Assembly: GCF_001050155.1 (NCBI RefSeq)
Contig: NZ_LFVY01000007.1
Span: 186,001 to 250,000, forward strand
Source of the DNA: Nitratireductor soli
GTDB taxonomy: Bacteria > Pseudomonadota > Alphaproteobacteria > Rhizobiales > Rhizobiaceae
Direction: 5' to 3'
DNA: 64,000 nucleotides
The notes under the pieces are model-generated. The model had not been told where the DNA came from. It saw only the letters and a list, made by a program, of their open reading frames with translations, and did no database searches. Position numbers and translations under genes: made by a program. Within the stretch, counting starts at the first letter, position 1. Each line of letters opens with the position of its first letter. Below, piece after piece: positions 1-64,000 of the stretch.

Positions 1-1083
1 CGACCAGGATTCTCCGGCGAAGCCGTTGAAGAAGGCTTGTCCGGTGCGAAACGGCTCGATCAGGCTCTGGTCCCTGGCGTGGACGATGCTCGACGCGGCA
101 TGGACGAAGGCGAAGCGACGGCCGAGCATGGCGTCGAGCAAAGCCGGCTGGGTGCGGCCGCGCAGCGCCACAAGACCGCGCTCGCAGGCGTCGGCCAGCA
201 TGCTGTCGATCACCGCGCCTTCCTGGCCGGGCAAGGCGAGAATCTGGATCACCCGGCCGATGCGGGCCCGGTCGCCATAGTAGAGGAACATGCCGACCGG
301 TGTCCCGCTGCGCGAAGACACCTGGCGGCGGACCATGCCGCCGTAATTGGCCTTGCGGCCGGATTCGGCGATCATCCGCTGCAGCTCCGCCTCGGGCCAA
401 TCCGGGCGCAGGCGGTGTGACTGGACGAAGCGCTGGAAGAGGGTGGCTGACGTCTCGTCGTCGGCGTCCGCGCTTGGCAGGACCTTGCCCCGCAGGGCCG
501 TCGCCGGAAGGTGGGCCCAGCCGGCGTGGGGTGCTGCCCGGCGGATGAGCGCATCGACCGGGCGGGCCAGCGGCGAGACCAGCCTGGCTGCGCCAACGGC
601 CTTGGCGGCCATTTCGACGGTGAAGGCGGCGGGCCTGATGACGCGCAGCCATTCCAGGCTGTAGTCGGGCAGGATCACGCCGCGCAGCTTGCGCCACATG
701 GCGGTCGAGACGTCATTGGCCGTCTCCGTCAAGGAGAGGTCTTGCGGGCCGTTCTGAAAGGCGCGCAGAAGACGCGCGCCCGCATAGGGATCGTCCTCGT
801 AGCCCTCGACCATGAAACTGCCGCCGATGGCGGCTTGCAGCCGCCGCCCTTCGAACACCATCGGCATGGGCAATACGCCCATGAAGCCCGAGACGCTGCC
901 GTCGGCGCGCAGATGAACCAGGGAGGCGATGTGGGGATCGCGGTTCGGCGGATCGAGGAAGAGCCGGGTGAGGTAGGCGGTCAACGCCGGCGACGGCGCA
1001 TGCCTGTCCTTGCGCAGAATGCGCTGGAACATGGAGGCGATGGCTGGCACATCCTCCGGCGCCAATGGGCGAATCTCACTCAC
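1..1083 (-). CDS. GNAT-family N-acetyltransferase, partial (3' end outside the window)
   Basis: An open frame of 361 codons runs from a GTG at 1083 off the left edge with no stop. The N-terminus (MSEIRPLAPEDVPAIASMF) has the usual opening of a GNAT fold, and the first 120 residues look like an acetyl-CoA-binding GNAT module (for example GSFMVEGYEDDPYAGARLL). The second half resembles the longer two-lobed GNAT proteins found near polysaccharide genes in rhizobia. A stop codon lies in frame shortly upstream, so the GTG is the first usable start, although I see no good ribosome-binding site. The acetyl acceptor is unknown. The family call is from sequence character only and no catalytic residue was assigned. 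The gene faces away from everything to its right except the neighbouring aminotransferase. Confidence 0.7.
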   Translation of the reverse strand, partial: MSEIRPLAPEDVPAIASMFQRILRKDRHAPSPALTAYLTRLFLDPPNRDPHIASLVHLRADGSVSGFMGVLPMPMVFEGRRLQAAIGGSFMVEGYEDDPYAGARLLRAFQNGPQDLSLTETANDVSTAMWRKLRGVILPDYSLEWLRVIRPAAFTVEMAAKAVGAARLVSPLARPVDALIRRAAPHAGWAHLPATALRGKVLPSADADDETSATLFQRFVQSHRLRPDWPEAELQRMIAESGRKANYGGMVRRQVSSRSGTPVGMFLYYGDRARIGRVIQILALPGQEGAVIDSMLADACERGLVALRGRTQPALLDAMLGRRFAFVHAASSIVHARDQSLIEPFRTGQAFFNGFAGESWS

Positions 1084-1253
1084 AGCAACAGCACCAATAA
1101 TGGTTTGCGACTGGCCCCCTCAGGTGTGGCCTTTGGGGATGTGTGACTCAAAGTTGTTTATGAATTGTGCTGTCGGATGTCTTTTGGTGCAGGTTTTCTG
1201 CGTGGTTTCTTCAATTCCACTGTGATCGGCCGCATGCCGGCGTAACGCAAAGA

Positions 1254-1276
1254 CGCCGGCGCGATGCGCGCCGGCG
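1254..1276 (-). terminator. GC-rich hairpin downstream of the class III aminotransferase
   Basis: A 10-bp perfect stem (CGCCGGCGCG, 1254-1263, pairing with 1267-1276) with a 3-base loop lies 40 bases beyond the stop of the minus-strand aminotransferase. The bases that follow on the minus strand contain only a short broken T run, so it may be a weak intrinsic terminator or simply a stable 3' end. The rest of the 1084-1315 gap shows nothing else I can name. Confidence 0.45.
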
Positions 1277-1315
1277 GTGTCCATGAGGCATGTCGGCCCG
1301 CGTGTGGGTGCCCCG

Positions 1316-2701
1316 TCAGGCTGAGACGGCGCCCTTCGGCAAGGCGGCCAGCGCGTTGTCCAGCCCGGTCCTGAAGAGAGCCAGCAGGGCGTCGACCTCG
1401 CCGGCCTGGATGATCAGCGGCGGGCAGAAGGCCACCGCATCGGTCATGGCGCGGCTGATGAGGCCGGCCTCCTGCAGATGCGCGTTGACCAACCCACCCA
1501 GCGCGCCGGGCGTTTCCAGCGCCGTCCTAGCGGATTTGTCGGTGACCAGTTCGACGGCGGCGATCAGGCCGACGCCGCGCACCTCGCCGACCAGCGGGTG
1601 GTCCGACAGGGCGTTGAGCCCGTCGCGCAGGCGCTGGCCCATGGCGGCAGCGTTGCCGACCAGATCGCGCTCCTCGATGATCTTCAGGTTTTCCAGGGCG
1701 ACGGCGGCGGCGACCGGATGGCCACTGGCGGTGTAGCCATGGCCGAGCGTGCCGATCTTGTCGCTCTCCTCCATGATCGGCCCGAACACCTTGTCGTTGA
1801 TCAACAGGGCGGAGGCGGGCAGGTAGGACGAGGACAATTGCTTCGACAGGACCATGATGTCGGGCTCGATGCCGTAGGTGGTCGAGCCGAACATGGTGCC
1901 GGTGCGGCCGAAACCGCAGATCACCTCGTCGGCGACCAGCAGGATGTCGTATTTCTTCAGCACCGCCTGCACCTTCTGCCAATAGGTGGCGGGCGGCACG
2001 ACCACGCCGCCGGCGCCCTGGACCGGCTCGCCGAAAAAGGCGGCGATGGTCTCGGGGCCTTCGGCAAGGATGGTGTCTTCCAGCTCCTTGGCCAGGCGCG
2101 TGGCGAAATCCTCTTCGCTTTCGCCGGGCAGCGCCTCGCGCCAATGGTGCGGGCAGGTCATGCGCAGCACGTTGGGCACGATCAGGTCGAACGAGCGGTG
2201 GTTGCCCGGCAGGCTCGTCAGGCAGGCCGCGGCGATCGTCACGCCGTGGTAGGCGCGGTTGCGGACGATGATCTTCTTGCGCTCCGGCTGGCCAAGCGCG
2301 TTGGAGCGATACCAGATCAGCTTCAGCGCCGTGTCGATGGCTTCCGAGCCGGAATTGGTGAAGAACGCCTTGCTCATCGGTACCGGCGCCATGCCGACGA
2401 GCTTTTCGGCAAGCTCGATCACCGGCCCGTGCGATTTGTGGGTGAAGGTGTGGTAGTAGGGCAGCCGCTCCATCTGCTCCGTCGCCGCCTTGACCAGCCG
2501 CTTTTCGTTGAACCCGACGCCGACGCTCCACAGGCCGGCCATCGCCTCGATGTAGCGTTTGCCATTGTTGTCGAACACGTAGATGCCTTCGCCCCGGTCG
2601 ATCACCAGCGGACCGGCCTCCAGATGCTTTTTCGCATTGGTGTAGGGGTGCAGATGGTAGGCAATGTCGCGGGCTTCGATGGAATTGGGCTTGTCGTTCA
2701 T
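1316..2701 (-). CDS. Class III (omega-type) PLP aminotransferase
   Basis: The protein has 461 residues and moves an amino group from an omega-amino compound or amine to a keto acid, using pyridoxal phosphate. Fold-type I landmarks are in order: NSGSEAIDTALK near 117-127, GEPVQGAGG near 224-232, ADEVICGFGRTG with the PLP-binding Asp258, and the Schiff-base Lys287 in LSKQLSSSY. The length fits the beta-alanine/putrescine-pyruvate group of class III enzymes. The ATG at 2701 has GAGGATAACCG in front of it as a ribosome-binding site. It is transcribed away from the XRE-cupin regulator at 2974, with a perfect palindrome between the two, so that regulator probably controls it. The exact amine donor cannot be read from the sequence. 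A role in vitamin B6 or polyamine breakdown is suggested only by its neighbours. Confidence 0.88.
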   Translation of the reverse strand: MNDKPNSIEARDIAYHLHPYTNAKKHLEAGPLVIDRGEGIYVFDNNGKRYIEAMAGLWSVGVGFNEKRLVKAATEQMERLPYYHTFTHKSHGPVIELAEKLVGMAPVPMSKAFFTNSGSEAIDTALKLIWYRSNALGQPERKKIIVRNRAYHGVTIAAACLTSLPGNHRSFDLIVPNVLRMTCPHHWREALPGESEEDFATRLAKELEDTILAEGPETIAAFFGEPVQGAGGVVVPPATYWQKVQAVLKKYDILLVADEVICGFGRTGTMFGSTTYGIEPDIMVLSKQLSSSYLPASALLINDKVFGPIMEESDKIGTLGHGYTASGHPVAAAVALENLKIIEERDLVGNAAAMGQRLRDGLNALSDHPLVGEVRGVGLIAAVELVTDKSARTALETPGALGGLVNAHLQEAGLISRAMTDAVAFCPPLIIQAGEVDALLALFRTGLDNALAALPKGAVSA

Positions 2702-2804
2702 CGGTTATCCTCGCAAAGGTTCCGGGCTGCAGCGCTTGGTGGAGTTTAATCGCAGGTCGGTGTTTTTTCAGGGGTAGCATTGATCGTATGGAAGGACAAT
2801 CGGC

Positions 2805-2822
2805 CGCTCAATATATTGAGCG
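2805..2822. promoter_or_regulatory. Perfect 18-bp palindrome, probable operator of the XRE-cupin regulator
   Basis: CGCTCAATATATTGAGCG is a perfect inverted repeat in the 272-bp divergent gap between the aminotransferase (start 2701) and the regulator (start 2974). A weaker look-alike (TATATTTTCTTGAGC, about 2880-2896) lies closer to the regulator. Position and symmetry are what one expects for the binding site of a dimeric XRE-cupin repressor that controls both genes. Binding is inferred. Confidence 0.6.
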
Positions 2823-2973
2823 TATGTGCGGGTGAACTCCCTAGAATACAGGGTTCTTCCCAGGAACTAGAGACTCCCGGTATATTTTCTTGAGCAAATG
2901 GAGCGCATCAGCTAGCCACTTGCGCTGAACCATGCGAAGATTCGAGGCTTGGCGCGGACGGATTGAAGCACGC

Positions 2974-3555
2974 ATGAACGATTTCGACATCGGCACCCGC
3001 CTGAAGGCGATGCGCACCGCGGGCAAGCTGACCCAGCGCCAATTGGCCGAACAGGCCGGCGTTCCGCATGCGCAGATTTCGAACATCGAGAAGAACAAGA
3101 TCAGCCCCTCCATCGCGACGCTGCGCAAGGTGCTTGGCGGGATGGGCGTCGGCATGGCCGATTTCTTCGAGCCCGAGCGGGGCGACAATCCCGGACCGTT
3201 CTTCGCTGCCGATGCGCTGGTCGATCTCACGTCGCGGGTGGCGATCAATGCCGGCGCGCCGGGAGGCGGCCTGCTCGTCCTGCGGCAGATCGGTGACGCC
3301 AGGCTGCACAATCTGCAAATCCTGCACGAGGTCTACGAACCGGGCGCCGACACGGGCGAGACGATGCTGCAGCACGCTTCGAGCGAGGGCGGCTATGTGG
3401 TCGAGGGCGAATTGGCGCTGACCGTCGGCGACCAGTTCAAGATCCTCAAGGCGGGCGAATCCTATCTGTTCGACAGCCGAATTCCACATCGCTTCCGTAA
3501 TCTTTCGGACAGGCGCACCGTGGTCGTGTCGGCCTGCTCGCCGCCCTATCTCTGA
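2974..3555 (+). CDS. XRE-family regulator with C-terminal cupin domain
   Basis: The protein has 193 residues. Residues 5-60 form a helix-turn-helix of the XRE type (RLKAMRTAGKLTQRQLAE, then ISNIEKNKISPSIATL). Residues 105-190 form a small-molecule-binding cupin barrel ending in PHRFRNLSDRRTVVVSAC. This is the architecture of PuuR and related regulators of amine and amino-acid catabolism. An in-frame ATG at 2932 would add 14 residues with no family support, so I start at 2974, where the protein begins MNDFDIGTRLKAM. It is divergent from a class III aminotransferase and followed in the same direction by a pyridoxamine-pyruvate transaminase homologue. It probably controls both. The ligand that the cupin binds is unknown. 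Confidence 0.85.
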   Translation: MNDFDIGTRLKAMRTAGKLTQRQLAEQAGVPHAQISNIEKNKISPSIATLRKVLGGMGVGMADFFEPERGDNPGPFFAADALVDLTSRVAINAGAPGGGLLVLRQIGDARLHNLQILHEVYEPGADTGETMLQHASSEGGYVVEGELALTVGDQFKILKAGESYLFDSRIPHRFRNLSDRRTVVVSACSPPYL

Positions 3556-3664
3556 GGCCCAAAGAGAATCATCATCTTCATCTGGACCGACCGGCCCCGA
3601 ACCCGGTATGAGGCTGACGCCAGGCGCCTGCCGATCAGCGAGGCCCGGCGAAAGGGAGATTGCG

Positions 3665-4849
3665 ATGCGCTATTCGAACGACCGGCCGCCGGTGATCACG
3701 CTGACAACGGGTCCGGTCAATGCCTATGGCGAGGTGCTGCGCGGGCTGGGGCGAAGCTTGCTCTACGATCACGATCCCGCTTTCCAGGCGTTCTACGAAA
3801 GGCTGGTCGGAAAGGCGCAGACCGCCATGCGCCTGTCGAACAAGCCAGTGCTGATGCAGGGCGAGCCGGTGCTGGGGCTGGAGGCGGCAGCCGCATCGCT
3901 GATCGCCCGTACCGACACCGTGCTCAACCTGGCCTCGGGCGTTTATGGCAAGGGGTTCGCTTCCTGGGCCAGACGGCACACGCCGAATGTCCTGGAGATC
4001 GAGGTGCCCTACAATCAGGCGATCGATCCGCAGGCCGTCGACGAGATGCTGAAGGCGCATCCGGAAATCAGCGTGGTTTGCGTGTGCCATCACGAGACGC
4101 CCTCGGGCACAATCAATCCGATCAACCAGATCGGCGCGCTGGTCGCCGCGCATGGCGCCTATATGATCGTCGACGCGGTTTCCTCCTTTGGCGGCATGGA
4201 CACGCATCCAGAGGATTGCCGCGCCGACCTCTATGTCACGGGGCCGAGCAAGTGCCTCGGTTCGCCGCCCGGCCTGACCATGCTCGGCGTCAGCCAGCGC
4301 GCCTGGGACAAGATGAAGGCCAACAAGGATGCGCCGCGCGCTTCCGTGCTCAGCATCGTCGATTGGGAAAACGCCTGGTCGCGCGACAAGCCGTTTCCCT
4401 TCACGCCGTCGATCGCCGAATTGAACGGCATGGACGTGGCGCTCGATCTTTATCTGGACGAGGGGCCGGAGACCGTCTGGGCGCGCCATGCGCTGACGGC
4501 GCGGGCGACCCGCGCCGGCGTGAAGGCGCTGGGCCTGTCGCTATGGGCGGCCTGCGAGGCCATCGCCTCGCCCACCACGACCACCATCCGCACGCCCGAC
4601 GGCATCGACGAGGCGAAGCTGCGCCAGGCGGCGCGCGAGCGTTACGGCGTGGTCCTGTCGGGCGGTCGCGGCGCGACGCAAGGCAAGCTCACCCGCATCG
4701 GCCATATGGGACCGACGGCGCAGCCGATCTACGCCATTGCCGGACTGACGGCGTTCGCCGGTGCGCTGAACGCCCTTGGCCACCGTGTCGAGACGGGCAG
4801 GGGCATCGATGCCGCCATGGCGGTGATCGACACGCCGCCAGCCGATTGA
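3665..4849 (+). CDS. ppaT: Pyridoxamine-pyruvate transaminase homologue (class V aminotransferase)
   Basis: The protein has 394 residues and should convert pyridoxamine plus pyruvate to pyridoxal plus L-alanine, a step of vitamin B6 breakdown, without a bound PLP cofactor. It matches, from memory and nearly colinearly, the enzyme of Mesorhizobium loti. Residues described there for catalysis or binding (Glu68, Tyr95, Lys197, Arg336, Arg345) correspond to Glu67, Tyr94, Lys196 (TGPSKCLGSPPG), Arg335 and Arg344 here, with a constant offset of one. The start is the ATG at 3665 behind AAAGGGAG; an upstream ATG at 3608 has no such site. The other B6-degradation genes (pyridoxine oxidase, pyridoxal dehydrogenase, pyridoxolactonase) are not in the window. 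A general serine- or alanine-glyoxylate aminotransferase is the alternative. Confidence 0.82.
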   Translation: MRYSNDRPPVITLTTGPVNAYGEVLRGLGRSLLYDHDPAFQAFYERLVGKAQTAMRLSNKPVLMQGEPVLGLEAAAASLIARTDTVLNLASGVYGKGFASWARRHTPNVLEIEVPYNQAIDPQAVDEMLKAHPEISVVCVCHHETPSGTINPINQIGALVAAHGAYMIVDAVSSFGGMDTHPEDCRADLYVTGPSKCLGSPPGLTMLGVSQRAWDKMKANKDAPRASVLSIVDWENAWSRDKPFPFTPSIAELNGMDVALDLYLDEGPETVWARHALTARATRAGVKALGLSLWAACEAIASPTTTTIRTPDGIDEAKLRQAARERYGVVLSGGRGATQGKLTRIGHMGPTAQPIYAIAGLTAFAGALNALGHRVETGRGIDAAMAVIDTPPAD

Positions 4850-4937
4850 CGCTGCGCCCGGTTTTGACCACCCATGCCGGGTGCGTGCGCGATTAGGCGT
4901 GCCGGCAATGCAGATTGACGAAGAAAGAGAGTTGGAA

Positions 4938-5768
4938 ATGCCTCTGGATCCATCCACATTCGACGGGATGACAATCGCCATACTGGTGGCCGGCATGGCG
5001 GTGACGGGCATGATCGGCGGCGTCCTCGCCGGTCTCCTGGGTGTCGGCGGCGGCATCGTCATCGTGCCGGTGCTGTTCTGGGTGCTGCACACATTCAACA
5101 TCGCTCCCGAGCATGCCAGCCATCTGGCCGTGGCGACCTCGCTCGCCACCATCATTCCGACGTCCATTTCCTCGATGCGATCACATGCCAAGCGCGGCAC
5201 GGTCGACCGCGACCTGCTGCGCCTGTGGGGACCGGCCGTGTTCATCGGCGCGCTGGTCGGCGGCGGCCTGGCGAAGGTGGTTTCCGGCGAGCATTTGCGG
5301 CTGATCTTCGGCGTGGTCGGCATTCTTGTGGCCATCAACATGGCGCTGCCGAAAACGCTCGTCCTCTCCGAGGCGCTGCCGGTCAGCAAATGGATCAACC
5401 GGGCGATCGCCTGGGTAATCGGCGTGATCTCCTCGCTGATGGGCATTGGCGGCGGCACGCTGTCGGTGCCGACCCTGTCGGCCTTCTCCTTTCCGGCCCA
5501 TCGGGCCGTCGGTACGGCGTCGGCGATGGGGCTTCTGATCGCCATTCCCGGCGTGGCGGGCTTCATCTATGCCGGCCTCGACGTCGAGGGGCTGCCGCCC
5601 GGCAGCCTGGGCTATGTCAGTCTGCCGGCGGCGGCGATCATCGCGCCGGTCAGCTATCTGTTCGCGCCGCTCGGCGCGCATCTGGCGCATGCGCTCGACG
5701 CAAAGAACCTGAAGCGGGTGTTCGCCCTGTTCCTGGCGTTGACGGCGATCCGCATGCTGACGTCGTAA
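4938..5768 (+). CDS. TauE/SafE-family membrane exporter
   Basis: The protein has 276 residues and is almost entirely hydrophobic, with about eight membrane segments. It has two similar halves, each with a glycine-rich signature: GGVLAGLLGVGGGIVIVPVL near 25-45 and SSLMGIGGGTLSVPTL near 165-180. This is the hallmark of the TauE/SafE (DUF81) family of anion and sulfonate permeases. The ATG at 4938 follows AAGAAAGAGAG and gives the usual family length; two upstream ATGs are less likely. It lies 88 bases after the transaminase in the same direction and could be cotranscribed. Family members move sulfite, sulfoacetate or other small organic anions. The substrate here is unknown, though export of an acid made by the neighbouring enzymes is possible. 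Confidence 0.85.
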   Translation: MPLDPSTFDGMTIAILVAGMAVTGMIGGVLAGLLGVGGGIVIVPVLFWVLHTFNIAPEHASHLAVATSLATIIPTSISSMRSHAKRGTVDRDLLRLWGPAVFIGALVGGGLAKVVSGEHLRLIFGVVGILVAINMALPKTLVLSEALPVSKWINRAIAWVIGVISSLMGIGGGTLSVPTLSAFSFPAHRAVGTASAMGLLIAIPGVAGFIYAGLDVEGLPPGSLGYVSLPAAAIIAPVSYLFAPLGAHLAHALDAKNLKRVFALFLALTAIRMLTS

Positions 5769-5922
5769 GGCCTGCCGCGGAGGTATTTTCCTTCCGACGC
5801 CTGGCTCAAGCAAAATTACACTCCGGTGCTGTCGGCAGACAGGCGGCTGGCCTATTGTCAAAGTGCGTCGGTAGGCGTTCAAATCCGGCATCGAAACGAC
5901 GATCCAGCAACCGGGGGATTCC

Positions 5923-7548
5923 ATGTCCAGCTTTCTGATTTCGCGCCGTTCGTTGCTGCAGGGGGCGGCGTCCGCCCTTGTCCTTCAGGGCGCGCTCCTG
6001 TCGGCCCTGCCGAGCCTCGCCCATGCCGAGGATGCGCCGCGGGGCGGCCGGCTGATCGTCGCGGCGGATTCGGAGCCGCGCAATCTCAACCCGGCCATCG
6101 TCGCGTCCAATGGCGTCTTCTTCATCGCCTCGAAGGTGATCGAGCCGCTTGCCGAAGCCGCACTTGACGGCGAGGGCGCGCTGGCGCCGCGCCTGGCGAC
6201 GAGCTGGGAGGGTTCCGAAGACGGCCTGTCGATCACGTTCAAGCTGCGCGAGGGTGTCACCTGGCATGACGGCAAGCCGTTCACCTCCGCCGATGTGGCC
6301 TTCTCGGCGATGGAGGTCTGGAAGCCGCTGCAGAATCTCGGCCGCATCGTGTTCGCCAATCTCGACGCGGTGGAGACGCCCGACGACCACACGGCGGTGT
6401 TCCGCTTCTCCGCGCCGACGCCGATCCAGTTGATCCGCAACGCGCTGCCGGTGGTGACGAGCGTGCTGCCGAAGCACCTCTACGAGGGGACGGAGATTGC
6501 CAATAATCCGGCCAACAGCGCCCTGGTGGGCACCGGCCCGTTCAAGTTCGCCGAGTACAAGCCCGGCGAATATTATCGCCTGACGCGCAACGACGCCTAT
6601 TGGGGTGAGGGGCAGCCGAAGCTGGACGAGATCATCTTCCGCATCCTGCCCGACCGCGCGGCGGCGGCATCGGCGCTGGAAGCCGGTGAAATCCAGCTCG
6701 CCGCCTTCTCGCAGGTGCCGCTGGTCGACCTCGAGCGCATCTCCAAGGTGCCGGGGCTGAAGGTGGTGACCGAGGGCTATGAGGCGCTGACCTACCAGCT
6801 CGTCGTCGAGATCAACCACCGCAACGAGATCCTCGCCGACCTCAAGGTGCGGCAGGCGATCGCCCATGCGATCGACAAGAATTTCGTCGTCGATACGGTG
6901 TTCCTCGGCTTTGCCGAGGCAGCGACCGGCCCGGTGCCGCAAAATGCGCCGGAATTCTACAATCCCGAAACGCCCGAATATGCGTTCGACATCGACAAGG
7001 CCAATGCGCTGCTCGACGAGGCGGGCCATCCGCGCGGGGCCGACGGAACGCGGTTTGCGCTGCGCCTGCTGCCGGCGCCGTTCTTCAGCGAGACACGCCA
7101 GTTCGGCGACTATCTGCGCCAGGCGCTGGCCGAGATCGGCATCGACGTGCAGATCGTCGCCAACGACACGCCGGCGCATCTGAAGGCCGTCTACACCGAT
7201 CATGATTTCGACATCGCGGTCGGCTCGCCGGTCTTCCGGGGCGACCCGGCCATCTCGACGACGATCCTCGTGCAGTCGGGGATCGCCGACGGCGTGCCGT
7301 TCTCGAACCAGGGCGGCTACGCCAATGCCGAGCTCGATGCGATCATCGCCGAGGCGGCGGAAACCGTCGATACGGAGGCTCGCACCGCGCTGTACAATGA
7401 TTTCCAGCGCATCGTCGCCGAGGATCTGCCGCTGATCAACGTCGCCGAATGGGGTTTCACCACCGTGGCAAGCACCCGCGTCGTCAATGTCGGCAACAAT
7501 CCGCGCTGGGCCGTGTCGAACTGGGCGGATACGGGGCTGACGCCCTGA
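5923..7548 (+). CDS. ABC transporter substrate-binding protein, peptide/opine type (SBP_bac_5)
   Basis: The protein has 541 residues. It begins with a twin-arginine-like export signal (SRRSLLQG followed by a hydrophobic stretch, probable cleavage after AHA at about residue 35) and continues as a periplasmic binding protein of cluster C. Family marks include WHDGKPFTSADVAFS, the GTGPFKF motif near 205 and the LRQALAEIGIDVQI stretch near 400. These proteins capture di- and oligopeptides, nickel complexes, opines or glycosides. It is the first gene of a five-gene importer operon (5923-10989) with all four membrane and ATPase parts directly downstream. The 154-bp gap before it should hold the promoter, but I could not pick a clear one. 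The ligand is not predictable from the sequence. Confidence 0.9.
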   Translation: MSSFLISRRSLLQGAASALVLQGALLSALPSLAHAEDAPRGGRLIVAADSEPRNLNPAIVASNGVFFIASKVIEPLAEAALDGEGALAPRLATSWEGSEDGLSITFKLREGVTWHDGKPFTSADVAFSAMEVWKPLQNLGRIVFANLDAVETPDDHTAVFRFSAPTPIQLIRNALPVVTSVLPKHLYEGTEIANNPANSALVGTGPFKFAEYKPGEYYRLTRNDAYWGEGQPKLDEIIFRILPDRAAAASALEAGEIQLAAFSQVPLVDLERISKVPGLKVVTEGYEALTYQLVVEINHRNEILADLKVRQAIAHAIDKNFVVDTVFLGFAEAATGPVPQNAPEFYNPETPEYAFDIDKANALLDEAGHPRGADGTRFALRLLPAPFFSETRQFGDYLRQALAEIGIDVQIVANDTPAHLKAVYTDHDFDIAVGSPVFRGDPAISTTILVQSGIADGVPFSNQGGYANAELDAIIAEAAETVDTEARTALYNDFQRIVAEDLPLINVAEWGFTTVASTRVVNVGNNPRWAVSNWADTGLTP

Positions 7549-7584
7549 TCGGCGGAGTGCCGGCATGACAAGAGGGCGGGCGGT

Positions 7585-8571
7585 ATGAACCGCGCCTGGC
7601 TTCTGGCGCGGCGGCGCATCCTCAGCAGCATTCCCGTGCTGCTGATCGTCGTCATCGGGACATTCTTCCTCCTGGAGATGGCCTCGGGCGATGCGGTTGA
7701 CGCCTATCTCGTCACGCTCGGCGGGGATGCCGGCCTGGCACAATCGCTGCGCGAGCGCTACGGGCTGGACCAGTCGGCGCTTGCCCGGCTGTGGCTGTAT
7801 GCCGGTTCGCTTGCCCGGCTCGATCTCGGTTTCTCGGTCGCCTTCAACCGGCCGATCCTCGACCTGATCCTCGAGCGCCTGCCCAACACGCTGTGGCTGA
7901 TGGGCAGCGCCATCGCCATGGCCTTCACCTTCGGGACGCTGTTCGGGATCGTTGCCGGCGCGCGGCCGGGGAGTGCTGCCGACCGGGCACTGTCCATCGG
8001 TTCCCTGGCGCTCTACGCCGTTCCCAGCTTCTGGCTCGGTCTGGTGCTGAGCCTGGTGTTCGCCGTGCAGCTGCGCTGGTTCCCCACCGCCGGCATCGAG
8101 ACCATCGCTTCGGGCAAGACCGGCTTCGCCCGGGCGCTCGACATTGCCCGGCATCTGGTGTTGCCGGTCTCGGCGCTGGGTTTCATCTATCTCGCCTTGT
8201 TCCTGCGCATGATGCGGGCGGGCATGGCAGAGGTGTGGCGGCAGGATTTCGTGCTTGCCGCGCGGGCCAAGGGCCTGGCGCGGCGGCGCATCGTGCTGCG
8301 CCATGTGGCGCGCAACGCGCTGTTGCCGCTGGTCACCATGCTCGGCCTGCAGGCGGCCACCATGCTCGGCGGCAGCGTCGTCATCGAGAGCGTTTTCGCC
8401 ATACCGGGCTTCGGGCGCTTGGCGCATGAGGCGGTGGCGGCGCGCGATGCGCCGCTCCTGATGGGCATCATCGTCGTCAGCGCGGTGCTGGTGATCGTCG
8501 TCAATCTGTTGGTCGATCTCGCCTATGCCTGGCTCGATCCGCGCGTCGGCAGCGGGGAGGCTTCGTCATGA
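7585..8571 (+). CDS. ABC transporter permease, DppB type
   Basis: The protein has 328 residues and is an inner-membrane permease of the dipeptide/opine importer class. The first membrane helix starts near residue 12, and a long periplasmic loop (GLDQSALARLWLYAGSLARL) follows as in DppB. The EAA loop that contacts the ATPase is visible near 215-235 (VLAARAKGLARRRIVLRHV). The ATG at 7585 lies behind GGGCGGG. Its end overlaps the next permease gene by four bases (ATGA), which indicates coupled translation. It forms the membrane channel together with the 8568-9401 product. Confidence 0.92.
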   Translation: MNRAWLLARRRILSSIPVLLIVVIGTFFLLEMASGDAVDAYLVTLGGDAGLAQSLRERYGLDQSALARLWLYAGSLARLDLGFSVAFNRPILDLILERLPNTLWLMGSAIAMAFTFGTLFGIVAGARPGSAADRALSIGSLALYAVPSFWLGLVLSLVFAVQLRWFPTAGIETIASGKTGFARALDIARHLVLPVSALGFIYLALFLRMMRAGMAEVWRQDFVLAARAKGLARRRIVLRHVARNALLPLVTMLGLQAATMLGGSVVIESVFAIPGFGRLAHEAVAARDAPLLMGIIVVSAVLVIVVNLLVDLAYAWLDPRVGSGEASS

Positions 8572-9401
8572 GGCGGTTCGCGCTGCGCTTCCTGCGTTCG
8601 CCTGAAGGCATGGTGGGTCTTGTTCTGCTCGCCTGCCTCGTCGCCATGGCGCTGCTGGCGCCATTCGTGTTTCCGCGCGATCCGCTGTCGATCGTCGGGC
8701 GACCGCTGATCGCTCCGTTCACCGACGCATCGCTGCCGCTCGGCACCGACAGGCTGGGCCGCGACGTGCTGGCCGGGCTGATGCATGGCGCGCGTGCCTC
8801 GCTGCTGGTCGGTGTCTTCGCGGCACTCGTCGCGGTGGCGGTCGGCACGGTGGTGGGAACCGTGGCCGGGTTCGCCGGCGGTCTCATCGACGAGGCGCTG
8901 ATGCGGGTCGTCGATGCCTTCCAGGTGGTGCCGGCCTTCCTGCTGGCGCTGGCCTTCGTCAGCGTCACCGGTCCCTCGCTGCCGGTGATCGTGTTCGCGG
9001 TGGCGCTCGGCGCCTGGACCGGCCCGGCGCGGCTGGCGCGGGCCGAGGTCCTGTCGATCCGCGAGCGCGACTATGTGGCGGCGGCCCGGGCCATCGGCAT
9101 GCATCCGGCGGAAATCGCCTTCAAGGAGGTGCTGCCCAACGCGCTGCCGCCCGTGCTGGCGCTGGTTTCGGTGATCGTCGCCAGCGCCGTGCTGATCGAG
9201 GCGGCGCTGTCCTTCCTCAATCTTGGCGATCCGAACATCGTCACCTGGGGATCGATGATCGCCGAGGGCCGCAACGTACTGCGCACGGCGCCCTTTCTGT
9301 CGATCGTGCCTGGCTTCGGTCTCGTCTTGACCGTGCTCGGCGTCTATCTGTTCGGCGAGGGGCTGGTCGAGGCGATGGCGCATCGCCGGGGCCGGCAATG
9401 A
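8568..9401 (+). CDS. ABC transporter permease, DppC type
   Basis: The protein has 277 residues and is the second membrane subunit of the importer. It has six predicted membrane segments and the EAA loop YVAAARAIGMHPAEIAFKEV near 167-187. The segment PLGTDRLGRDVLAGLMHGAR near 55-75 is a strong mark of DppC/OppC proteins. The start overlaps the DppB stop (ATGA) behind GGGGAGG, and its own end overlaps the first ATPase gene by four bases. The tight packing shows the five genes form one transcription unit. Confidence 0.92.
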   Translation: MRRFALRFLRSPEGMVGLVLLACLVAMALLAPFVFPRDPLSIVGRPLIAPFTDASLPLGTDRLGRDVLAGLMHGARASLLVGVFAALVAVAVGTVVGTVAGFAGGLIDEALMRVVDAFQVVPAFLLALAFVSVTGPSLPVIVFAVALGAWTGPARLARAEVLSIRERDYVAAARAIGMHPAEIAFKEVLPNALPPVLALVSVIVASAVLIEAALSFLNLGDPNIVTWGSMIAEGRNVLRTAPFLSIVPGFGLVLTVLGVYLFGEGLVEAMAHRRGRQ

Positions 9402-10189
9402 CGACGACCCTCGCCACGCTGCGCGGCCTTTCCGTTTCCTACAGGCGCGAGGGAGCGCAAACCTTCGCCTTGCGCGATGTCGATCTCGATATCGCCACGG
9501 GCGGGCGGCTGGCGATCATCGGCGAAAGCGGTTCGGGCAAGAGCACACTGGCCCTGGCACTGGCCGGGCTCCTGCCGCCGGAGGCATCGCTTGCCGGCAC
9601 CATCGACTGGCCGGGTCTCGATCATGTGCCGGTCGCTGGGCGCGACATCGGCATGGTGTTCCAGGATCCGGGCTCGAGCCTCAATCCCGTGCTCACCATC
9701 GGCGAACAGGTGTCCGAGGGCGCGGTGCGCCATTTGCGGCTTGGACGAGCCACAGCAAGGCAGCGTGCGCTCGACCTGCTCGCACGGGTGCGCATTCCCC
9801 AGCCGCAGGCGGCGCTTGCCGCCTATCCGCACCAGTTCTCCGGCGGCCAGCGGCAGCGCATCGCCATTGCCTGTGCCATCGCCGCCAGCCCCCGGCTGCT
9901 GATCGCCGACGAGGCGACCAGCGCGCTGGACATGATCGTCCAGGCGGAAATCACCGAACTGCTCGACACGCTGGTGCGCGAGGACGGGATGAGCCTGGTC
10001 TTCATCACGCACGACATTGCGCTCGCCGCAAAGCTGGCCGATCGGATCGCGGTGTTCCGCGATGCGACGCTGGTCGAAGTGGGTCCGGCGCGGCAGGTTC
10101 TGGCGCGGCCTTCGCAGGACTACACGCGCAGCCTGATCGCCACGCATATCGATTTTTCCGCCCCGCGGCTGATCGATGAGCGCGCCTGA
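9398..10189 (+). CDS. ABC transporter ATPase, DppD type
   Basis: The protein has 263 residues and supplies energy for the 5923-10989 importer. It carries Walker A (GESGSGKST near 44-52), the Q-loop (VFQDPGSSLNP), the ABC signature (FSGGQRQRIAIA) and Walker B (LLIADEATSALD) with the H-loop histidine in FITHD. It is shorter than typical DppD (about 320 residues), mainly because it lacks the long C-terminal oligopeptide-transporter extension with its iron-sulfur cysteines. It overlaps its upstream neighbour by four bases and its downstream neighbour by one (TGATG). Confidence 0.9.
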   Translation: MTTTLATLRGLSVSYRREGAQTFALRDVDLDIATGGRLAIIGESGSGKSTLALALAGLLPPEASLAGTIDWPGLDHVPVAGRDIGMVFQDPGSSLNPVLTIGEQVSEGAVRHLRLGRATARQRALDLLARVRIPQPQAALAAYPHQFSGGQRQRIAIACAIAASPRLLIADEATSALDMIVQAEITELLDTLVREDGMSLVFITHDIALAAKLADRIAVFRDATLVEVGPARQVLARPSQDYTRSLIATHIDFSAPRLIDERA

Positions 10190-10989
10190 TGGGAGAGCCT
10201 TTCGTCACCGCGCGGGGATTGCGCAAGGTCTTTCACAGCCGGGGCCGCGACGTGACGGCGCTGGACGATGTGTCGTTCACGCTGGCACGCGGCGAGACGC
10301 TCGGCCTGGTCGGTCCGTCCGGCAGCGGCAAGTCGACGCTGGCGCGTGTGCTGATGCGGCTGATCGAGCCCGATGCCGGCGCGATCAGCATCGACGGCGA
10401 GGATTGGCTGGCCCTGCGCGGCAGGGCATTGCGCCAGCGGCGCGGGGCGATCCAGATGGTGTTCCAGGAACCGCTCGCCGCCTTCAATCCACGCGCCACC
10501 ATTGGCGGCGCGCTTGACGATCCGCTGCGCATTCACGGCATTGCCGACCGGGCCGACCGGGCGGAGCGGCCCCGGCGGATCGCCGAACTGCTCGAGCGCG
10601 TCGGCCTGCCTGCTGGCTTTGCGCAGCGCGCGGTGCATGAGGTTTCGGGTGGGCAGCGCCAGCGGGTCGCCATCGCCCGGGCGCTGGCCACACGGCCGGC
10701 ACTGATCGTCCTCGACGAGGCGGTATCGGCGCTCGACGTGTCGGTGCGCGGCACGATCCTCGAACTGCTCGCCGATGTGCAGAAAAGCGACGGCATCGCC
10801 TATGTCTTCGTTTCGCACGATCTGGCTGTCGTGCGCGTCATCGCCCATCGCGTGGCGATCATGGATGCGGGCCGCATCGTCGAGACCGGACCGACGCCGG
10901 GCGTCATCGCCGATCCGCAATCGGCAATGGGCAGGGCGCTGGTCGCCGCCGTGCCGAGGCTGGATTTCGGACGGGATGACGGCGCCTGA
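10189..10989 (+). CDS. ABC transporter ATPase, DppF type
   Basis: The protein has 266 residues and is the second ATPase of the importer. It has Walker A (GPSGSGKST), a Q-loop in VFQEPLAAFNP, the signature [15 protein letters not shown] and Walker B LIVLDEAVSALD, with FVSHD as the switch histidine. The LAAFNPRATIGGAL segment is typical of the DppF/OppF partner. It follows DppD with a one-base stop-start overlap and closes the operon. No transcription terminator is obvious in the 92 bases before the next gene. Confidence 0.9.
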   Translation: MGEPFVTARGLRKVFHSRGRDVTALDDVSFTLARGETLGLVGPSGSGKSTLARVLMRLIEPDAGAISIDGEDWLALRGRALRQRRGAIQMVFQEPLAAFNPRATIGGALDDPLRIHGIADRADRAERPRRIAELLERVGLPAGFAQRAVHEVSGGQRQRVAIARALATRPALIVLDEAVSALDVSVRGTILELLADVQKSDGIAYVFVSHDLAVVRVIAHRVAIMDAGRIVETGPTPGVIADPQSAMGRALVAAVPRLDFGRDDGA

Positions 10990-11081
10990 GCAAAGGTCGG
11001 ATGCCGGGTTGCATTCCCTTTGCGTGATGCGGCTATACTGCGCCGGAGCGCCGCGGGACGGCGAAACCGGAGTTTCCGCCA

Positions 11082-13760
11082 ATGACGATCCGCAATCTCG
11101 AACATGCCGCCCGCCCGCAATCCGTTGCCGTCATCGGTGCATCGGTCCGTGACGGGGCGGTCGGCCGCATCGTCATGCAGAACCTGATCGAAGGCGGCTT
11201 CGAGGGCGAGATCTGGCCGGTCAATCCGAAATACAGGAAGGTCGACGGGCGGCGCTGCTACAAGCGCGCCAGCCAGATCCCCGGCGTGCCGGATATCGCC
11301 GTGATCGTCACGCCGCCTGAAACCGTGCCGGGCATCATTGCGGAGCTCGGCGAAAAGGGCACGCGCACGGCGGTGGTCATCACGGCGGGGCTGACGCGTG
11401 AGAACGGGCTGCGCCAGGCCATGCTCGACGCGGCCAGGCCGCATCTGTTCCGCATCATCGGGCCGAACACGGTCGGGCTGATGGTGCCGCCGATGAAGTT
11501 CAACGCCAGTTTTGCCCATATGCAGGCCAAGGCAGGCGGGCTGGCGCTGTTGTCGCAATCGGGCGCCATCGCCACCTCGCTGGTCGACTGGGCGGCGGAG
11601 GAGGGCGTCGGCTTCTCGCACATCGTCTCGCTCGGCGACATGGCCGATGTCGATGTCGGCGACTATCTGGAAATGCTGGCTGGCGACGGCAAGACGCGCG
11701 CCATCCTGATGTATCTCGAGACCATTCCCAACCCGCGAAAATTCATGACGGCGGCGCGTGCGGCGGCGCGCCTGAAGCCGGTGATCGCCATCAAGTCCGG
11801 ACGGCACGCACAGGCGGCGCAGGCAGCGGCGACCCATACGGGGGCGTTGTCGGGGGCCGACCGGGTGGTGGAGGCCGCGCTGCGGCGCGCGGGCATTTTG
11901 CGCGTTCTCGATCTGGGCGAACTGTTCGACGCGGCCGAGGTGCTGGCGCGGTTCTCGCCATTGCAGGCTTCGCGCGTCGGCATCGTCAGCAATGGCGGCG
12001 GGGCAGGCGTTCTGGCCGTCGACCGGCTGATCGATTTCGAGGGGACACTGGCGGAGTTTTCAGCCGAAACGCTGGCGCGGCTCGACAAGGCGCTGCCGCC
12101 GAACTGGTCGCATGCCAACCCGGCCGACATCATCGGCGATGCGCCGCCGGACCGCTACAGCGAGGCGGTGCGCGCGGTTGCCGATGATGAAGGCACGGAT
12201 GCCGTCCTGGTGTTCAACTGCCCGACCGGCCTTGCCTCGCCATCCGAGGCGGCGCGTGCCGTGGCCGCCCTTGCCGAGCGCGGCCGCATCAATGGCAAGC
12301 CGCTGATCACCTGCTGGCTCGGCGAAAAGACGGCGCGCGAGGGCCGGCGCATCCTGCAGGAAGCGGGCATCGCCAATTTCTCCACACCGTCGAGCGCCAC
12401 GGCAGCGCTTTCCTACCTCGGCGAGTGGTCGCGGGCGCAGAAGGCGCTGACACGCGTGCCGTCGAGCGGCAGCGAGGATGTGCGCGGCGACCGCGAGGCG
12501 CTGGCGGCGATCCTGAAGGGAGCGGCGCGCGAGGGCCGACGCATGCTGACCGAGCCCGAGGCCAAGGCGGCGATCGCCGCCTACGGCATTCCCGTGCCGG
12601 CAACGCGTGTGACTGAAACGCCGAAGGCAGCCGGCGAGGCGGCGGCCGAACTCCTGAAGTCCTCGGACAGGGTGGTGGTGAAGCTGCTTTCGAAGACGAT
12701 CAGCCACAAGTCCGACATCGGCGGCGTGGTGCTCGACCTGAAGACGCCGCAGGCGGCGGTCGCGGCAGCGGAAGGCATCGTCAAGCGGTTGAAGGAAGCC
12801 GGCTCCGAAGACGCGCTCGAAGGCTTCGTCGTGCAGCCGATGGTGGTGCGCAAGCACGCGCATGAGCTGATCCTCGGTGTCAGCCAGGATCCGATCTTCG
12901 GGCCGGTGGTGCTGTTCGGCGCCGGCGGCACCTCGGTCGAGGTGGTCGACGACACGGCCATCGCCCTGCCGCCGCTCGACGATGTGCTGGCTGGCGACCT
13001 GATCGATTCAACGCGCATCGGCAAATTGCTCGCTGGCTATCGCGACCGCGCGCCGGCCGACCGCGCCGCGATTGCCGAGGCGCTCAACGCCATGTCGCAG
13101 ATGATCGTCGACTTCCCCTGCATCAAGGGCATGGACATCAACCCGCTGCTCGCCGACCGCGACGGCGTGGTGGCGCTCGACGCGCGCATCGAGATCGAGC
13201 CTGCGGAGATCGGTCGCAAGGGGCCTAACCCCGACCTGGCGATCAGGCCCTATCCGGGCGGGTGGGAGAAGGACGTCGATCTTGAAGGCCACCGCTACCA
13301 TCTCAGGCCGATCAAGCCGGCGGATGTGGCGCTGTTCCCCGGTTTCCTGGCGCAGGTCTCGCCGCAGGATATCCGCTTCCGCTTTCTTGCCTCGCGCAAG
13401 CACTTTCCCGACGAGATGCTGCTGAGGCTCACCCAACTCGACTATGAGCGCGACATGGCCTTCATCGCCCTGCGCGCCGAGGATGGCGAGATGGGTGGTA
13501 TCGGCCGCCTGTCCGCCGACCCGGACAAGGAGGTGGCCGAATATGGACTGCTGGTGCGCACCGACCTGCAGGGGCACGGGCTGGGCTTTGCATTGCTGAA
13601 ACAGCTGATCGACTATGCGCGCGCGGAGGGCATCGGCGCCATCGAAGGCATTGTGCTTTCCGACAACACCAAGATGCTGAACATGTGCCGGGAGTTCGGC
13701 TTCGAAGTGAAGGCCGGGGTGGCGGAACCGGGGGTGATCACGGTGTCGCTGGCGCTTTAG
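11082..13760 (+). CDS. Pat-type protein lysine acyltransferase: NDP-forming acyl-CoA synthetase-like domain fused to GNAT
   Basis: The protein has 892 residues. In order it has a CoA-binding Rossmann domain (about 5-130), succinyl-CoA-ligase-like domains (about 150-460, with GIVSNGGGAGVLAVD near 305), an ATP-grasp domain (about 490-700, ending GMDINPLLA) and a C-terminal GNAT acetyltransferase domain (about 725-890) with the acetyl-CoA motif VRTDLQGHGLGFALLK. This is the architecture of PatZ/Pat, which acetylates metabolic enzymes such as acyl-CoA synthetases on lysine. The start ATG at 11082 follows a GGAG. It is in the same direction as the ABC operon, 92 bases on, and may be independent of it. 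Whether the synthetase half is active or only regulatory cannot be decided from the sequence. Confidence 0.87.
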   Translation: MTIRNLEHAARPQSVAVIGASVRDGAVGRIVMQNLIEGGFEGEIWPVNPKYRKVDGRRCYKRASQIPGVPDIAVIVTPPETVPGIIAELGEKGTRTAVVITAGLTRENGLRQAMLDAARPHLFRIIGPNTVGLMVPPMKFNASFAHMQAKAGGLALLSQSGAIATSLVDWAAEEGVGFSHIVSLGDMADVDVGDYLEMLAGDGKTRAILMYLETIPNPRKFMTAARAAARLKPVIAIKSGRHAQAAQAAATHTGALSGADRVVEAALRRAGILRVLDLGELFDAAEVLARFSPLQASRVGIVSNGGGAGVLAVDRLIDFEGTLAEFSAETLARLDKALPPNWSHANPADIIGDAPPDRYSEAVRAVADDEGTDAVLVFNCPTGLASPSEAARAVAALAERGRINGKPLITCWLGEKTAREGRRILQEAGIANFSTPSSATAALSYLGEWSRAQKALTRVPSSGSEDVRGDREALAAILKGAAREGRRMLTEPEAKAAIAAYGIPVPATRVTETPKAAGEAAAELLKSSDRVVVKLLSKTISHKSDIGGVVLDLKTPQAAVAAAEGIVKRLKEAGSEDALEGFVVQPMVVRKHAHELILGVSQDPIFGPVVLFGAGGTSVEVVDDTAIALPPLDDVLAGDLIDSTRIGKLLAGYRDRAPADRAAIAEALNAMSQMIVDFPCIKGMDINPLLADRDGVVALDARIEIEPAEIGRKGPNPDLAIRPYPGGWEKDVDLEGHRYHLRPIKPADVALFPGFLAQVSPQDIRFRFLASRKHFPDEMLLRLTQLDYERDMAFIALRAEDGEMGGIGRLSADPDKEVAEYGLLVRTDLQGHGLGFALLKQLIDYARAEGIGAIEGIVLSDNTKMLNMCREFGFEVKAGVAEPGVITVSLAL

Positions 13761-13898
13761 ATCGCAGGATGTGCTGGCGCGTCAGGATCACTCGTTCCGG
13801 CATGGACCCTCGGGTCGGGGCCCGAGAGTGACGAGTTGTAGAGGCGGGAGCACCAGTTGCCGGCCGTCGCGACCAACACCGACATCCAATCCTTCGTC

Positions 13899-13922
13899 AT
13901 GCCCGGCCCCCGAGCCGGGCAT
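13899..13922. terminator. Hairpin between convergent genes
   Basis: ATGCCCGGC and GCCGGGCAT (13899-13907 and 13914-13922) form a 9-bp perfect stem with a 6-base loop in the gap between the Pat gene (plus strand, ends 13760) and the iron alcohol dehydrogenase (minus strand, ends 13967). A second, shorter CTCGGG/CCCGAG hairpin lies near 13810-13830. This could be a bidirectional terminator. The unit also resembles dispersed 'GTCATGCCCGGC' intergenic repeats common in rhizobial genomes. Confidence 0.45.
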
Positions 13923-13966
13923 CCATGCCGTGGCGACGGCGAAGGGCGCCGGCGCCTGCCCTGTGC

Positions 13967-15112
13967 TCAGATACACGCCTCAAAGAGCGCCCTGGTGTTC
14001 TCAACCGTCATCTTGACCGGGTTGCCGCCGGCGCTGGGGTCTTCCAGCGCCATTCCCACCATTTCGTCGATGCGGTCGGTGCCGACGCCGAGTGCTGCGA
14101 GCTTGTCGGGGATGCCGAGTTCGGCCCGCAATTGCATGACGAATTCGTAGAAGCCGTCAAAGCCGCCGGCGATGCCGAGATAGGCGGCGGCGGCGTTGAT
14201 GCGGGTTTCGATGACCTGCCGGTTGAGCCGCAGCACGGGCGGCATGACGACCGCGTTGGTGGTGCCGTGGTGCGTGTTGTAGACGGCGCCGATCGGGTGG
14301 GACAGGGCGTGGATCGCGCCGAGCCCCTTCTGGAAGGCGACGGCGCCCATGGCGGCGGCGCTCATCATCTGGGCGCGGGCCTCGAGGTCGCTTCCATCGG
14401 CGTGGGCGCGCGGCAAATAGGCTTTCACCAGCCGCATGCCCTCAAGCGCGATGCCCTGGCTCATCGGGTGGTAGAAAGGCGAGGAATAGGCTTCGAGGCA
14501 ATGGGCGAAGGCGTCCATGCCGGTGCCGGCGGTGATGCCCTTAGGCATACCGACCGTCAGTTCGGGATCGCAGATCACCACCGAAGGCAGAATCTTCGGG
14601 TGAAAGATGATCTTCTTCACATGCGTCGTGGAATTGGTCAGAACGCCGGCGCGGCCCACTTCCGAGCCCGTTCCCGCCGTGGTCGGAACGGCGACGATCG
14701 GGGCGATCTTCGCGGCATCGGCGCGGGTCCACCAGTCGCCGATGTCCTCGAAATCCCACACGGGCCGCGTCTGGCCGGCCATGAAGGCGACGAGCTTGCC
14801 GAGGTCGAGGCCCGACCCCCCGCCGAAGGCGACCACACCGTCATGGCCGCCATCGGTGAACATGCGAACGCCGGCCTCGAGGTTGTTTTCGTTCGGATTG
14901 GGATCGACATCCGAGAACATGGCGCGGCCGAGACCGGCGGCCTCCAGGAGGTCGAGCGCGTTCCTGGTGATCTCCATGCCGGCAAGACCCCGGTCGGTGA
15001 CGAGCAGCGGCCGGGCGATGCCGGCCGCCTTGCAGGCGTCCGCCAGTTCCGTGATGCGCCCGGCGCCGAAACGGATGGATGTCGGATAGGACCAGTTGGC
15101 GACGAGGCTCAT
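13967..15112 (-). CDS. Iron-containing alcohol dehydrogenase
   Basis: The protein has 381 residues and should oxidise a primary alcohol to an aldehyde with NAD(P). The N-terminal nucleotide-binding part has GGGSGLDLGK (98-106). The metal site is intact: Asp200 and His204 in GTGMDAFAHCLEAY, His268 in GAIHAL and His282 in YNTHHG. The start at 15112 overlaps the stop of the aldehyde dehydrogenase by four bases (ATGA), so the two are translated together. It is the last gene of a run that begins at 21913 and includes a TRAP transporter and a glutamine-synthetase-family enzyme. The context suggests its substrate is an alcohol carried on a gamma-glutamyl amide. Plain alcohols are the alternative. 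Confidence 0.9.
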   Translation of the reverse strand: MSLVANWSYPTSIRFGAGRITELADACKAAGIARPLLVTDRGLAGMEITRNALDLLEAAGLGRAMFSDVDPNPNENNLEAGVRMFTDGGHDGVVAFGGGSGLDLGKLVAFMAGQTRPVWDFEDIGDWWTRADAAKIAPIVAVPTTAGTGSEVGRAGVLTNSTTHVKKIIFHPKILPSVVICDPELTVGMPKGITAGTGMDAFAHCLEAYSSPFYHPMSQGIALEGMRLVKAYLPRAHADGSDLEARAQMMSAAAMGAVAFQKGLGAIHALSHPIGAVYNTHHGTTNAVVMPPVLRLNRQVIETRINAAAAYLGIAGGFDGFYEFVMQLRAELGIPDKLAALGVGTDRIDEMVGMALEDPSAGGNPVKMTVENTRALFEACI

Positions 15113-16509
15113 GCTTGCTTTTTCCTGAAATGGTAGGATTTCGGACGGGTGAGGTTGTGATAGCCGATCTCGGACAGCGCGCCGCCGCGGCCGGTGTTCT
15201 TGCAGCCGGTCCAGCACAGGCTGGGGTCGAGATAGTCGGCGCGGTTCATGAACACGGTGCCGGTCTCGATCTGGTCGCCGAGACGCGCGGCGCGCTCGGC
15301 GTCGGCCGTCCACAGCGAAGCGGTCAGGCCGAACTCGCAATCGTTCATCAGGGTCAGCGCCTCGGCGTCGTCCTTGACCGGCATGATGCCGACGACGGGA
15401 CCAAAGCTCTCCTCGCGCATCACGCGCATCTGGTGGTTCACGTCGACGAGCACTTGCGGCATCAGGTAGGTGCCGCCGTCGTCCTCGGGGAACAGCTTTG
15501 GATCGATCAGCGGCCTGGCGCCTTGCGCAATGGCGTCGCGCGTCTGCGAACGGACTTCGTCGGCAAAGCGCTTGTTGGCCATCGGTCCGATGGTGGTTTC
15601 CTTCGACAGCGGGTTGCCGAGCTTGAGCTTCGACACCCAATCGGTGGATTTTGCGACGAAAGCGTCGAAATGGCGCTCCGTCACATAGATGCGCTCGATG
15701 CCGCAGCAGCACTGGCCGGCATTGTACATCGCGCCATCCATCAGCACGTCGACGGCCCAGTCGATGTCGGCGTCTTCCATCACATAGGCCGGGTCCTTGC
15801 CGCCGAGTTCCAGGCCGAGGCCGGTGAAGGTGCCGGCAGCGGCCCGCTCGATGGCGCGCCCGCCGCCGACGGAGCCCGTGAAATTGATGAAGTCGAAGGC
15901 GCGGTCGCCGATCAGCGTTTCGGTGCCCGGATGGTCGAGGAACAGGTTGATGAACAGCGCTTCGGGAATGCCCGCCTCATGGAAGGCGCGGACGATGCGC
16001 TCGCCGACAAGCAGCGTCTGCGTGGCATGCTTGACGGCCACGGCATTGCCGGCGATCAGCGCCGGCACGATGGTGTTCATCGCCGTCATGTAGGGGTAGT
16101 TCCACGGCGCGATGACGCCGACCACGCCATGCGGTTGGTGGACGATGCGCCGGTCGAAAATGTCCGAATCCTCGATGACGATGGGGCTGAGCGCGCGGGC
16201 GGCAATCGAGGCCATGTAGGCGGAACGCTCGTTCATGCCGCCGAACTCGCCGCCATAGCGCACCGGGCGGCCCATCATGTGGGCAAGCTCCGGCACCACT
16301 TCGTCGGCCATCTCGTTGAGGCGGGCGACACCGGCGTTGACGAGAGCGATGCGCTCGTCGAGCGGGCGTTTCGCCCAGGCCTTCTGGGCTGGCCGGGCGT
16401 GCGCCAGGAGTGCGGCGGCCTTGTCCGGGTCCATCACGGGGCGCTCGGCATAGACCGAACCGTCGATGGGGGAAATGCATTGCAATGTCTTGGGCAGGGT
16501 TTTCGTCAT
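15109..16509 (-). CDS. Aldehyde dehydrogenase family protein
   Basis: The protein has 466 residues and oxidises an aldehyde to the acid with NAD(P). Catalytic residues are visible: Asn137 in PWNYPY, the general base Glu234 in LELGGKDP and the nucleophile Cys268 in NAGQCCCG, where three cysteines stand in a row. The start at 16509 is one base after the stop of the glutamine-synthetase-like gene (TGAGATG). A longer reading from 16761 would cover that gene's 3' end and is not believable. It is coupled on both sides, so it clearly acts in the same pathway as the synthetase and the alcohol dehydrogenase. The natural substrate is not known. A gamma-glutamyl aminoaldehyde would fit the order of the genes. 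Confidence 0.9.
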   Translation of the reverse strand: MTKTLPKTLQCISPIDGSVYAERPVMDPDKAAALLAHARPAQKAWAKRPLDERIALVNAGVARLNEMADEVVPELAHMMGRPVRYGGEFGGMNERSAYMASIAARALSPIVIEDSDIFDRRIVHQPHGVVGVIAPWNYPYMTAMNTIVPALIAGNAVAVKHATQTLLVGERIVRAFHEAGIPEALFINLFLDHPGTETLIGDRAFDFINFTGSVGGGRAIERAAAGTFTGLGLELGGKDPAYVMEDADIDWAVDVLMDGAMYNAGQCCCGIERIYVTERHFDAFVAKSTDWVSKLKLGNPLSKETTIGPMANKRFADEVRSQTRDAIAQGARPLIDPKLFPEDDGGTYLMPQVLVDVNHQMRVMREESFGPVVGIMPVKDDAEALTLMNDCEFGLTASLWTADAERAARLGDQIETGTVFMNRADYLDPSLCWTGCKNTGRGGALSEIGYHNLTRPKSYHFRKKQA

Positions 16510-16510
16510 C

Positions 16511-17878
16511 TCATGCTCTCTCAAAGCCACGCCTGATCTCCCAATCGGTGACGCGGCGGTCATATTCGTTTTGTTCCCAGCGGGCCGCGTGGACATAGTG
16601 GTCGACCACATCGTCGCCAAACGCCTTGCGCAGCATTTTGGAGCCATCGAGGGCAGTTGTCGCGTCGCGCAACGTGGCGGGAATCTCGCGGATTCCGCTG
16701 CCATGATAGGCGTCGCCGACGAAGGCCGGCTCAAGCTCTCTCTTGTTCTCGATGCCATCAAGCCCGGCGGCGATCAATGCCGCAAAGGCCAGATAGGGGT
16801 TCAGGTCGGCACCGCCGACGCGGCATTCGGCGCGCACCGCCTTGGTGTCGCCGCCGCAGACGCGGTAGCCCGCCGTGCGATTGTCGAACGACCAGATGGC
16901 CTTGGTGGGGGCGAAGGTGCCGGCGGCAAAGCGCTTGTAGGAGTTGATGTAGGGGGCGAGGAAATAAGTGATTTCGCCCGCATGCGCCAGAAGCCCGGCG
17001 AGATAGTGCCGCATGGTCGTGGACATGCCGTGTTCGCCAGCGGGATCGAAGAACAGGGGCTTGCCGTCGAGCGACCAGAGCGACTGGTGGACATGCGAGG
17101 AACTGCCGGCCGCCTGATCGTCCCATTTGGCCATGAAGGAGACGGCACGGCCCTTCTGCCAGGCGATCTCCTTGCAGCCGTTCTTGATGATCGCGTGCCG
17201 GTCGGCCATGGTCAGAGCATCGGCATAGCGCACGTTGATCTCTTCCTGGCCGGCATCGGCCTCGCCCTTGGAGTTCTCCACCGGCACGTCGGCGCCGTTC
17301 AACCCGTTGCGGATGGCGCGCATCACATCCTCTTCCTTGGTCGTCTGGAAGATGTGGTAGTCCTCATTGTAGGCGCTGATGCGCTCCAGCCCGCGATACC
17401 CCTTGGCGCTTGCCTCCTCGAAGGTGTCGCGAAACAGGAAGAATTCCAGTTCCGAGGCCATCATGGCCTTCATGCCCATCGCCTCCAGCCGGGCGATCTG
17501 CTTCTTCAATATGGCGCGCGGCGAATGGGGCACGTCCGCATGGGTGTGATGGTCAAGCACATCGCACAGCACCAGCGCCGTGCCTTCGAGCCAGGGAATG
17601 CGGCGCAGCGTCGAAAGATCGGGCTTCATCGTGTAGTCGCCGTAGCCGGTTTCCCAACTCGTCGCCTTGTAGCCCTCGACGGTGACCATTTCGAGGTCGG
17701 TGGCGAGCAGGTAGTTGCAGCTATGGGTTTCCTCGAAAGCGCTCTGGAGAAAGAAATCCACATGGAAGCGCTTGCCCATCAGCCGGCCCTGCATGTCGAC
17801 CAGCGCCACCAGGACGGTGTCGATCTCACCGGTTTCGGCTGCCGCCTTGAGGGTGTCCAAAGTCAGTTTGCCCGCCAT
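16511..17878 (-). CDS. Glutamine-synthetase-family enzyme, probable gamma-glutamyl-amine ligase
   Basis: The protein has 455 residues and belongs to the glutamine synthetase fold, with the beta-grasp N-terminal domain (1-115) and the catalytic barrel. Metal and glutamate-binding stretches are present: ASELEFFLF, the GQEEINVRY segment and SSSHVHQSLW, with NRTAGYRVCGG near the nucleotide site. It lacks the adenylylation-type C-terminus of GlnA and resembles the PuuA, GlnA4 and IpuC group, which couple glutamate to amines (putrescine, ethanolamine, isopropylamine) using ATP. Its immediate coupling to an aldehyde and an alcohol dehydrogenase and the upstream TRAP importer support a catabolic role rather than nitrogen assimilation. 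The amine substrate is inferred only in class. Confidence 0.85.
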   Translation of the reverse strand: MAGKLTLDTLKAAAETGEIDTVLVALVDMQGRLMGKRFHVDFFLQSAFEETHSCNYLLATDLEMVTVEGYKATSWETGYGDYTMKPDLSTLRRIPWLEGTALVLCDVLDHHTHADVPHSPRAILKKQIARLEAMGMKAMMASELEFFLFRDTFEEASAKGYRGLERISAYNEDYHIFQTTKEEDVMRAIRNGLNGADVPVENSKGEADAGQEEINVRYADALTMADRHAIIKNGCKEIAWQKGRAVSFMAKWDDQAAGSSSHVHQSLWSLDGKPLFFDPAGEHGMSTTMRHYLAGLLAHAGEITYFLAPYINSYKRFAAGTFAPTKAIWSFDNRTAGYRVCGGDTKAVRAECRVGGADLNPYLAFAALIAAGLDGIENKRELEPAFVGDAYHGSGIREIPATLRDATTALDGSKMLRKAFGDDVVDHYVHAARWEQNEYDRRVTDWEIRRGFERA

Positions 17879-17918
17879 ATGTTTGTCCTGTCATGTCTGA
17901 TGATCGTCTCTGTGCGTA

Positions 17919-18032
17919 CGCCCCTCATCCGCCTGCCGGCACCTTCTCCCCGTAAACGGGGAGAAGGAGGATGGCCGCGACGTGGGCGTCTCCCTCTCCC
18001 CGCACGCGGGGAGAGGGTAAGGGTGAGGGGCG
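17919..18032. repeat. Double-hairpin intergenic repeat
   Basis: Two GC-rich hairpins stand side by side: CTTCTCCCCG/CGGGGAGAAG (17943-17966, 4-base loop) and CCCTCTCCCCG/CGGGGAGAGGG (17992-18017, 4-base loop). They are flanked by CGCCCCTCA and TGAGGGGCG. This mosaic is a common dispersed intergenic element in Hyphomicrobiales. It lies between the TRAP binding-protein gene and the glutamine-synthetase-like gene on the minus strand, so it could lower expression of the enzymes relative to the transporter. Confidence 0.7.
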
Positions 18033-18056
18033 AGCCCGGCGGTTGATCCAACGGGT

Positions 18057-19109
18057 TCAGGTGTAGCGGTAGGGACGCCCCGCCTTGCCCATGGCGGCGT
18101 TGTATTCCTTGAGGATCTTGACCACGCGCGCGCTGCGGTCGCTTTGCGCGGCGATCTCGTCCCAGAACTTGGCGGCGGCTTCCTCGACCTGTCCCCATTC
18201 CTCGTCGGGGATGGTCGTCAGCTTCAGCTTGGTGCCGTCGACACGCAGCTTGGCCTCGCCGCCCCAGTACCACCACTGGCGATAATAGTGCGAGGAATCC
18301 ATGCACAGCTGGAACAGCGTCTTCAAATGCTCCGGCACCTCGTTCCAGCGCTCGGAATTGGCGAAGAACGAGCCGATCCAGGCGCCGGTGATGTTGTTGG
18401 TCAGGAAGTAGTTGGTGACGTCCGCCCAGCCGACCGTATAGTCCTCGGTGATGCCCGACCAGGCGATGCCGTCGAGCTCGCCGGTCTGGACGGCCACCTC
18501 GACATCCTCATAGGGCAGTGTCACGGGCACAACGCCGAACTGTGCCAGGAACTTGCCGGCTGTCGGGAAGGTGTAGACCCGCTTGCCCCTCAGGTCGGCA
18601 AGACTGTTGATCGGCTCCACCGTGTTGAAGTGGCACGGGTCCCACGAACCGGCGGAGAGCCAGGTGACGTTCTCCACCTCATTGTAGGCCTCCTCCCAGA
18701 TTTCCTTCAGGCCCCACTGGTTGAACAGGACGGGGACATCCAGCGAATAGCGCGTGGCGAAGGGGAAGTAGCCGCCGAAGACGGAGACGTCGACCGGGGC
18801 GGCCATCGAATCCTCATCCGACTGCACGGCGTCGATCGTGCCGGCCTGCATGGCGCGGAAGAGCTCGCCCGTCGGCACCAACTGGTCGGCGGTGTAAAGC
18901 TCGATCACCATGTCGCCATTGGCGACCTTGTTGAAGGCGTCGATGGCAGGCTTGACGACATGCTCGGCCAGCGCGGGGCCGGCATAGGTCTGCAGCCGCC
19001 ACTTGATCGGGCTTTGCGCGCGGACGTGCGGCATGGCCAGCGCCGATGCGCCCGTGGCCGCTGCCGAAGCGATGCCCGCCTTCTTGAGAAAATCGCGTCT
19101 GTTCTGCAT
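18057..19109 (-). CDS. TRAP transporter substrate-binding protein (DctP family)
   Basis: The protein has 350 residues. It starts with a twin-arginine signal (NRRDFLKKAG and an alanine-rich stretch, cleavage probably after VRA near residue 31), so it is exported folded. The body is a periplasmic TRAP solute receptor. The WLSAGSWDPCHFNTVEP stretch and the LADLRGKRVYTFPTAGKFLAQFG segment, which usually holds the ligand carboxylate-binding arginine, resemble TakP-type keto-acid receptors. It works with the DctM and DctQ proteins encoded just upstream on the same strand. The ligand probably carries a carboxylate, as in most of the family, but this is inference. Confidence 0.88.
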   Translation of the reverse strand: MQNRRDFLKKAGIASAAATGASALAMPHVRAQSPIKWRLQTYAGPALAEHVVKPAIDAFNKVANGDMVIELYTADQLVPTGELFRAMQAGTIDAVQSDEDSMAAPVDVSVFGGYFPFATRYSLDVPVLFNQWGLKEIWEEAYNEVENVTWLSAGSWDPCHFNTVEPINSLADLRGKRVYTFPTAGKFLAQFGVVPVTLPYEDVEVAVQTGELDGIAWSGITEDYTVGWADVTNYFLTNNITGAWIGSFFANSERWNEVPEHLKTLFQLCMDSSHYYRQWWYWGGEAKLRVDGTKLKLTTIPDEEWGQVEEAAAKFWDEIAAQSDRSARVVKILKEYNAAMGKAGRPYRYT

Positions 19110-19216
19110 CTCCGTTCACTCCTCTGGTTGTTCGTCCGGCCGTCCGCCGGACCATTCTTGCGCAGGCTCTGGATTGCTCTTCACCTCCTTTGCTTGTCCG
19201 GGCGGCTCCGGTCTCC

Positions 19217-20539
19217 TCAGCGGATGTAGAAATGCTGCGGCAGCCACAGGGCGATCTGCGGGAATGCCATGACGACGATCAGCGCCAGGATCATCACCGC
19301 GACGAAAGGCACAATGGAGCGGTAGATGTCGTTCAGGCTGATTTCCGGCGGCGCCATGGCGCGCATCAGGAACAGATTGTAGCCGAAGGGCGGCGTCATG
19401 TAGGCGATCTGGCAGGTGATCGTGTAGAGCACGCCGTACCAGATGAGATCGAAGCCAAGCAGCTTGACCAGCGGCACATAGAGCGGCGCGACGATGACCA
19501 GCATCGCGGTATCATCCAGGAACATGCCCATGATCAGGTAGGAAAGCTGCATCAGGATGAGAATTTCCCAAGGGGTCAGGCCGAGTTCGCCGATGAAGAA
19601 GCCCTCGATCGCCTTGACCGCGCCAAGCCCGTCGAACACGGCGCCGAAGCACAGCGCTGCCAGGATGATCCACATGAACATGCAGGAGACCGCCAGGGTA
19701 TTGCGCACGGTGTTGTGAATCACCTTGAAGGTCAGCCGGCCGCGAATGGCGGCGGCGGCGGTCGCCGACACGGCGCCGATGGCGGAACTTTCGACGAGGC
19801 TGGTGACGCCCATGACGAACAGGCCGGTCATCAGGAAGAAGATCATGAAAGGCAGGATGCCAGCCGACAGGAGCTTGAGCTTCTCTGTCATCGGCATGGC
19901 GCGCTCCTCCGCCGGCAGCGCCGGGCCGAGCTTGGGCTGGAGCCAGCAGCGGATGGCGATGTAGAGGATGAACAGCCCGGCCATCAGCAGGCCCGGAAAG
20001 ACGCCGGCGAGCCAGAGCTGGCCGACCGGCTGGCGAGCGATCATGGCGTAGAGCACCAGCACCACGCTGGGCGGCACGAGGATGCCTAGCGACGAGCCTG
20101 CCTGGATGACGCCGGTCACCATCACCTTGTCGTAGCCGCGGCGCAAAAGCTCCGGCAGGGCGATGGTGGCGCCGATGGCCATGCCGGCGACCGACAGGCC
20201 GTTCATTGCCGAGATCACCACCATCAGGGCGATGGTGCCGATGGCAAGCCCGCCGCGCACCGGACCGAACCAGACGTGGAACATCTTGTAGAGATCGTCG
20301 GCGATGCCCGATTCCGACAGCATGTAGCCCATGTAGATGAACAGCGGCAGTGTCAGCAGCGCGTACCATTTCATCAGTTTCATGGCGGCCGAGAAGGCAA
20401 GCTCGGAGCCGCCCGTGCCCCACAGGAGCAGAGCGAAGGCGACGGCGATGAAGCCGATGGCGCCGAAGACGCGCTGGCCGGTCAACAGCAGCCCCATCAT
20501 GCCGACGAACATCAGGATGGCGGTGAGTTCGTAGCTCAA
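19217..20539 (-). CDS. TRAP transporter large permease (DctM family)
   Basis: The protein has 440 residues with about twelve membrane segments and is the ion-coupled transport subunit. Family marks include LPLFIYMGYMLSESGIAD and PELLRRGYDKVMVTGVIQAGSSLGILVPPS. I start at the TTG at 20539, which has GGAGGA six bases before it and overlaps the DctQ stop (TTGA). The next ATG would remove the first helix start. A longer reading from 20902 is an out-of-frame overlap with DctQ. It forms the membrane unit with the small permease at 20536-21045. Confidence 0.9.
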   Translation of the reverse strand: MSYELTAILMFVGMMGLLLTGQRVFGAIGFIAVAFALLLWGTGGSELAFSAAMKLMKWYALLTLPLFIYMGYMLSESGIADDLYKMFHVWFGPVRGGLAIGTIALMVVISAMNGLSVAGMAIGATIALPELLRRGYDKVMVTGVIQAGSSLGILVPPSVVLVLYAMIARQPVGQLWLAGVFPGLLMAGLFILYIAIRCWLQPKLGPALPAEERAMPMTEKLKLLSAGILPFMIFFLMTGLFVMGVTSLVESSAIGAVSATAAAAIRGRLTFKVIHNTVRNTLAVSCMFMWIILAALCFGAVFDGLGAVKAIEGFFIGELGLTPWEILILMQLSYLIMGMFLDDTAMLVIVAPLYVPLVKLLGFDLIWYGVLYTITCQIAYMTPPFGYNLFLMRAMAPPEISLNDIYRSIVPFVAVMILALIVVMAFPQIALWLPQHFYIR

Positions 20540-21045
20540 GAGAGTTCCTCCCCGCGCGCGATGGCGATGTCCCGGAACAATTGGGCGATGGCCTGCAGCA
20601 GCGTCAAAGCGATGCCGAAGCACATGATGAGCTTGATCGGCGCCATATAGGGCGACCAGGACGAATAACTGGTCTCGCCATACTTCAGCGCGTAGGAGGT
20701 GGAGGAGAAGCCGCCATAGAGCAGCAGGCTGAGATAAAAGATCAGGAACAGGACGGTGACGGTGTCGATCAGCGCCTTGGTGCGCGGCGGCCAGTTGGCG
20801 TAGATCAGGTCCATGCGCACATGGGCGTCGTTCTTCAGCGCCCAGCCGCCGCCGACCATGTAATAGGCGACCATGACGAACTGCGCCATTTCCAGGGTCC
20901 ACAGGGGCGGGATGGAAACGGTCTTCATGATCGATGAATAGAGAAGGATGCCGATCATCAGGAAGATCATGTACATCATGATCAGGCCGACAATTTCATT
21001 GGTGCGGTCGATGAAGCGCACATAGCGCCTTATGGCGTTCGGCAT
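20536..21045 (-). CDS. TRAP transporter small permease (DctQ family)
   Basis: The protein has 169 residues with four membrane helices, as usual for DctQ. The conserved WTLEMAQFVMVAYYMVGGGWALKNDAHVRMD segment lies near 55-85 (quoted in part: WALKNDAHVRMD). The ATG at 21045 follows AGGAG with five bases between. Starting at 21138 would add a charged tail that overlaps the amidohydrolase gene, so I reject that. Its stop overlaps the DctM start. It is the scaffold between the DctP receptor and the DctM channel. Confidence 0.88.
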   Translation of the reverse strand: MPNAIRRYVRFIDRTNEIVGLIMMYMIFLMIGILLYSSIMKTVSIPPLWTLEMAQFVMVAYYMVGGGWALKNDAHVRMDLIYANWPPRTKALIDTVTVLFLIFYLSLLLYGGFSSTSYALKYGETSYSSWSPYMAPIKLIMCFGIALTLLQAIAQLFRDIAIARGEELS

Positions 21046-21112
21046 CGGCTCCTGTCTCCCATTGTCCGTTCCTTTCCGTTCCCTGTTCAGCTTCCGCCTC
21101 GGCGTTTGTTCG

Positions 21113-21913
21113 TCACGCCTTTTGCCGGCTGGTGGCATGTGTTTCGACGGTGAGGCTGTCGAGCGCCGTTTCCAGCAGCCGCGCCAGATGGCCGGCCCAG
21201 CGCTGTTGTCCCGCCTCGTCGGAGATCAGGTCGTTGCAGATCTCGATCATGACGTTGGCCAGACCGCGCGCGATCGCATGCTCCTTCAGCGTATGGGTCA
21301 CACCATCTTCCGGGCCATAGGGATAGTTGCGCAGGGCGGTGTCGATGCCTTGGGCTTCGGCGCGCGCCAGCATGGCATCGGCCAGGCGCCGGTCGCGGTC
21401 GTGCAGGATGCCGATTGCCCGGTGCCGGGTGATGCCGAAATAGATGCGTGTGAAGGAATGGATGGTGACGATCACCGGCGGTCGGGCCTGCGTGGCGCGT
21501 GCCGAGACCAGCGCGGCAAGTGCTGCGCGGAAGGGCTCGTAGACCTCGTCGATGCGCTGGCGGCGCGCCGCCGCGCTCAGATCGCGGTTTCCCGGAACGA
21601 CATGAACCTCGCTCATTTCGGGAATGGCGTCGGGCGCTTCCGGCGGGCGGTTGCAATCGTAGACAAGGCGCGAAAAGCGCTGGAAGACGAGCGGCGCGTC
21701 GAGCAGCGCCGAGAGCCGTTGGGCGACCGCCAGCGCGCCGATGTCCCAGGCAGCGTGGCTGTCGAGCGTTTCCGGTCTTGTGCCCAGCGCACCGAGCGCT
21801 TGCGGGATGGTCTTCGAGGCGTGCTCGCAGACGAGGATGACGGGCGAGCGCCCGTCCTGCCGCTCGATCGCGACAGGCTGTCCCTCGGATGGATCAAGCA
21901 TCGCCCTCGCCAC
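21113..21913 (-). CDS. N-formylglutamate amidohydrolase family protein
   Basis: The protein has 266 residues and belongs to the HutG2/N-formylglutamate deformylase family of metal-dependent amidases. It has VILVCEHASKTIP near 26-38, with a probable metal-binding glutamate and histidine, SHAAWDIGA near 52-60 and VTIHSFTRIYFG near 148-159. The GTG at 21913 is preceded by GGCGAGGAG. It is the first gene of the minus-strand run leading into the TRAP transporter and the gamma-glutamyl enzymes. No other histidine-utilisation gene is near, so hydrolysis of another N-acyl or glutamyl compound is likely. A true deformylase role cannot be excluded. Confidence 0.8.
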   Translation of the reverse strand: MARAMLDPSEGQPVAIERQDGRSPVILVCEHASKTIPQALGALGTRPETLDSHAAWDIGALAVAQRLSALLDAPLVFQRFSRLVYDCNRPPEAPDAIPEMSEVHVVPGNRDLSAAARRQRIDEVYEPFRAALAALVSARATQARPPVIVTIHSFTRIYFGITRHRAIGILHDRDRRLADAMLARAEAQGIDTALRNYPYGPEDGVTHTLKEHAIARGLANVMIEICNDLISDEAGQQRWAGHLARLLETALDSLTVETHATSRQKA

Positions 21914-22016
21914 CAGTTGGTACTCCTCGCCAACCCGTCTGTGCCGCTTTTTCCCGGATCGCGTCCGGAAACGGCTTTGTAATAATGATTAGCATTGCCG
22001 CGATTTTGTCAATCGT

Positions 22017-22030
22017 GTAATTTTTGTTAC
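22017..22030. promoter_or_regulatory. GTAA-N6-TTAC dyad in the RpiR divergent promoter
   Basis: TGTAATTTTTGTTACG, with the dyad GTAA-TTTTTG-TTAC at 22017-22030, lies in the 230-bp gap between the amidohydrolase gene (minus) and the RpiR-type gene (plus). It resembles the TGTAATTAAATTACA sites of the RpiR member HexR. It is a reasonable candidate for the operator of the adjacent regulator. No second copy was found. Confidence 0.4.
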
Positions 22031-22064
22031 GAAACGATTTGCCGGGTCCGCACCGAAGGGCGGT

Positions 22065-22127
22065 GCTCTAGCTTCGTTTTTCCGCATTCATGCGGACGTC
22101 AGGTGATCCCACCTGACTGCAAAATGC
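22065..22127 (-). repeat. Dispersed palindromic intergenic element, copy A (partial)
   Basis: Read on the minus strand this matches the first part of the complete copy at 56246-56350. It has the same two inner palindromes: GTCAGGTG-N4-CACCTGAC (22098-22117) and TCCGCA-N4-TGCGGA (22081-22096). The A-rich link and the GCTCTA end at 22065 are also present. It sits directly before the RpiR-type gene. Confidence 0.75.
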
Positions 22128-22143
22128 CATAGGGGAGCAGCTT

Positions 22144-22995
22144 TTGGGAACCAGGGAACAGGTGCATGCGGCACTCGGCCAGATGACCGATGCGGAGCGG
22201 AAGGTGGCGCACGCCTTTCTCGCCAATTATCCAAGCAGCGGCCTGTCGACCGTCGCCGAATTCGCCGAACTTGCCGGCACCAGCGCGCCGACCGTGCTGC
22301 GTTTCGTCTCGCGGCTGGGCTTTTCCGGCTACCCGGAATTCCAGCGCGCGTTGCGCACGGAAATCCAGGCGGAGCTTCTGTCGCCATTGGAAAAAGGCGA
22401 GAAGTCGCTGGCCCGGACCGCGAACGGCTCGGCGCTCGGCGCCTATTTCAGCCGTGCCGCCAGCAACATCGCGGCGACGCTGGAGGCGATCCCCGAAAGC
22501 GAGTTCGAGGCGGCCTGCGCCCTCCTGTCGGATCACAAGGCCGCCTGCTACTGCCTCGGCGGCCGTTTCAGCGACGCGATTGCCCGCTACATGGCGGCGC
22601 ATCTGCGCATCGTCAGGCCGAATGTGCGCCGATTCCAGGATCAGACGTCGACCTGGGACGACCAGTTGCTCGACGTGAAGACGGGCGATGTGGTGGTGCT
22701 GTTCGACATCCGCCGCTACCAGCGCGACCTCGTTCATCTCAGCGAACTGCTGGGCGAGCGCAAGGCGCGCATCGTGCTGATCACCGATAGCTGGCTGTCG
22801 CCGATCTCGCGCTACGCGAAGGTGGTTTTACCCTGCGCCATCGACGCGGGCCGCACCTGGGATTCGAGCGTGACGCTGATCGCGCTGGTGGAAGCCATCA
22901 TCGACCGCGTGACGCACAAGGACTGGGACGCCTCGCGCGGCCGCATCCAGGCGCTGGAGCATATCCACTGGAACAAGCCTGCCACGGGTGGATAA
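22144..22995 (+). CDS. MurR/RpiR-family transcriptional regulator
   Basis: The protein has 283 residues. Residues 1-75 form the RpiR-type helix-turn-helix (STVAEFAELAGTSAPTVLRFVSRLGFSGYPEFQ), quoted here in part as SAPTVLRFVSRLGFSGYPEF. Residues 120-260 form a SIS domain (CYCLGGRFSDAIARYMAAHL, then LITDSWLSPISRYAKVVLPC). I start at the TTG at 22144, nine bases after GGGGAG; it gives the full HTH. It is divergent from the amidohydrolase-TRAP-ligase-dehydrogenase run and is the natural candidate to control it. SIS domains usually sense phosphosugars, but members of this group also answer to other catabolites. The ligand is unknown. Confidence 0.88.
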   Translation: MGTREQVHAALGQMTDAERKVAHAFLANYPSSGLSTVAEFAELAGTSAPTVLRFVSRLGFSGYPEFQRALRTEIQAELLSPLEKGEKSLARTANGSALGAYFSRAASNIAATLEAIPESEFEAACALLSDHKAACYCLGGRFSDAIARYMAAHLRIVRPNVRRFQDQTSTWDDQLLDVKTGDVVVLFDIRRYQRDLVHLSELLGERKARIVLITDSWLSPISRYAKVVLPCAIDAGRTWDSSVTLIALVEAIIDRVTHKDWDASRGRIQALEHIHWNKPATGG

Positions 22996-23016
22996 CGCTG
23001 CGCCAAGCGCCCTCTG

Positions 23017-23781
23017 CTAACCGTAGATCGCCGCCGCGGCCTCCTGCAACCGCGCCATCGCCGCGCGATACGGTCCAGGCCCATGGCTGATGCGCGCGAC
23101 GCCGCATGCGCCGAGCCGCTTCGCATCGGGCGCAGCCGTCATGGCCATGATGTTGACGGGCAGCGCCGTCGCTGCGCACAGATCCTCGATCAACGCTTCG
23201 TCGATCAGGCCGGGCGCGAAGAAACCGCTGGCACCGGCATCCGTATAGGCCGAGGCGCGGTCCTTTGCCTCGGCAAGCAGGCCCGCATGAAGGCTGCGGT
23301 CGCCTTCCTTCAGGAACAGGTCGGTGCGCGCGTTGATGAACAGTGGCACGCCTTTGTTTTCTGCGGCCTGACGGATGGCGGCGATGCGCGCCGACTGGTC
23401 CCTGATCGCATGCAAGCCGTCGCCACCGACCATCTGATCCTCGAAATTGATGCCGATCGCTCCGGCGTCGAGAACGCGGCCGACGTTCTCCGCCGCCCCT
23501 TGTGGATCGTTGGAATAGGCACCTTCGAAGTCCACGGAAAGCGGCAGGTCGACCGCGCTCGCGATGCGCTCCGCGACGGTTGTCAGCAGATCGAGGGGAA
23601 TTTTCTGTCCGTCGCCGAAACCGTGCGCGGCGGCGACCGACCAGCTTCCCGTCGCCAGCGCCCTGGCGCCGCCGTCGGCCACCGCCTTCGCCGAGCCGGC
23701 ATCCCAGATATTGTAGAGGATCAGTGGATCGCCCTTTACATGCAGGGCGGTGAAGGCGCGGGCTTTGTCACTCTGGCTCAT
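23017..23781 (-). CDS. Isocitrate lyase/PEP mutase superfamily protein
   Basis: The protein has 254 residues and folds as the alpha/beta barrel of the PEP mutase/isocitrate lyase superfamily. Visible marks are ILYNIWDAGSAKAVADGG near 21-38, the metal-binding DFEGAYS near 84-90, GINFEDQ near 111-117 and INARTDLFL near 151-159. The isocitrate-lyase catalytic KKCGH loop is missing, so it is one of the small oxaloacetate-hydrolase or phosphonomutase-like proteins of unknown reaction. The start at 23781 overlaps the end of the Ada gene by 14 bases. A longer start inside Ada is less likely. It converges with the RpiR-type gene. Confidence 0.82.
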   Translation of the reverse strand: MSQSDKARAFTALHVKGDPLILYNIWDAGSAKAVADGGARALATGSWSVAAAHGFGDGQKIPLDLLTTVAERIASAVDLPLSVDFEGAYSNDPQGAAENVGRVLDAGAIGINFEDQMVGGDGLHAIRDQSARIAAIRQAAENKGVPLFINARTDLFLKEGDRSLHAGLLAEAKDRASAYTDAGASGFFAPGLIDEALIEDLCAATALPVNIMAMTAAPDAKRLGACGVARISHGPGPYRAAMARLQEAAAAIYG

Positions 23782-24847
23782 GGGGGCTCCTGTCTGACGA
23801 AAATCTGAGTTTCTCATGTTCCAGCAGCCAGCGCTTGCGCCACAGGCCGCCGCCATATCCGGTCAGCCGGCCATCAGCGGCCAGCACCCGGTGGCAGGGA
23901 ATGACGATGGCGATCTGGTTGGCGCCATTGGCCCGCGCGGCGGCGCGGGCGGCATCTGGAAGGTTCAGTTGGGCGGCGATCTGCGAATAGCTGCGCATCT
24001 CGCCTGCCGGGATCTGCCGCAATGCCTGCCAGACGTCGCGTTCGAAAGGAGTGCCGTGGCCGGCAAGCGGGGTCGAGAAACGGGTTGAACGGCCGGCGAA
24101 ATAGGCGTCAAGCTCGGCGGTGATCTGCTGGAGGGGAGCCGTTGATCCGAACGCGATGGCCGACCCGGTCGCCTTGCGCAATTTGCGGATTTCAGCCGGC
24201 AGAGCCGTGCGTTCGAGGAATTCGAGCAGGTGCAGGGCGTGATCGTCGGCGATGGCGATCATCGTGCCGATCGGGGTGTCGATCCAGCCGGCGCGCAGGA
24301 GCGGACGACCGCGCATGCCGGCCGGCGCCTCGCCCACAAGCCGCGCCACCGCATCGCGAAAGCCGCTGCCCGAGGCGAAACCCGCCTCCTGCTGCGCCTC
24401 GATCACGCTGGCGCCGCCAGCCAGGCTCTCGACCGCCTGGCCGACGCGGCGCAGGCGCGCCATTTCGAGGAAGCTGATGCCGAAACGCCGTTTGAAGGCG
24501 CGGCGCACGGTCGAGGGATCGTGGCCCATGCGGACGATGTCAGCCTCATACCAGCGGCGTTCCGGTTCTCCCTCGAGCGCCCCCAGCAGTCCGGCGACAA
24601 GCGGATCGGCTTCACCGACGCGGTCGAGCGGCCGGCAACGCTTGCATGGGCGCAGACCCGCCTCGAAGCATTGCGCGACCGTATCGTAGAACACGACGTT
24701 CTCGCGCTTGGGCTTGCGGGCCGGGCAGGTGAGGCGGCAGAAGACGCCGGTCGTCGTCACGCCGGCATAGACGACGCCGTCGAGGGCGGCCTCGCGCGAC
24801 AGCAGCGCCTGATAGAGATGATCGTCGTCGGGGCGTTGGAACAGCAT
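23768..24847 (-). CDS. ada: Bifunctional DNA repair protein/regulator Ada (O6-methylguanine-DNA methyltransferase)
   Basis: The protein has 359 residues, close to E. coli Ada. Residues 1-80 form the zinc-binding Ada domain with four cysteines (FCRLTC and CKRC), one of which takes methyl groups from phosphotriesters. Residues 90-180 are an AraC-type helix-turn-helix (RRFGISFLEMARLRRVGQAV). Residues 190-350 are the suicide methyltransferase with the active cysteine in VIPCHRVL and GYGGGLWRKRWLL after it. It repairs alkylated DNA in the cytoplasm and, once methylated, activates transcription. It is translated just ahead of the PEP-mutase-like gene with a 14-base overlap. That link has no obvious metabolic meaning. 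Confidence 0.93.
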   Translation of the reverse strand: MLFQRPDDDHLYQALLSREAALDGVVYAGVTTTGVFCRLTCPARKPKRENVVFYDTVAQCFEAGLRPCKRCRPLDRVGEADPLVAGLLGALEGEPERRWYEADIVRMGHDPSTVRRAFKRRFGISFLEMARLRRVGQAVESLAGGASVIEAQQEAGFASGSGFRDAVARLVGEAPAGMRGRPLLRAGWIDTPIGTMIAIADDHALHLLEFLERTALPAEIRKLRKATGSAIAFGSTAPLQQITAELDAYFAGRSTRFSTPLAGHGTPFERDVWQALRQIPAGEMRSYSQIAAQLNLPDAARAAARANGANQIAIVIPCHRVLAADGRLTGYGGGLWRKRWLLEHEKLRFSSDRSPHEPE

Positions 24848-24921
24848 GCGCGCAGATTAGCGCAAACCGAACGGCGCGCCGCCGAAAATCGGGCGTCTAT
24901 TCCAACGCTCCTGACAAAACG

Positions 24922-25389
24922 TCAGTGGTTTTGCTGTGCTTCGATCTGCGACTTGACCAGCCAGATTTCCGCTTCATGGGTGGCGCAAAGCCGTTCCCAG
25001 CGCGCGTTCGACATGCCGGCGTCGCGCCAGGCCGTCAACGTCGCGTAGCACGTGCTTTCCGGCAGGCCGCAGACGGTGTGCGGCACGACGCGGGCGCTGA
25101 TGCGCGGCAGGAGATGGTCCGGCGTGCCGATGTGGTAGTCGATGAGCAGCAGGTCCGGCCGGGCATCGATGCGCAGGAAGCCTTCGGAGCCGTCGAACAG
25201 CGAGCGACCGAGATAAAGGCCGGTCACCTCGTCCTTCTTCGTGTCGAAACAACCGAGCGCCCAGCGGCCGAGAGCGGCGCCGTCGGCCAGGAAAGCGAAG
25301 GCGCGTTCGGCGGGCGCCTCGATGAAGGCCGAGATGCTGTGGCCGAGACCGGCGCCGACCGGTGCTGTCGTCTGATTGCTGTCGCTCAT
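24922..25389 (-). CDS. SRPBCC-fold protein in a TRAP operon
   Basis: The protein has 155 residues and looks like a START/SRPBCC hydrophobic-ligand fold. It opens with SISAFIEAPAERAFAFLADGAALGRWALG, a typical first strand and helices (in part IEAPAERAFAFLADGAALG), and has alternating strands after it, with a C-terminal helix ending at KSQIEAQQ. It lies 22 bases downstream of the DctM gene on the same strand, so it is probably the last gene of the 28184-24922 TRAP operon. Related proteins are often found beside catabolic genes and may bind the substrate or a product. No enzymatic residue can be named. Confidence 0.65.
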   Translation of the reverse strand: MSDSNQTTAPVGAGLGHSISAFIEAPAERAFAFLADGAALGRWALGCFDTKKDEVTGLYLGRSLFDGSEGFLRIDARPDLLLIDYHIGTPDHLLPRISARVVPHTVCGLPESTCYATLTAWRDAGMSNARWERLCATHEAEIWLVKSQIEAQQNH

Positions 25390-25411
25390 GGTGTCCTCGG
25401 GATTCTCGATC

Positions 25412-26704
25412 TCAAAAGCCGAGCAGATTGGGCAGCCAGAGGCTGAGGCCCGGCACGGCGGAAACGATCGCCAGGGCGACCAGATTGACGGCGAGGAACG
25501 GCGCGGTGGCGCGCAGCAATGCGCCGAGCCCGCAACCCGCCATGCGCTCGGCGGCGAACAGGCAGACGCCGAGCGGCGGCGTCAGAAGGCCGATGTTGAG
25601 GTTCAGGATGGCGACGACGCCGAAATGCAGCGGGTCGATGCCGGCCGTCTGCGCGGCATGCGCCAGGATCGGCCCGAACAGGATGATCACCGCCGTCGGA
25701 TCGATGAACATGCCAAGCACCAGCAGGGCCGCATTGAACACCAGCATGGTGGCGAGCGGGCCGAAATTCCAGCCTTCGATGGCGCCCGACAGGAGACGAG
25801 GCACGTTCTCCATGCCCATGGCCCAGGAAAAAGCCGCGCCGCAGCCGACGATGATCAGCAATTGCCCGGAAAACAACGCCGAGCGCGAAAAGACCGAGGC
25901 GAGCGAGCGCAGGTTGACGGAACGGTAGATGAACAGCGCGACGACCAGCGCGTAGATGCAGGCGATGCCGCCGGCTTCCGTCGGCGTCATGATGCCGCCG
26001 AGGATGCCGGCAAGGATGATCACCGGGATCATCAGTGGCACGAGGGCAGCACCCGAAACCTTTGCAAGCGCCTTCGGCGAGCGGTCGGCCTCGACCGCCG
26101 GGAAGTTGTACAGGCGCGCCTGGATGGCGACGAGGATCATCTGCGCCAGGCCGATCAGCAGGCCGGGAAAGATCGTCGCGGCCATCAGCGCGCCGATGGA
26201 GACGTCGGTGATCGAACCGTAGATGACGGCGGTGAGCGACGGCGGCAGCATAGGGCCGATGATCGACGAGGAGGCCGTCACCGCTGCCGCATAGGCGCTG
26301 GTGTAGCCCTGCTTGACCATGGCCGGGATGAAGACGCGGCCAAGCGCGGCGATGTCGCCCAGCGCGACGCCGGTGATGCCGGCAAACAGGATCGACGCGC
26401 CGATGTTGACCTGCGCCAGCCCGCCGCGCAGCGCGCCGAACCAGGCATTGGCGAAGGCGATCAGCCTATCGGTGATGCGCCCGGCATTGACCAGTTCGCC
26501 GGCCAGGATGAACAGCGGCACGGCCATCAGAACGAAACTGTCCATGCCCTGGTAGATGCGCTCCGGAACGATGGGCAGGAAGGCCCAGTTGCCGGTGATG
26601 GCCATCCACGACAGCACGCCGGCGATCATCGCCCAGGCGATGGGCAGGCCGAACAGCAACAGTCCGAGGAAGACGCCCAGAAGGGTCAGAAGGCCGATGC
26701 TCAT
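25412..26704 (-). CDS. TRAP transporter large permease (DctM family)
   Basis: The protein has 430 residues, about twelve membrane helices and the family segments FILAGELVNAGRITDRLIAF and ASSSIIGPMLPPSLTAVIYG. The start at 26704 overlaps the DctQ stop by four bases (ATGA). The long upstream extension in the same frame (to 27247) lies within DctQ and is rejected. It is the channel subunit of the second TRAP system. The set resembles the hexuronate and C4-dicarboxylate type by eye, without proof of substrate. Confidence 0.9.
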   Translation of the reverse strand: MSIGLLTLLGVFLGLLLFGLPIAWAMIAGVLSWMAITGNWAFLPIVPERIYQGMDSFVLMAVPLFILAGELVNAGRITDRLIAFANAWFGALRGGLAQVNIGASILFAGITGVALGDIAALGRVFIPAMVKQGYTSAYAAAVTASSSIIGPMLPPSLTAVIYGSITDVSIGALMAATIFPGLLIGLAQMILVAIQARLYNFPAVEADRSPKALAKVSGAALVPLMIPVIILAGILGGIMTPTEAGGIACIYALVVALFIYRSVNLRSLASVFSRSALFSGQLLIIVGCGAAFSWAMGMENVPRLLSGAIEGWNFGPLATMLVFNAALLVLGMFIDPTAVIILFGPILAHAAQTAGIDPLHFGVVAILNLNIGLLTPPLGVCLFAAERMAGCGLGALLRATAPFLAVNLVALAIVSAVPGLSLWLPNLLGF

Positions 26705-27183
26705 GATTGCCGGGATCCGGTCAGAAGGCGCGCGACGGCGAAGATGGCGGCCAGCGCGAAACAGGTGGGCAATGCTCCATAGGGAATGGAGAGCGGGATG
26801 CGCATGCCCTCGCTGGTCTGGCCGGCGGCGAAGCGCATCATGTCGATGCCATACCAGATCAGGACGAAGAACACGGCGAGCGCAATCAGGTCGAGTGCGA
26901 AATGCAGGGCACGTCCCAAGGCCGGCGCCTGCGCCATCAGCACGGCCGGGACGAACTCGACGCTGATGTGGCTGGCCTCGCGCACGGCAATGGCGGTTGC
27001 CGCCAACGCCATCCAGATCATGCCGTAGCGCGCCACCTCCTCCATGAAGAAGGGGACGCTGCCGATGCCGTAGCGCAGGAAGACCTGCGCGCCGACCAGC
27101 CCCAGAAGGACCAGCAGGCAGAGCGCCGCGAAAACCCGCAGCGCTCCATCCAGCAGGTCGAGCAGACGTTTGACGGCCGCCAT
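26701..27183 (-). CDS. TRAP transporter small permease (DctQ family)
   Basis: The protein has 160 residues and four membrane helices. The conserved region is VPFFMEEVARYGMIWMALAATAIAVREASHISVE (in part, FMEEVARYGMIWMALAAT) near 43-75. It starts two bases after the DctP stop and overlaps DctM by four bases, so all three TRAP parts are coupled. Confidence 0.88.
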   Translation of the reverse strand: MAAVKRLLDLLDGALRVFAALCLLVLLGLVGAQVFLRYGIGSVPFFMEEVARYGMIWMALAATAIAVREASHISVEFVPAVLMAQAPALGRALHFALDLIALAVFFVLIWYGIDMMRFAAGQTSEGMRIPLSIPYGALPTCFALAAIFAVARLLTGSRQS

Positions 27184-27185
27184 TG

Positions 27186-28184
27186 TCAGTTGCGCGCTTC
27201 TTCAACCGCCTTGACGATGGCGTCGACACGCTCGGGCGTGTCGACATTCTCTTTCAGCCATTCGATCGCCGGCGGCTGGGCGATGGCCTTGAAGGCGTCG
27301 CGGGCGGCCTGGTCGAGGTCGATGACCTCGGTGCCGTTGTCGCCGGCGGTCTTCAACGCCGAAGCCAGCGCGTTGAGCGAAGCCTCGCGGTTGAAGGCGA
27401 TGGCCTTGGCTGCTGCCTCGTCGATCACCTTCTTCTTGTCGGCGTCGAGGCCGGAGTAGAAGGCGTCGTTGATGCCGAACGCGCCGAGCGCGAAGCTGTG
27501 GCTGGTCAGGCTCAGATGTTTCTGCACCTCATAGAGCTTGACGAGCACGAAGACCGGGGCGGCATTGTCTTGGCCGTCGACCACGCCGGTGCGCAGCGCC
27601 GTGTACAGTTCGGCGAAGGAGATCGGCGCGGGCGAGGCGCCGAGCGCCTCGACGGGGATCGTCGCGAGCGGTCCCAGCACGCGCATCTTCAGGCCCTTCA
27701 TGTCGTCGGGCGTGCGGATCGGCTTGTTGGCGCTGTATTGCTTGAAGCTGCCCGAGGTCCACCAGCCGAGCACGCGGATGCCCGTCTTGGCGCGCATGTC
27801 CTCGGCCAGTTCATCACCGACCGGGCCGTCGAGCAGGGTCCACACCTCGCCGTCATTGGCAAACAGATAGGGCAGGTTGAGGATCTGGATGTCGGGGAAG
27901 ATGGTGGCGTAATTGCCGTCGGCCGAATCGCTCATCTGGATGACGCCGCGGCGCATCTGGTTGAGCCGCTCGTTGGGCGCGCCGAGGGCGCCGCCATAGG
28001 AGATCTCCACCGTCATGTCGGAGTTGGCTTCGACTTCCTGCTCGAAACGCTCATACATTCCGTTGATGAAGTCATCCGGCCGGTCGCTCTTCGGCAAGGC
28101 GACGCCGATGCGGATTTCCTGCGCCATGGCGCCGGAAACGGCCATCAGGCCGGCAATAAGGCCAAGGACAATCTGCTTTTTCAT
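27186..28184 (-). CDS. TRAP transporter substrate-binding protein (DctP family)
   Basis: The protein has 332 residues. A Sec signal peptide covers residues 1-22 (MKKQIVLGLIAGLMAVSGAMAQ, cleavage after AMA). The mature receptor has LKGLKMRVLGPLATIPVEALGASPAPISFAELYTALRTGVVDGQDN, quoted in part as FAELYTALRTGVVDGQDN, the classic DctP signature near 180-200. The ATG at 28184 follows GGAGCGAAGAA; the extension to 28250 is unlikely. It is the first gene of the operon and lies 110 bases from a perfect ACTTTAA-AC-TTAAAGT dyad. Confidence 0.9.
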   Translation of the reverse strand: MKKQIVLGLIAGLMAVSGAMAQEIRIGVALPKSDRPDDFINGMYERFEQEVEANSDMTVEISYGGALGAPNERLNQMRRGVIQMSDSADGNYATIFPDIQILNLPYLFANDGEVWTLLDGPVGDELAEDMRAKTGIRVLGWWTSGSFKQYSANKPIRTPDDMKGLKMRVLGPLATIPVEALGASPAPISFAELYTALRTGVVDGQDNAAPVFVLVKLYEVQKHLSLTSHSFALGAFGINDAFYSGLDADKKKVIDEAAAKAIAFNREASLNALASALKTAGDNGTEVIDLDQAARDAFKAIAQPPAIEWLKENVDTPERVDAIVKAVEEARN

Positions 28185-28294
28185 GATTCTTCGCTCCTCA
28201 CTGTGATCCCCAATCGGCCGCCCCCGGCACGATGTCCGGCGCGGCATCACTCACCGGCTTCTCGTCAGGCCGGTTGCGCGTTGGATCAAATGAT

Positions 28295-28310
28295 ACTTTA
28301 AACTTAAAGT
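28295..28310. promoter_or_regulatory. ACTTTAA-AC-TTAAAGT dyad upstream of the second TRAP operon
   Basis: The 16-base sequence ACTTTAAACTTAAAGT has 7-bp perfect arms and an AT-rich character that stands out from its surroundings. It sits between the DctP start (28184, minus) and the methyltransferase (plus). A GntR/FCD regulator is encoded 1 kb away at 29184-29867. This is a plausible operator for that regulator or part of the promoter itself. Confidence 0.5.
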
Positions 28311-28358
28311 GTCGTCCATTGAAATTCGGGAACGCAGCCGGCACCGGCGCGTGGGCCG

Positions 28359-29150
28359 GTGCCTAATCTATGCGAAGCGCCGGTGCGGGCTCTTGCGGGC
28401 GGGAGGGCGTACAATCCCCGGCGCGCGTTGCCAAAGACCGAAAACCACGGCAAAGAGGCCGTTCATCGGTTCGGAGAAGCGGCCATCGACGCCTCAGCAC
28501 TCGCCTGGATCCAGCGGTTCATCCAAACGAATTTGCCCGTCGGCCCCGTTCCAACGGTCCCCGAGATTCTCGTGCACAGGGCAAATCCGAGGAGCGGGCT
28601 GTGGCGTCTTGCCGAGCGCGACGCGGATTTCGGCACCCCATACTGGGCCTATGACTGGGGTGGCGGTTTGGCGCTGGCGCGCCACGTTCTGGATAATCCG
28701 CAATGCGTTGCCGGCCGGCGGGCGCTCGACCTGGGGGCCGGCTCAGGGGTCGTCGGCATTGCGGCGATGCTGGCCGGCGCCAGGAAAGTCGTCAGTGCCG
28801 ACACCGATCCTTATGCGATCGCGGCAATGGGCCTGAACGCGGCGGTCAACGGTGTTGCGGTCACGCCTTTTGCGGGAGACCTGACGGTGGGGCCGGCGCC
28901 CGCGGTGGACATCGTGCTGGTCGGCGACCTGTTCTATGACAGCCATCTTGCCGAACGGGTGACGATGTTCCTCGAGCGGTGCCTTGAGGCACACATCCAG
29001 GTGTTGATCGGCGATCCGTGGCGCGCCTTCCTGCCTCATGCGCGGCTTCGATTGCTGGCCGAGTATCCAGGACCGGATTTCGCAGGCAGTGATCAGGCGG
29101 GACAACGGAAGAACGCGGTCTTCTCGCTTGAGCCGCAACAGCCAGGATAG
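28359..29150 (+). CDS. Class I SAM-dependent methyltransferase, ETFB-lysine/protein methyltransferase-like
   Basis: The protein has up to 263 residues. The SAM-binding motif LDLGAGSGVVGIAAMLAGA lies near 123-141, acidic residue SADTDPYA near 147-154 and VLVGDLFYD near 190-198. The N-terminal pattern (WIQRFIQTNLPVGPVPTVPEI) is typical of the family that methylates electron-transfer-flavoprotein beta subunit or related proteins. The start is uncertain: GTG at 28359 gives the longest frame, but the first 25 residues do not look like family sequence, and TTG at 28428 is also possible. It converges with the GntR gene. It is divergent from the TRAP operon and has no obvious link to it. Confidence 0.78.
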   Translation: MPNLCEAPVRALAGGRAYNPRRALPKTENHGKEAVHRFGEAAIDASALAWIQRFIQTNLPVGPVPTVPEILVHRANPRSGLWRLAERDADFGTPYWAYDWGGGLALARHVLDNPQCVAGRRALDLGAGSGVVGIAAMLAGARKVVSADTDPYAIAAMGLNAAVNGVAVTPFAGDLTVGPAPAVDIVLVGDLFYDSHLAERVTMFLERCLEAHIQVLIGDPWRAFLPHARLRLLAEYPGPDFAGSDQAGQRKNAVFSLEPQQPG

Positions 29151-29183
29151 ACGGGACTTCAGCCAGAATTGGCGACCCCGCGG

Positions 29184-29867
29184 CTATCTGCAGAGCGTGC
29201 CGAGCAATTTCTGGGTCGCGGCGATGTCATCGACGATCGCCTGCTTCACACCGGCAGCGTCGTTCTTGCGCAAAGCGGCCAGCGCTTCATGGTGATGCCT
29301 TGTGTAGGTTTCGCCCTCGTTCGATTGGAGGATCGGCTCCACGTGGCGCGTCAGCATGCGCATATAGGGACCGAAGCGCAGCCACAGGGTCTCGATCAAC
29401 TGGATCAGCACTTCCGAGCCCGACCCCCGATAGAGCGCGAAATGAAACTCCCGGTTCTTGCCGAGCATCGCGTAGACGCTCTCGTCGCGGCCCGAGGCTT
29501 CGTGGGCGGCGACCAGTTGCTCGAGCTCGCTGATGCCGGCGGCACCGAGATTGGGGGCGGCGAGTTCGGCCGCCAAGCCCTCGACGGCGATGCGCGCGCG
29601 GCACAGATCGTCAAGCCTCGCCTTGCTGACGGAGGGAACGCGGGCCGAGCCGTTGGGCGCCGTCTCCAGCGCGTTTTCCGCCGCCAGCCGACGCAAAGCC
29701 TCGCGCACGGGCATGTGGCTGGTGCCGAAACTCTCTGCAAGGGAGGAAATGGTGAGGATCTGCTCCGGCTCGAAGCGGCCGGTCATCAGCGCGTGGCGCA
29801 GCTGGCGATAGACGCCATCCTGTATCGTCACGCGTGAGGAAACCGGGACAAAGTCGCTTTGCTGCAC
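29184..29867 (-). CDS. GntR-family regulator, FCD (FadR) subfamily
   Basis: The protein has 227 residues. Residues 12-75 form the winged helix (TIQDGVYRQLRHALMTGRFEPEQILTISSLAESFG, in part GVYRQLRHALMTGRFEP), with MPVREALRRLAAENAL as the recognition part. Residues 85-220 form the all-helical FCD ligand domain; REFHFALYRGSG and the histidine pair in TRHHHEAL are the expected metal-binding positions. FCD regulators usually control catabolic operons for organic acids or sugars. The nearest such operon is the TRAP system at 24922-28184. It may instead act on genes outside this neighbourhood. Confidence 0.87.
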   Translation of the reverse strand: MQQSDFVPVSSRVTIQDGVYRQLRHALMTGRFEPEQILTISSLAESFGTSHMPVREALRRLAAENALETAPNGSARVPSVSKARLDDLCRARIAVEGLAAELAAPNLGAAGISELEQLVAAHEASGRDESVYAMLGKNREFHFALYRGSGSEVLIQLIETLWLRFGPYMRMLTRHVEPILQSNEGETYTRHHHEALAALRKNDAAGVKQAIVDDIAATQKLLGTLCR

Positions 29868-30014
29868 TGCATGCCTCCCATGAAGACCACATCGTTCTTC
29901 GGCACGGGCCGGCGCCTGGCTGGCCCGCCCAAGATCGACTACGGGGAGTCGCCATCATGCGCAAGGGTTACGGCCCCATACCGGTGCCTGACGCACGGCA
30001 ATCCGCAGAAGCGA

Positions 30015-31016
30015 TCAGCGGATGACATCTCCCTTGTCGTCGAAGCGGTAGGTGCGGCCCTTGTCGAACTTGGCATGCAGCATGCTGTCGATCTCGAACG
30101 TGTGCTCGCCGAACAGCCGTATGCATAAGAGGCCGGCCCGGCCGCAGTCCAGATAGACATTGGTATCGGCGCCCAGATGCTCGACATGGGAGACGCGGCC
30201 TTCGACGTCGCCGCCGGTCGTGTCGACGGAAATGTGCTCGGGACGGACGCCGATGGTCTTGGCGTCATCGCGGCCGATGACCGCCGCCTCGATGAAATTC
30301 ATCTGCGGCGAGCCGATGAAGCCGGCGACGAACAGGTTGGCCGGGTCGTTGTAGAGTTCCATCGGCGTACCGATCTGCTCGATCTTGCCGGCATTCAGGA
30401 CAACGATGCGGTCGGCCAGCGTCATGGCTTCGGTCTGGTCGTGCGTCACATAGATCATGGTCGCGCTCAACTCCCGGTGCAGGCGGGCGATCTCCAGCCG
30501 CGTGTTGACGCGCAACGCCGCGTCGAGGTTGGAAAGAGGCTCGTCGAAGAGGAACAGTTTCGGTTTGCGCACCACGGCGCGTCCAATGGCGACGCGCTGG
30601 CGCTGGCCGCCCGACAGTTCGGCCGGGCGCCGCTCCAGATAAGGGTCGAGCGACAGCATCTTGCTCGCCAGGTCGACGCGCTCGGCGATCTGCGCCGGCG
30701 GACGCTTTGCCTGCTTCAGGCCGAGGCTCATATTGTCCTTGACGGTCAGATGCGGGTACAGCGCGTAGGTCTGGAAGACCATGGCGATGCCGCGCTTGGA
30801 GGGGGGCGTGGTGTTGACGGTGGCGCCGTCGATCTCGACGCTGCCGCCGCTGGCATCCTCGAGCCCGGCGATGATGCGCAGGAGCGTGGACTTGCCGCAG
30901 CCGGACGGGCCGACGAAGATGACGAATTCACCGTCCTGGACCTCGAGATCGACGCCTTGGATGACCTCGACCTTGCCGAACGACTTGCTGATGTTCCTGA
31001 GTGCGAGTGAGCCCAC
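30015..31016 (-). CDS. Sugar ABC transporter ATPase (UgpC/MalK type)
   Basis: The protein has 333 residues and hydrolyses ATP for the sugar importer encoded upstream on the same strand. It has Walker [13 protein letters not shown] near 37-48, the signature [15 protein letters not shown] near 132-146 and Walker [15 protein letters not shown], followed by the [15 protein letters not shown] switch. The C-terminal OB-type regulatory domain (about 240-333, GVRPEHISV) is typical of MalK and UgpC. It is the last gene of a run starting at 36586 and begins nine bases after the dehydrogenase gene. Confidence 0.93.
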
Positions 31017-31025
31017 TGGTTCTTC

Positions 31026-32090
31026 CTATAATTCTATTTCCTTGCCGCTTCGCACGCTTTCGTCGGCGGCGAGGCAGATGTTGAGCGATTGAACCGCGTC
31101 GTCCATGTGCCGGGAAAGGTCGATGTCCTCGCGGATGGCCTTCAGGACGAAGGCCTGTTCGCGGTCGCATAGTTCCTGATGGCCTGGTTCGTCCTCCATC
31201 GAGAGCAAGGCGTCGGGTTTGGCGAAACCGCCGGCTCCATTGGTCTCGGCATGGTGGATGCGGATCGTCGATGTTTTCGTGTGCGTGTCGATGTCGTCGG
31301 ATCTGGCGCCTTCGGCCATGACGATCGAGACGCAGCCCTTCGGCGAGACGATATCCTTCACGAAGAAGGCGGTCTCCGAGATCATCGGCCCCCAGCCGGC
31401 CTCGTACCAGCCGAGCGAGCCGTCCTCGAACAGCACCTGGAAATGGCCGTAATTGTACATGTCCGGGGCGATCTCATCGGACAGGCGAAGGCCCATGCCG
31501 CGCACCTTCACCGGCTTGGCATCGGTGATCTGGCACATCACGTCGACATAATGCACGCCGCAATCGACGATCGGCGGTGTCGTCTCCATCAATTGCTTGT
31601 GGGTGTGCCAGGTGGGGCCCGAGGATTGCTGGTTGAGGTTGAGCCGGAACACGTAAGGGCCGCCGAGCGCGCGCGCTTCTTCGATCAGCCTGATCCAGGA
31701 CGGATGATGGCGCAGGATGTAGCCGATGACGAGCTTGCGGTTGTTGGCGCGCGCCGCCGCCACGACGCGCCGCGCATCGGCGACATTGGTCGCCAGCGGC
31801 TTCTCGACGAAGACATGCGCGCCGCTTTCAAGGGCGGCCACCGCATAGTCGGCGTGGCTGTCCGAATAGGTGTTGACCGACACCAGATCGGGCTTCAGCG
31901 TTTCCAGCGCCTCCTCATAGGCGTTGAAGAACGGGTAGACGCCGAGGCGCGGCGGCAGGTCGGGCCTCGAGCGGTTGACGAGGCCGACGATCTCGAAGCC
32001 GGGGTTCTCATGGTAGGCGAGCGCGTGGCTTCGGCCCATATTGCCGAGGCCGGCGACCAGCACCCGGACGGGGGTCTGCGCGCCGCTCAT
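31026..32090 (-). CDS. Gfo/Idh/MocA-family NAD(P)-dependent oxidoreductase
   Basis: The protein has 354 residues. Residues 8-120 are a Rossmann fold (VLVAGLGNMGRSHALAYHENPG) and contain the EKPLATNVADARR catalytic lysine motif near 95-107. The remainder is the substrate domain, with DCGVHYVDVMCQ near 185-196 giving the usual Asp and His. Enzymes of this family oxidise or epimerise sugars, inositols or amino-sugar derivatives. The start at 32090 overlaps the MalG-type permease stop by four bases, so it is part of the transporter operon. It probably acts on the imported sugar or on its first product. Confidence 0.88.
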   Translation of the reverse strand: MSGAQTPVRVLVAGLGNMGRSHALAYHENPGFEIVGLVNRSRPDLPPRLGVYPFFNAYEEALETLKPDLVSVNTYSDSHADYAVAALESGAHVFVEKPLATNVADARRVVAAARANNRKLVIGYILRHHPSWIRLIEEARALGGPYVFRLNLNQQSSGPTWHTHKQLMETTPPIVDCGVHYVDVMCQITDAKPVKVRGMGLRLSDEIAPDMYNYGHFQVLFEDGSLGWYEAGWGPMISETAFFVKDIVSPKGCVSIVMAEGARSDDIDTHTKTSTIRIHHAETNGAGGFAKPDALLSMEDEPGHQELCDREQAFVLKAIREDIDLSRHMDDAVQSLNICLAADESVRSGKEIEL

Positions 32091-32926
32091 TTGACGGCTC
32101 CCGAGGTGATGCCGCGGATCAGCTGGCGCGAGAAGATCAGGTACAGGATCAGCACCGGCAGGATGGCGAGCGACAGGGCGGCGAGCACGGCGTTCCAATT
32201 GGTGACGAACTGGCCGATGAAAACCTGCGCGCCGAGCGTGATGGTCTTGGTCTCCTCGGACGGGGCCAGGATCAGCGGGAACCACAGATCGTTCCAGATC
32301 GGGATCATGGTGAAGACGGCGACCGTCGCCATGGCCGGCCGCACCAGCGGCAGGACGAGGCGGAAAAAGATGCGGTATTCGCTGAGGCCGTCGATGCGGC
32401 CTGCGTTCTTCAGATCATCGGAGACCTGGCGCATGAATTCCGACAGGATGAAGATGGCGAGCGGCAGGCCCTGCGCCGTGTAGACGAGGATCAGCGCCGT
32501 GCGCGTGTTGACGAGGCCCGACGCGACCATCATCTGCAGGATCGCCACCGTGCCGAGCCGGATCGGGATCATGATGCCGAGCGCCAGGTAGAGCCCCATC
32601 AGCGTGTTGCCCTTGAAGCGGTACTCGGCGAGCGCGAAGGCCGCCATCGCCCCGCACAGGAGCACCAGGAACAGGGAAACCACCGTGACGATCAGGCTGT
32701 TCTGGAAATAGAGCAGGAAATCGCCCTGCTTCAGCACCGTCTCGAAACCGACCAGGCTGAAGCTTTCGGCGTTGGGCAGCGCCAGCGGCTCGCGAAAGAT
32801 CGCCTTGCGCGATTTGAAAGCGTTGATGACGATGACGAAAACCGGGAACAGGGCGATGACCGTATAGAGGATCAGGATCGCGTGAGCGGCTATCGAATGG
32901 GCCGGAGAGTGTCTTGCTGTGCTCAT
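32087..32926 (-). CDS. Carbohydrate ABC transporter permease (MalG type)
   Basis: The protein has 279 residues and six membrane segments. The EAA loop near 180-200 (DDLKNAGRIDGLSEYRIFFRLVLP, in part AGRIDGLSEYRIFFRLVLP) and the C-terminal LIRGITSGAVK end are typical. It begins at 32926, since the upward reading (to 33274) lies in the other permease gene. It pairs with the MalF-type protein at 32944-33873 to form the sugar channel. Confidence 0.9.
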   Translation of the reverse strand: MSTARHSPAHSIAAHAILILYTVIALFPVFVIVINAFKSRKAIFREPLALPNAESFSLVGFETVLKQGDFLLYFQNSLIVTVVSLFLVLLCGAMAAFALAEYRFKGNTLMGLYLALGIMIPIRLGTVAILQMMVASGLVNTRTALILVYTAQGLPLAIFILSEFMRQVSDDLKNAGRIDGLSEYRIFFRLVLPLVRPAMATVAVFTMIPIWNDLWFPLILAPSEETKTITLGAQVFIGQFVTNWNAVLAALSLAILPVLILYLIFSRQLIRGITSGAVK

Positions 32927-32943
32927 GGTTCTTCTCCCCGCGC

Positions 32944-33873
32944 TCAGAACTGATACCGGCGCAGGCGCCGCTGGATGCCGAAGAGATAGATCGAGACGCC
33001 GATCAGGATGATGACGAACATTGCCGTGGCGATGGCCGCGCCGAGGTTCGGGTCGCCGAGCTGGAGCTGGAAGCCGAAGAAGGTGCGGTACATCAATGTG
33101 CCGAGAATGTCGGTCGAGAAATCCGGTCCGGCCAGCGCTCCTTGTGTCGAGTAGATCAGGTCGAAGGCATTGAAATTGCCGACGAAGGTGAGGATCGAGA
33201 TGATGCCGATCGCCGGCAGGATGAGCGGCAGTTTGATCTTCCAGAACTGTGCCATGCCGGTGATGCCGTCGCATTCGGCGGCTTCCAGAAGCTCATCGGG
33301 GATCGACAGCAGCGCCGCATAGATCAGCATCATCGGAATGCCGACGAACTGCCACACCGAGATCAGCGCCAGCGTGGTGAGCGCATAGGCTTCCTTGCCG
33401 AGCCAAGGCTGGAACAGGCTTTTGAGGCCGACGAGGTCGAGCAGGTTCGGCGCCACGCCCCAGAGCGGGCTGAGGATCAGTTTCCAGGCAAAGCCGGCGA
33501 TGACGAAGGAGAGGATGGTCGGGATGAAGATGGCCGTGCGATAGACAGCGCGCATTCTGAGCAGCGGGCTGCTCAGGATCGCCGCCAAAAGGATGCCGAT
33601 GGGGTTCTGCACCAGCATGTGGACGATGAAGAACCAGACATTGTTCTTCAGCGCGTTCCAGAACTGCTCGGCCCAGCGCGGGTCGCCGAACAGGGTGCGG
33701 AAATTGTCGAAGCCGACGAAGACCTGGCGGTTGCCGACGTCGCTGAACAGCGACAATTGCAATGTGCTGAACAGCGGCAGGATCATGATCGCCGTGTAGA
33801 TCAGCACCGCCGGCGCCAGAAACACTGCGATATGCCAGCGGATGGGAGGTCTCGTCGTTTGCTCTACGGCCAT
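32944..33873 (-). CDS. Carbohydrate ABC transporter permease (MalF type)
   Basis: The protein has 309 residues with six membrane helices. The EAA loop is near 205-225 (LEAAECDGITGMAQFWKIKL). I prefer the ATG at 33873 because AAGGGG stands six bases before it; the ATG at 33888 would add five residues and has no such site. It lies between the binding-protein gene and the MalG-type gene on the minus strand. It belongs to the same sugar importer as the ATPase at 30015. Confidence 0.9.
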   Translation of the reverse strand: MAVEQTTRPPIRWHIAVFLAPAVLIYTAIMILPLFSTLQLSLFSDVGNRQVFVGFDNFRTLFGDPRWAEQFWNALKNNVWFFIVHMLVQNPIGILLAAILSSPLLRMRAVYRTAIFIPTILSFVIAGFAWKLILSPLWGVAPNLLDLVGLKSLFQPWLGKEAYALTTLALISVWQFVGIPMMLIYAALLSIPDELLEAAECDGITGMAQFWKIKLPLILPAIGIISILTFVGNFNAFDLIYSTQGALAGPDFSTDILGTLMYRTFFGFQLQLGDPNLGAAIATAMFVIILIGVSIYLFGIQRRLRRYQF

Positions 33874-33938
33874 GCTTGCCCCTTGCATGTATGCTGCCGG
33901 ACGGCGTGCGGCGGTCCGGCAGCGTGTCGTTCAGACTG

Positions 33939-35198
33939 TTACTGCTGCGGCTCGTACCAGCTGGCCAAGCCCGACTGCAGGGTTTCGGCGCCTTCTTCGG
34001 GCGTCTGCGTGCCGCGCAGGACGTTGGCCGAAACGTTCCACATCTCGTTCCACAGGTTCGGCGTGCCGCGCGAAAGGATCTGGTGCGCGGGGCGGATGGT
34101 CGACTTGCAGCTGGCGCGCCAGGACACGAATTCCTTGGCGAGCGGGTCTTCCATTTCCACTGTCTCGTTGGACAGCGAGAAGAAGCCCGGCAGGGAATTT
34201 GCGTAGAGCGTGGCGAACTCCGCCGACCCGACCCAGTTCAGGAAGGTGCGCGCCGCCTCCTGGTTTTTGCCATTGGCATTCATGCCGATGCCGATGTCGG
34301 TGTGGTCGGAAATATAGCACTCATCGACCGCGTTCTGCACCGGCGGTGCGAAGGCGCCCATCTTGAAGTCGGCCTGATCGTTGAAGATCGAGATCTCCCA
34401 GGAACCGGCCGGGAAAATCGCCGCGCGGCCGAGCGTGAAGAGGTTCTGGCTGTCCGGATAAGCCTGCGCCTCGTAGCCGTCGCCCAGATAGGGCGCCCAT
34501 TTGGCGAGCTGGCGGAAGGGCTCGACCCATTGCTCGTCGGTGAGCTTCTCTTCGCCCTTGATCAGCGCCAGCCGGCCCTCTTCGCCCTTCCAGTGGTTCG
34601 GGCCGATGTTGGTGTAGCCCATGGTGGCGGCTTCCCACTGGTCCTTGGCGCCCATGGCCATCGGGATGTAGGTGCCCTCTTCCTTGATCTTGTCGAGCAT
34701 GGCGAAGAACTCGTCATTGGTCTTCGGCGGCGTGATGCCCAGCTCCTCGAAGATCTCGGCATTGTAGATGAAGCCGTGAATGACCGAGGCCATCGGTACG
34801 CAGAACGTGGCCGAGCCGTCATCCGTGCTCCAGGCGGCCTTCGCCACGTCGCCGAAGTTCTTCATGTTCTCCAGGTCCTGGATCGCCGCGAGCTGGCCTT
34901 TCTGGAAGAGGCTAAGCGACGCGTCGAAAGGCCGGCAGGTGATCAGGTCGCCGGCCGAACCCGCCTCGAGCTTGGAGTTCAGGACGGCGTTGTATTCCGT
35001 CGGGGCGGAGGGGGCGAACGTCACCTTGATGCCCGGATTGGCCGCCTCGAAAGCGGGGATCAGCTTCTCCTGCCAGATGGTGAGATCGTCATTGCGCCAG
35101 CTCTCGATGGTCAGCGTGGTGTCCTGTGCCATGGCGGCGCTTGCCGTGCCCAGAATCGTCGCCGACAACAGCGCCAGTTTCGTAAATTTGAACGTCAT
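33939..35198 (-). CDS. Sugar ABC transporter substrate-binding protein, copy 1
   Basis: The protein has 419 residues. A Sec signal (MTFKFTKLALLSATILG..., cleavage after AMA near 24) precedes a family 1 (MalE/UgpB-like) extracellular binding protein. The mature form starts QDTTLTIESWRNDD. The protein is about 80% identical by eye to the next upstream gene product (35330-36586). It is next to the permease genes and is probably their receptor. Typical ligands are mono- or oligosaccharides; NagA and a GlcNAc-type kinase across the divergent promoter suggest an amino sugar. Confidence 0.9.
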   Translation of the reverse strand: MTFKFTKLALLSATILGTASAAMAQDTTLTIESWRNDDLTIWQEKLIPAFEAANPGIKVTFAPSAPTEYNAVLNSKLEAGSAGDLITCRPFDASLSLFQKGQLAAIQDLENMKNFGDVAKAAWSTDDGSATFCVPMASVIHGFIYNAEIFEELGITPPKTNDEFFAMLDKIKEEGTYIPMAMGAKDQWEAATMGYTNIGPNHWKGEEGRLALIKGEEKLTDEQWVEPFRQLAKWAPYLGDGYEAQAYPDSQNLFTLGRAAIFPAGSWEISIFNDQADFKMGAFAPPVQNAVDECYISDHTDIGIGMNANGKNQEAARTFLNWVGSAEFATLYANSLPGFFSLSNETVEMEDPLAKEFVSWRASCKSTIRPAHQILSRGTPNLWNEMWNVSANVLRGTQTPEEGAETLQSGLASWYEPQQ

Positions 35199-35329
35199 TT
35201 CCTTCTCCCTGATGCGTTAACTGGATGCCACGGCGCGCTCCGCGCTCGACGCGCGCATCCAGGAACCGAATGCCGGGGCGGACCGGAATGGTGCCGGCCC
35301 GCCCTGGCGTTCTTCTTGCTGTCAGCCGG

Positions 35330-36586
35330 CTATTTCTGCGGATCGTACCAGCTGGCGAGCCCGCCCTGCAGGCGTTCGCTTGCTGCCTCGGGCGCCTCGG
35401 TGCCCTTGATCACGTTGGCCGAGGCGTTCCAGGTCTCGTTTTCCAGGTTCGGCGTGCCGCGCGACAGGATCTGGTAGGTCGAGCGGATGGTCGATTTGCA
35501 CGTCGACCGCCAGGAGACGAATTCCTGGGCCAGCGGGTCTTCCATCTTCACGTCGTGGCTGGAGAGGGAGAAGAAGCCCGGCAGAGCGTTGGCATAGAGC
35601 GTGGCGAACTCGGCCGAGCCGACCCAGTTGAGGAAGGTCTTCGCCGCTTCCTGGTTCTTGCCGTTGGCGTTCATGCCCATGGCAATGTCGACATGGTCGG
35701 AGATGTAGCACTCGTCGCCGTCGTTCGGCACCGGCGGCGGGAAGGCGCCCATCTTGAAGTCGGCCTGCTCGTTGAAGACGGAAATCTCCCAGGAGCCGGC
35801 CGGATAGATGGCGGCACGGCCGAGCGTGAACAGGTTCTGGCTGTCGGGATAGGTCTGCGCCTCGTAGCCGTCGCCGAGATAATCCTTCCACTTGGCGAGC
35901 TGGCGGAACGGCTCGACCCAGCCGTCGTCGGTCAATTTCTGCTCACCCTTGATCAGCGCGTTGCGGCCTTCCTCGCCCTTCCAGTAGTTGGGGCCGATGT
36001 TCTGATAGGCCATGGTGGCGGCTTCCCACTGGTCGTTGGTGCCCATGGCCATGGGAACGTAGGTGCCGTTTTCCTTGATCTTGTCGAGGGCGGCGAAGAA
36101 CTCGTCGGTCGTCTTTGGAACCTCGACGCCGACTTCGGCGAAGGCGTCGGCATTGTAGATGAAGCCGTGAATGACCGAGGCCATCGGCACGCAGAAGGCG
36201 GCCGCGCCGTCGTCCGTGCTCCAGCCGGACTTGGCGACGTCGCTGAAATTCTTCATGGCGTCCAGATCCTGGACGGCGGACAAATAGCCCTTTTCATAAA
36301 GGCTGAGCGATGCGTCGAAGGGGCGGCAGGTGATCAGGTCGCCGGCGCTTCCCGCCTCGAGCTTCGAGTTGAGAACGGCGTTGTACTCGGTTGGCGCGGA
36401 CGGGCTGAACTTCACCTTGATGCCGGGGTTGGCGGCCTCGAAGGCGGGTATCAGCTTGTCCTGCCAGATGGTCAGGTCGTCATTGCGCCAGCTCTCGATG
36501 GTCAATGTCGTGTCCTGTGCCACGGCCGCGCCCGAAGAGCCGAGCATGGTCGCGGCGAGTAACGCCAGTTTCACTTTCTTGGTCAT
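35330..36586 (-). CDS. Sugar ABC transporter substrate-binding protein, copy 2
   Basis: The protein has 418 residues, with a Sec signal (MTKKVKLALLAATMLGSS, cleavage after AVA) and the same mature start, QDTTLTIESWRNDD. Against copy 1, I count about 75 differences over about 395 mature residues. The changes cluster near residues 130-150 and 355-385 while the ITCRPFDASLSL and GYEAQ-YPDSQNLFTLGRAAI segments are unchanged. It is the first gene of the importer operon. The start at 36586 is used because of the good signal peptide; the in-frame upstream extension to 36805 is not believable. Two receptors for one channel point to two related ligands or a recent duplication. Confidence 0.9.
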   Translation of the reverse strand: MTKKVKLALLAATMLGSSGAAVAQDTTLTIESWRNDDLTIWQDKLIPAFEAANPGIKVKFSPSAPTEYNAVLNSKLEAGSAGDLITCRPFDASLSLYEKGYLSAVQDLDAMKNFSDVAKSGWSTDDGAAAFCVPMASVIHGFIYNADAFAEVGVEVPKTTDEFFAALDKIKENGTYVPMAMGTNDQWEAATMAYQNIGPNYWKGEEGRNALIKGEQKLTDDGWVEPFRQLAKWKDYLGDGYEAQTYPDSQNLFTLGRAAIYPAGSWEISVFNEQADFKMGAFPPPVPNDGDECYISDHVDIAMGMNANGKNQEAAKTFLNWVGSAEFATLYANALPGFFSLSSHDVKMEDPLAQEFVSWRSTCKSTIRSTYQILSRGTPNLENETWNASANVIKGTEAPEAASERLQGGLASWYDPQK

Positions 36587-37026
36587 GTTCTTCTCCCTGT
36601 TGTGCCTCAAGAGTGCTGTTGCCTTGCACGCGGTCAAGCCATCGCGGGCGCAGCAGCGTGCTGCGGAATGTTCCGGGTGGGGGCGGTCTTGTTTTTCTGG
36701 GTTGCCCGAACGGCGGCAGATGAATTGCCTGGCGCCAGCTCGATGCGGGCGCCGTTCGGCGAACGCCGGAAGACGAGCCTGCGAAGCGCGCTTCGCCCGA
36801 CGCATTTTCGCTTTCCTGCCTGACCCGGGTTCATTAATCCTCCACCGGGCAAATTAAGGCCAAAAAAATACCATTTGTCTAGTGGGATTCCGGCCTGACT
36901 CAGTTCGAGGATGGAGGTGGCGTTAAAAAACCTATTATTATCAATGAAATTGGCTTGTCGTGCGATTGTTTGATTTTGCAGTTTCGCAAAGGTATCTTTT
37001 TGGTATTATACGGTGGAGGAGCGCCC
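36587..37026. other. Divergent regulatory gap between the sugar importer and the kinase operon
   Basis: This 440-bp stretch has no credible gene. Its right part (about 36850-37010) is clearly AT-richer than the surroundings and should contain both promoters. I note AATACCA near 36867 and TGGTATTATAC at 37001 as possible halves or sites of a GntR/HutC-type operator. The left part (36600-36830) is GC-rich and shows nothing I recognise. Confidence 0.6.
37001..37013. promoter_or_regulatory. Candidate GntR/HutC operator overlapping the kinase leader
   Basis: TGGTATTATACGG contains GTAT-T-ATAC and resembles the TGGT-TA-ACCA-type sites bound by HutC-family sugar repressors such as DasR and NagQ. 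It sits 14-26 bases before the kinase start and just before its ribosome-binding site, where a repressor would block transcription. The operon encodes such a regulator (37926-38684). The match is imperfect. Confidence 0.35.
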
Positions 37027-37929
37027 ATGACCGATTATGTGATTGCCATCGATGGCGGGGGGACGAGCTGCCGGGCGGCGGTAGCCGACCGGACAGGGAC
37101 GGTTGTCGGCCGCGGGATGCGCGGCGCGGCGAATATCTTCTCCAGGGCCGATACCATCACCGAAAGCATCATCGCCGCGTCCGCCTCTGCCCTTGAGAAT
37201 GCAGGCCTCGATGCCGGCCTTCTGTCGCACGTTCCGGCCTTTCTCGGGCTGGCGGGGCTGAATGTCGGCACACGGCAGGAACAGCTGGCCGCCGATCTTC
37301 CCTTCACCGACACACGCTTCGTGCATGACGGGATCATCGCCCTGCAAGGCGCGCTCGGCGACGGCGACGGCGTGATCGCCATTCTCGGCACGGGTTCGGC
37401 CTATGTCGTGCGGTTCCAGGGACAGACGCGCATCGTCGGCGGCTGGGGCTTTGCCGTCGGCGATCAGGCAAGCGGCGCCGTGATCGGGCGGCTCCTGTTG
37501 CAGCAGGCCCTTCTGGCGCAGGACGGCATTCGTCCGCTGACGCCGCTCGGCCGCGCGGTCATGGCACGGTTCGACGGCAATTCCGAGAACGTGGTAGAGT
37601 TCACCCTCGAGGCCAAGCCTGCCGACTACGGGTCCTTCGCGCCGATGATCTTCGATTTCGATGGCAGCGGCGATCCGATGGCGCAGCGCATCCTTGCCGA
37701 AGCGGTGCACGACATCACCGAAACCCTCGATGCGATCGTCTTCGACGGTTGCGAGCGCCTGTGCCTGCTTGGCGGACTGGCTGAGAAATACGGTATGCGG
37801 CTTGCCGCGCGCCACCGCGCGATCCTGCGCGAACCGTTGGGCGATCCGCTTTCGGGCGCCGTGCAGCTGGCGCTGCGGGCTTTCATCCCGGTCGCTGTCC
37901 CGGCCATCGACACGGCGGAGCAGCGATGA
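37027..37929 (+). CDS. BadF/BadG/BcrA/BcrD-family kinase, probable N-acetylglucosamine kinase
   Basis: The protein has 300 residues of the ASKHA ATPase fold. The phosphate loop IAIDGGGTSCRAAVAD is at 6-21, and the second nucleotide motif GDGDGVIAILGTGSAYVV with GGWGFAVGDQASGA follows near 110-155. This is the group that includes GlcNAc and glucosamine kinases. The ATG at 37027 lies behind GGAGGAG; an earlier ATG at 36955 is not supported. It overlaps the GntR gene by four bases (ATGA) and is followed by nagA, which needs the 6-phosphate this kinase would make. The role is supported by context as much as by sequence. Confidence 0.85.
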   Translation: MTDYVIAIDGGGTSCRAAVADRTGTVVGRGMRGAANIFSRADTITESIIAASASALENAGLDAGLLSHVPAFLGLAGLNVGTRQEQLAADLPFTDTRFVHDGIIALQGALGDGDGVIAILGTGSAYVVRFQGQTRIVGGWGFAVGDQASGAVIGRLLLQQALLAQDGIRPLTPLGRAVMARFDGNSENVVEFTLEAKPADYGSFAPMIFDFDGSGDPMAQRILAEAVHDITETLDAIVFDGCERLCLLGGLAEKYGMRLAARHRAILREPLGDPLSGAVQLALRAFIPVAVPAIDTAEQR

Positions 37930-38684
37930 GCGCGGTCGATCTGTTCAAGCCGGACCGCGTCGCCGCCATGGGGCCGGGTCCGCTGTATCTGCGCTTGCGG
38001 CGGCTTCTGGAGGAAGCCATTGTCGGCGGCGTCATTCGCGAAGGCGAAGCTATTCCCACCGAGCGCGACATTGCCGAGCTCGCCGATCTGAGCCGTGTCA
38101 CCGTGCGCCGGGCCGTCGACGATCTGGTCAAGCAGGGCCGGCTGATCCGCCGGCACGGGTCGGGCACTTTCGTTGCGCCGTCGGTGGCGCGCGTCGAGCA
38201 ATCCCTGTCACTGCTCACCTCGTTCACCGAGGACATGGCGCGGCGCGGGCTGTCGGCGCGGTCCGAATGGCTGGAGCGGGCAGTCGTCGCCCCATCGCCC
38301 GACGAGATGATGGTGCTTGGCCTTGCGGTCGGCGACAAGGTGTCCCGGCTGGAGCGCCTGCGCATCGCCGGCGACGTGCCGATGGCGATCGAGCGCGCCT
38401 CGATCATCGGTGCCTTCCTGCCCGACCCGGCATCGGTCAGCGGATCGCTCTACGACGCGCTTGAGAAGCGGTCGGCGCGGCCGATCCGCGCCACGCAGCG
38501 TATCTCGGCACGCAATGTCGATGAGCGCGAAGCCGCCCTCCTGAAAGTCGCGCCGGGCGAGGCCGCTCTTTATATCGAGCGGGTCTCCTACCTGCCCGGC
38601 GGCCGGGTCATCGAATTCACCCGCTCGATCTATCGCGGCGATGCCTATGACTTTGTCGCCGAGTTGAAAATTCCCGAACATTGA
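37926..38684 (+). CDS. GntR-family regulator with UTRA domain (HutC subfamily)
   Basis: The protein has 252 residues. Residues 15-80 form the winged helix (PTERDIAELADLSRVTVRRAVDDLVKQG, in part LSRVTVRRAVDDLVKQG), and residues 100-245 form the UTRA domain, which binds phosphosugars or other small ligands (SLYDALEKRSARPI and EAALYIERVSYLPGG are typical stretches). It is coupled to the kinase gene. Together with nagA it resembles NagR, NagQ and DasR, which repress amino-sugar uptake until GlcNAc-6-phosphate or GlcN-6-phosphate appears. It is therefore the likely regulator of both the importer and this operon. Confidence 0.88.
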   Translation: MSAVDLFKPDRVAAMGPGPLYLRLRRLLEEAIVGGVIREGEAIPTERDIAELADLSRVTVRRAVDDLVKQGRLIRRHGSGTFVAPSVARVEQSLSLLTSFTEDMARRGLSARSEWLERAVVAPSPDEMMVLGLAVGDKVSRLERLRIAGDVPMAIERASIIGAFLPDPASVSGSLYDALEKRSARPIRATQRISARNVDEREAALLKVAPGEAALYIERVSYLPGGRVIEFTRSIYRGDAYDFVAELKIPEH

Positions 38685-38712
38685 CGCCAACCAAGCAGTG
38701 GAACCAACCAGC

Positions 38713-39879
38713 ATGACTTCCCTCGCCCTTGCCGGAGCGCGCATCTTCGACGGTGATGTCTGGCATGACGGCCACGCGCTCCTCATCGAAAACGGAAAAG
38801 TTTCGGGCATCGTCGCCGAGAGCGCGCTGGCGCCGGGGCAGGCGGTGCGCAATGCTTCGGGGACGATGATCGTGCCCGGTTTCATCGATCTCCAGGTTAA
38901 TGGCGGCGGCGGGATCATGCTCGACGGCAACAGCGGCGTCGCTGGCATCGAAGCCATCTGCCGGGCACACGCCATGTTCGGCACCACCGGGCTTCTGCCG
39001 ACGCTGATCACCGATACGCCGGAGGCGACGGCGGCGGCGGTCGCGGCCGGCATCGAGGCGGCGCGCATCGGTGTGCCCGGTTTTCTCGGTCTGCATCTCG
39101 AGGGGCCACATCTTTCCACCGCGCGCAAGGGCGCGCACGATCCGGCACTGATCCGGCCGATGCGCGATGCCGACCTGGCCAAGCTCGTCGCGGCCCGGCG
39201 GCATTTTCAGGTGCTCATGACGACCCTGGCGCCGGAGAACGTGACGCCCGAGCAGGTCAGCAAGCTGGCGGCGGGCGGGGTCAAGGTCAGCCTCGGGCAC
39301 AGCGATACGGATTGCAAGACGGCGCTTGCCTATGTGCAGGCCGGCGCGTCGCTCGTCACGCATCTGTTCAACGCCATGAGCCCGCTTGGCCATCGCGAGC
39401 CCGGTCTCGTCGGCGCGGCGCTGGAGAGCGGCGCGCTGTGGGTGGGGCTGATCGCCGACGGCGTGCATGTCGATCCGGTGGCGATCCGCGCGGCGCTGAA
39501 GGCGAAGACCGGACCGGCGCGGATATTCGCCGTCACCGACGCCATGTCGACCATCGGTACGGACATGGCCTCCTTCACGCTCAACGGACGGACGATCCAC
39601 CGGCAGGATGGCCGCCTGACGCTCGATGACGGCACGCTGGCCGGCGCCGACATCGACATGGTGTCGACGGTCGCCTACCTGCACCGCACGGTGGGGTTGT
39701 CGCTCGACGAGGCGCTGCGCATGGCAAGCCTCTATCCGGCAGAAGCGGTTGGGATAGGCGGATTCAAGGGTCGGCTGGGGACGGGCAAGGACGCCGATTT
39801 CGTCGAGTTGACCGATGCGCTGACGGTGGCTTCCACCTGGATCGGCGGCGAGGCGGTGCACGAAGCCTCCTCGGACTGA
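38713..39879 (+). CDS. nagA: N-acetylglucosamine-6-phosphate deacetylase
   Basis: The protein has 388 residues and removes the acetyl group from GlcNAc-6-phosphate. It has the amidohydrolase barrel with GFIDLQVNGGGGIMLDG near 61-77, the metal-binding glutamate in LHLEGPHLS near 129-137, VSLGHSDTD with the metal histidine near 193-201, THLFNAMSPLGHREPG near 216-231 and the catalytic Asp in AVTDAM near 276-281. I start at 38713; a GTG at 38698 would add five residues. It follows the GntR gene by 28 bases. No glucosamine-6-phosphate deaminase (NagB or AgaS) is in the window, so the next step must be encoded elsewhere. Confidence 0.93.
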   Translation: MTSLALAGARIFDGDVWHDGHALLIENGKVSGIVAESALAPGQAVRNASGTMIVPGFIDLQVNGGGGIMLDGNSGVAGIEAICRAHAMFGTTGLLPTLITDTPEATAAAVAAGIEAARIGVPGFLGLHLEGPHLSTARKGAHDPALIRPMRDADLAKLVAARRHFQVLMTTLAPENVTPEQVSKLAAGGVKVSLGHSDTDCKTALAYVQAGASLVTHLFNAMSPLGHREPGLVGAALESGALWVGLIADGVHVDPVAIRAALKAKTGPARIFAVTDAMSTIGTDMASFTLNGRTIHRQDGRLTLDDGTLAGADIDMVSTVAYLHRTVGLSLDEALRMASLYPAEAVGIGGFKGRLGTGKDADFVELTDALTVASTWIGGEAVHEASSD

Positions 39880-39889
39880 TCCCGGTGCC

Positions 39890-40396
39890 AATCGGCAGGC
39901 GCGCTGAAAGCGCCTGGCGTTCGATCGGTGATGCTGGCCGGCGGCGATGAGCGCACGACGGAAGCCATCGCCGGCGCCCTGTCGATGAAGCACAAGGCGG
40001 AGCTTCTGCCGGACGACAAAGGTCGCCGCCATTGGCGATTTCACCAGCCGCCACACCGTGATGATGGTCGGCGACGGCATCAACGACGCCCGCGCTTGCG
40101 GCGGCCCATGTCGGCGTGGCGATGGGCTCGGGCACCGATCTGGCGCTGGAGACGGCGGATGCCGCCCTGTTGCGCAACCGGGTCACCGACATTCTTGCCA
40201 AATTGCGCCTGGCGCGGGCCACGATGGCCAACATTTGCCAGAACATCGTCCTCGCGCTCGGGTTGAAGGCCGTGTTCCTCGTCACCGCAATTCTGGGGTG
40301 ACGGGCTTGTGGATCGCCATCCTGGCGGATGCGGGGGCGACCGTGCTCGTCGCCTTGAACGCGTTGCGCCTGCTTGGCTTCCGCCTGGAGCGGTAA
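39890..40396 (+). pseudogene. Remnant of a heavy-metal P-type ATPase (ZntA/CadA type), C-terminal end only
   Basis: Reading across three frames recovers the end of a P1B-type ATPase. GVRSVMLAGGDERTTEAIAG and KAELLPDDK come first, then a +1 shift to VAAIGDFTSRHTVMMVGDGIND (in part), then a two-base loss where APALAAAHVGVAMGSGTDLALE should follow. The hinge motif GDGIND and ATANIIQN-like ATMANICQNIV follow, and a one-base loss after ILG leads to the normal end LNALRLLGFRLER. About 550 N-terminal residues, including the phosphorylated Asp and metal sites, are missing. The codon pattern is still that of the host. It is a decayed gene lying right after nagA. Confidence 0.85.
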
Positions 40397-40998
40397 GGCC
40401 GTCACGCCGGGTCGACGGTCGATCGAATCAGTCCGCCGCCCGCGCCGCCAGCGGGCGGCGGACTGCGCGTGTTGGTTGCCGGATCTTGGCTCGGAAAATT
40501 CACGCGTATAATCGCATAGGTTGTAGTTTGCGTTTACGCGCTGGTTGCGTTCTTCGTTGGTTAACCAATTGATTTTAATTGAAAATCCTTCTTTCTAGAG
40601 CATATTCAATCCGTGTTAGTTGCATAGATATCCACATAATCCCTTATAGGTTGTATAAGTGATGCGAATCCGATATCGTGCAGAAGTTGTATCGAGACGG
40701 GTCGCTTTTTCCGGTTCCACGGGGGTGGTGTGTTTCAGCGGACAGTTGGGTAACGCCGTAAAGCTCAAGGCACAGGGCTGATCTTCAGCACGGCTTTGAT
40801 GGTCGGCGTATCGGCAGGCGCTCAGGTGCCTGCCAGGGTGCGATGCATCGTGCGTCGAGCCAGCCATGCGCCGTGCGGTCATTGCACGGGCTTGTGGCGC
40901 AGGCGGCTGTTGCCGCTTTGAAGCAGCGTTGAGTGCCGCGCGTGCGGCGTCGTCATTCGGATCAAACCTTACCTTTCATGGAACGAGGCGCAAAACCT
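40397..40998. other. 600-bp gene-free stretch with AT-rich core
   Basis: Between the ATPase remnant and the LysR gene I find no credible coding frame. After the hairpin at 40429-40465 comes an AT-rich segment (about 40500-40680) with a perfect 12-bp palindrome TTGGTTAACCAA at 40557-40568, a CAATT/AATTG pair just after it, and TCTAGAGCAT near 40596 that looks like the edge of a palindromic repeat. The base composition differs from the flanks, which could mark old insertion or deletion debris or a promoter region for the LysR gene. Confidence 0.6.
40429..40465. terminator. Strong 15-bp hairpin after the P-type ATPase remnant
   Basis: CAGTCCGCCGCCCGC (40429-40443) pairs perfectly with 40451-40465 across a 7-base loop, giving a very stable stem 33 bases after the remnant's stop codon. 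No T run follows (CGCGTGTTGG), so it may be a structure-dependent terminator left from the intact ATPase gene or one that now serves nagA. Confidence 0.55.
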
Positions 40999-41907
40999 AT
41001 GGGCATGCACAAACAGGACGGACTTTCATTCGCCACCTTGCGGGCCGCCGAGGCGGTCATCGACACCCGCAGCCTGACCGGAGCCGCACAGAAGCTGGGC
41101 ATCAGCCAGCCGGCGGTCAGCATGCATCTCGGCCGGCTGGAAAAGGCGATCGGAACGCCGCTGATCAAGAAGCTGGGCAACCGCATCATCGTCAAGGAGG
41201 AGATTTCCGGTCTCATCCGCCAGATGCTCGACCTGGAGCGGCGCCTGCGCACGGTCGGCTACGAGAAGAACCTGTCCAAACTGAAGGTCGGCGTCTGCAC
41301 CTATTGCGCGCCGCTGCTTCTGGGCGGGCTTGGCCGGCTCGGCAAGATCAAGGACCAGGTCAGTTGGCGCATCGCCGATTCGAAGCGGCTCGAGGAGATG
41401 TACGATTGCGGCCAAGTCGATGCCATGTTCCGGGCGCTTTATCCGGCCGAGATGGGGCCTGATCTCGTCACAGAGTACACGCTGCGCTGGATCGGGACGC
41501 GCGAGATCGCCGAACAGGCGAAGCGCAATTCGGGAACGATCCCGGTGGTCCTGACCCATGCGCAATCGCCGCTGGGCATGGCGGCGCGCGAATGGCTGCG
41601 GCAACACGAGGTGGCCTACGACGTGCTCGGCGAGGTCGACGACATCGCCACCGCCATGAAGCTCGTTTCCAGCGGGGTCGCCGTGTCGCCGCTGCCGAGC
41701 TTCGTCTTCGACGGGCAGGTGTCCAGGCTGGAAGATTGTGTCGAAGTGATGCCGGGCGGTCTCGACATGCGCTATGGCATGTTCTTCGACGATAAGCGCT
41801 TCAATCTGCGCCTGGGGCTGGACATTTTCGAGCTTTTGCAAGGCGAATTGCTCCGCATGTCGCCGCCACCGGCCGCTTTCCAGCGCCATAGCGTCACGCA
41901 CCAATAG
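40999..41907 (+). CDS. LysR-family transcriptional regulator
   Basis: The protein has about 302 residues. The helix-turn-helix is at about 17-75 (SLTGAAQKLGISQPAVSMHLGRLEKAIGTPL, in part KLGISQPAVSMHLGRLEKAI). The rest is the periplasmic-binding-protein-like effector domain (KLKVGVCTYCAPLLLGGLG, then SSGVAVSPLPSF). I start at 40999 (MGMHKQDG), with GAGG upstream; ATGs at 40933, 40978 and 41005 are alternatives. No gene stands divergent to it within 600 bases, so its target is not obvious. The small protein at 42030 is the nearest gene downstream. Confidence 0.85.
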   Translation: MGMHKQDGLSFATLRAAEAVIDTRSLTGAAQKLGISQPAVSMHLGRLEKAIGTPLIKKLGNRIIVKEEISGLIRQMLDLERRLRTVGYEKNLSKLKVGVCTYCAPLLLGGLGRLGKIKDQVSWRIADSKRLEEMYDCGQVDAMFRALYPAEMGPDLVTEYTLRWIGTREIAEQAKRNSGTIPVVLTHAQSPLGMAAREWLRQHEVAYDVLGEVDDIATAMKLVSSGVAVSPLPSFVFDGQVSRLEDCVEVMPGGLDMRYGMFFDDKRFNLRLGLDIFELLQGELLRMSPPPAAFQRHSVTHQ

Positions 41908-42029
41908 TCCGCCATCATGGATCCGTCGCCGCGCAGCTTGCTGCGCGGCGTGGTTATGCCAAGAAACTGTCGTCAAAAATTCATTGGACCGCCTCCTTGC
42001 CGTCAGGATCGGCGGCGAAGAATCCCACC

Positions 42030-42308
42030 ATGAACACACCCATTCGCACCGCCCGTTCGGACACGCCGTCCGATGCCCAGATCGACGCGCTCCTCTCTCC
42101 GGAGGAGGACGCCTCGATCGTCGATTCACTGTTCGCCGTTTCCAGGGGGCAGGCCGCCGCGGAAGCAAAGGATGTGCTTGAGCAGGTGCTTTTTGCCCGG
42201 CTGCAGGCGCGCATCGCGCGCCGCATGCGTCGGTCGATCGAGGACCCGCAGGCTGCGGAAGCTTCCCGGACCGCAGACGATCCGAAGAACGCGAGGAGCG
42301 CGGCATGA
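42030..42308 (+). CDS. Small hypothetical protein
   Basis: A 92-residue frame lies between the LysR gene and the convergent IclR gene. The product is acidic at the N-terminus and has a basic helical stretch near 50-66 (ARLQARIARRMRRS). It has no signal peptide, membrane segment or recognised domain. The third-base GC content fits a real gene, and AAGAATC stands before the ATG as a weak ribosome-binding site. The antisense frames in the same stretch are no better. I cannot name a function and would not be surprised if it were not translated. Confidence 0.4.
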   Translation: MNTPIRTARSDTPSDAQIDALLSPEEDASIVDSLFAVSRGQAAAEAKDVLEQVLFARLQARIARRMRRSIEDPQAAEASRTADDPKNARSAA

Positions 42309-42322
42309 CGCGACACGCGCCG

Positions 42323-43120
42323 TCACTGCAGGACGAGAAAATCCTCGAGCCTGCGCGCGGCCTCGAGGAGCGCGGGGAGTATCGCCTGCTCCATTTCCGC
42401 GCGGCTGAAGCGCGCCGACTGCGTGGAGACGTTCAAGGCCGCGACAATGCGGCCAGATTTGTCTCTTACGGGAACCGCAATCGAGCGCAGGCCGAGTTCC
42501 AGTTCCTGATCGACGATGGCATAGCCGGCCTGGCGCGTTTTCGCCACCTTGGCGGCGAGAATGGTCCGGTCCGTCACCGTTTCGGCTGTTTTGGCGCTGA
42601 TCGTCGCCTGCGCGAGAAAACGGGTGAGTTCGGGCGGATCCAGATCTGACAGAAGCACGCGGCCCATCGATGTGCAGTAGGCCGGCAGCCGCGCGCCGAC
42701 GCCAAGGGCCACCGACATGATGCGCCGCCCCGCCACGCGCGCCACATAGACGACATCCTCGCCTTCCAGGACCGCAGCCGAGCAGGATTCGCCCAGTTCG
42801 GCGGAGACGCCACGCATGATCGGCTCGGCATAGCGCCACAGCGAAGCGCCGCCCATCCAGGTGCGGGTGAGGGAAAGGAGCTTGGCCGACAGGATGAAGC
42901 GTCGGTCCTCCTGCCGCGCGAACCCGCTGGCAACCAGCGTGATCAGCAGACGCCTGGCGCCGGCCCGCGTCAGACCGGCAGCCGTGGCGACCTCGGTCAA
43001 TGTCATGCCGCCGGGCGCTGCGGCAAGGATCTCCATGACGCCGAGCCCCTTTTGCAGCGAGCCGACCAGGTCACGGGCCTTGTCCGCGTCGCGATCGTTT
43101 GACTCATTGTGAATCTCCAT
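42323..43120 (-). CDS. pcaR: IclR-family regulator, PcaR/PcaU-like
   Basis: The protein has 265 residues. Residues 18-80 form the IclR winged helix (SLQKGLGVMEILAAAPGG, then LTEVATAAGLTRAGARRLL), and residues 95-260 form the effector domain (LPAYCTSMGRVLLSDL, then GYAIVDQELELGLRSIAVPV). It is divergent from pcaI-pcaJ-pcaF, with only 55 bases between the starts, and that gap contains a GTTCG-N5-CGAAC dyad like known PcaR/PcaU boxes. It should activate the beta-ketoadipate genes in response to beta-ketoadipate. The name rests on family and context. Confidence 0.85.
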   Translation of the reverse strand: MEIHNESNDRDADKARDLVGSLQKGLGVMEILAAAPGGMTLTEVATAAGLTRAGARRLLITLVASGFARQEDRRFILSAKLLSLTRTWMGGASLWRYAEPIMRGVSAELGESCSAAVLEGEDVVYVARVAGRRIMSVALGVGARLPAYCTSMGRVLLSDLDPPELTRFLAQATISAKTAETVTDRTILAAKVAKTRQAGYAIVDQELELGLRSIAVPVRDKSGRIVAALNVSTQSARFSRAEMEQAILPALLEAARRLEDFLVLQ

Positions 43121-43147
43121 CTAGAAAGTATCGCATATAAAACTTAT

Positions 43148-43162
43148 GTTCGCAATACGAAC
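43148..43162. promoter_or_regulatory. PcaR-type operator in the pcaR-pcaI divergent promoter
   Basis: GTTCGCAATACGAAC has 5-bp perfect arms and a 5-base spacer. It closely resembles the GTTCGATAATCGCAC-type boxes bound by PcaU and PcaR, as I recall them. It lies 14 bases before the pcaI start and about 28 bases from the pcaR start, so a bound dimer could control both genes. Only one copy is seen in the gap. Confidence 0.6.
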
Positions 43163-43175
43163 TTCGAGGATGACC

Positions 43176-44033
43176 ATGGCGCGTTTCCTTCCGCTTTCCG
43201 AGGCGGTGGCGGAAAACCTGAATGACGGCGATACCGTCGCTTTCGAGGGGTTCACCCACCTCATCCCGACAGCCGCCGCGCATGAGGCGATCCGCCAGGA
43301 GTTTGCCGACCTGACGCTGATCCGCATGACGCCGGACGTGGTCTATGACCAGATGATCGGCATGGGCATGGCGAAGAAGCTGGTCTTTTCCTATGCGGGC
43401 AATCCCGGCGTCGGCCTTCTGCGCCGCCTGCGCGATGCGGTGGAGAACGGGTTTCCGCGCAGCGTCGAGATCGAGGAGCATTCGCACGCCGCCATGGCCA
43501 ACGCTTATGAAGCCGGCGCGGCGGGGCTGCCCTGCGCGATCTTCCGCGGCTATCGCGGCGCCGAGCTGGCCAAGGTCAATCCGAACATCAAGAGCATCGC
43601 GTGCCCGTTCACCGGCGAAGAATTGGCCGCCGTGCCGGCGCTCAGGCCCGATGTCAGCTTCATCCATGCCCAGAAGGCCGATTTGCAAGGCAATGTGCTG
43701 ATCGAGGGCATTGTCGGCGTGCAGAAGGAGGCCGCACTCGCCGCCCGCCGCGCCGTGGTGACGGTGGAGGAGTTGGTCGACGATTTCGACGATTTGCACC
43801 CCAATCTCTGCATCCTGCCGCACTGGACGGTGACCGCCATCGCCGTGGTGCCGGGCGGTGCGCATCCATCCTACACGCATGGCTATTACGCACGCGACAA
43901 CGCGGAATACCTGGAATGGGACAAGATCGCCGCCGACCGCGAGGTGTTTCGCGCCTGGATGGACGAGAATGTGCTGCAGGCCGCGCCTGACGATTTCGCC
44001 AAACGCGTCGAGAAACTGAGGTTGGCACGATGA
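43176..44033 (+). CDS. pcaI: 3-oxoadipate CoA-transferase subunit A
   Basis: The protein has 285 residues and is the alpha subunit of family I CoA-transferase, which activates beta-ketoadipate with succinyl-CoA. Family features include LNDGDTVAFEGFTHLIPTAAAHEAIRQ (in part, DGDTVAFEGFTHLIPTAAAH), LVFSYAGNPGVGLLRRLRDA and VSFIHAQKADLQGNV. The ATG at 43176 has CGAGGATGACC in front; earlier ATGs at 43146 and 43170 are possible. Its stop overlaps the pcaJ start by four bases (ATGA). Its divergence from pcaR supports the pathway assignment. Confidence 0.88.
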   Translation: MARFLPLSEAVAENLNDGDTVAFEGFTHLIPTAAAHEAIRQEFADLTLIRMTPDVVYDQMIGMGMAKKLVFSYAGNPGVGLLRRLRDAVENGFPRSVEIEEHSHAAMANAYEAGAAGLPCAIFRGYRGAELAKVNPNIKSIACPFTGEELAAVPALRPDVSFIHAQKADLQGNVLIEGIVGVQKEAALAARRAVVTVEELVDDFDDLHPNLCILPHWTVTAIAVVPGGAHPSYTHGYYARDNAEYLEWDKIAADREVFRAWMDENVLQAAPDDFAKRVEKLRLAR

Positions 44034-44806
44034 GCAAGTCGGATTTCACCCCGAACGAGATGATGACCGTCGCCGCCTCGCGTGCCTTGAAGAGCGAGGA
44101 TGTGTGTTTCGTCGGTATCGGCGCTCCCTCCGCCGCCTGCAACATCGCCCGGCTGACCCATGCGCCCGATATCACGCTGATCTACGAATCCGGCACCATC
44201 GGTACGGCGCCCGACGTGCTGCCCTTGTCCATCGGTGACGGCGAGTTGTGCGATACGGCGCTGACCACCGTACCTGTGCCGGAGATGTTCCGCTACTGGC
44301 TGCAGGGCGGGCGCATCACGATCGGCTTCCTGGGGGCTGCCCAACTCGACAGGTTCGGCAACATCAACACGACCGTCGTCGGCGATTACGATCATCCGAA
44401 GGTGCGGCTGCCCGGTGGCGGCGGTGCGCCGGAGATCGCCTCGTCCTCGCAGGAAGTCTACATCACGCTTGCCCAGTCGAAGCGGTCGATGGTCGAGAAG
44501 ATCGACTTCTACACCTCCTTCGGCCATGGCGAGGGTGGCGATCACCGACAGCGGCTTGGCATCGACACCAAGGGGCCGACCCTGCTCATCACCGACCTGG
44601 CCATCTGGAAACCGGATCCTGCGACCAGGGAATTCACGGTGGTGTCCCTGCACCCGGGCGTTACCCGCGAGATGGTGCAGGAGACCTGCGGCTGGACGGT
44701 GAAGTTCGCCGAGACCCTTGAAGAGACCCCGCCGCCCAGCGAACTGGAGCTTGCGACACTGCGCGACTTGAAAGCGCGCACGGAAGCGGCTCATAAGGGC
44801 GCATGA
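44030..44806 (+). CDS. pcaJ: 3-oxoadipate CoA-transferase subunit B
   Basis: The protein has 258 residues and carries the catalytic glutamate of the CoA-transferase, within LIYESGTIGT near 44-53. GGAAQLDRFGNINTT-like GAAQLDRFGNINTTVVGDY follows near 104-122, and the C-terminal SLHPGVTREMVQETCGW is as in other beta subunits. It is coupled to pcaI by a four-base overlap and followed by pcaF after 18 bases. The two subunits form the soluble enzyme. Confidence 0.9.
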   Translation: MSKSDFTPNEMMTVAASRALKSEDVCFVGIGAPSAACNIARLTHAPDITLIYESGTIGTAPDVLPLSIGDGELCDTALTTVPVPEMFRYWLQGGRITIGFLGAAQLDRFGNINTTVVGDYDHPKVRLPGGGGAPEIASSSQEVYITLAQSKRSMVEKIDFYTSFGHGEGGDHRQRLGIDTKGPTLLITDLAIWKPDPATREFTVVSLHPGVTREMVQETCGWTVKFAETLEETPPPSELELATLRDLKARTEAAHKGA

Positions 44807-44824
44807 ACTGGAGAACCACGCATC

Positions 44825-46030
44825 ATGGCTGAAGCCTTCATCTGCGATTACATCCGCACGCCCATCGGCCGTTTCGGCGGCGTCCTGTCCTCCGTGAGGG
44901 CCGACGATCTGGCGGCAGTCCCGATCAAGACGCTGATGGAGCGCAACCCCAATGTGGATTGGGCGGCCATCGACGACGTGTTTTATGGTTGCGCCAACCA
45001 GGCGGGCGAGGACAACCGCAACGTGGCGCGCATGGCCGTGCTGCTGGCCGGCCTTCCCGTCGATGTGCCGGGCTCGACGGTCAACCGCCTATGCGGCTCG
45101 GGCATGGATGCGATCACGATTGCCGCGCGCGCCATCAAGGCGGGCGAGGCAGAGATCATGATTGCCGGCGGCGTCGAATCCATGAGCCGTGCGCCCTTCG
45201 TCATGCCGAAGGCCGACACCGCGTTTTCGCGCAATGCCGAGATCTACGACACGACGATCGGCTGGCGCTTCGTCAACAAGGTGCTGAAGAAGCAGTACGG
45301 CATCGATTCCATGCCGGAGACCGGCGAGAACGTGGCTGAGGAGTTTTCCGTCAGCCGCGCCGACCAGGATGTTTTCGCCGTGCGCAGCCAGGACAAGGCG
45401 GTTGCCGCGCAGGAGAATGGCCGTCTGGCGAAAGAGATCATCCCGGTCACCATTCCACAGCGCAAGGGCGATCCGGTGGTGGTCGACAGGGACGAGCATC
45501 CGCGTCCCGGCACCACGGTGGAGAAGCTCGGCAAGCTGCCGACGCCCTTCCGCGAGGGCGGTTCGGTGACGGCGGGCAACGCCTCCGGCGTCAATGACGG
45601 TGCGGCGGCGCTGATCATCGCTTCGGAGGCTGCGGCGAAGAAATACGGGCTGACGCCGATCGCCCGCATTCTTGGCGGTGCAACCGCGGGCGTGCCGCCG
45701 CGCATCATGGGCATCGGGCCGGCGCCGGCAACGAAGAAACTGTGCGCCCGGCTTGGCCTCAAGCCTACGGATTTCGACGTCATCGAGCTGAACGAGGCGT
45801 TTGCCTCGCAAGGCATAGCCGTGTTGCGCGATCTGGGCATCGACCCGGCCGCTCCCCATGTGAACCCGAATGGCGGCGCCATCGCGCTCGGCCATCCGCT
45901 CGGCATGTCCGGCGCGCGCATTTGCGGCACGGCGGCGCTGGAGCTGCACGAACGCGGCGGCAAGCTGGCGTTGGCAACCATGTGCATTGGCGTCGGCCAG
46001 GGCATCGCGCTGGCGATGGAGCGGGTTTAG
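44825..46030 (+). CDS. pcaF: 3-oxoadipyl-CoA thiolase
   Basis: The protein has 401 residues and splits 3-oxoadipyl-CoA to succinyl-CoA and acetyl-CoA, the last step of the beta-ketoadipate pathway. The nucleophile is in VNRLCGSGMDA near 86-96, the GHPLGMSGAR histidine near 357-366 and the second cysteine in CIGVGQG near 388-394; ELNEAFA is also present. The start has GGAGAACCACGC before it. The upstream ring-cleavage genes (pcaHG, pcaB, pcaC, pcaD) are not in the window. A biosynthetic acetyl-CoA acetyltransferase is the alternative, but the operon argues for pcaF. Confidence 0.9.
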   Translation: MAEAFICDYIRTPIGRFGGVLSSVRADDLAAVPIKTLMERNPNVDWAAIDDVFYGCANQAGEDNRNVARMAVLLAGLPVDVPGSTVNRLCGSGMDAITIAARAIKAGEAEIMIAGGVESMSRAPFVMPKADTAFSRNAEIYDTTIGWRFVNKVLKKQYGIDSMPETGENVAEEFSVSRADQDVFAVRSQDKAVAAQENGRLAKEIIPVTIPQRKGDPVVVDRDEHPRPGTTVEKLGKLPTPFREGGSVTAGNASGVNDGAAALIIASEAAAKKYGLTPIARILGGATAGVPPRIMGIGPAPATKKLCARLGLKPTDFDVIELNEAFASQGIAVLRDLGIDPAAPHVNPNGGAIALGHPLGMSGARICGTAALELHERGGKLALATMCIGVGQGIALAMERV

Positions 46031-46074
46031 CAGGATCGGCGGAGGGGAGGCGAGGCAGCGAAAGCCGCCGGCCT

Positions 46075-46674
46075 TCAGTTGAGCGGGATGTCGTTGTCCG
46101 CCTTGGCCTGCTGATAGGCCTCGGACAGCGCCGCATAAGCCTGCGCCAGGCGGCCGATGCGCGCCTCGGCCTTCTGTCTGCCGGCTTCCGGCAGCGCCGC
46201 TGCCAGCGCCGGCAGCGCATAGCTTTTCCAGAAGGCGTTTTGTGCGTTGTAGCCGCCGGGATCGAGGGTGAAGACCTCCTTGAGAATCTTCAGATCGTGC
46301 GGGATGGCGAAGCTGTCGCGCGAATCCTCGTGGCTGAACAGATAGTGGAAATTGTCGAAGCCGGTCCAGGTGATGGCCGACAGGCATAGCGAGCAGGGCT
46401 CGTGCGTCGACAGGAAGATGCAGTCTTTCGTGTTGGGACGGTCGCATTTCGGCAGTTCGTAGAACCGCTTCAAGGCGTGAACCTCGCCATGCCAGAGAGG
46501 GTTCTCCAGCTCGTTGTTGGTTTCGGCGAGCACCAGCGACAGGTCGCTCTTGCGCAGGATTGCGGCGCCGAACAGCTTGTTGCCCCGTTCGACACCGGCC
46601 TTGGTGAGAGGCAGGACATCCTGTTCGATCACATCGAACAGGCGGTTGAGCAATTCTCCGCCGGAAACGCTCAT
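46075..46674 (-). CDS. Nucleoside deaminase-like zinc deaminase in the purine/ureide operon
   Basis: The protein has 199 residues with a cytidine-deaminase-type zinc site: HGEVHALK (near 78-85) supplies the histidine and catalytic glutamate, and THEPCSLCLSA supplies the two cysteines. The usual HAE triplet reads HGE. The C-terminal 70 residues (DPGGYNAQNAFWKSYALPALAA) are longer than in TadA-type enzymes. The start at 46674 overlaps the allA stop by four bases. It is the last gene of the operon 49455-46075. It may deaminate a purine or ureide breakdown product, and its precise substrate is unknown. Confidence 0.75.
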   Translation of the reverse strand: MSVSGGELLNRLFDVIEQDVLPLTKAGVERGNKLFGAAILRKSDLSLVLAETNNELENPLWHGEVHALKRFYELPKCDRPNTKDCIFLSTHEPCSLCLSAITWTGFDNFHYLFSHEDSRDSFAIPHDLKILKEVFTLDPGGYNAQNAFWKSYALPALAAALPEAGRQKAEARIGRLAQAYAALSEAYQQAKADNDIPLN

Positions 46675-47171
46675 GGCCGCTCCGGCAACGCGATTTGATA
46701 GGGCGACGGAAAGAAGAATTCCTCGAGATTGTTGCCGTCGCCGCCCCGGTCCACGACGGCGAAATCCTGTTCCGCGCCAAGCGGCGTCAGCACGCCATGC
46801 CATGTTCCCCGTGCATAGTTGACGCCCTGGCCGGGCCGGGTGAGGAAAACATGCGGCGCGCCGGGCACGCCATTGTCATCCGGGCAGACGACGACCAGGA
46901 ACGGCGCCGGCGAAAGGGGAATGAAAGCCTGGCTGCCGAGCGGATGGCGCTCGACCATGGTCAATGCCACCGGCTCGGCATAGGGTTTTGCGCGCAGCAG
47001 GCTGATGAGAACCCGGGCGTTGTCGCCGGTCGCCTCGACCTTCGCCAGATCATGGAAGCGCCGGCAATTGCCGTTGTTGATGAGGAAACTCTCGGCGCCC
47101 TCCGCCTCGATCACATCGCCGAAGGACGCGAAGGCTTCGCGGGTCAGGGGCTTTGCCGTGAGCGTCCTCAT
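46671..47171 (-). CDS. allA: Ureidoglycolate lyase
   Basis: The protein has 166 residues, the usual AllA length. It splits (S)-ureidoglycolate to glyoxylate and urea. It has the family opening AKPLTREAFASFGDVIEAEG, the metal-binding MVERHPLGSQAFIPL near 83-97 and ARGTWHGVLTPLG near 130-142. The start at 47171 overlaps the AllE stop by four bases (ATGA). It is the last recognised ureide step encoded here. Confidence 0.93.
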   Translation of the reverse strand: MRTLTAKPLTREAFASFGDVIEAEGAESFLINNGNCRRFHDLAKVEATGDNARVLISLLRAKPYAEPVALTMVERHPLGSQAFIPLSPAPFLVVVCPDDNGVPGAPHVFLTRPGQGVNYARGTWHGVLTPLGAEQDFAVVDRGGDGNNLEEFFFPSPYQIALPERP

Positions 47172-48022
47172 CGCGCAAACACCCCGCCGAGCTTGGCGTG
47201 CCGGTTGACGTCCTTGTAGAGCAGGTAGCGGAATTTGCCCGGCCCGCCCGCATAGCAAGCCTGCGGGCAGAAGGCGCGCAGCCACATGAAATCGCCGGCC
47301 TCCACCTCGACCCAGTCCTGGTTGAGCCGGTAGACCGCCTTGCCTTCCAGAACGTAGAGGCCATGCTCCATGACGTGGGTCTCGGCAAAGGGAATGACCG
47401 CGCCCGGCTCCAGCGTGACGATGGTCACATGCATGTCGTGGCGCACATCGTCCGGATCGACGAAACGGGTGGTCGCCCATTTGCCCTCGGTGCCCGGCAT
47501 GGGCGCGGGGGCCACGTCCGCCTCGTTGAGGAAGATTGCGCTGGGCGCGTCGAGGCCGGGTACGGCCTCGTAGGCCTTGCGGATCCAGTGGAAGCGCGCC
47601 GGCACATCGCCGACATTGCGGGTCTTCCAGCCGCTGTCCGGCGGCAGAAAGGCGTATCCGCCCGGCGTCAGAAGATGTGCCTTGCCGCCGAGTTCGACGG
47701 TCAATTCGCCCTCGACGACGAACAGCACGCCTTCGGCGCCGGCGTCCGGCTCGGGCGTGTCGCTGCCGCCGCCGGGCAGCACTTCCATGATGTATTGCGA
47801 AAAGGTCTCGGCGAAGCCCGACAGCGGGCGGGCGATCACCCAGCAGCGCGTCTTGTCCCAGAACGGCAGGACGCTGGTGACGATGTCCTGCATGACGCCC
47901 TTCGGCATCAGCGCATAGGCTTCGGTGAAGGCCGCGCGGTCGGTCATCAGCTGCGTCTGCGGAGGATGGCCGCCATGCGGCGCATAATAGGTGCGGGCGT
48001 TCATCGGGCGGTCCTGTGTCAT
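47168..48022 (-). CDS. allE: (S)-ureidoglycine aminohydrolase
   Basis: The protein has 284 residues with two cupin halves. It removes ammonia from (S)-ureidoglycine to give (S)-ureidoglycolate. Visible marks are MPKGVMQDIVTSVLPFWDKTRCW near 39-61 (in part DIVTSVLPFWDKTRCW), the first cupin with VVEGELTVELGG and the second, metal-binding cupin with PFAETHVMEHGLYVLEGKAVYRLN near 208-231 (in part, ETHVMEHGLYVLEG). The first start (48022) overlaps the upstream stop as ATGA; a second ATG at 48004 with AGGA before it is also possible. Its presence shows that allantoate is degraded by the ureidoglycine route. Confidence 0.9.
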   Translation of the reverse strand: MTQDRPMNARTYYAPHGGHPPQTQLMTDRAAFTEAYALMPKGVMQDIVTSVLPFWDKTRCWVIARPLSGFAETFSQYIMEVLPGGGSDTPEPDAGAEGVLFVVEGELTVELGGKAHLLTPGGYAFLPPDSGWKTRNVGDVPARFHWIRKAYEAVPGLDAPSAIFLNEADVAPAPMPGTEGKWATTRFVDPDDVRHDMHVTIVTLEPGAVIPFAETHVMEHGLYVLEGKAVYRLNQDWVEVEAGDFMWLRAFCPQACYAGGPGKFRYLLYKDVNRHAKLGGVFAR

Positions 48023-49455
48023 ATAGGCAAAATGTTCTTCAGGCGCAGATAGGCGATGCGCTCCACCTGCTTGCAGGCGGTGGCGAATTCCTCCGCGCGG
48101 CTATTTGCGATGCGCGTCTCGAACGCTTTGAGGATGCTTTCCTTCGTGTTGTCCTTGACGGCAATGATGAAGGGAAAGCCGAATTTCTCGACGTAAGCCG
48201 TGTTCAGCGCGGTGAAGCGCGCGCGCTCGGCGTCGGTCAGGGCATCGAGCCCGGCGGCGGCCTGTTCCTTCGTCGATTCCGCCGTCAGCCGCTTCGCCGC
48301 CGCCAGCTTGCCGGCAAGATCGGGGTGAGCGGTCAGAACGCCAAGGCGTTCATCTTCGCTTGCCGAGCGGAAGACGCGGGCCAGCGCATTGGCGAGCCCG
48401 CCGGCGGTGTCATGCGCTGCGCCGAGTTCCAGCTTCGTGGCGCGCTCGGCGATCCATGGCGAGTGCTCGAAAATACCGCCGAAGCGCTCGATGAACTCGG
48501 GTTGCGCCATGCGGCTCGGGCGCAGCGCCGGAGGGGCATAGGGATGATGCTTCGCCCAATGCCGGGCGATCTCGCCGCGCGTGGCGAGCCATACTCGGCC
48601 GTGGCCTTGCACATAGTCGATGAAGCGCTGCAGCGACGCGGCGCGGCCGGGGCGACCGATCAGGCGGCAATGCAGGCCGATGCTCATCATCGCCGGGCGG
48701 CCTGCGGCGCCCTCGGCATAGAGCGTGTCGAAAGCGTCCTTCAGATAGGTGAAGAACTGGTCGCCGGAATTGAAACCCTGCGGCGTTGCGAAGCGCATGT
48801 CGTTGGCGTCCAGCGTGTAGGGGATGACGAGCTGCGATTGCGTTGCATGGCCCTGGCCGTCATGGTCGAGCCAATAGGGCAAATCGTCGTCATAGGTGTC
48901 GGAAATCCAGTCGAAACCGCCTTCCGCGATGGCGAGCTTGACCGAGTTGACCGATGTCCGTCCGAGATAGAGCCCGCGCGGGCGCTCGCCGGTCACCTCC
49001 GTGTGCAGGCGGATTGCCTCCAGGAGATCGCGGCGCTCGTCTTCCTCCGCATGGTTGCGGTGGTCGATCCATTTCAGTCCGTGCGAGGCGATCTCCCAAC
49101 CGGCTCCCTGCATCGCCGCCACCTGGTCGGGGCTGCGGGCCAGCGCCGTGGCGACGCCGAACACGGTGACGGGCACCTGGGCGGCGGTGAACATGCGGTG
49201 AAGCCGCCAGAAGCCGGCACGCGCGCCGTACTCATAGATCGATTCCATGTTCCAATGGCGCATGCCGACCCAGGGCGCGGCGCCGACCACTTCCGAGAGA
49301 AACGCTTCAGAGGCCTCGTCGCCATGCAGGACGCAGTTCTCGCCGCCTTCCTCGTAATTGACGACGAACTGCACGGCGATGCGCGCGCCGCCGGGCCATT
49401 TCGGATCGGGCGGGGTGGCTCCATAGCCGGACATGTTGCGCAAATAGCGGGTCAC
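48019..49455 (-). CDS. Fused allantoinase (PuuE) and OHCU decarboxylase (UraD)
   Basis: The protein has 478 residues. Residues 1-305 are PuuE, the polysaccharide-deacetylase-type allantoinase (GYGATPPDPKWPGGARIAVQF, in part; NYEEGGENCVLHGD; ASHGLKWIDH; SIGLHCRLIGRPGRA). Residues 310-478 are the 2-oxo-4-hydroxy-4-carboxy-5-ureidoimidazoline decarboxylase, with the catalytic histidine in FGGIFEHSPWIAE, LTAHPDLAGKL and FIIAVKDNTKESIL. One chain thus makes allantoin from OHCU and then opens it to allantoate. The GTG at 49455 gives the normal PuuE start (TRYLRNMSGYG); ATG at 49434 would cut it. It is the first gene of the minus-strand operon. Confidence 0.92.
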   Translation of the reverse strand: MTRYLRNMSGYGATPPDPKWPGGARIAVQFVVNYEEGGENCVLHGDEASEAFLSEVVGAAPWVGMRHWNMESIYEYGARAGFWRLHRMFTAAQVPVTVFGVATALARSPDQVAAMQGAGWEIASHGLKWIDHRNHAEEDERRDLLEAIRLHTEVTGERPRGLYLGRTSVNSVKLAIAEGGFDWISDTYDDDLPYWLDHDGQGHATQSQLVIPYTLDANDMRFATPQGFNSGDQFFTYLKDAFDTLYAEGAAGRPAMMSIGLHCRLIGRPGRAASLQRFIDYVQGHGRVWLATRGEIARHWAKHHPYAPPALRPSRMAQPEFIERFGGIFEHSPWIAERATKLELGAAHDTAGGLANALARVFRSASEDERLGVLTAHPDLAGKLAAAKRLTAESTKEQAAAGLDALTDAERARFTALNTAYVEKFGFPFIIAVKDNTKESILKAFETRIANSRAEEFATACKQVERIAYLRLKNILPI

Positions 49456-49509
49456 TGCGTGCTTCCGTTGATCGTTATTGCCAAGGATAGTCGAAGGAAT
49501 AGGCTTGGA

Positions 49510-49532
49510 ACTTTCCCGAAAATTTTGAAAGT
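49510..49532. promoter_or_regulatory. ACTTTC-N11-GAAAGT dyad, possible operator of the purine LysR regulator
   Basis: A perfect 6-bp inverted repeat with an A-then-T spacer lies in the 170-bp divergent gap between the PuuE-UraD gene (minus) and the HIU hydrolase gene (plus). Nearly the same element stands at 56166-56188 in front of the LysR gene. Two such copies at the two divergent promoters of one pathway make a shared operator likely. Confidence 0.6.
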
Positions 49533-49624
49533 CTTTTGTTGTCCCGCAGCCACCACGCCCCTTATGCTCGCAAAGGATTTGCCGCACAATCAGGCCACTT
49601 TCAGCGGATAGGTAGGGAGACCGC

Positions 49625-49990
49625 ATGAGCAATGTGGGTGAGGGCCGCTTGACGACCCATGTGCTGGACACCGCCAGCGGAAAACCGGCGGCAGGGATGA
49701 AGATCGCCCTTTACCGGATCGCCGGCGAGGAGCGGACGCTGCTGAAGACAGTCACCACCAATGACGACGGGCGCTGCGATGCGCCGCTGCTGCAGGGCGC
49801 TGACTTCGCCACCGGCGCGTACGAACTGGTTTTCGAAGCCGGCGCATATCTGGCGGCCCAGGGCACGCCTCTCCCGCAGCCCGCTTTTCTCGACCGTATC
49901 CCGATCCGCTTCGGCATGGCCGAAAACGTGCATTACCACGTGCCGCTGCTTGTCTCGCCCTACGGTTACTCCACCTATAGGGGAAGCTGA
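49625..49990 (+). CDS. uraH: 5-hydroxyisourate hydrolase
   Basis: The protein has 121 residues with a transthyretin-like fold. It hydrolyses 5-hydroxyisourate to OHCU. It has [14 protein letters not shown] near 9-22 with the active histidine, and it ends with the family tail [11 protein letters not shown]. The stop overlaps the xdhA start (TGATG). The step before it is catalysed by PuuD (56364) and the step after it by the UraD half of the divergent fusion. Confidence 0.95.
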
Positions 49991-51459
49991 TGAAAACACG
50001 CAACGAACTGCGCTTCTTGCTGAACGGCCAGGCGGTGGCGCTCGCCGATGTGCGGCCCGACGAGACCCTGCTCGATTTCCTGCGCATCAAGCGCCGCCTG
50101 ATCGGCACGAAGGAAGGATGCGCGGAAGGCGATTGCGGCGCCTGCACGGTGCTGGTCGGCCGGCTCCAGGACGGCAGGCTCGCCTATGAAAGCGTCAACG
50201 CCTGCATTCGCTTCCTCGGTTCGCTCGACGGCTGTCATGTGGTGACGGTCGAGCATCTGAAGCGCGCGGATGGCGGCCTGCATCCGGTGCAGCAGGCGCT
50301 GGTCGATCATCACGGCTCGCAATGCGGCTTCTGCACGCCGGGCTTCGTCATGTCGCTCTACGCATTGTGGATGCGCGATGCGCAGCCATCGGACCAGGCG
50401 ATCGAGAAGGCCTTGCAAGGCAATCTCTGCCGCTGCACGGGCTATGAGCCAATCGTGCGGGCGGCGCGCGCCATTTCGTCCTATGGCGATGCGTCGGCCG
50501 ACCCGCTGGCCGCCGAGCGCGACGCGGTGATCGCCAGCCTCGCAGCCATGAAGGATGGCGCGCGGGTCGAGATCGGCACGGGCCGGGAGCGGCTGGTGGT
50601 GCCGGCCAGCGCCGACGATCTGGCAATGGTTCTCGAAGTAGAGCCGCAAGCGACCATCGTCGCAGGCGCGACGGATGTCGGCCTGTGGGTGACGAAATTC
50701 ATGCGCGATATCGCCCCGGCCGTCTTCATCGGCGGCCTGGACGCGCTGCATGCCATCAGCGAAGAGAACGGCGTCATCAACATCGGCGCCGGCGTTAGCT
50801 ATACGGAGGCGTTCGGGCATCTGTCGGCGCGGATTCCGCCGCTCGGCGCCCTGATCGACCGCATCGGCGGCGAACAGGTGCGCAATATGGGGACGGTCGG
50901 CGGCAACATCGCCAATGGCTCGCCCATCGGCGACACGCCGCCGCCGCTGATCGCACTCGGTGCGACGCTCACCCTGCGCAAGGGCACTGTGCGGCGGACC
51001 ATGCCGCTCGAGGACTTCTTCATCGATTACGGCAAGCAGGATCGCGCGGCCGGCGAATTCGTCGAGGCGGTGCATGTACCGGTGCCCGACAGGGCGACGC
51101 GCTTTGCCGTCTGGAAAATCTCCAAGCGGCGCGACGAGGACATCACGGCGGTGCTCGGCGCCTTCAACATCGCCATTGCCGATGGCGTGGTGACCGGCGC
51201 GCGCATCGCCTATGGCGGCATGGCAGCGACGCCGAAGCGGCCGAAAGCAGTCGAGGCGGCGCTCGTCGGTCAGGCGTGGACGCTTGAAACCATTGAACAG
51301 GCGCTCGCCGCGTTCGAGACGGATTTCACACCGATCAGCGATGCGCGCGCCACGGCCGATTATCGCATGCTGGCGGCGAAGAACCTTCTCAGGCGGTTTT
51401 TCCTGGAGGGCGTCGAAGGCCATGTGCCCCTGCAGGTTTCCCGATACGAGGCTGCGTGA
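49990..51459 (+). CDS. xdhA: Xanthine dehydrogenase small subunit (iron-sulfur and FAD domains)
   Basis: The protein has 489 residues. Residues 1-165 hold two [2Fe-2S] clusters: the plant-type set in GCAEGDCGACTVLVG with a fourth Cys in SVNACIRF, and the second set in QCGFCTPGFVMS and LCRCTGYEPI. Residues 195-370 bind FAD (ATIVAGATDVGLWVTK, then GTVGGNIANGSPIGDTPP), and a CO-dehydrogenase flavoprotein C-terminal domain follows. It passes electrons from the molybdenum centre of XdhB to NAD. It is coupled with its neighbours on both sides. Confidence 0.95.
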   Translation: MKTRNELRFLLNGQAVALADVRPDETLLDFLRIKRRLIGTKEGCAEGDCGACTVLVGRLQDGRLAYESVNACIRFLGSLDGCHVVTVEHLKRADGGLHPVQQALVDHHGSQCGFCTPGFVMSLYALWMRDAQPSDQAIEKALQGNLCRCTGYEPIVRAARAISSYGDASADPLAAERDAVIASLAAMKDGARVEIGTGRERLVVPASADDLAMVLEVEPQATIVAGATDVGLWVTKFMRDIAPAVFIGGLDALHAISEENGVINIGAGVSYTEAFGHLSARIPPLGALIDRIGGEQVRNMGTVGGNIANGSPIGDTPPPLIALGATLTLRKGTVRRTMPLEDFFIDYGKQDRAAGEFVEAVHVPVPDRATRFAVWKISKRRDEDITAVLGAFNIAIADGVVTGARIAYGGMAATPKRPKAVEAALVGQAWTLETIEQALAAFETDFTPISDARATADYRMLAAKNLLRRFFLEGVEGHVPLQVSRYEAA

Positions 51460-51461
51460 CG

Positions 51462-53813
51462 ATGACCAAACACGAAGCTCTGGATCTCGCGAAAGCGAAA
51501 ATCGCCGGCGGTGTCGCCACCGACCAGAAACATGATTCCGCCCACAAGCATGTGACCGGCGAGGCCGTCTACATCGACGACATGGGGGAGCCGGCCGGCA
51601 CGCTGCACGCCTGCCTTGGCCTGGCGCAGGTGGCCCATGCGACGATCCGCTCGATGGACCTTTCGGCGGTGCGCGCCGCGCCTGGCGTGATCGACGTGCT
51701 GACGGGCAGCGACGTGCCGGGGGTGAACGACATCAGCCCGGCCGGCCTGCATGACGAACCGGTCCTGGCGGAAGGCAAGGTGCAGTTCTTCGGCCAGCCG
51801 ATCTTCGCGGTGATCGCCGAGACGCGCGAGGCGGCGCGGCGCGCCTGCCGCCTGGCAAAGGTCGATTATGCCGAGGAGCCGGCTCTGATCGACTTGGCTG
51901 ACGCGGGTCCCTCCGGCAAGCTGGTGACCAAGCCGCTGACCTTGAAGCGGGGCAATGCGGCGGAGGCGATTGCCGCCGCACCGCGCCGCATCAAGGCGCA
52001 GATGCGCGTCGGCGGGCAGGATCATTTCTACCTTGAGGGGCAGATCGCCTTCGCCATCCCCGGCGAAGACAGCGACGTGACCGTCTATTCGTCGACCCAG
52101 CATCCGAGCGAGGTGCAACACATGGTGGCCCACGCGCTGGGTGTCGCCTCGCATGCGGTCACCGTCGAGGTGCGGCGCATGGGCGGCGGGTTCGGCGGCA
52201 AGGAAACGCAGGGCAATCAGTTTGCGGCGATCGCGGCCATCGCCGCCAAGCGGCTCAACCGGCCGGTGAAGATCCGCCCGGACCGCGACGACGACATGAC
52301 GGCGACCGGCAAGCGGCACGATTTCCTCATCGATTACGAGGTGGGGTTCGACGATGACGGGAACATTCTCGGCGTCGATTTCACCTATGCGGCGCGCTGC
52401 GGGTTTTCCGCCGATCTTTCCGGTCCGGTGACGGATCGGGCACTGTTTCACTGCGACAACGCGTACTTCTACCCTGCCGTGCAGGCGACTTCCGTTCCGC
52501 TCTACACCAACACCGTGTCGAACACCGCGTTTCGCGGCTTCGGCGGGCCGCAGGGCATGGTCGGCGCCGAACGGATCATCGACGAAGTGGCCCTCGCGCT
52601 TGGCAAGGACCCGCTGGAAATCCGCAAGCGGAACTTCTACGGCACCGAAACGCGCAACGTCACACCGTATCACCAGACGGTCGAGGACAATGTGGCCGGG
52701 CGCGTGGTGGCCGAACTCGAGGAAAGTGCCGCCTATGCCAGGCGTCGGCGCGAGATCGATGCGTTCAACGCCAACAGCGCCATCGTCAAGCGGGGGCTGG
52801 CGCTGACGCCGGTGAAGTTCGGAATCTCGTTTACCGCGACGCATTTCAACCAGGCCGGTGCCCTCGTGCATGTCTATACGGACGGGTCCGTGCACCTGAA
52901 CCATGGCGGCACGGAAATGGGGCAGGGGCTCTATGTGAAGGTCGCCCAGGTGGTGGCCGAGGAGTTCCAGATCGACATCGATCAGGTGAAGATCACCGCC
53001 ACCACAACGGGCAAGGTGCCCAACACCTCGGCCACCGCGGCGTCTTCGGGGTCCGATCTGAACGGGATGGCAGCACAGAACGGGGCGCGGCAGATCAAGT
53101 CGCGGCTCGTCGATTTCGCCGCCGAGCACTTTGAGGTGCCGAAGGACCAGATCGTCTTCCTCCCCGGTCGGGTGCGGGTCGGCAACCAGGAAATCCCCTT
53201 CGCCGAACTGATCAGGAAAGCCTATATGGCGCGTGTGCAGCTTTCGGCCGCCGGCTTCTACAAGACACCGAAGATCCATTGGGATCGCGACAAGGGGCAG
53301 GGCCGTCCGTTCTATTACTTCGCCTATGGGGCGGCCTGCGCCGAGGTCTCGGTGGACACGCTGACCGGCGAGTACATGGTGGAGCGCGTCGATATTCTGC
53401 ACGAGACGGGCCGTTCGCTGAACCGCGCCATCGATATCGGCCAGATCGAAGGCGGCTTCATCCAGGGCATGGGCTGGCTGACCACGGAGGAGCTGGTCTG
53501 GGACGGCAAGGGTCGCCTCGCCACCCACGCGCCGTCGACCTACAAGATCCCGCTCGCCTCGGACCGGCCGAAGATCTTCAACGTGACACTGGCCGATTGG
53601 GCCGAAAACACCGAACCCACGGTCCATCGCTCAAAGGCGGTGGGCGAGCCGCCGCTGATGCTCGGCATGTCGGTGCTGCACGCGCTTTCCGACGCTGTGG
53701 CGAGCGTCGCTGAACACAAGGCCTGCCCGCGCCTCGACACGCCGGCGACGCCCGAGCGCGTGCTGATGGCGGTGGAGCGCATGCGGGCCGGGATGGCGGC
53801 CGGTCGCACGTGA
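51462..53813 (+). CDS. xdhB: Xanthine dehydrogenase molybdopterin-binding large subunit
   Basis: The protein has 783 residues and oxidises hypoxanthine and xanthine to urate. Molybdopterin contacts are visible: RRMGGGFGGKETQ near 239-251, NTAFRGFGGPQGM near 353-365, GGTEMGQGLYVKVAQV near 483-498 and GSDLNGMAAQNGA. The catalytic glutamate is in KAVGEPPLMLG near 728-738. I prefer the ATG at 51462; the GTG at 51456, two codons upstream, overlaps the xdhA stop and is also usable. XdhC follows and is needed to insert the sulfurated cofactor. Confidence 0.95.
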   Translation: MTKHEALDLAKAKIAGGVATDQKHDSAHKHVTGEAVYIDDMGEPAGTLHACLGLAQVAHATIRSMDLSAVRAAPGVIDVLTGSDVPGVNDISPAGLHDEPVLAEGKVQFFGQPIFAVIAETREAARRACRLAKVDYAEEPALIDLADAGPSGKLVTKPLTLKRGNAAEAIAAAPRRIKAQMRVGGQDHFYLEGQIAFAIPGEDSDVTVYSSTQHPSEVQHMVAHALGVASHAVTVEVRRMGGGFGGKETQGNQFAAIAAIAAKRLNRPVKIRPDRDDDMTATGKRHDFLIDYEVGFDDDGNILGVDFTYAARCGFSADLSGPVTDRALFHCDNAYFYPAVQATSVPLYTNTVSNTAFRGFGGPQGMVGAERIIDEVALALGKDPLEIRKRNFYGTETRNVTPYHQTVEDNVAGRVVAELEESAAYARRRREIDAFNANSAIVKRGLALTPVKFGISFTATHFNQAGALVHVYTDGSVHLNHGGTEMGQGLYVKVAQVVAEEFQIDIDQVKITATTTGKVPNTSATAASSGSDLNGMAAQNGARQIKSRLVDFAAEHFEVPKDQIVFLPGRVRVGNQEIPFAELIRKAYMARVQLSAAGFYKTPKIHWDRDKGQGRPFYYFAYGAACAEVSVDTLTGEYMVERVDILHETGRSLNRAIDIGQIEGGFIQGMGWLTTEELVWDGKGRLATHAPSTYKIPLASDRPKIFNVTLADWAENTEPTVHRSKAVGEPPLMLGMSVLHALSDAVASVAEHKACPRLDTPATPERVLMAVERMRAGMAAGRT

Positions 53814-53832
53814 CACTGTCTCTGCTTGAGCC

Positions 53833-54642
53833 ATGACCACGACCGCTGACCGCCTGAAACGCTTTCTCGACGCAGCGCCCGCTGTGGCGCTGGTCGCGGT
53901 GCGCGAGGCGAAGGGATCGACGCCGCGTGAAGAAGGGGCCTGGATGCTGGTCTCGCCCTTGGCGATCTTCGGCACGATCGGTGGCGGGCAGCTCGAGTTT
54001 CTGGCCATCGACAAGGCACGCGAACTGATCGACCGGAATATTGCCGATGGGGCGCTGGACGTGCCGCTTGGTCCCGAGATCGGCCAATGCTGCGGCGGTC
54101 GGGTCGGGCTGGAGTTGCGCGTCGTCGACGAGCAAAAGCGGGCGGCGCTGCTGCTTCAGGCAGAACGAGACGATCTGGCACGGCCGCAGGTCGTCCTGTT
54201 CGGCGGCGGCCATGTGGGACACGCGCTGGCTTCGGCGCTGGTGTTGCTGCCGGTGCGGGTAGTCGTGGTGGAGACCCGCGCGGACGCCTTGGCGGATTTT
54301 CCCGAGGGTGTCGAAACCCGGCTGACCGCGCTGCCCGAGGAGGCCGTGCGCGTGGCGCCGCCGGGCTCGGCCTTCGTCGTCCTTACCCATGACCACGCGC
54401 TGGATTTTCTGATCGTCGCCGAGGCGCTCGGACGCCGGGACGCCGCCTATGTCGGCATGATCGGCTCGAAGACCAAACGCGCCACGTTCAAGAGCTGGTA
54501 TCTGAAGAATGGCGGGGACGGGGCCGCGTTTGCCCGGCTGGTCTCGCCTATCGGCGGCAATGGCGTGCGCGACAAGCGCCCTGCGGTGATCGCCGCCATG
54601 GCTGCGGCGGAAGTGATGGTGGCGCTGGCGCGTACCCATTGA
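53833..54642 (+). CDS. xdhC: Xanthine dehydrogenase accessory protein (molybdenum cofactor sulfuration and insertion)
   Basis: The protein has 269 residues. The N-terminal XdhC/CoxI domain has REAKGSTPREEGAWMLV near 19-36 and GTIGGGQLEF near 47-56, and ECCGG-like IGQCCGGRVGLEL follows near 84-96. The C-terminal half is a Rossmann fold (VVLFGGGHVGHALASAL near 119-135, YVGMIGSKTKRATF near 206-219). It binds Moco, helps to sulfurate it and delivers it to XdhB. It lies 19 bases after xdhB and ends just before the toxin-antitoxin promoter. Confidence 0.93.
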   Translation: MTTTADRLKRFLDAAPAVALVAVREAKGSTPREEGAWMLVSPLAIFGTIGGGQLEFLAIDKARELIDRNIADGALDVPLGPEIGQCCGGRVGLELRVVDEQKRAALLLQAERDDLARPQVVLFGGGHVGHALASALVLLPVRVVVVETRADALADFPEGVETRLTALPEEAVRVAPPGSAFVVLTHDHALDFLIVAEALGRRDAAYVGMIGSKTKRATFKSWYLKNGGDGAAFARLVSPIGGNGVRDKRPAVIAAMAAAEVMVALARTH

Positions 54643-54644
54643 CA

Positions 54645-54664
54645 ATGTACATACAAATGTACAT
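54645..54664. promoter_or_regulatory. Paired ATGTACAT palindromes, probable BrnTA operator
   Basis: Two perfect 8-bp palindromes ATGTACAT (54645-54652 and 54657-54664) are separated by four bases, 12 bases centre to centre, right before the BrnT start at 54674. This spacing is near one helix turn, as expected for two ribbon-helix-helix dimers of the BrnA antitoxin binding side by side. The site also overlaps the likely promoter. Autoregulation is inferred. Confidence 0.65.
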
Positions 54665-54673
54665 ATATTTCCC

Positions 54674-54967
54674 ATGAACATCGCGGGCGTTGAATGGGAC
54701 ACCGGCAACCGGCCCAAATGCGCCAAGCACGGGGTAAGCAAGGCTGAAATCGAGTTTCTTCTGAGACACGGTTCCCGCTTCGCTCCGGACCCGAAACACT
54801 CACACAATGAGGACTGTTTCATCGCTGTCGGGCGGAATGAGGATGGGCGGCCCATGTTTGTGGGCGTCACATTCCGGAATGTCGGCGGCAGGATCGTCGT
54901 TTGTCCGATCACGGCGCGCTATATGCATGCAAAGGAGGCGCAGCGATATGAAGCGCAAGGTTCCTAA
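54674..54967 (+). CDS. brnT: BrnT-family ribonuclease toxin
   Basis: The protein has 97 residues and belongs to BrnT (DUF497), a RelE-like RNase toxin. It has the opening VEWDTGNRPKCAKHGVSKAEIEFLL (in part, WDTGNRPKCAKHGVSKAEIE), the middle GRNEDGRPMFVGVTFR and the C-terminal ITARYMHAKEAQRYE that holds the usual arginine and tyrosine. No clear ribosome-binding site precedes it, since the operator occupies that space. It overlaps the antitoxin gene by 20 bases. The pair sits between xdhC and the LysR gene, inside the purine island. Confidence 0.88.
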   Translation: MNIAGVEWDTGNRPKCAKHGVSKAEIEFLLRHGSRFAPDPKHSHNEDCFIAVGRNEDGRPMFVGVTFRNVGGRIVVCPITARYMHAKEAQRYEAQGS

Positions 54968-55205
54968 ACTAAAGACCGACGAGGACGTCGAAGCCTTTCT
55001 GGATCAGGATCTGTCAGATCTCGATTTCTCGCAGTTCAAGCCGGCGGGTTTCGAGTTCGAGAGCAAGGCTGCGCGGGTGAACATGCGCATGCCCGAGAGT
55101 CAGCTCGAGGCGGTGAAGGCGGAAGCGAAGAAGCGTGGTATTCCCTATCAGCGGATGATGCGCGAATTGCTGCAGCGCGGCTTGGAAAGCCTGCGCGCCT
55201 CCTGA
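54948..55205 (+). CDS. brnA: BrnA-family antitoxin
   Basis: The protein has 85 residues. The N-terminal half is acidic (TDEDVEAFLDQDLSDLDFSQF), as needed to cover the toxin, and the C-terminal half is a ribbon-helix-helix DNA-binding unit (VNMRMPESQLEAVKAEAKKRG, in part MRMPESQLEAVKAEAKKRGI) followed by MMRELLQRGLESL. The ATG at 54948 has AAAGGAGG before it, much stronger than the toxin's site, so the antitoxin should be made in excess. An earlier start at 54807 lies out of frame within brnT and is rejected. It ends one base before the convergent LysR stop. Confidence 0.88.
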   Translation: MKRKVPKLKTDEDVEAFLDQDLSDLDFSQFKPAGFEFESKAARVNMRMPESQLEAVKAEAKKRGIPYQRMMRELLQRGLESLRAS

Positions 55206-56126
55206 TCAATCCTGCGCCAGGATATCGCCGATCATGCGCTGGCAGCGCGCGGTCATGAAATCGACCAGCAGGCGGACCTTGGGATCCTGGAATTTCTTGT
55301 GCGGGTAGAGGGCGGCGAGCCGCACCGGCACAGGCGGCGTTTGCGGCAGGATCACCTTCAACCGGCCGTCGCGCAGATAGGGTTCGATCTCGAAGAGCGG
55401 CTTGTTGACGATGCCGTGGCCGGCCAGGGCCCAATCGGTGATGACATCGCCATCGTCCGAATCATAAGGCCCGCCGACCTCGAATTTCTGCGGACCGTCT
55501 GCGGTCTGCAGCGTCCAGAAATGCTCGCGGGCGCCGGGAAAGCGCAGCATCAGGCAATCATATTCGCCATCGACCAGTTGCTGCGGGCTGACCGGCTCGC
55601 CGCGGCGGGCCAGATAGTCGGGCGCGGCGGCCAGCACGCGCTGGCAATCCATGATGCCGCGCATGCGGAAGCTGGAGTTCTCCAGGATGCCGAGCTTGAA
55701 GGCGACGTCGATGCCCTCGCGCATCATGTCGACCTCATGGTCGGACAGGCGCAGGCGCACTTCGATCTCCGGATATTTGTCGCGGAACTCGGGAATGCCG
55801 CTGGCGATCAGCCGCTTGCCGATGCCGAGCGGTGCGGTGACACGGATGATGCCGCGCGGATGGCCCGAAAGGGCGGCGACCGAGGCCTCGGCCTCCTGCA
55901 CCGCTTCCAGAACCTTGCGCGCGCCCTCGTAGAAGGCCCGTCCCTGTTCGGTGGGGGTCAATTGCCGCGTGGTGCGGTTGAACAGGCGGACGCCCAGATG
56001 CCGCTCCAGCTCCTTCACCCGGTTTGAGGCAACGGCCGGCGACAAGCGCATGTCGCGTCCGGCCGACGACAGGTTGCCGAGCTCCACGACGCGAACGAAA
56101 ACAGCGATGTTGTCCAGATAGGCCAT
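55206..56126 (-). CDS. LysR-family regulator of the purine island
   Basis: The protein has 306 residues. The helix-turn-helix occupies about 1-60 (FVRVVELGNLSSAGRDMRLSPAVASNRVKELERHLG, in part LSPAVASNRVKELERHLGVR), and the effector domain follows (RGIIRVTAPLGIGKRLIASG near 92-111). I start at 56126 (MAYLDNIAVF); the 56174 start adds an unlikely tail. It stands between xdhC/brnTA and puuD and is divergent from puuD. An ATTTTC-N11-GAAAGT element lies 40 bases before its start and recurs at 49510. Control of the purine genes is a strong guess from position; the inducer may be urate or a related compound. Confidence 0.85.
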   Translation of the reverse strand: MAYLDNIAVFVRVVELGNLSSAGRDMRLSPAVASNRVKELERHLGVRLFNRTTRQLTPTEQGRAFYEGARKVLEAVQEAEASVAALSGHPRGIIRVTAPLGIGKRLIASGIPEFRDKYPEIEVRLRLSDHEVDMMREGIDVAFKLGILENSSFRMRGIMDCQRVLAAAPDYLARRGEPVSPQQLVDGEYDCLMLRFPGAREHFWTLQTADGPQKFEVGGPYDSDDGDVITDWALAGHGIVNKPLFEIEPYLRDGRLKVILPQTPPVPVRLAALYPHKKFQDPKVRLLVDFMTARCQRMIGDILAQD

Positions 56127-56165
56127 GCATGATTCCGGCGGGATCAAAAAATGTTCGACCGCATT

Positions 56166-56188
56166 ATTTTCCAAAAAAATTTGAAAGT
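56166..56188. promoter_or_regulatory. ATTTTC-N11-GAAAGT dyad in the LysR-puuD divergent promoter
   Basis: This differs from the 49510-49532 element by one base in the left arm and keeps the right arm, the 11-base spacer and the A-then-T spacer character. It is 40 bases upstream of the LysR start and about 175 bases before puuD. LysR regulators commonly bind such sites to control themselves and the divergent gene. Confidence 0.55.
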
Positions 56189-56245
56189 CATCGTGCTTAT
56201 CCCTCCTTTCTGTTTATACGGGAGTCCGTAAGTTTGGGCCTTGAG

Positions 56246-56350
56246 TAGAGCATTTTGCAGTCAGGTGGTTTCACCTGACGTCCGCATAAATGCGGAAAAC
56301 AAGCAGATAGAGCGTCCTTTATGCGTCCGAACGGACGCATGGCGCTCTAG
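56246..56350 (+). repeat. Dispersed palindromic intergenic element, complete copy B
   Basis: About 105 bases bounded by TAGAGC and GCTCTAG. Three palindromes follow one another: GTCAGGTG-N4-CACCTGAC (56260-56279), TCCGCA-N4-TGCGGA (56281-56296) and ATGCGTCCGAACGGACGCAT (56321-56340), the last within an outer TAGAGCG/CGCTCTA pair. Partial copies lie at 22065-22127 and 58901-58951. It is a rhizobial palindromic element and ends 13 bases before the puuD start, so it forms its 5' leader. Confidence 0.85.
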
Positions 56351-56363
56351 ATGAGGAACGGGC

Positions 56364-57578
56364 ATGAACGATTTTGCGGTTTTGTGGGACTGGCTGGCCT
56401 TCGGCGTGCGCTGGCTGCACGTGGTGACGGCCATCGCGTGGATCGGCTCGTCCTTCTATTTCATCGCGCTGGATCTGGGGCTGACCAAGCGGCCCGGCCT
56501 GCCGCACGGCGTTTCCGGCGAGGAATGGCAGGTGCACGGCGGCGGCTTCTACCACATCCAGAAATACATGGTGGCGCCGGCGTCGATGCCGGAGCATCTG
56601 ACCTGGTTCAAATGGGAATCCTACGCCACCTGGCTTTCGGGATTTGCGCTGATGGCCATCGTCTATTATGCGGGCGCCGACCTCTTTCTGATCGATCGCA
56701 ACGTGCTCGACGTTTCGGCGCCGGTGGCGATCCTGATCTCGCTTGCCTCAATCGGCCTCGGCTGGGTGCTGTACGACCTTCTGTGCAAATCGCCGATCGG
56801 CAAGAGCGATACGGGGCTGATGCTTCTGCTTTATGTGATCCTGGTCGTGATGAGCTGGGGTTACACACAATTGTTCACCGGACGGGCGGCGTTCCTGCAT
56901 CTGGGTGTCTTCACCGCCACCATCATGACGGCGAATGTGTTCCTGATCATCATCCCCAACCAGACGATCGTCGTGGCCGATCTGAAGGCCGGCAAGACGC
57001 CCGATCCGAAGCTCGGCATGCAGGCCAAGCAGCGCTCGCTGCACAACAACTACCTGACGCTGCCGGTGCTTTTCCTGATGCTGTCGAACCACTATCCGCT
57101 GGCTTTCGGCACCCGGTTCAACTGGGTCATCGCCTCGGTCATCTTCATCATCGGCGTGCTGATCCGGCACTATTTCAACACGGTGCATGCGCGCAAGGGC
57201 ACGCCGCACTGGACCTGGGGGCTGGCCGGCGTCCTGTTCATCGTCATCATGTGGCTGTCGACCGTGCCGAAGGTGCTGACGGGCGAGGAAAGGCTGTCGG
57301 CGGCGGGCGAGCGTTTCGTTGCCTCGACGCATTTTCCCGCCGTTCGCGACGCGGTGATGGGGCGCTGCGCCATGTGCCATGCGGCCGAGCCCGGTTATGA
57401 CGGCATCCATGCCGCGCCGAAGGATGTTTTCCTCGACAGCGATGCCGCCATCGCCAGGCAGGCGCGCGAAGTCTACCTGCAGGCGGGCCGCAGCCATGCC
57501 ATGCCGCCGGGCAATGTATCGGGCATAACCGAGGGCGAGCGCCGCCTGATTGTCACCTGGTTCGAGGAGGCCCGCTAG
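56364..57578 (+). CDS. puuD: Membrane urate oxidase PuuD with C-terminal cytochrome c domain
   Basis: The protein has 404 residues. Residues 1-310 have about eight membrane helices and conserved histidines (WLHVVTAIAWIGSSFYFIALD, in part HVVTAIAWIGSSFYFIALD, and GGGFYHIQKYMVAP), which mark the DUF989 urate hydroxylase. Residues 315-404 are a c-type cytochrome domain with the haem motif CAMCH near 340 and GRSHAMPPGNVSGI supplying the axial methionine. It oxidises urate to 5-hydroxyisourate and sends electrons to the respiratory chain instead of to oxygen directly. It is the only urate-oxidising enzyme in the island and starts an operon with guanine deaminase. Confidence 0.93.
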   Translation: MNDFAVLWDWLAFGVRWLHVVTAIAWIGSSFYFIALDLGLTKRPGLPHGVSGEEWQVHGGGFYHIQKYMVAPASMPEHLTWFKWESYATWLSGFALMAIVYYAGADLFLIDRNVLDVSAPVAILISLASIGLGWVLYDLLCKSPIGKSDTGLMLLLYVILVVMSWGYTQLFTGRAAFLHLGVFTATIMTANVFLIIIPNQTIVVADLKAGKTPDPKLGMQAKQRSLHNNYLTLPVLFLMLSNHYPLAFGTRFNWVIASVIFIIGVLIRHYFNTVHARKGTPHWTWGLAGVLFIVIMWLSTVPKVLTGEERLSAAGERFVASTHFPAVRDAVMGRCAMCHAAEPGYDGIHAAPKDVFLDSDAAIARQAREVYLQAGRSHAMPPGNVSGITEGERRLIVTWFEEAR

Positions 57579-57581
57579 CCG

Positions 57582-58889
57582 ATGGCCCAGACACTGATCC
57601 GCGGACGCCTGCTGACCTTCCATGCCGAGCCGACGAGCCTCGACGACCACGCCGCCTACTCCTACGCGGAAGATGGTGCGGTGCTGATCGAGGACGGCCT
57701 CATCATCGCCTCCGGCGGCTTTGCCGATCTGTCGCAACGCGCCGCGCCCGGACATGAAACCATCGACCACCGCCCGCATCTCATCCTGCCGGGCTTCATC
57801 GACGCGCATGCGCATTTCCCGCAGATGCAGGTGATTGCCAGCTACGGCGCCGAACTGCTCGACTGGCTCAACAACTACACCTTTCCCGAAGAGACGAATT
57901 TCCGCGATACGCAGCATGGGCGGCGCGTCGCCCGCCTGTTCCTCAACGAATTGCTGCGCAACGGCACCACCACGGTTGCCGCCTATTGCTCGGTGCACAA
58001 GGAGAGCGCGGAGGCGTTTTTTGCCGAGGCCCACAGCCGCAGGATGTGCGTCGTCGCCGGCAAGGTGATGATGGATCGCAACGCGCCGGAGGGGCTGACC
58101 GACACGCCGCAATCCTCCTATGACGACAGCAAGGCATTGATCGGCGAATGGCACGGCAAGGGCCGGCTTCACTATGCGGTCACGCCGCGCTTCGCCATCA
58201 CCTCGACGCCCGAGCAGATGGAGATGGCCGGCGCGCTGATGCGCGAATTTCCCGATCTGCACATGCAGACGCATTTGTCGGAAAACCACGACGAGATCGC
58301 CTTCACGAGAGAGCTTTATCCGGACGCGCCGGACTATACCGGCATCTACGAGCACTACGGTCTCCTGGGGCCGAAGGCGCTGCTTGGCCATTCCATTCAT
58401 CTGTCGGAGCGCGAGGCCGATGCCCTGTCCGACAGCGGCTCGGTCGCGGTCTTCTGCCCGACGTCGAACCTGTTCCTCGGCTCCGGCCTGTTCGACTATC
58501 AGCGCTACAGAAAGCGCGACAAGCCCCTGCGCATCGCCACGGCGACGGATGTCGGCGGCGGCACCAGCTATTCCATGCTGAAGACCATGGACGAGGGCTA
58601 CAAGGTCATCGCGCTGAATGGCGAGAAGCTCAACCCGCTCGCCTCCTTCTGGCAGATCACGCGGGGCAATGCGGAGGCGCTGTCGCTGGCCGGGCGAATC
58701 GGCACGCTGGAAGCCGGCACGGACGCCGATCTGGTCGTGCTCGATGCGCGGGCGACACCGGCCATGGCGCTGCGCATGGAGCGGGTACAAAGTCTCGCCG
58801 AGGAGCTTTTCGTGCTGCAGACGCTCGGCGACGACCGCGCCGTGGTGGAAACCTATGTGGCGGGGGAGGCGGTCAAGAGCGGATTGTAG
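57582..58889 (+). CDS. guaD: Guanine deaminase
   Basis: The protein has 435 residues of the amidohydrolase superfamily and converts guanine to xanthine. It has GFIDAHAHFPQMQVIASYGAELLDWLNNYTFPEE (in part, IDAHAHFPQMQVIASYG) near 68-85 with the zinc-binding HxH, the QTHLSEN segment with the metal histidine near 223-229, GHSIHLSERE near 269-278 and ATDVGGGTSYSML with the catalytic Asp near 322-334. It begins three bases after puuD. It feeds guanine into the xanthine dehydrogenase step. Confidence 0.94.
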   Translation: MAQTLIRGRLLTFHAEPTSLDDHAAYSYAEDGAVLIEDGLIIASGGFADLSQRAAPGHETIDHRPHLILPGFIDAHAHFPQMQVIASYGAELLDWLNNYTFPEETNFRDTQHGRRVARLFLNELLRNGTTTVAAYCSVHKESAEAFFAEAHSRRMCVVAGKVMMDRNAPEGLTDTPQSSYDDSKALIGEWHGKGRLHYAVTPRFAITSTPEQMEMAGALMREFPDLHMQTHLSENHDEIAFTRELYPDAPDYTGIYEHYGLLGPKALLGHSIHLSEREADALSDSGSVAVFCPTSNLFLGSGLFDYQRYRKRDKPLRIATATDVGGGTSYSMLKTMDEGYKVIALNGEKLNPLASFWQITRGNAEALSLAGRIGTLEAGTDADLVVLDARATPAMALRMERVQSLAEELFVLQTLGDDRAVVETYVAGEAVKSGL

Positions 58890-58900
58890 ACTCGTTGTTG

Positions 58901-58951
58901 TTCCGTATTAATGCAGACGTCGGGTGAAACCACCTGATCGCAAGATTCTGC
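58901..58951 (-). repeat. Dispersed palindromic intergenic element, copy C (degenerate)
   Basis: Read on the minus strand it matches the first half of copy B: GCAGAATCTTGCGATCAGGTGG (in part) with CAGGTGGTTTCACCCG as an imperfect palindrome, then a changed TCTGCATTAATACGGAA. Several arm positions have drifted. It lies just before the glycerate kinase gene. Confidence 0.6.
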
Positions 58952-58964
58952 AGGGGGAACACGG

Positions 58965-60236
58965 GTGAACGGGCAATTCGACACGCATGCATTCTTCCGC
59001 AGCCTGTTCGATGCGGCGATTGCCGCCGCCGATCCCCGGACAATCATCGGTAATTTCCTGCCTGCCAGGCCGAAGGGACGCACCATCGTCATCGGTGCCG
59101 GCAAGGGGGCTGCGCAGATGGCGCAGGCGCTGGAAGTGGCCTGGAGCGGTCCGCTCGAGGGCGTTGTCGTAACGCGTTACGGCTACGGTGCGCCGACGCG
59201 ATGGATCGAGGTGATCGAGGCGGCGCACGCCGTGCCTGATGAGGCTGGTCGTACCGGCGCGGACCGCCTTCTGAAGGCTGTCGGGGGACTGACCGCCAAC
59301 GATCTCGTCATCGCGCTGATGTGCGGCGGCGGTTCGGCGCTGCTGCCGGCGCCGGCCGGCCGGCTGACGCTTGCCGATGAAATCGCCGTCAACCAGGCGC
59401 TGCTTGCATCCGGCGCGCCGATCTCCGCCATGAACAGCGTGCGCAAGCATGTCTCCGCCATCAAGGGCGGGCGCCTGGCGGCCGCTGCCCATCCGGCGCG
59501 GGTCGTCTCGCTTGTCGTTTCCGACATTCCGGGCGACGATCCGGCGCTGGTTTCGTCGGGGCCGACCGTGCCCAATGAGGCGACGCGCCAGGAGGCGCTC
59601 GACATCGTCCGAACCTATGGGATGGACTTGCCGCAAGCGGTGATGGCGCATCTTGCCACGCCCGAGGCCGATGCGCCAAAACCCACTGATCCGCGTTTTG
59701 CCGGCCATGAAGTGCATGTCATCGCCTCGGCGGCCCGGTCGCTGGAAGCGACGGCGCGGGCGGCCGAGCGACAGGGTGTTCCGGCGGTCATCCTGTCTGA
59801 CGCCATCGAGGGCGAAGCGCGCGAGGTGGGCGGCGTCCACGCCGCCATTGCCCGCGAGGTGGCGGCGCGGGGCCGGCCGTTCGCCAGGCCGGTGGTGATC
59901 CTGTCGGGCGGAGAAACCACCGTCACCATTCGGCACAAGGGCGGCCGGGGCGGACGCAACAGCGAGTTCCTGCTGGCACTGGCGCTGGGCGTGGATGGCG
60001 TCGGCGGCATCTCCGCCTTTGCCGCCGACACGGACGGCATTGACGGGTCCGAGGACAATGCCGGCGCCTTTGCCGATCACACGAGCATCGCACGCCTGCG
60101 CGCTGCCGGCCATGATCCGCAGGCGCTGCTGGCCGCGCACGATGCGTGGGGTGCTTTCGACGCCCTGGGGGATCTGTTCGTGCCGGGACCGACCGGCACG
60201 AATGTCAACGACCTCAGAGCGATGCTCGTGGTTTAA
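58965..60236 (+). CDS. Glycerate 2-kinase (MOFRL family)
   Basis: The protein has 423 residues and phosphorylates D-glycerate at carbon 2. The N-terminal GckA domain has TIVIGAGKGAAQMAQALE near 45-62 and LMCGGGSALLPAPAG near 122-136; VLLSGGETTVT-like VILSGGETTVTI and GGRGGRNSEFLLALA near 315-335 mark the MOFRL part. The GTG at 58965 has CAGGGGGAAC before it. As the end of the purine island it would bring glyoxylate-derived glycerate into central metabolism, but glyoxylate carboligase and tartronate semialdehyde reductase are not in the window. TtuD and GckA are names used for this family. Confidence 0.9.
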   Translation: MNGQFDTHAFFRSLFDAAIAAADPRTIIGNFLPARPKGRTIVIGAGKGAAQMAQALEVAWSGPLEGVVVTRYGYGAPTRWIEVIEAAHAVPDEAGRTGADRLLKAVGGLTANDLVIALMCGGGSALLPAPAGRLTLADEIAVNQALLASGAPISAMNSVRKHVSAIKGGRLAAAAHPARVVSLVVSDIPGDDPALVSSGPTVPNEATRQEALDIVRTYGMDLPQAVMAHLATPEADAPKPTDPRFAGHEVHVIASAARSLEATARAAERQGVPAVILSDAIEGEAREVGGVHAAIAREVAARGRPFARPVVILSGGETTVTIRHKGGRGGRNSEFLLALALGVDGVGGISAFAADTDGIDGSEDNAGAFADHTSIARLRAAGHDPQALLAAHDAWGAFDALGDLFVPGPTGTNVNDLRAMLVV

Positions 60237-60242
60237 CGCTCA

Positions 60243-60629
60243 TCACTTGCGCCGAGGCGTTTCGGCACTCTGATAGACCGACACCACGTGGCCATCGGGA
60301 TCGGCGAACTCGGCCGACCAGCCGCCGGGAGCGTGACTCACGGGTGTCACGATGGTCGCACCCTGTTCCGCCAGGCCCTCGACCACGTCATCGATGCCGC
60401 CCTCAGCCAAATCGAAAACGATGATCGGCGTGTTGCCGGGACGGCACTCAGCCCTGAAGAAGATCAGGTCCACATTGTTCTTGATTGACGCTAGAAGCCA
60501 GTCGCCTTCGTCTTTCTCCGCCGCCATTCTCTGGACGGGTAGGCCGATGACGTCGCGATAGAAAGCCTCCGTGCGATCGATGTCGTTGACGTAGAAGCAG
60601 ATGTTGCCGATGCGCGATGTTGAAAGCAT
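60243..60629 (-). CDS. VOC (glyoxalase/bleomycin resistance fold) protein
   Basis: The protein has 128 residues, a single vicinal-oxygen-chelate unit with two beta-alpha-beta-beta-beta modules (IGNICFYVNDIDRTEAFYRDVIGLPV, in part YVNDIDRTEAFYRDVIGLPV; WSAEFADPDGHVVSVYQ). It has a possible metal glutamate/histidine set, but the substrate is unknown. It starts nine bases after the sigma-factor-like gene and converges with the glycerate kinase gene with six bases between. The pair is likely cotranscribed. Confidence 0.82.
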   Translation of the reverse strand: MLSTSRIGNICFYVNDIDRTEAFYRDVIGLPVQRMAAEKDEGDWLLASIKNNVDLIFFRAECRPGNTPIIVFDLAEGGIDDVVEGLAEQGATIVTPVSHAPGGWSAEFADPDGHVVSVYQSAETPRRK

Positions 60630-60638
60630 GTTCGTTCC

Positions 60639-61382
60639 TCAGGGGTTGTGGATGTGTTCCAATGACCTGTTGCCGCCGATCGCCGGTTTGTGAGGCGGAC
60701 GCCGAATTTTTATCGCCAGCACGTGCCCGTCGGGGTCGTGGCTGGCGAGCAGGATGTCCGCCTTGCGGGTCAATGGCAGCAGGGATTTGCGGATCGAGCC
60801 GAAGGCCAGGTTTCCCGACAACCCGCTGCTCCATTCATTGCTGGGCGCAGGCGATCGGCCCGTGAGCGACTTGCGTAAGGTCGCGACGCGCTGGCGCAGC
60901 GCATCGTCGGAAATGCGCAACAGGTGGCGAATTTCGGCCCGGGTATGGCCCGACAGCGCCAGTAGCGCGACGATGGCCAGTGCGCGGGGCAAATGCCCGA
61001 TCAGCGCGTGCGGATCTGCATCGGGCTTTTCCGATGCCACTTGTGGTGCGGGCAGCGCTGCCTCGCGCTTGCGACGCCGCGTTCGGCTTCTGAGGTTCAT
61101 GGCGTTGATGTTGCGCATGACGCCGTTGAACCATGCGCGGTTCGCCGCACTTGGCTCCCTGCCCGCAGAGAGTGATGCGATCAGCGCCTCATGCAGGAGG
61201 TCGTCGGCCTCATGGCTGGAATAGGCATGTCGTCGCGCCAGCCGAAGCAGTTCCTGGTAGGTCTTTCGGGACAGTTGTAATGTATGACCGGCCAATTCTG
61301 CGCTGGTGCCGTCGACGGCGGACGCAAGCGGTGGCTCTCCCTCTTGAGAAGGAGAGCTTATCGGAAGCGAAGAAGCCCGCAA
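60639..61382 (-). CDS. RNA polymerase sigma-70 family protein (ECF-like) with unusual C-terminal tail
   Basis: The protein has up to 247 residues. Residues 35-110 look like sigma region 2 (LLRLARRHAYSSHEADDLLHEALIASL, in part ARRHAYSSHEADDLLHEAL; RAWFNGVMRNINAMNLRSRTRR), and residues 128-170 look like region 4 (AIVALLALSGHTRAEIRHLLRISDDALRQRV, in part HTRAEIRHLLRISDDALRQR). The last 60 residues (SLLPLTRKADILLASHDPDGHV) are not part of a normal ECF sigma. The TTG at 61382 is the longest start and has no ribosome-binding site, so the true start may be 20-30 residues later. No anti-sigma gene is adjacent. Confidence 0.72.
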   Translation of the reverse strand: MRASSLPISSPSQEGEPPLASAVDGTSAELAGHTLQLSRKTYQELLRLARRHAYSSHEADDLLHEALIASLSAGREPSAANRAWFNGVMRNINAMNLRSRTRRRKREAALPAPQVASEKPDADPHALIGHLPRALAIVALLALSGHTRAEIRHLLRISDDALRQRVATLRKSLTGRSPAPSNEWSSGLSGNLAFGSIRKSLLPLTRKADILLASHDPDGHVLAIKIRRPPHKPAIGGNRSLEHIHNP

Positions 61383-61403
61383 GTGTTCGGGAGCAATGCT
61401 CGA

Positions 61404-62378
61404 TCAGCCGGCGATGTCCACCACGCCGCATTCGCCGGTTTCGGCGCCGAAGGCCAGACGACGGCCTTCCTTGTCCCAGGCGAGCGCCGTGATGGCGCCC
61501 TTGCCCGCGCGGCGCAGGAGCACTTCCTTCTGGTCGGCGAAGCGGGCGGCCAGCACCATGCCGTCGGCATAGCCGATGGCGGCGATGTCCTCGGCGGGAT
61601 GGCAGCAGACCTGCGTGACCATGGTGTCGCCGCGCGTGCCGAGCTCCAGCGGCGCCTTGCCCATGGGCCCGTCCTTGGCCTGGAACGGCCAGACGATGGC
61701 TGCCGGCGCGCCGGAGGTGGCGAGCCATTTGCCCCTGGCGCTCCAGGAGAAGCTCTTCACCTTGGCCGGATAGCCGGCCATGCGCATGTGCTTTCCGTCG
61801 GCCAGTTTCCAGCCATGCAGGGCATTCTCCTGCATCGTCGTGACGAGGAATTTTCCGTCCGGCGAAAAGCTGATGCCCATATGCGCGCCGGCCCATTCGA
61901 GCTCGACCGGCTTGCCTTCGGTGGCCGGGAAATGCAGCGTCGCGCCATTGTAGCGGGCAACCGCCAGCCGCATGCCCTTTGGCGCGAAGGCCAACCCTTC
62001 GGCGGAGCGCGGATGCTGGAACTCGCGCAGCCTGCCATCGGCAAAAAGGACATAGGCCATGCGGCCGGAGGCGAAGCCCACGGCGCCCTGCGGACCGGCG
62101 GCGACGCTGGTCACCCATTTGCGGCCGATCTCGGCCAGTTGCGTGGCCGTGCCGTCAGCGGCCAAGGCCATCACCTTGCCGTCCTCGCCGCCGGTGATCA
62201 GCGATGTTTCGGCGAGATCGGGGCAGGCGGCCAGCAGCCCGTCATGGACTTCCACCCATTTGTGCCCGTGGTCGAGCCGGTGGACGACGCCGTCGGCCAA
62301 CGCGAAATGCGGGATATCGTTCAACCAGGCAACGGCGATCGCGTGACCGTCGAGGTCGAGGGGCGCAACTGTAGGCAT
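61404..62378 (-). CDS. WD40-repeat protein
   Basis: The protein has 324 residues and consists of about seven beta-propeller blades. Blade ends are seen as GGEDGKVMAL, SPDGKFLVTTMQENALHGWKL, SARGKWLATSGAPAAIVWPF and GYADGMVLAARF. It has no signal peptide and is probably cytoplasmic. The ATG at 62378 has AGGAG before it. It lies downstream of the COG0523 GTPase gene on the same strand, 188 bases apart, an association I recall from other alphaproteobacterial zinc loci. Its partner and function are not shown by the sequence. Confidence 0.82.
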   Translation of the reverse strand: MPTVAPLDLDGHAIAVAWLNDIPHFALADGVVHRLDHGHKWVEVHDGLLAACPDLAETSLITGGEDGKVMALAADGTATQLAEIGRKWVTSVAAGPQGAVGFASGRMAYVLFADGRLREFQHPRSAEGLAFAPKGMRLAVARYNGATLHFPATEGKPVELEWAGAHMGISFSPDGKFLVTTMQENALHGWKLADGKHMRMAGYPAKVKSFSWSARGKWLATSGAPAAIVWPFQAKDGPMGKAPLELGTRGDTMVTQVCCHPAEDIAAIGYADGMVLAARFADQKEVLLRRAGKGAITALAWDKEGRRLAFGAETGECGVVDIAG

Positions 62379-62440
62379 GCGGCAAGCTCCTGAAAGTATC
62401 TGGGCTGTAGCAGGCCGCCAGCGTTGTTGCCAAGCGCCCT

Positions 62441-62546
62441 CGTGGTTCGACAAGCTCACCATGAGGGCCGTTGAACCGGGCATGCGTGACAATGCTGCCG
62501 CACGCAGACCTTGCAGTAGCGCTCATGGTGAGCTTGTCGAACCACG
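62441..62546. repeat. 25-bp perfect inverted repeat with 56-bp spacer
   Basis: The arm at 62441-62465 (beginning CGTGGTTCGACAAGCTCACC) is perfectly complementary to 62522-62546. It lies in the 187-bp gap between the COG0523 GTPase and WD40 genes on the minus strand. GTGGTTCGACAAGCTCACCA-type units are known as dispersed repeats in alphaproteobacteria. A transcript through it would fold into a long stem that could limit expression of the WD40 gene. Confidence 0.8.
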
Positions 62547-62565
62547 GGGCGCCTGGCGTTGTGGA

Positions 62566-63657
62566 CTAAGCCTGACAGGCCTCGAAGGTGCGGGTCAGGC
62601 GCTCGGCATCCAGTTCGCGACCAATGAAGACGAGACGCGTCTCGCGTTTCTCGCCGGCCTTCCAGGCGCGCTGGTGGTCGCCTTCGAGAATCATGTGTAT
62701 GCCCTGGACGACGAAACGGTCCGGATCGTCGGGAAAGGCAACGATGCCCTTCAGGCGCAGGATGTTCGGTCCATCCATCTGCGTGGTTTTCTCGATCCAC
62801 GGGAAGAATTTCTTCGGGTCCATCTCGCCGCCGCGCAGCGAGATGGATTTTACGCCGGCGTCATGGATCGGCGACACTTCGCCGTGATGGTGGTGGTGAT
62901 GATCATGACCGTGGTGATCGTGATGATGGTGGTCGTGATCGTGGTCGCAATCGGGACCGCAGACATGATCGGGATGATCGTGGTCGAGGAAATGCGGATC
63001 GTTGTCGAGGGCGCGCGCCAGGTCGAAAGCGCCGCGGTCGAGCACGTCAGACAAAGCCACGCCGGCGCGCTCGGCGCGGTGGATGCGCGCGGACGGGTTG
63101 ATGGCGCGGATGGTGGCTTCCACCGCTGCCAGTTCCTCGGGCGTCACCAGGTCGGTCTTGTTGAGGATGACCACATCGGCGAAGGCGATCTGGTCCTCGG
63201 CTTCTTCGGAATCCTTCAGCCTCAGCGGCAGATGCTTGGCGTCGACCAGCGCCACGACGGCATCGAGCTTGGTCTTGGCGCGCACATCTTCGTCCATGAA
63301 GAAGGTCTGCGCGACCGGCGCCGGGTCGGCGAGACCGGTGGTCTCAACGATGATGGCGTCGAAGCGACCGGGGCGGCGCATCAGGCCCTCCACCACGCGC
63401 ACCAGGTCGCCGCGCACCGTGCAGCAGATGCAACCATTGTTCATCTCGTAGATTTCTTCGTCCGATTCGACGATCAGATCGTTGTCGATGCCAATCTCGC
63501 CGAACTCGTTGACGATGACGGCGTAGCGCTTGCCGTGATCTTCCGTGAGAATGCGGTTCAACAGGGTGGTCTTGCCGGAACCGAGATAACCGGTCAGCAC
63601 CGTCACCGGAATCTGCGGCACGGTTTCTGCGATCGGGGCGGTCTGCGCGTCGGACAT
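62566..63657 (-). CDS. COG0523-family GTPase (CobW/YciC/ZigA type) with His-rich metal-binding loop
   Basis: The protein has 363 residues. The GTPase core has Walker [16 protein letters not shown] near 22-36, the metal site GCICC near 75-79, a Walker B-like ETTGLADP near 106-113 and NKTD for guanine. Residues near 225-255 form a run rich in His and Asp ([20 protein letters not shown], in part). The CobW C-terminal domain follows. Such proteins act as zinc or cobalt chaperones for target enzymes. The ATG at 63657 is preferred over the TTG at 63669. It lies after a creatininase-family gene on the same strand, and that family is metal dependent. I did not find a clear Zur box. Confidence 0.9.
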
Positions 63658-63722
63658 GATTTCTCGCAAAGCTTGGTTGGCTCACCCTCATATAAGGGGA
63701 GACGATGCGGATTGCACGGGGT

Positions 63723-64000
63723 TCAGCGCGCGAAATGCGCCAGGTCGAAACGGTCGACGTCGACCAGGAATTCGATGAATCCGGCGACCGCGTGATCGAT
63801 GATGCGCCGGCCGGCCTCGGCGCTGGCGGCGGCGGCATTGCCGGCCACGCCGTGGGGCGACAGGTCGCTCATCATCCAGCCGAAAGCGTGCGGCCCATAG
63901 GCGCGCAGATGGGTGAAGTCGCGACGGAACCGCTCCTGCGCGGATGCAAAATTTGCCGCCTTGTCCATGGCCACCAGGTCGGGGCGCAGGGCCAGCATGA
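63723..64000 (-). CDS. Creatininase-family amidohydrolase, partial (5' end outside the window)
   Basis: The last 91 or more codons of a minus-strand gene are visible, ending at 63723. The sequence LALRPDLVAMDKAANF, then LRAYGPHAFGWMMSDLSPHGVAGNAAAASAEAG (in part), is the C-terminal part of the creatininase family (creatinine amidohydrolase, MftE-like), zinc or manganese enzymes that hydrolyse cyclic amides. The methionine near the edge is probably internal. It precedes the metal-chaperone-like GTPase, so the latter may serve it. The catalytic half lies outside the window, so the substrate is open. Confidence 0.7.
   Translation of the reverse strand, partial: MLALRPDLVAMDKAANFASAQERFRRDFTHLRAYGPHAFGWMMSDLSPHGVAGNAAAASAEAGRRIIDHAVAGFIEFLVDVDRFDLAHFAR

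Follow-up and report, generated by a model that had tools for sequence, protein, structure and literature searches.

Rhizobial vitamin B6 degradation clusters bring together a BMP-type ABC importer, 4-pyridoxolactonase, pyridoxamine-pyruvate transaminase (PPAT) and pyridoxal 4-dehydrogenase (PLDH), and the PPAT gene of M. loti belongs to the pyridoxine degradation pathway. The B6 BMP binding protein accompanies the degradation cluster with a putative transport role (NCBIfam labels the protein "putative"), and to our knowledge little is known about B6 importers in these bacteria. According to a 2022 review, the biological roles of pyridoxamine transaminases are currently unclear (PMC9309667). 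A PPAT that is kept although the enzymes following it in degradation are missing, and that is linked to an importer, offers a concrete, testable second role.

We describe such a gene in a window of 64,000 nucleotides from Nitratireductor soli, the whole stretch of DNA analysed (Table 1). Our favoured reading, held with moderate confidence, is that PPAT and the adjacent TauE gene are a remnant of a B6 cluster set into an XRE-cupin/oppABCDF locus, serving salvage or exchange of B6 vitamers and not breakdown. The flanks of PPAT given by the first-pass annotation (class III aminotransferase, XRE-cupin regulator and TauE) are confirmed. The oppABCDF importer, next after TauE, had been omitted there; beyond it we take the acyl-CoA ligase as the border of the locus.

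Table 1. Features of the PPAT locus, in window positions.
Feature	Position	Strand	Basis or remark
Class III aminotransferase, PRK06105 subfamily, omega-transaminase type	1316–2701	-	NF004767, 779 bits vs cut-off 517
Perfect 18-base palindrome, aminotransferase/XRE-cupin intergenic	2805–2822	.	Candidate XRE-cupin operator
XRE-cupin transcriptional regulator, HTH_3 + Cupin_2, PuuR-like	2932–3555	+	Pfam
PPAT, pyridoxamine-pyruvate transaminase, 394 aa	3665–4849	+	2z9u and NF046070 scores, residues
TauE/SafE family permease	4881–5768 (possible start 4938)	+	PF01925, 175 bits
oppA, family 5 solute-binding protein	5923–7548	+	PF00496, 297 bits
oppB, ABC permease	7585–8571	+	
oppC, ABC permease	8568–9401	+	
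oppD, ABC ATPase	9398–10189	+	
oppF, ABC ATPase	10189–10989	+	
Acyl-CoA ligase (ADP-forming type) fused to further domain	11082–13760	+	Right flank of opp locus, kept in Nitratireductor

The PPAT reading frame is intact, with ATG 3665 taken as the start and an alternative start at 3608. In a phmmer search against the PDB, the top match is M. loti PPAT (EC 2.6.1.30, 2z9u) with 695 bits and a gap-free alignment over residues 1–390, and the second-best entry reaches 137 bits. The NCBIfam equivalog model "pyridoxamine--pyruvate transaminase" (NF046070) gives 634.5 against a cut-off of 600 that is reached in none of 14 control genomes, and identity to Mesorhizobium PPATs is 76–77%. Judged by its sequence, the gene is an orthologue of M. 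loti PPAT, which upholds the homology proposed at first. The alignment recovers E67, K196, C197, R335 and R344, so that the five functional residues are indeed kept at the constant offset noted before (M. loti numbers minus one); Y94 is also retained. We take E68, C198, R336 and R345 of the M. loti enzyme to be the counterparts of E67, C197, R335 and R344, E68 presumably being a glutamate that replaces the PLP-phosphate ligand, and R336 and R345 presumably forming the arginine pair for the oxo-acid carboxylate. In the PDB alignment, E67 falls opposite Thr68 of plant AGT1 (6pk1), a PLP phosphate ligand according to PMC6797613. K197 and D171 of M. loti PPAT appear as Schiff-base lysine and ring-nitrogen aspartate in PMC9309667, and the corresponding K196 and D170 are found in 110 of 110 rows. 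Unlike its M. loti counterpart, the gene is set between an XRE-cupin regulator and opp, in a genome without PLDH or lactonase at cut-off.

A genome-wide search at curated cut-offs covered a second PPAT, PLDH, 4-pyridoxolactonase and the B6-type BMP binding protein. No second PPAT exceeds its cut-off, no SDR-type PLDH reaches 325 (46 SDR matches, the best at 198.9), 4-pyridoxolactonase has no match at E 0.001, and the best BMP binding protein scores 92.8 against 400. The earlier remark that no other gene of the pathway is present therefore holds across the genome for the three genes searched. At these cut-offs the genome has neither a closer second ppaT nor PLDH or lactonase elsewhere, the finding that the first-pass annotation had named as contrary to its reading. 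Remnants of PLDH or lactonase were sought by tblastn in the window, in L069 (our own upstream sequence) and in L148 (the surroundings of the N. pacificus PPAT), with none at E 0.01. Pyridoxal kinase (181 against 144.5) and PdxH (272 against 180) are both present. The locus shares PPAT and TauE with the rhizobial degradation cluster, but its genome lacks the dehydrogenase, the lactonase and the BMP binding protein at cut-off. TauE lies near PPAT in 8 of the 56 loci that carry PLDH or lactonase, and in 3 of the 54 that have neither nearby.

We hypothesize that PPAT and TauE are what is left of a degradation cluster whose PLDH, lactonase and BMP importer would have been lost. Pyridoxamine, or a precursor of it, would enter the cell, with the opp importer as the likely route for this putative B6 cargo, and PPAT, acting as a transaminase specific for pyridoxal (pyridoxamine + pyruvate = pyridoxal + L-alanine), would convert it to pyridoxal without oxygen. 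Pyridoxal kinase could turn this pyridoxal into PLP, the amino nitrogen would be retained as alanine, and TauE would be a likely exporter of a product or of a counter-ion. The scavenging step suggested in the first-pass annotation fits, since the kinase is present, and the next two enzymes are absent at curated cut-offs; we infer this role, as we do the direction of flux.

It is also conceivable, though in our judgement unlikely, that PPAT still feeds breakdown, with an unrelated dehydrogenase or oxidase consuming the pyridoxal in a non-homologous pathway. Among 110 PPAT loci, 18 have the B6 BMP importer and no close PLDH or lactonase, 15 of them with an HpaB-like gene, and such gene sets make alternative breakdown routes plausible. 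With 46 sub-cut-off SDR matches in the genome, a non-homologous enzyme could still route pyridoxal to degradation. However, not one of these matches reaches the PLDH cut-off, the lactonase and BMP searches came back negative, and the genes adjoining PPAT are not oxidases.

The 110 PPAT loci combine several overlapping draws and do not represent a random sample. Three of four plasmid matches were taken in (H2 was left out), rows L035, L036 and L037 were dropped (same contigs as L145, L148 and L144), L185 was out of the second tree, and L112 and L184 were retained despite long branches. Loci without PLDH or lactonase within ~10 kb are not rare (54 of 110, a count that can miss genes where loci end at contig ends). 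An oppA of our type is near PPAT in 26 loci, with PPAT upstream on the same strand in 25 and a gap of only 4–25 bases in 13 of the 26; in the 25 other loci this oppA is 60–78% identical to ours. Our locus fits the set, with PPAT ending and oppA starting on the same strand and TauE between them. The opp importer, absent from the first-pass annotation, is the most repeated PPAT partner outside the B6 cluster. Titles and abstract openings among the literature matches listed mention no PPAT-opp link, and the PPAT-oppABCDF gene set is recognised here; the literature searched gives it no name.

On a tree of 109 rows, the PPAT-opp state changes at least six times. One clade of 19 rows (SH-aLRT 100), from other Rhizobiaceae and a family labelled f50, has opp throughout and no PLDH or lactonase nearby; its oppA is 67–73% identical to ours, and four members have Asp at the E67 position. 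As in our locus, PPAT lies upstream of oppA with no PLDH or lactonase nearby, but ours has TauE between the two. Our PPAT was considered as a member of this clade and rejected, the tree grouping it instead with M. loti-type PPATs. Whole B6 clusters lie beside an oppA 60–75% identical to ours in L051, L152, L168 and L187. PPAT beside a peptide-type importer in several separate lineages hints at an undescribed B6 salvage route.

Alternatively, PPAT and TauE may have landed here by chance, with opp importing an ordinary peptide, or an amine that the class III aminotransferase uses. The adjacency of the genes would then be functionally meaningless; we consider this quite improbable. PPAT is missing from 58 of the 98 family genomes that carry an oppA at 59% identity or more. 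Several of the 20 opp loci inspected that lack an adjoining PPAT are next to genes of other kinds (ATC-hydrolase-like, creatininase, another ABC), and opp may therefore carry something other than a B6 compound. N. pacificus has its PPAT-TauE pair ~34 kb away from opp, which shows that adjacency is not needed there. A comparative study (PMC5320631) predicts that, in a few Rhodobacterales and Rhizobiales, tauE and oppABCDF share TauR2 (taurine-type) regulons, so that both may have their role in the use of amines or sulfonates. Against a chance arrangement stand the short intergenic distances given above and the recurrence of PPAT upstream of our type of oppA in tree-separate lineages (Chelativorans, the 19-row clade, and L152, L168 and L187 with PLDH between). 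Moreover, PPAT and opp lie within ~9.4 kb in 17 of the 40 family genomes with both, against a hand-estimated chance expectation of ~0.15 genomes (19 kb of 5 Mb each), the 17 being non-independent.

Four PPAT-free Nitratireductor genomes (L221–L224) have the aminotransferase, XRE-cupin, opp and acyl-CoA ligase genes with XRE-cupin directly before oppA, an arrangement that also counts in favour of the chance reading; in our locus, PPAT-TauE lies between these two. The XRE-cupin/aminotransferase link therefore looks older, and PPAT-TauE looks like an insert in a pre-existing XRE-cupin/aminotransferase/opp locus, although the direction of change, insertion and loss, is our inference. The insert has no distinct GC content, and no clear mobile-element-type repeats flank it among the matches listed (20 of 31 direct families, 25 of 50 inverted pairs). 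The claimed linkage to TauE recurs (10 other loci carry a TauE 70–84% identical to ours, and 8 of these loci also have PLDH or lactonase). The linkage to XRE-cupin and aminotransferase stands beside this PPAT but is not specific to it, as both flank oppA in the four PPAT-free genomes.

We also considered this regulator and aminotransferase as partners of PPAT, at first backed by seven loci of genus g646 with both near PPAT-opp. This support is weak: the g646 aminotransferase is 32% identical to ours (that of L163 belongs to the AptA family, 725 bits against 500), the regulator is 39–41% identical, and in L162 the pair lies ~6 kb off PPAT. Nitratireductor, in turn, keeps the pair when PPAT is absent.

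Residue 15 of PPAT aligns with Pro15 of AGT1, which lies near the substrate according to PMC6797613. It is Thr in our enzyme and Ala in the 2z9u chain. Of the 53 readable loci that lack PLDH and lactonase nearby, 41 (ours included) have Thr, as does 1 of the 56 with either (L043, a gap in a short reading frame of 279 aa, was left out). That PPAT forms a side branch within its family and has drifted to another amine or oxo acid would accord with these counts but is very improbable given the retained E67, K196, R335, R344 and Y94, the 76–77% identity to Mesorhizobium PPATs and a tree-aware pairing, in which the 4–5 independent pairs lying on supported branches leave the pattern non-significant (median p 0.25). 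Striking as the raw counts are, we rejected the view that residue 15 proves a change of reaction, and the first-pass suggestion of a related reaction on another amine finds little support with E67 and the catalytic set kept.

More tentatively than the salvage reading itself, we propose that PPAT-oppABCDF could be an undescribed alphaproteobacterial system for import and conversion of B6 or a conjugate, assembled several times independently, with PPAT serving both salvage and breakdown. If so, the family 5 importer would represent a new B6 transporter class, with PPAT residue 15 as the marker of the switch from one use to the other. Should B6 compounds prove to be ligands of OppA, a type of transporter whose annotation reads peptide or nickel importer would gain a new function.

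The nearest PDB entry to the class III aminotransferase is 5ghf (708 bits), and genes 87–94% identical to it adjoin opp in five other Nitratireductor loci (L220–L224). As in PuuR-like XRE-cupin systems beside amine transaminases, an HTH and cupin regulator here accompanies a class III transaminase and an importer, but it scores 124 bits with the PuuR model NF007408, under the cut-off of 211, and its operator is a candidate only. A scan of 2600–6100 found a single promoter-like site, located ahead of XRE-cupin at 2857–2886; PPAT and oppA have none in front of them. The five terminator-like sites all fall within PPAT or TauE. Control of the locus by XRE-cupin is putative. The palindrome has no further copy in the window at up to two mismatches, including before PPAT or oppA. 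Near-copies occur at the equivalent place in L221–L224.

The window carries an enzyme of known kind outside a vitamin B6 degradation cluster, as the first-pass annotation had proposed, and a literature search conducted mostly at title and abstract level returned no description of its gene setting. On sequence evidence, the gene product is a pyridoxamine-pyruvate transaminase (PPAT). A phmmer search of the PDB matched it to the M. loti enzyme (2z9u) at 695 bits, gap-free over residues 1-390, the second-best chain reaching 137 bits. It scores 634.5 against NF046070, the NCBIfam equivalog model of PPAT (cut-off 600), while BhcA (193) and PhnW-AepZ (145) each stay under their own cut-off. The five functional residues referred to in the annotation are all in place as E67, K196, C197, R335 and R344, each being the M. 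loti number minus one. E68 of M. loti PPAT reportedly keeps PLP out, according to its structure paper. In the phmmer alignment, Thr68 and Pro15 of plant AGT1 stand opposite E67 and T15 of the window PPAT; Thr68 is one of the PLP-phosphate ligands and Pro15 one of the residues surrounding the substrate (PMC6797613).

The source genome (5.1 Mb, 58 contigs, completeness 99.5%) holds the window at positions 186001-250000 of contig C56, and the gene order bears out the noted flanks of PPAT: class III aminotransferase, XRE-cupin regulator and TauE.

Gene order around PPAT in the window
Order	Feature	Position	Strand	Remark
First	class III aminotransferase	1316-2701	-	
Second	XRE-cupin regulator	2932-3555	+	
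Third	PPAT	3665-4849	+	
Fourth	TauE	4881/4938-5768	+	two possible starts
Fifth	oppABCDF	5923-10989	+	
Last	acyl-CoA ligase gene	after oppABCDF		

The claim that no other gene of the degradation pathway is present holds genome-wide for the families searched: pyridoxal 4-dehydrogenase (PLDH) gave 46 model matches, none over the cut-off (best 199 vs 325), 4-pyridoxolactonase gave none at all, and the binding protein of the putative B6-type ABC importer (BMP) gave three, none over the cut-off (93 vs 400). Nor did a second, closer PPAT copy emerge, as NF046070 gives a single over-cut-off match, the next reaching 182 bits; the latter is another class V aminotransferase (contig C2, 3874-4908). The genome does have pyridoxal kinase and PdxH. 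Our best reading is that the window PPAT would serve B6 salvage or vitamer exchange.

At E 1e-100, PPAT was found in 69/394 family, 22/297 order, 9/385 class and 8/398 phylum genomes, in draws that overlap and each include the source genome. Pooling gave 110 PPAT loci, read over at most ~10 kb per side and in some cases cut by contig ends. PLDH or lactonase occurs at 56 of these, with TauE also at eight and opp also at four. PPAT without either gene nearby is not rare, since 54 of the 110 loci are of this kind: 22 have opp (one, the window, with TauE), 18 have BMP, TauE is the sole partner at two, and the remaining 12 show none of the five nearby. An HpaB-like gene is found at 15 of the 18 BMP-only loci, which may represent another B6 breakdown route. 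Among these 18 (L054, L059-L063, L110, L111, L114, L136, L138-L141, L157, L161, L181 and L182), many also carry genes for an amidase and for a GMC or SDR protein. In Mesorhizobium, five PPATs (L038-L041, L045) lack the sought B6 genes within ~10 kb; that of L041 adjoins ttcA and an inositol-phosphatase-type gene.

Residue 15 is Thr at 41 of the 53 readable loci without PLDH or lactonase versus one of the 56 with them, a contrast that we regard as a lead. The trait changed at least seven times on the tree, and a sign test over 4-5 independent pairs on supported branches was not significant (median p 0.25). Genome G1278 has two PPAT copies (L130 and L131), one with Ser15 beside PLDH, lactonase and TauE, the other with Thr15, without PLDH and with TauE only.

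Linkage between PPAT and opp extends beyond the window. An oppA (the family 5 solute-binding protein gene) at least 60% identical to that of the window lies near PPAT at 26/110 loci, window counted; PPAT is 5′ of it on the same strand in 25 of the 26, at a spacing of 4-25 bases in 13 and overlapping in six more, as judged from mechanical ORF starts. One PPAT clade of 19 rows (SH-aLRT 100) has opp in every row and PLDH or lactonase nearby in none; K196, R335 and R344 are kept throughout, and at residue 67 Glu stands in 15 rows, with Asp in the other four. The window PPAT falls outside this clade, within the M. loti-type part of the tree; the rows nearest to it are N. pacificus, Oricola and L051, but the smallest well-supported set that includes it numbers 48 rows. 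The opp state changes at least six times on the tree of 109 rows, and a whole B6 cluster sits beside an oppA 60-75% identical to that of the window at four loci in three tree places. In the family draw, opp is present in 40/69 PPAT genomes vs 58/325 others (Fisher p 6e-11, which overstates the association because the genomes are related), and the two are close together in 17 of the 40. At the opp locus L230, the gene directly 3′ of oppF (12672-13763, ORFs overlapping) encodes a class V aminotransferase that shares 35% identity with PPAT; its alignment begins only at PPAT residue 38, and equivalents of Glu67, Lys196 and the second Arg are kept and that of the first Arg is missing.

We infer a B6 cargo for opp and go no further, because opp is widespread without PPAT (missing in 58 of the 98 family genomes that have opp) and a comparative study predicted TauR2 regulons holding tauE and oppABCDF together (PMC5320631). 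We inspected 20 opp loci without adjoining PPAT from these 98 genomes, chosen for the most part among those ranking highest by identity, and scanned neighbours with Pfam on one member per kind. A second ABC importer adjoins opp in three, an ATC-hydrolase-like gene is near it in six and a creatininase-type gene in two, and LuxR or LysR regulators are also among the neighbours. The two enzyme types are hints of another cargo. The small ATC-hydrolase-like gene is 3′ of opp (L229, L232, L233, L235, L237 and L239; Pfam on L229), and the creatininase-type gene is upstream (L233 and L235; Pfam on L233).

Four PPAT-free Nitratireductor genomes have the aminotransferase, XRE-cupin, opp and acyl-CoA ligase genes, with XRE-cupin directly 5′ of oppA, where the window has PPAT-TauE in between. 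The opp locus of N. pacificus is without XRE-cupin, PPAT and TauE; its PPAT, 84% identical to that of the window (contig NZ_AMRM01000015.1), is paired with TauE ~34 kb off. The simplest reading is that PPAT-TauE was inserted in the lineage to which both the window and N. pacificus belong, and that the arrangement then changed in N. pacificus; a search for mobile-element marks at the insert gave none that were clear. A TauE 70-84% identical to that of the window is near PPAT in ten other loci, eight of them with PLDH or lactonase, and the pair may therefore derive from a B6 cluster whose PLDH was lost. A search for leftover PLDH or lactonase pieces found none.

The gap that separates the class III aminotransferase gene from XRE-cupin contains a perfect 18-base palindrome (2805-2822), and near-copies occupy the equivalent site in the four PPAT-free Nitratireductor loci (L221-L224). 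Copies were sought before PPAT and oppA and none was found; we therefore infer that PPAT would be controlled through transcription running on from the XRE-cupin promoter. In three of the four relatives, a second, similar site follows ~85 bases on.
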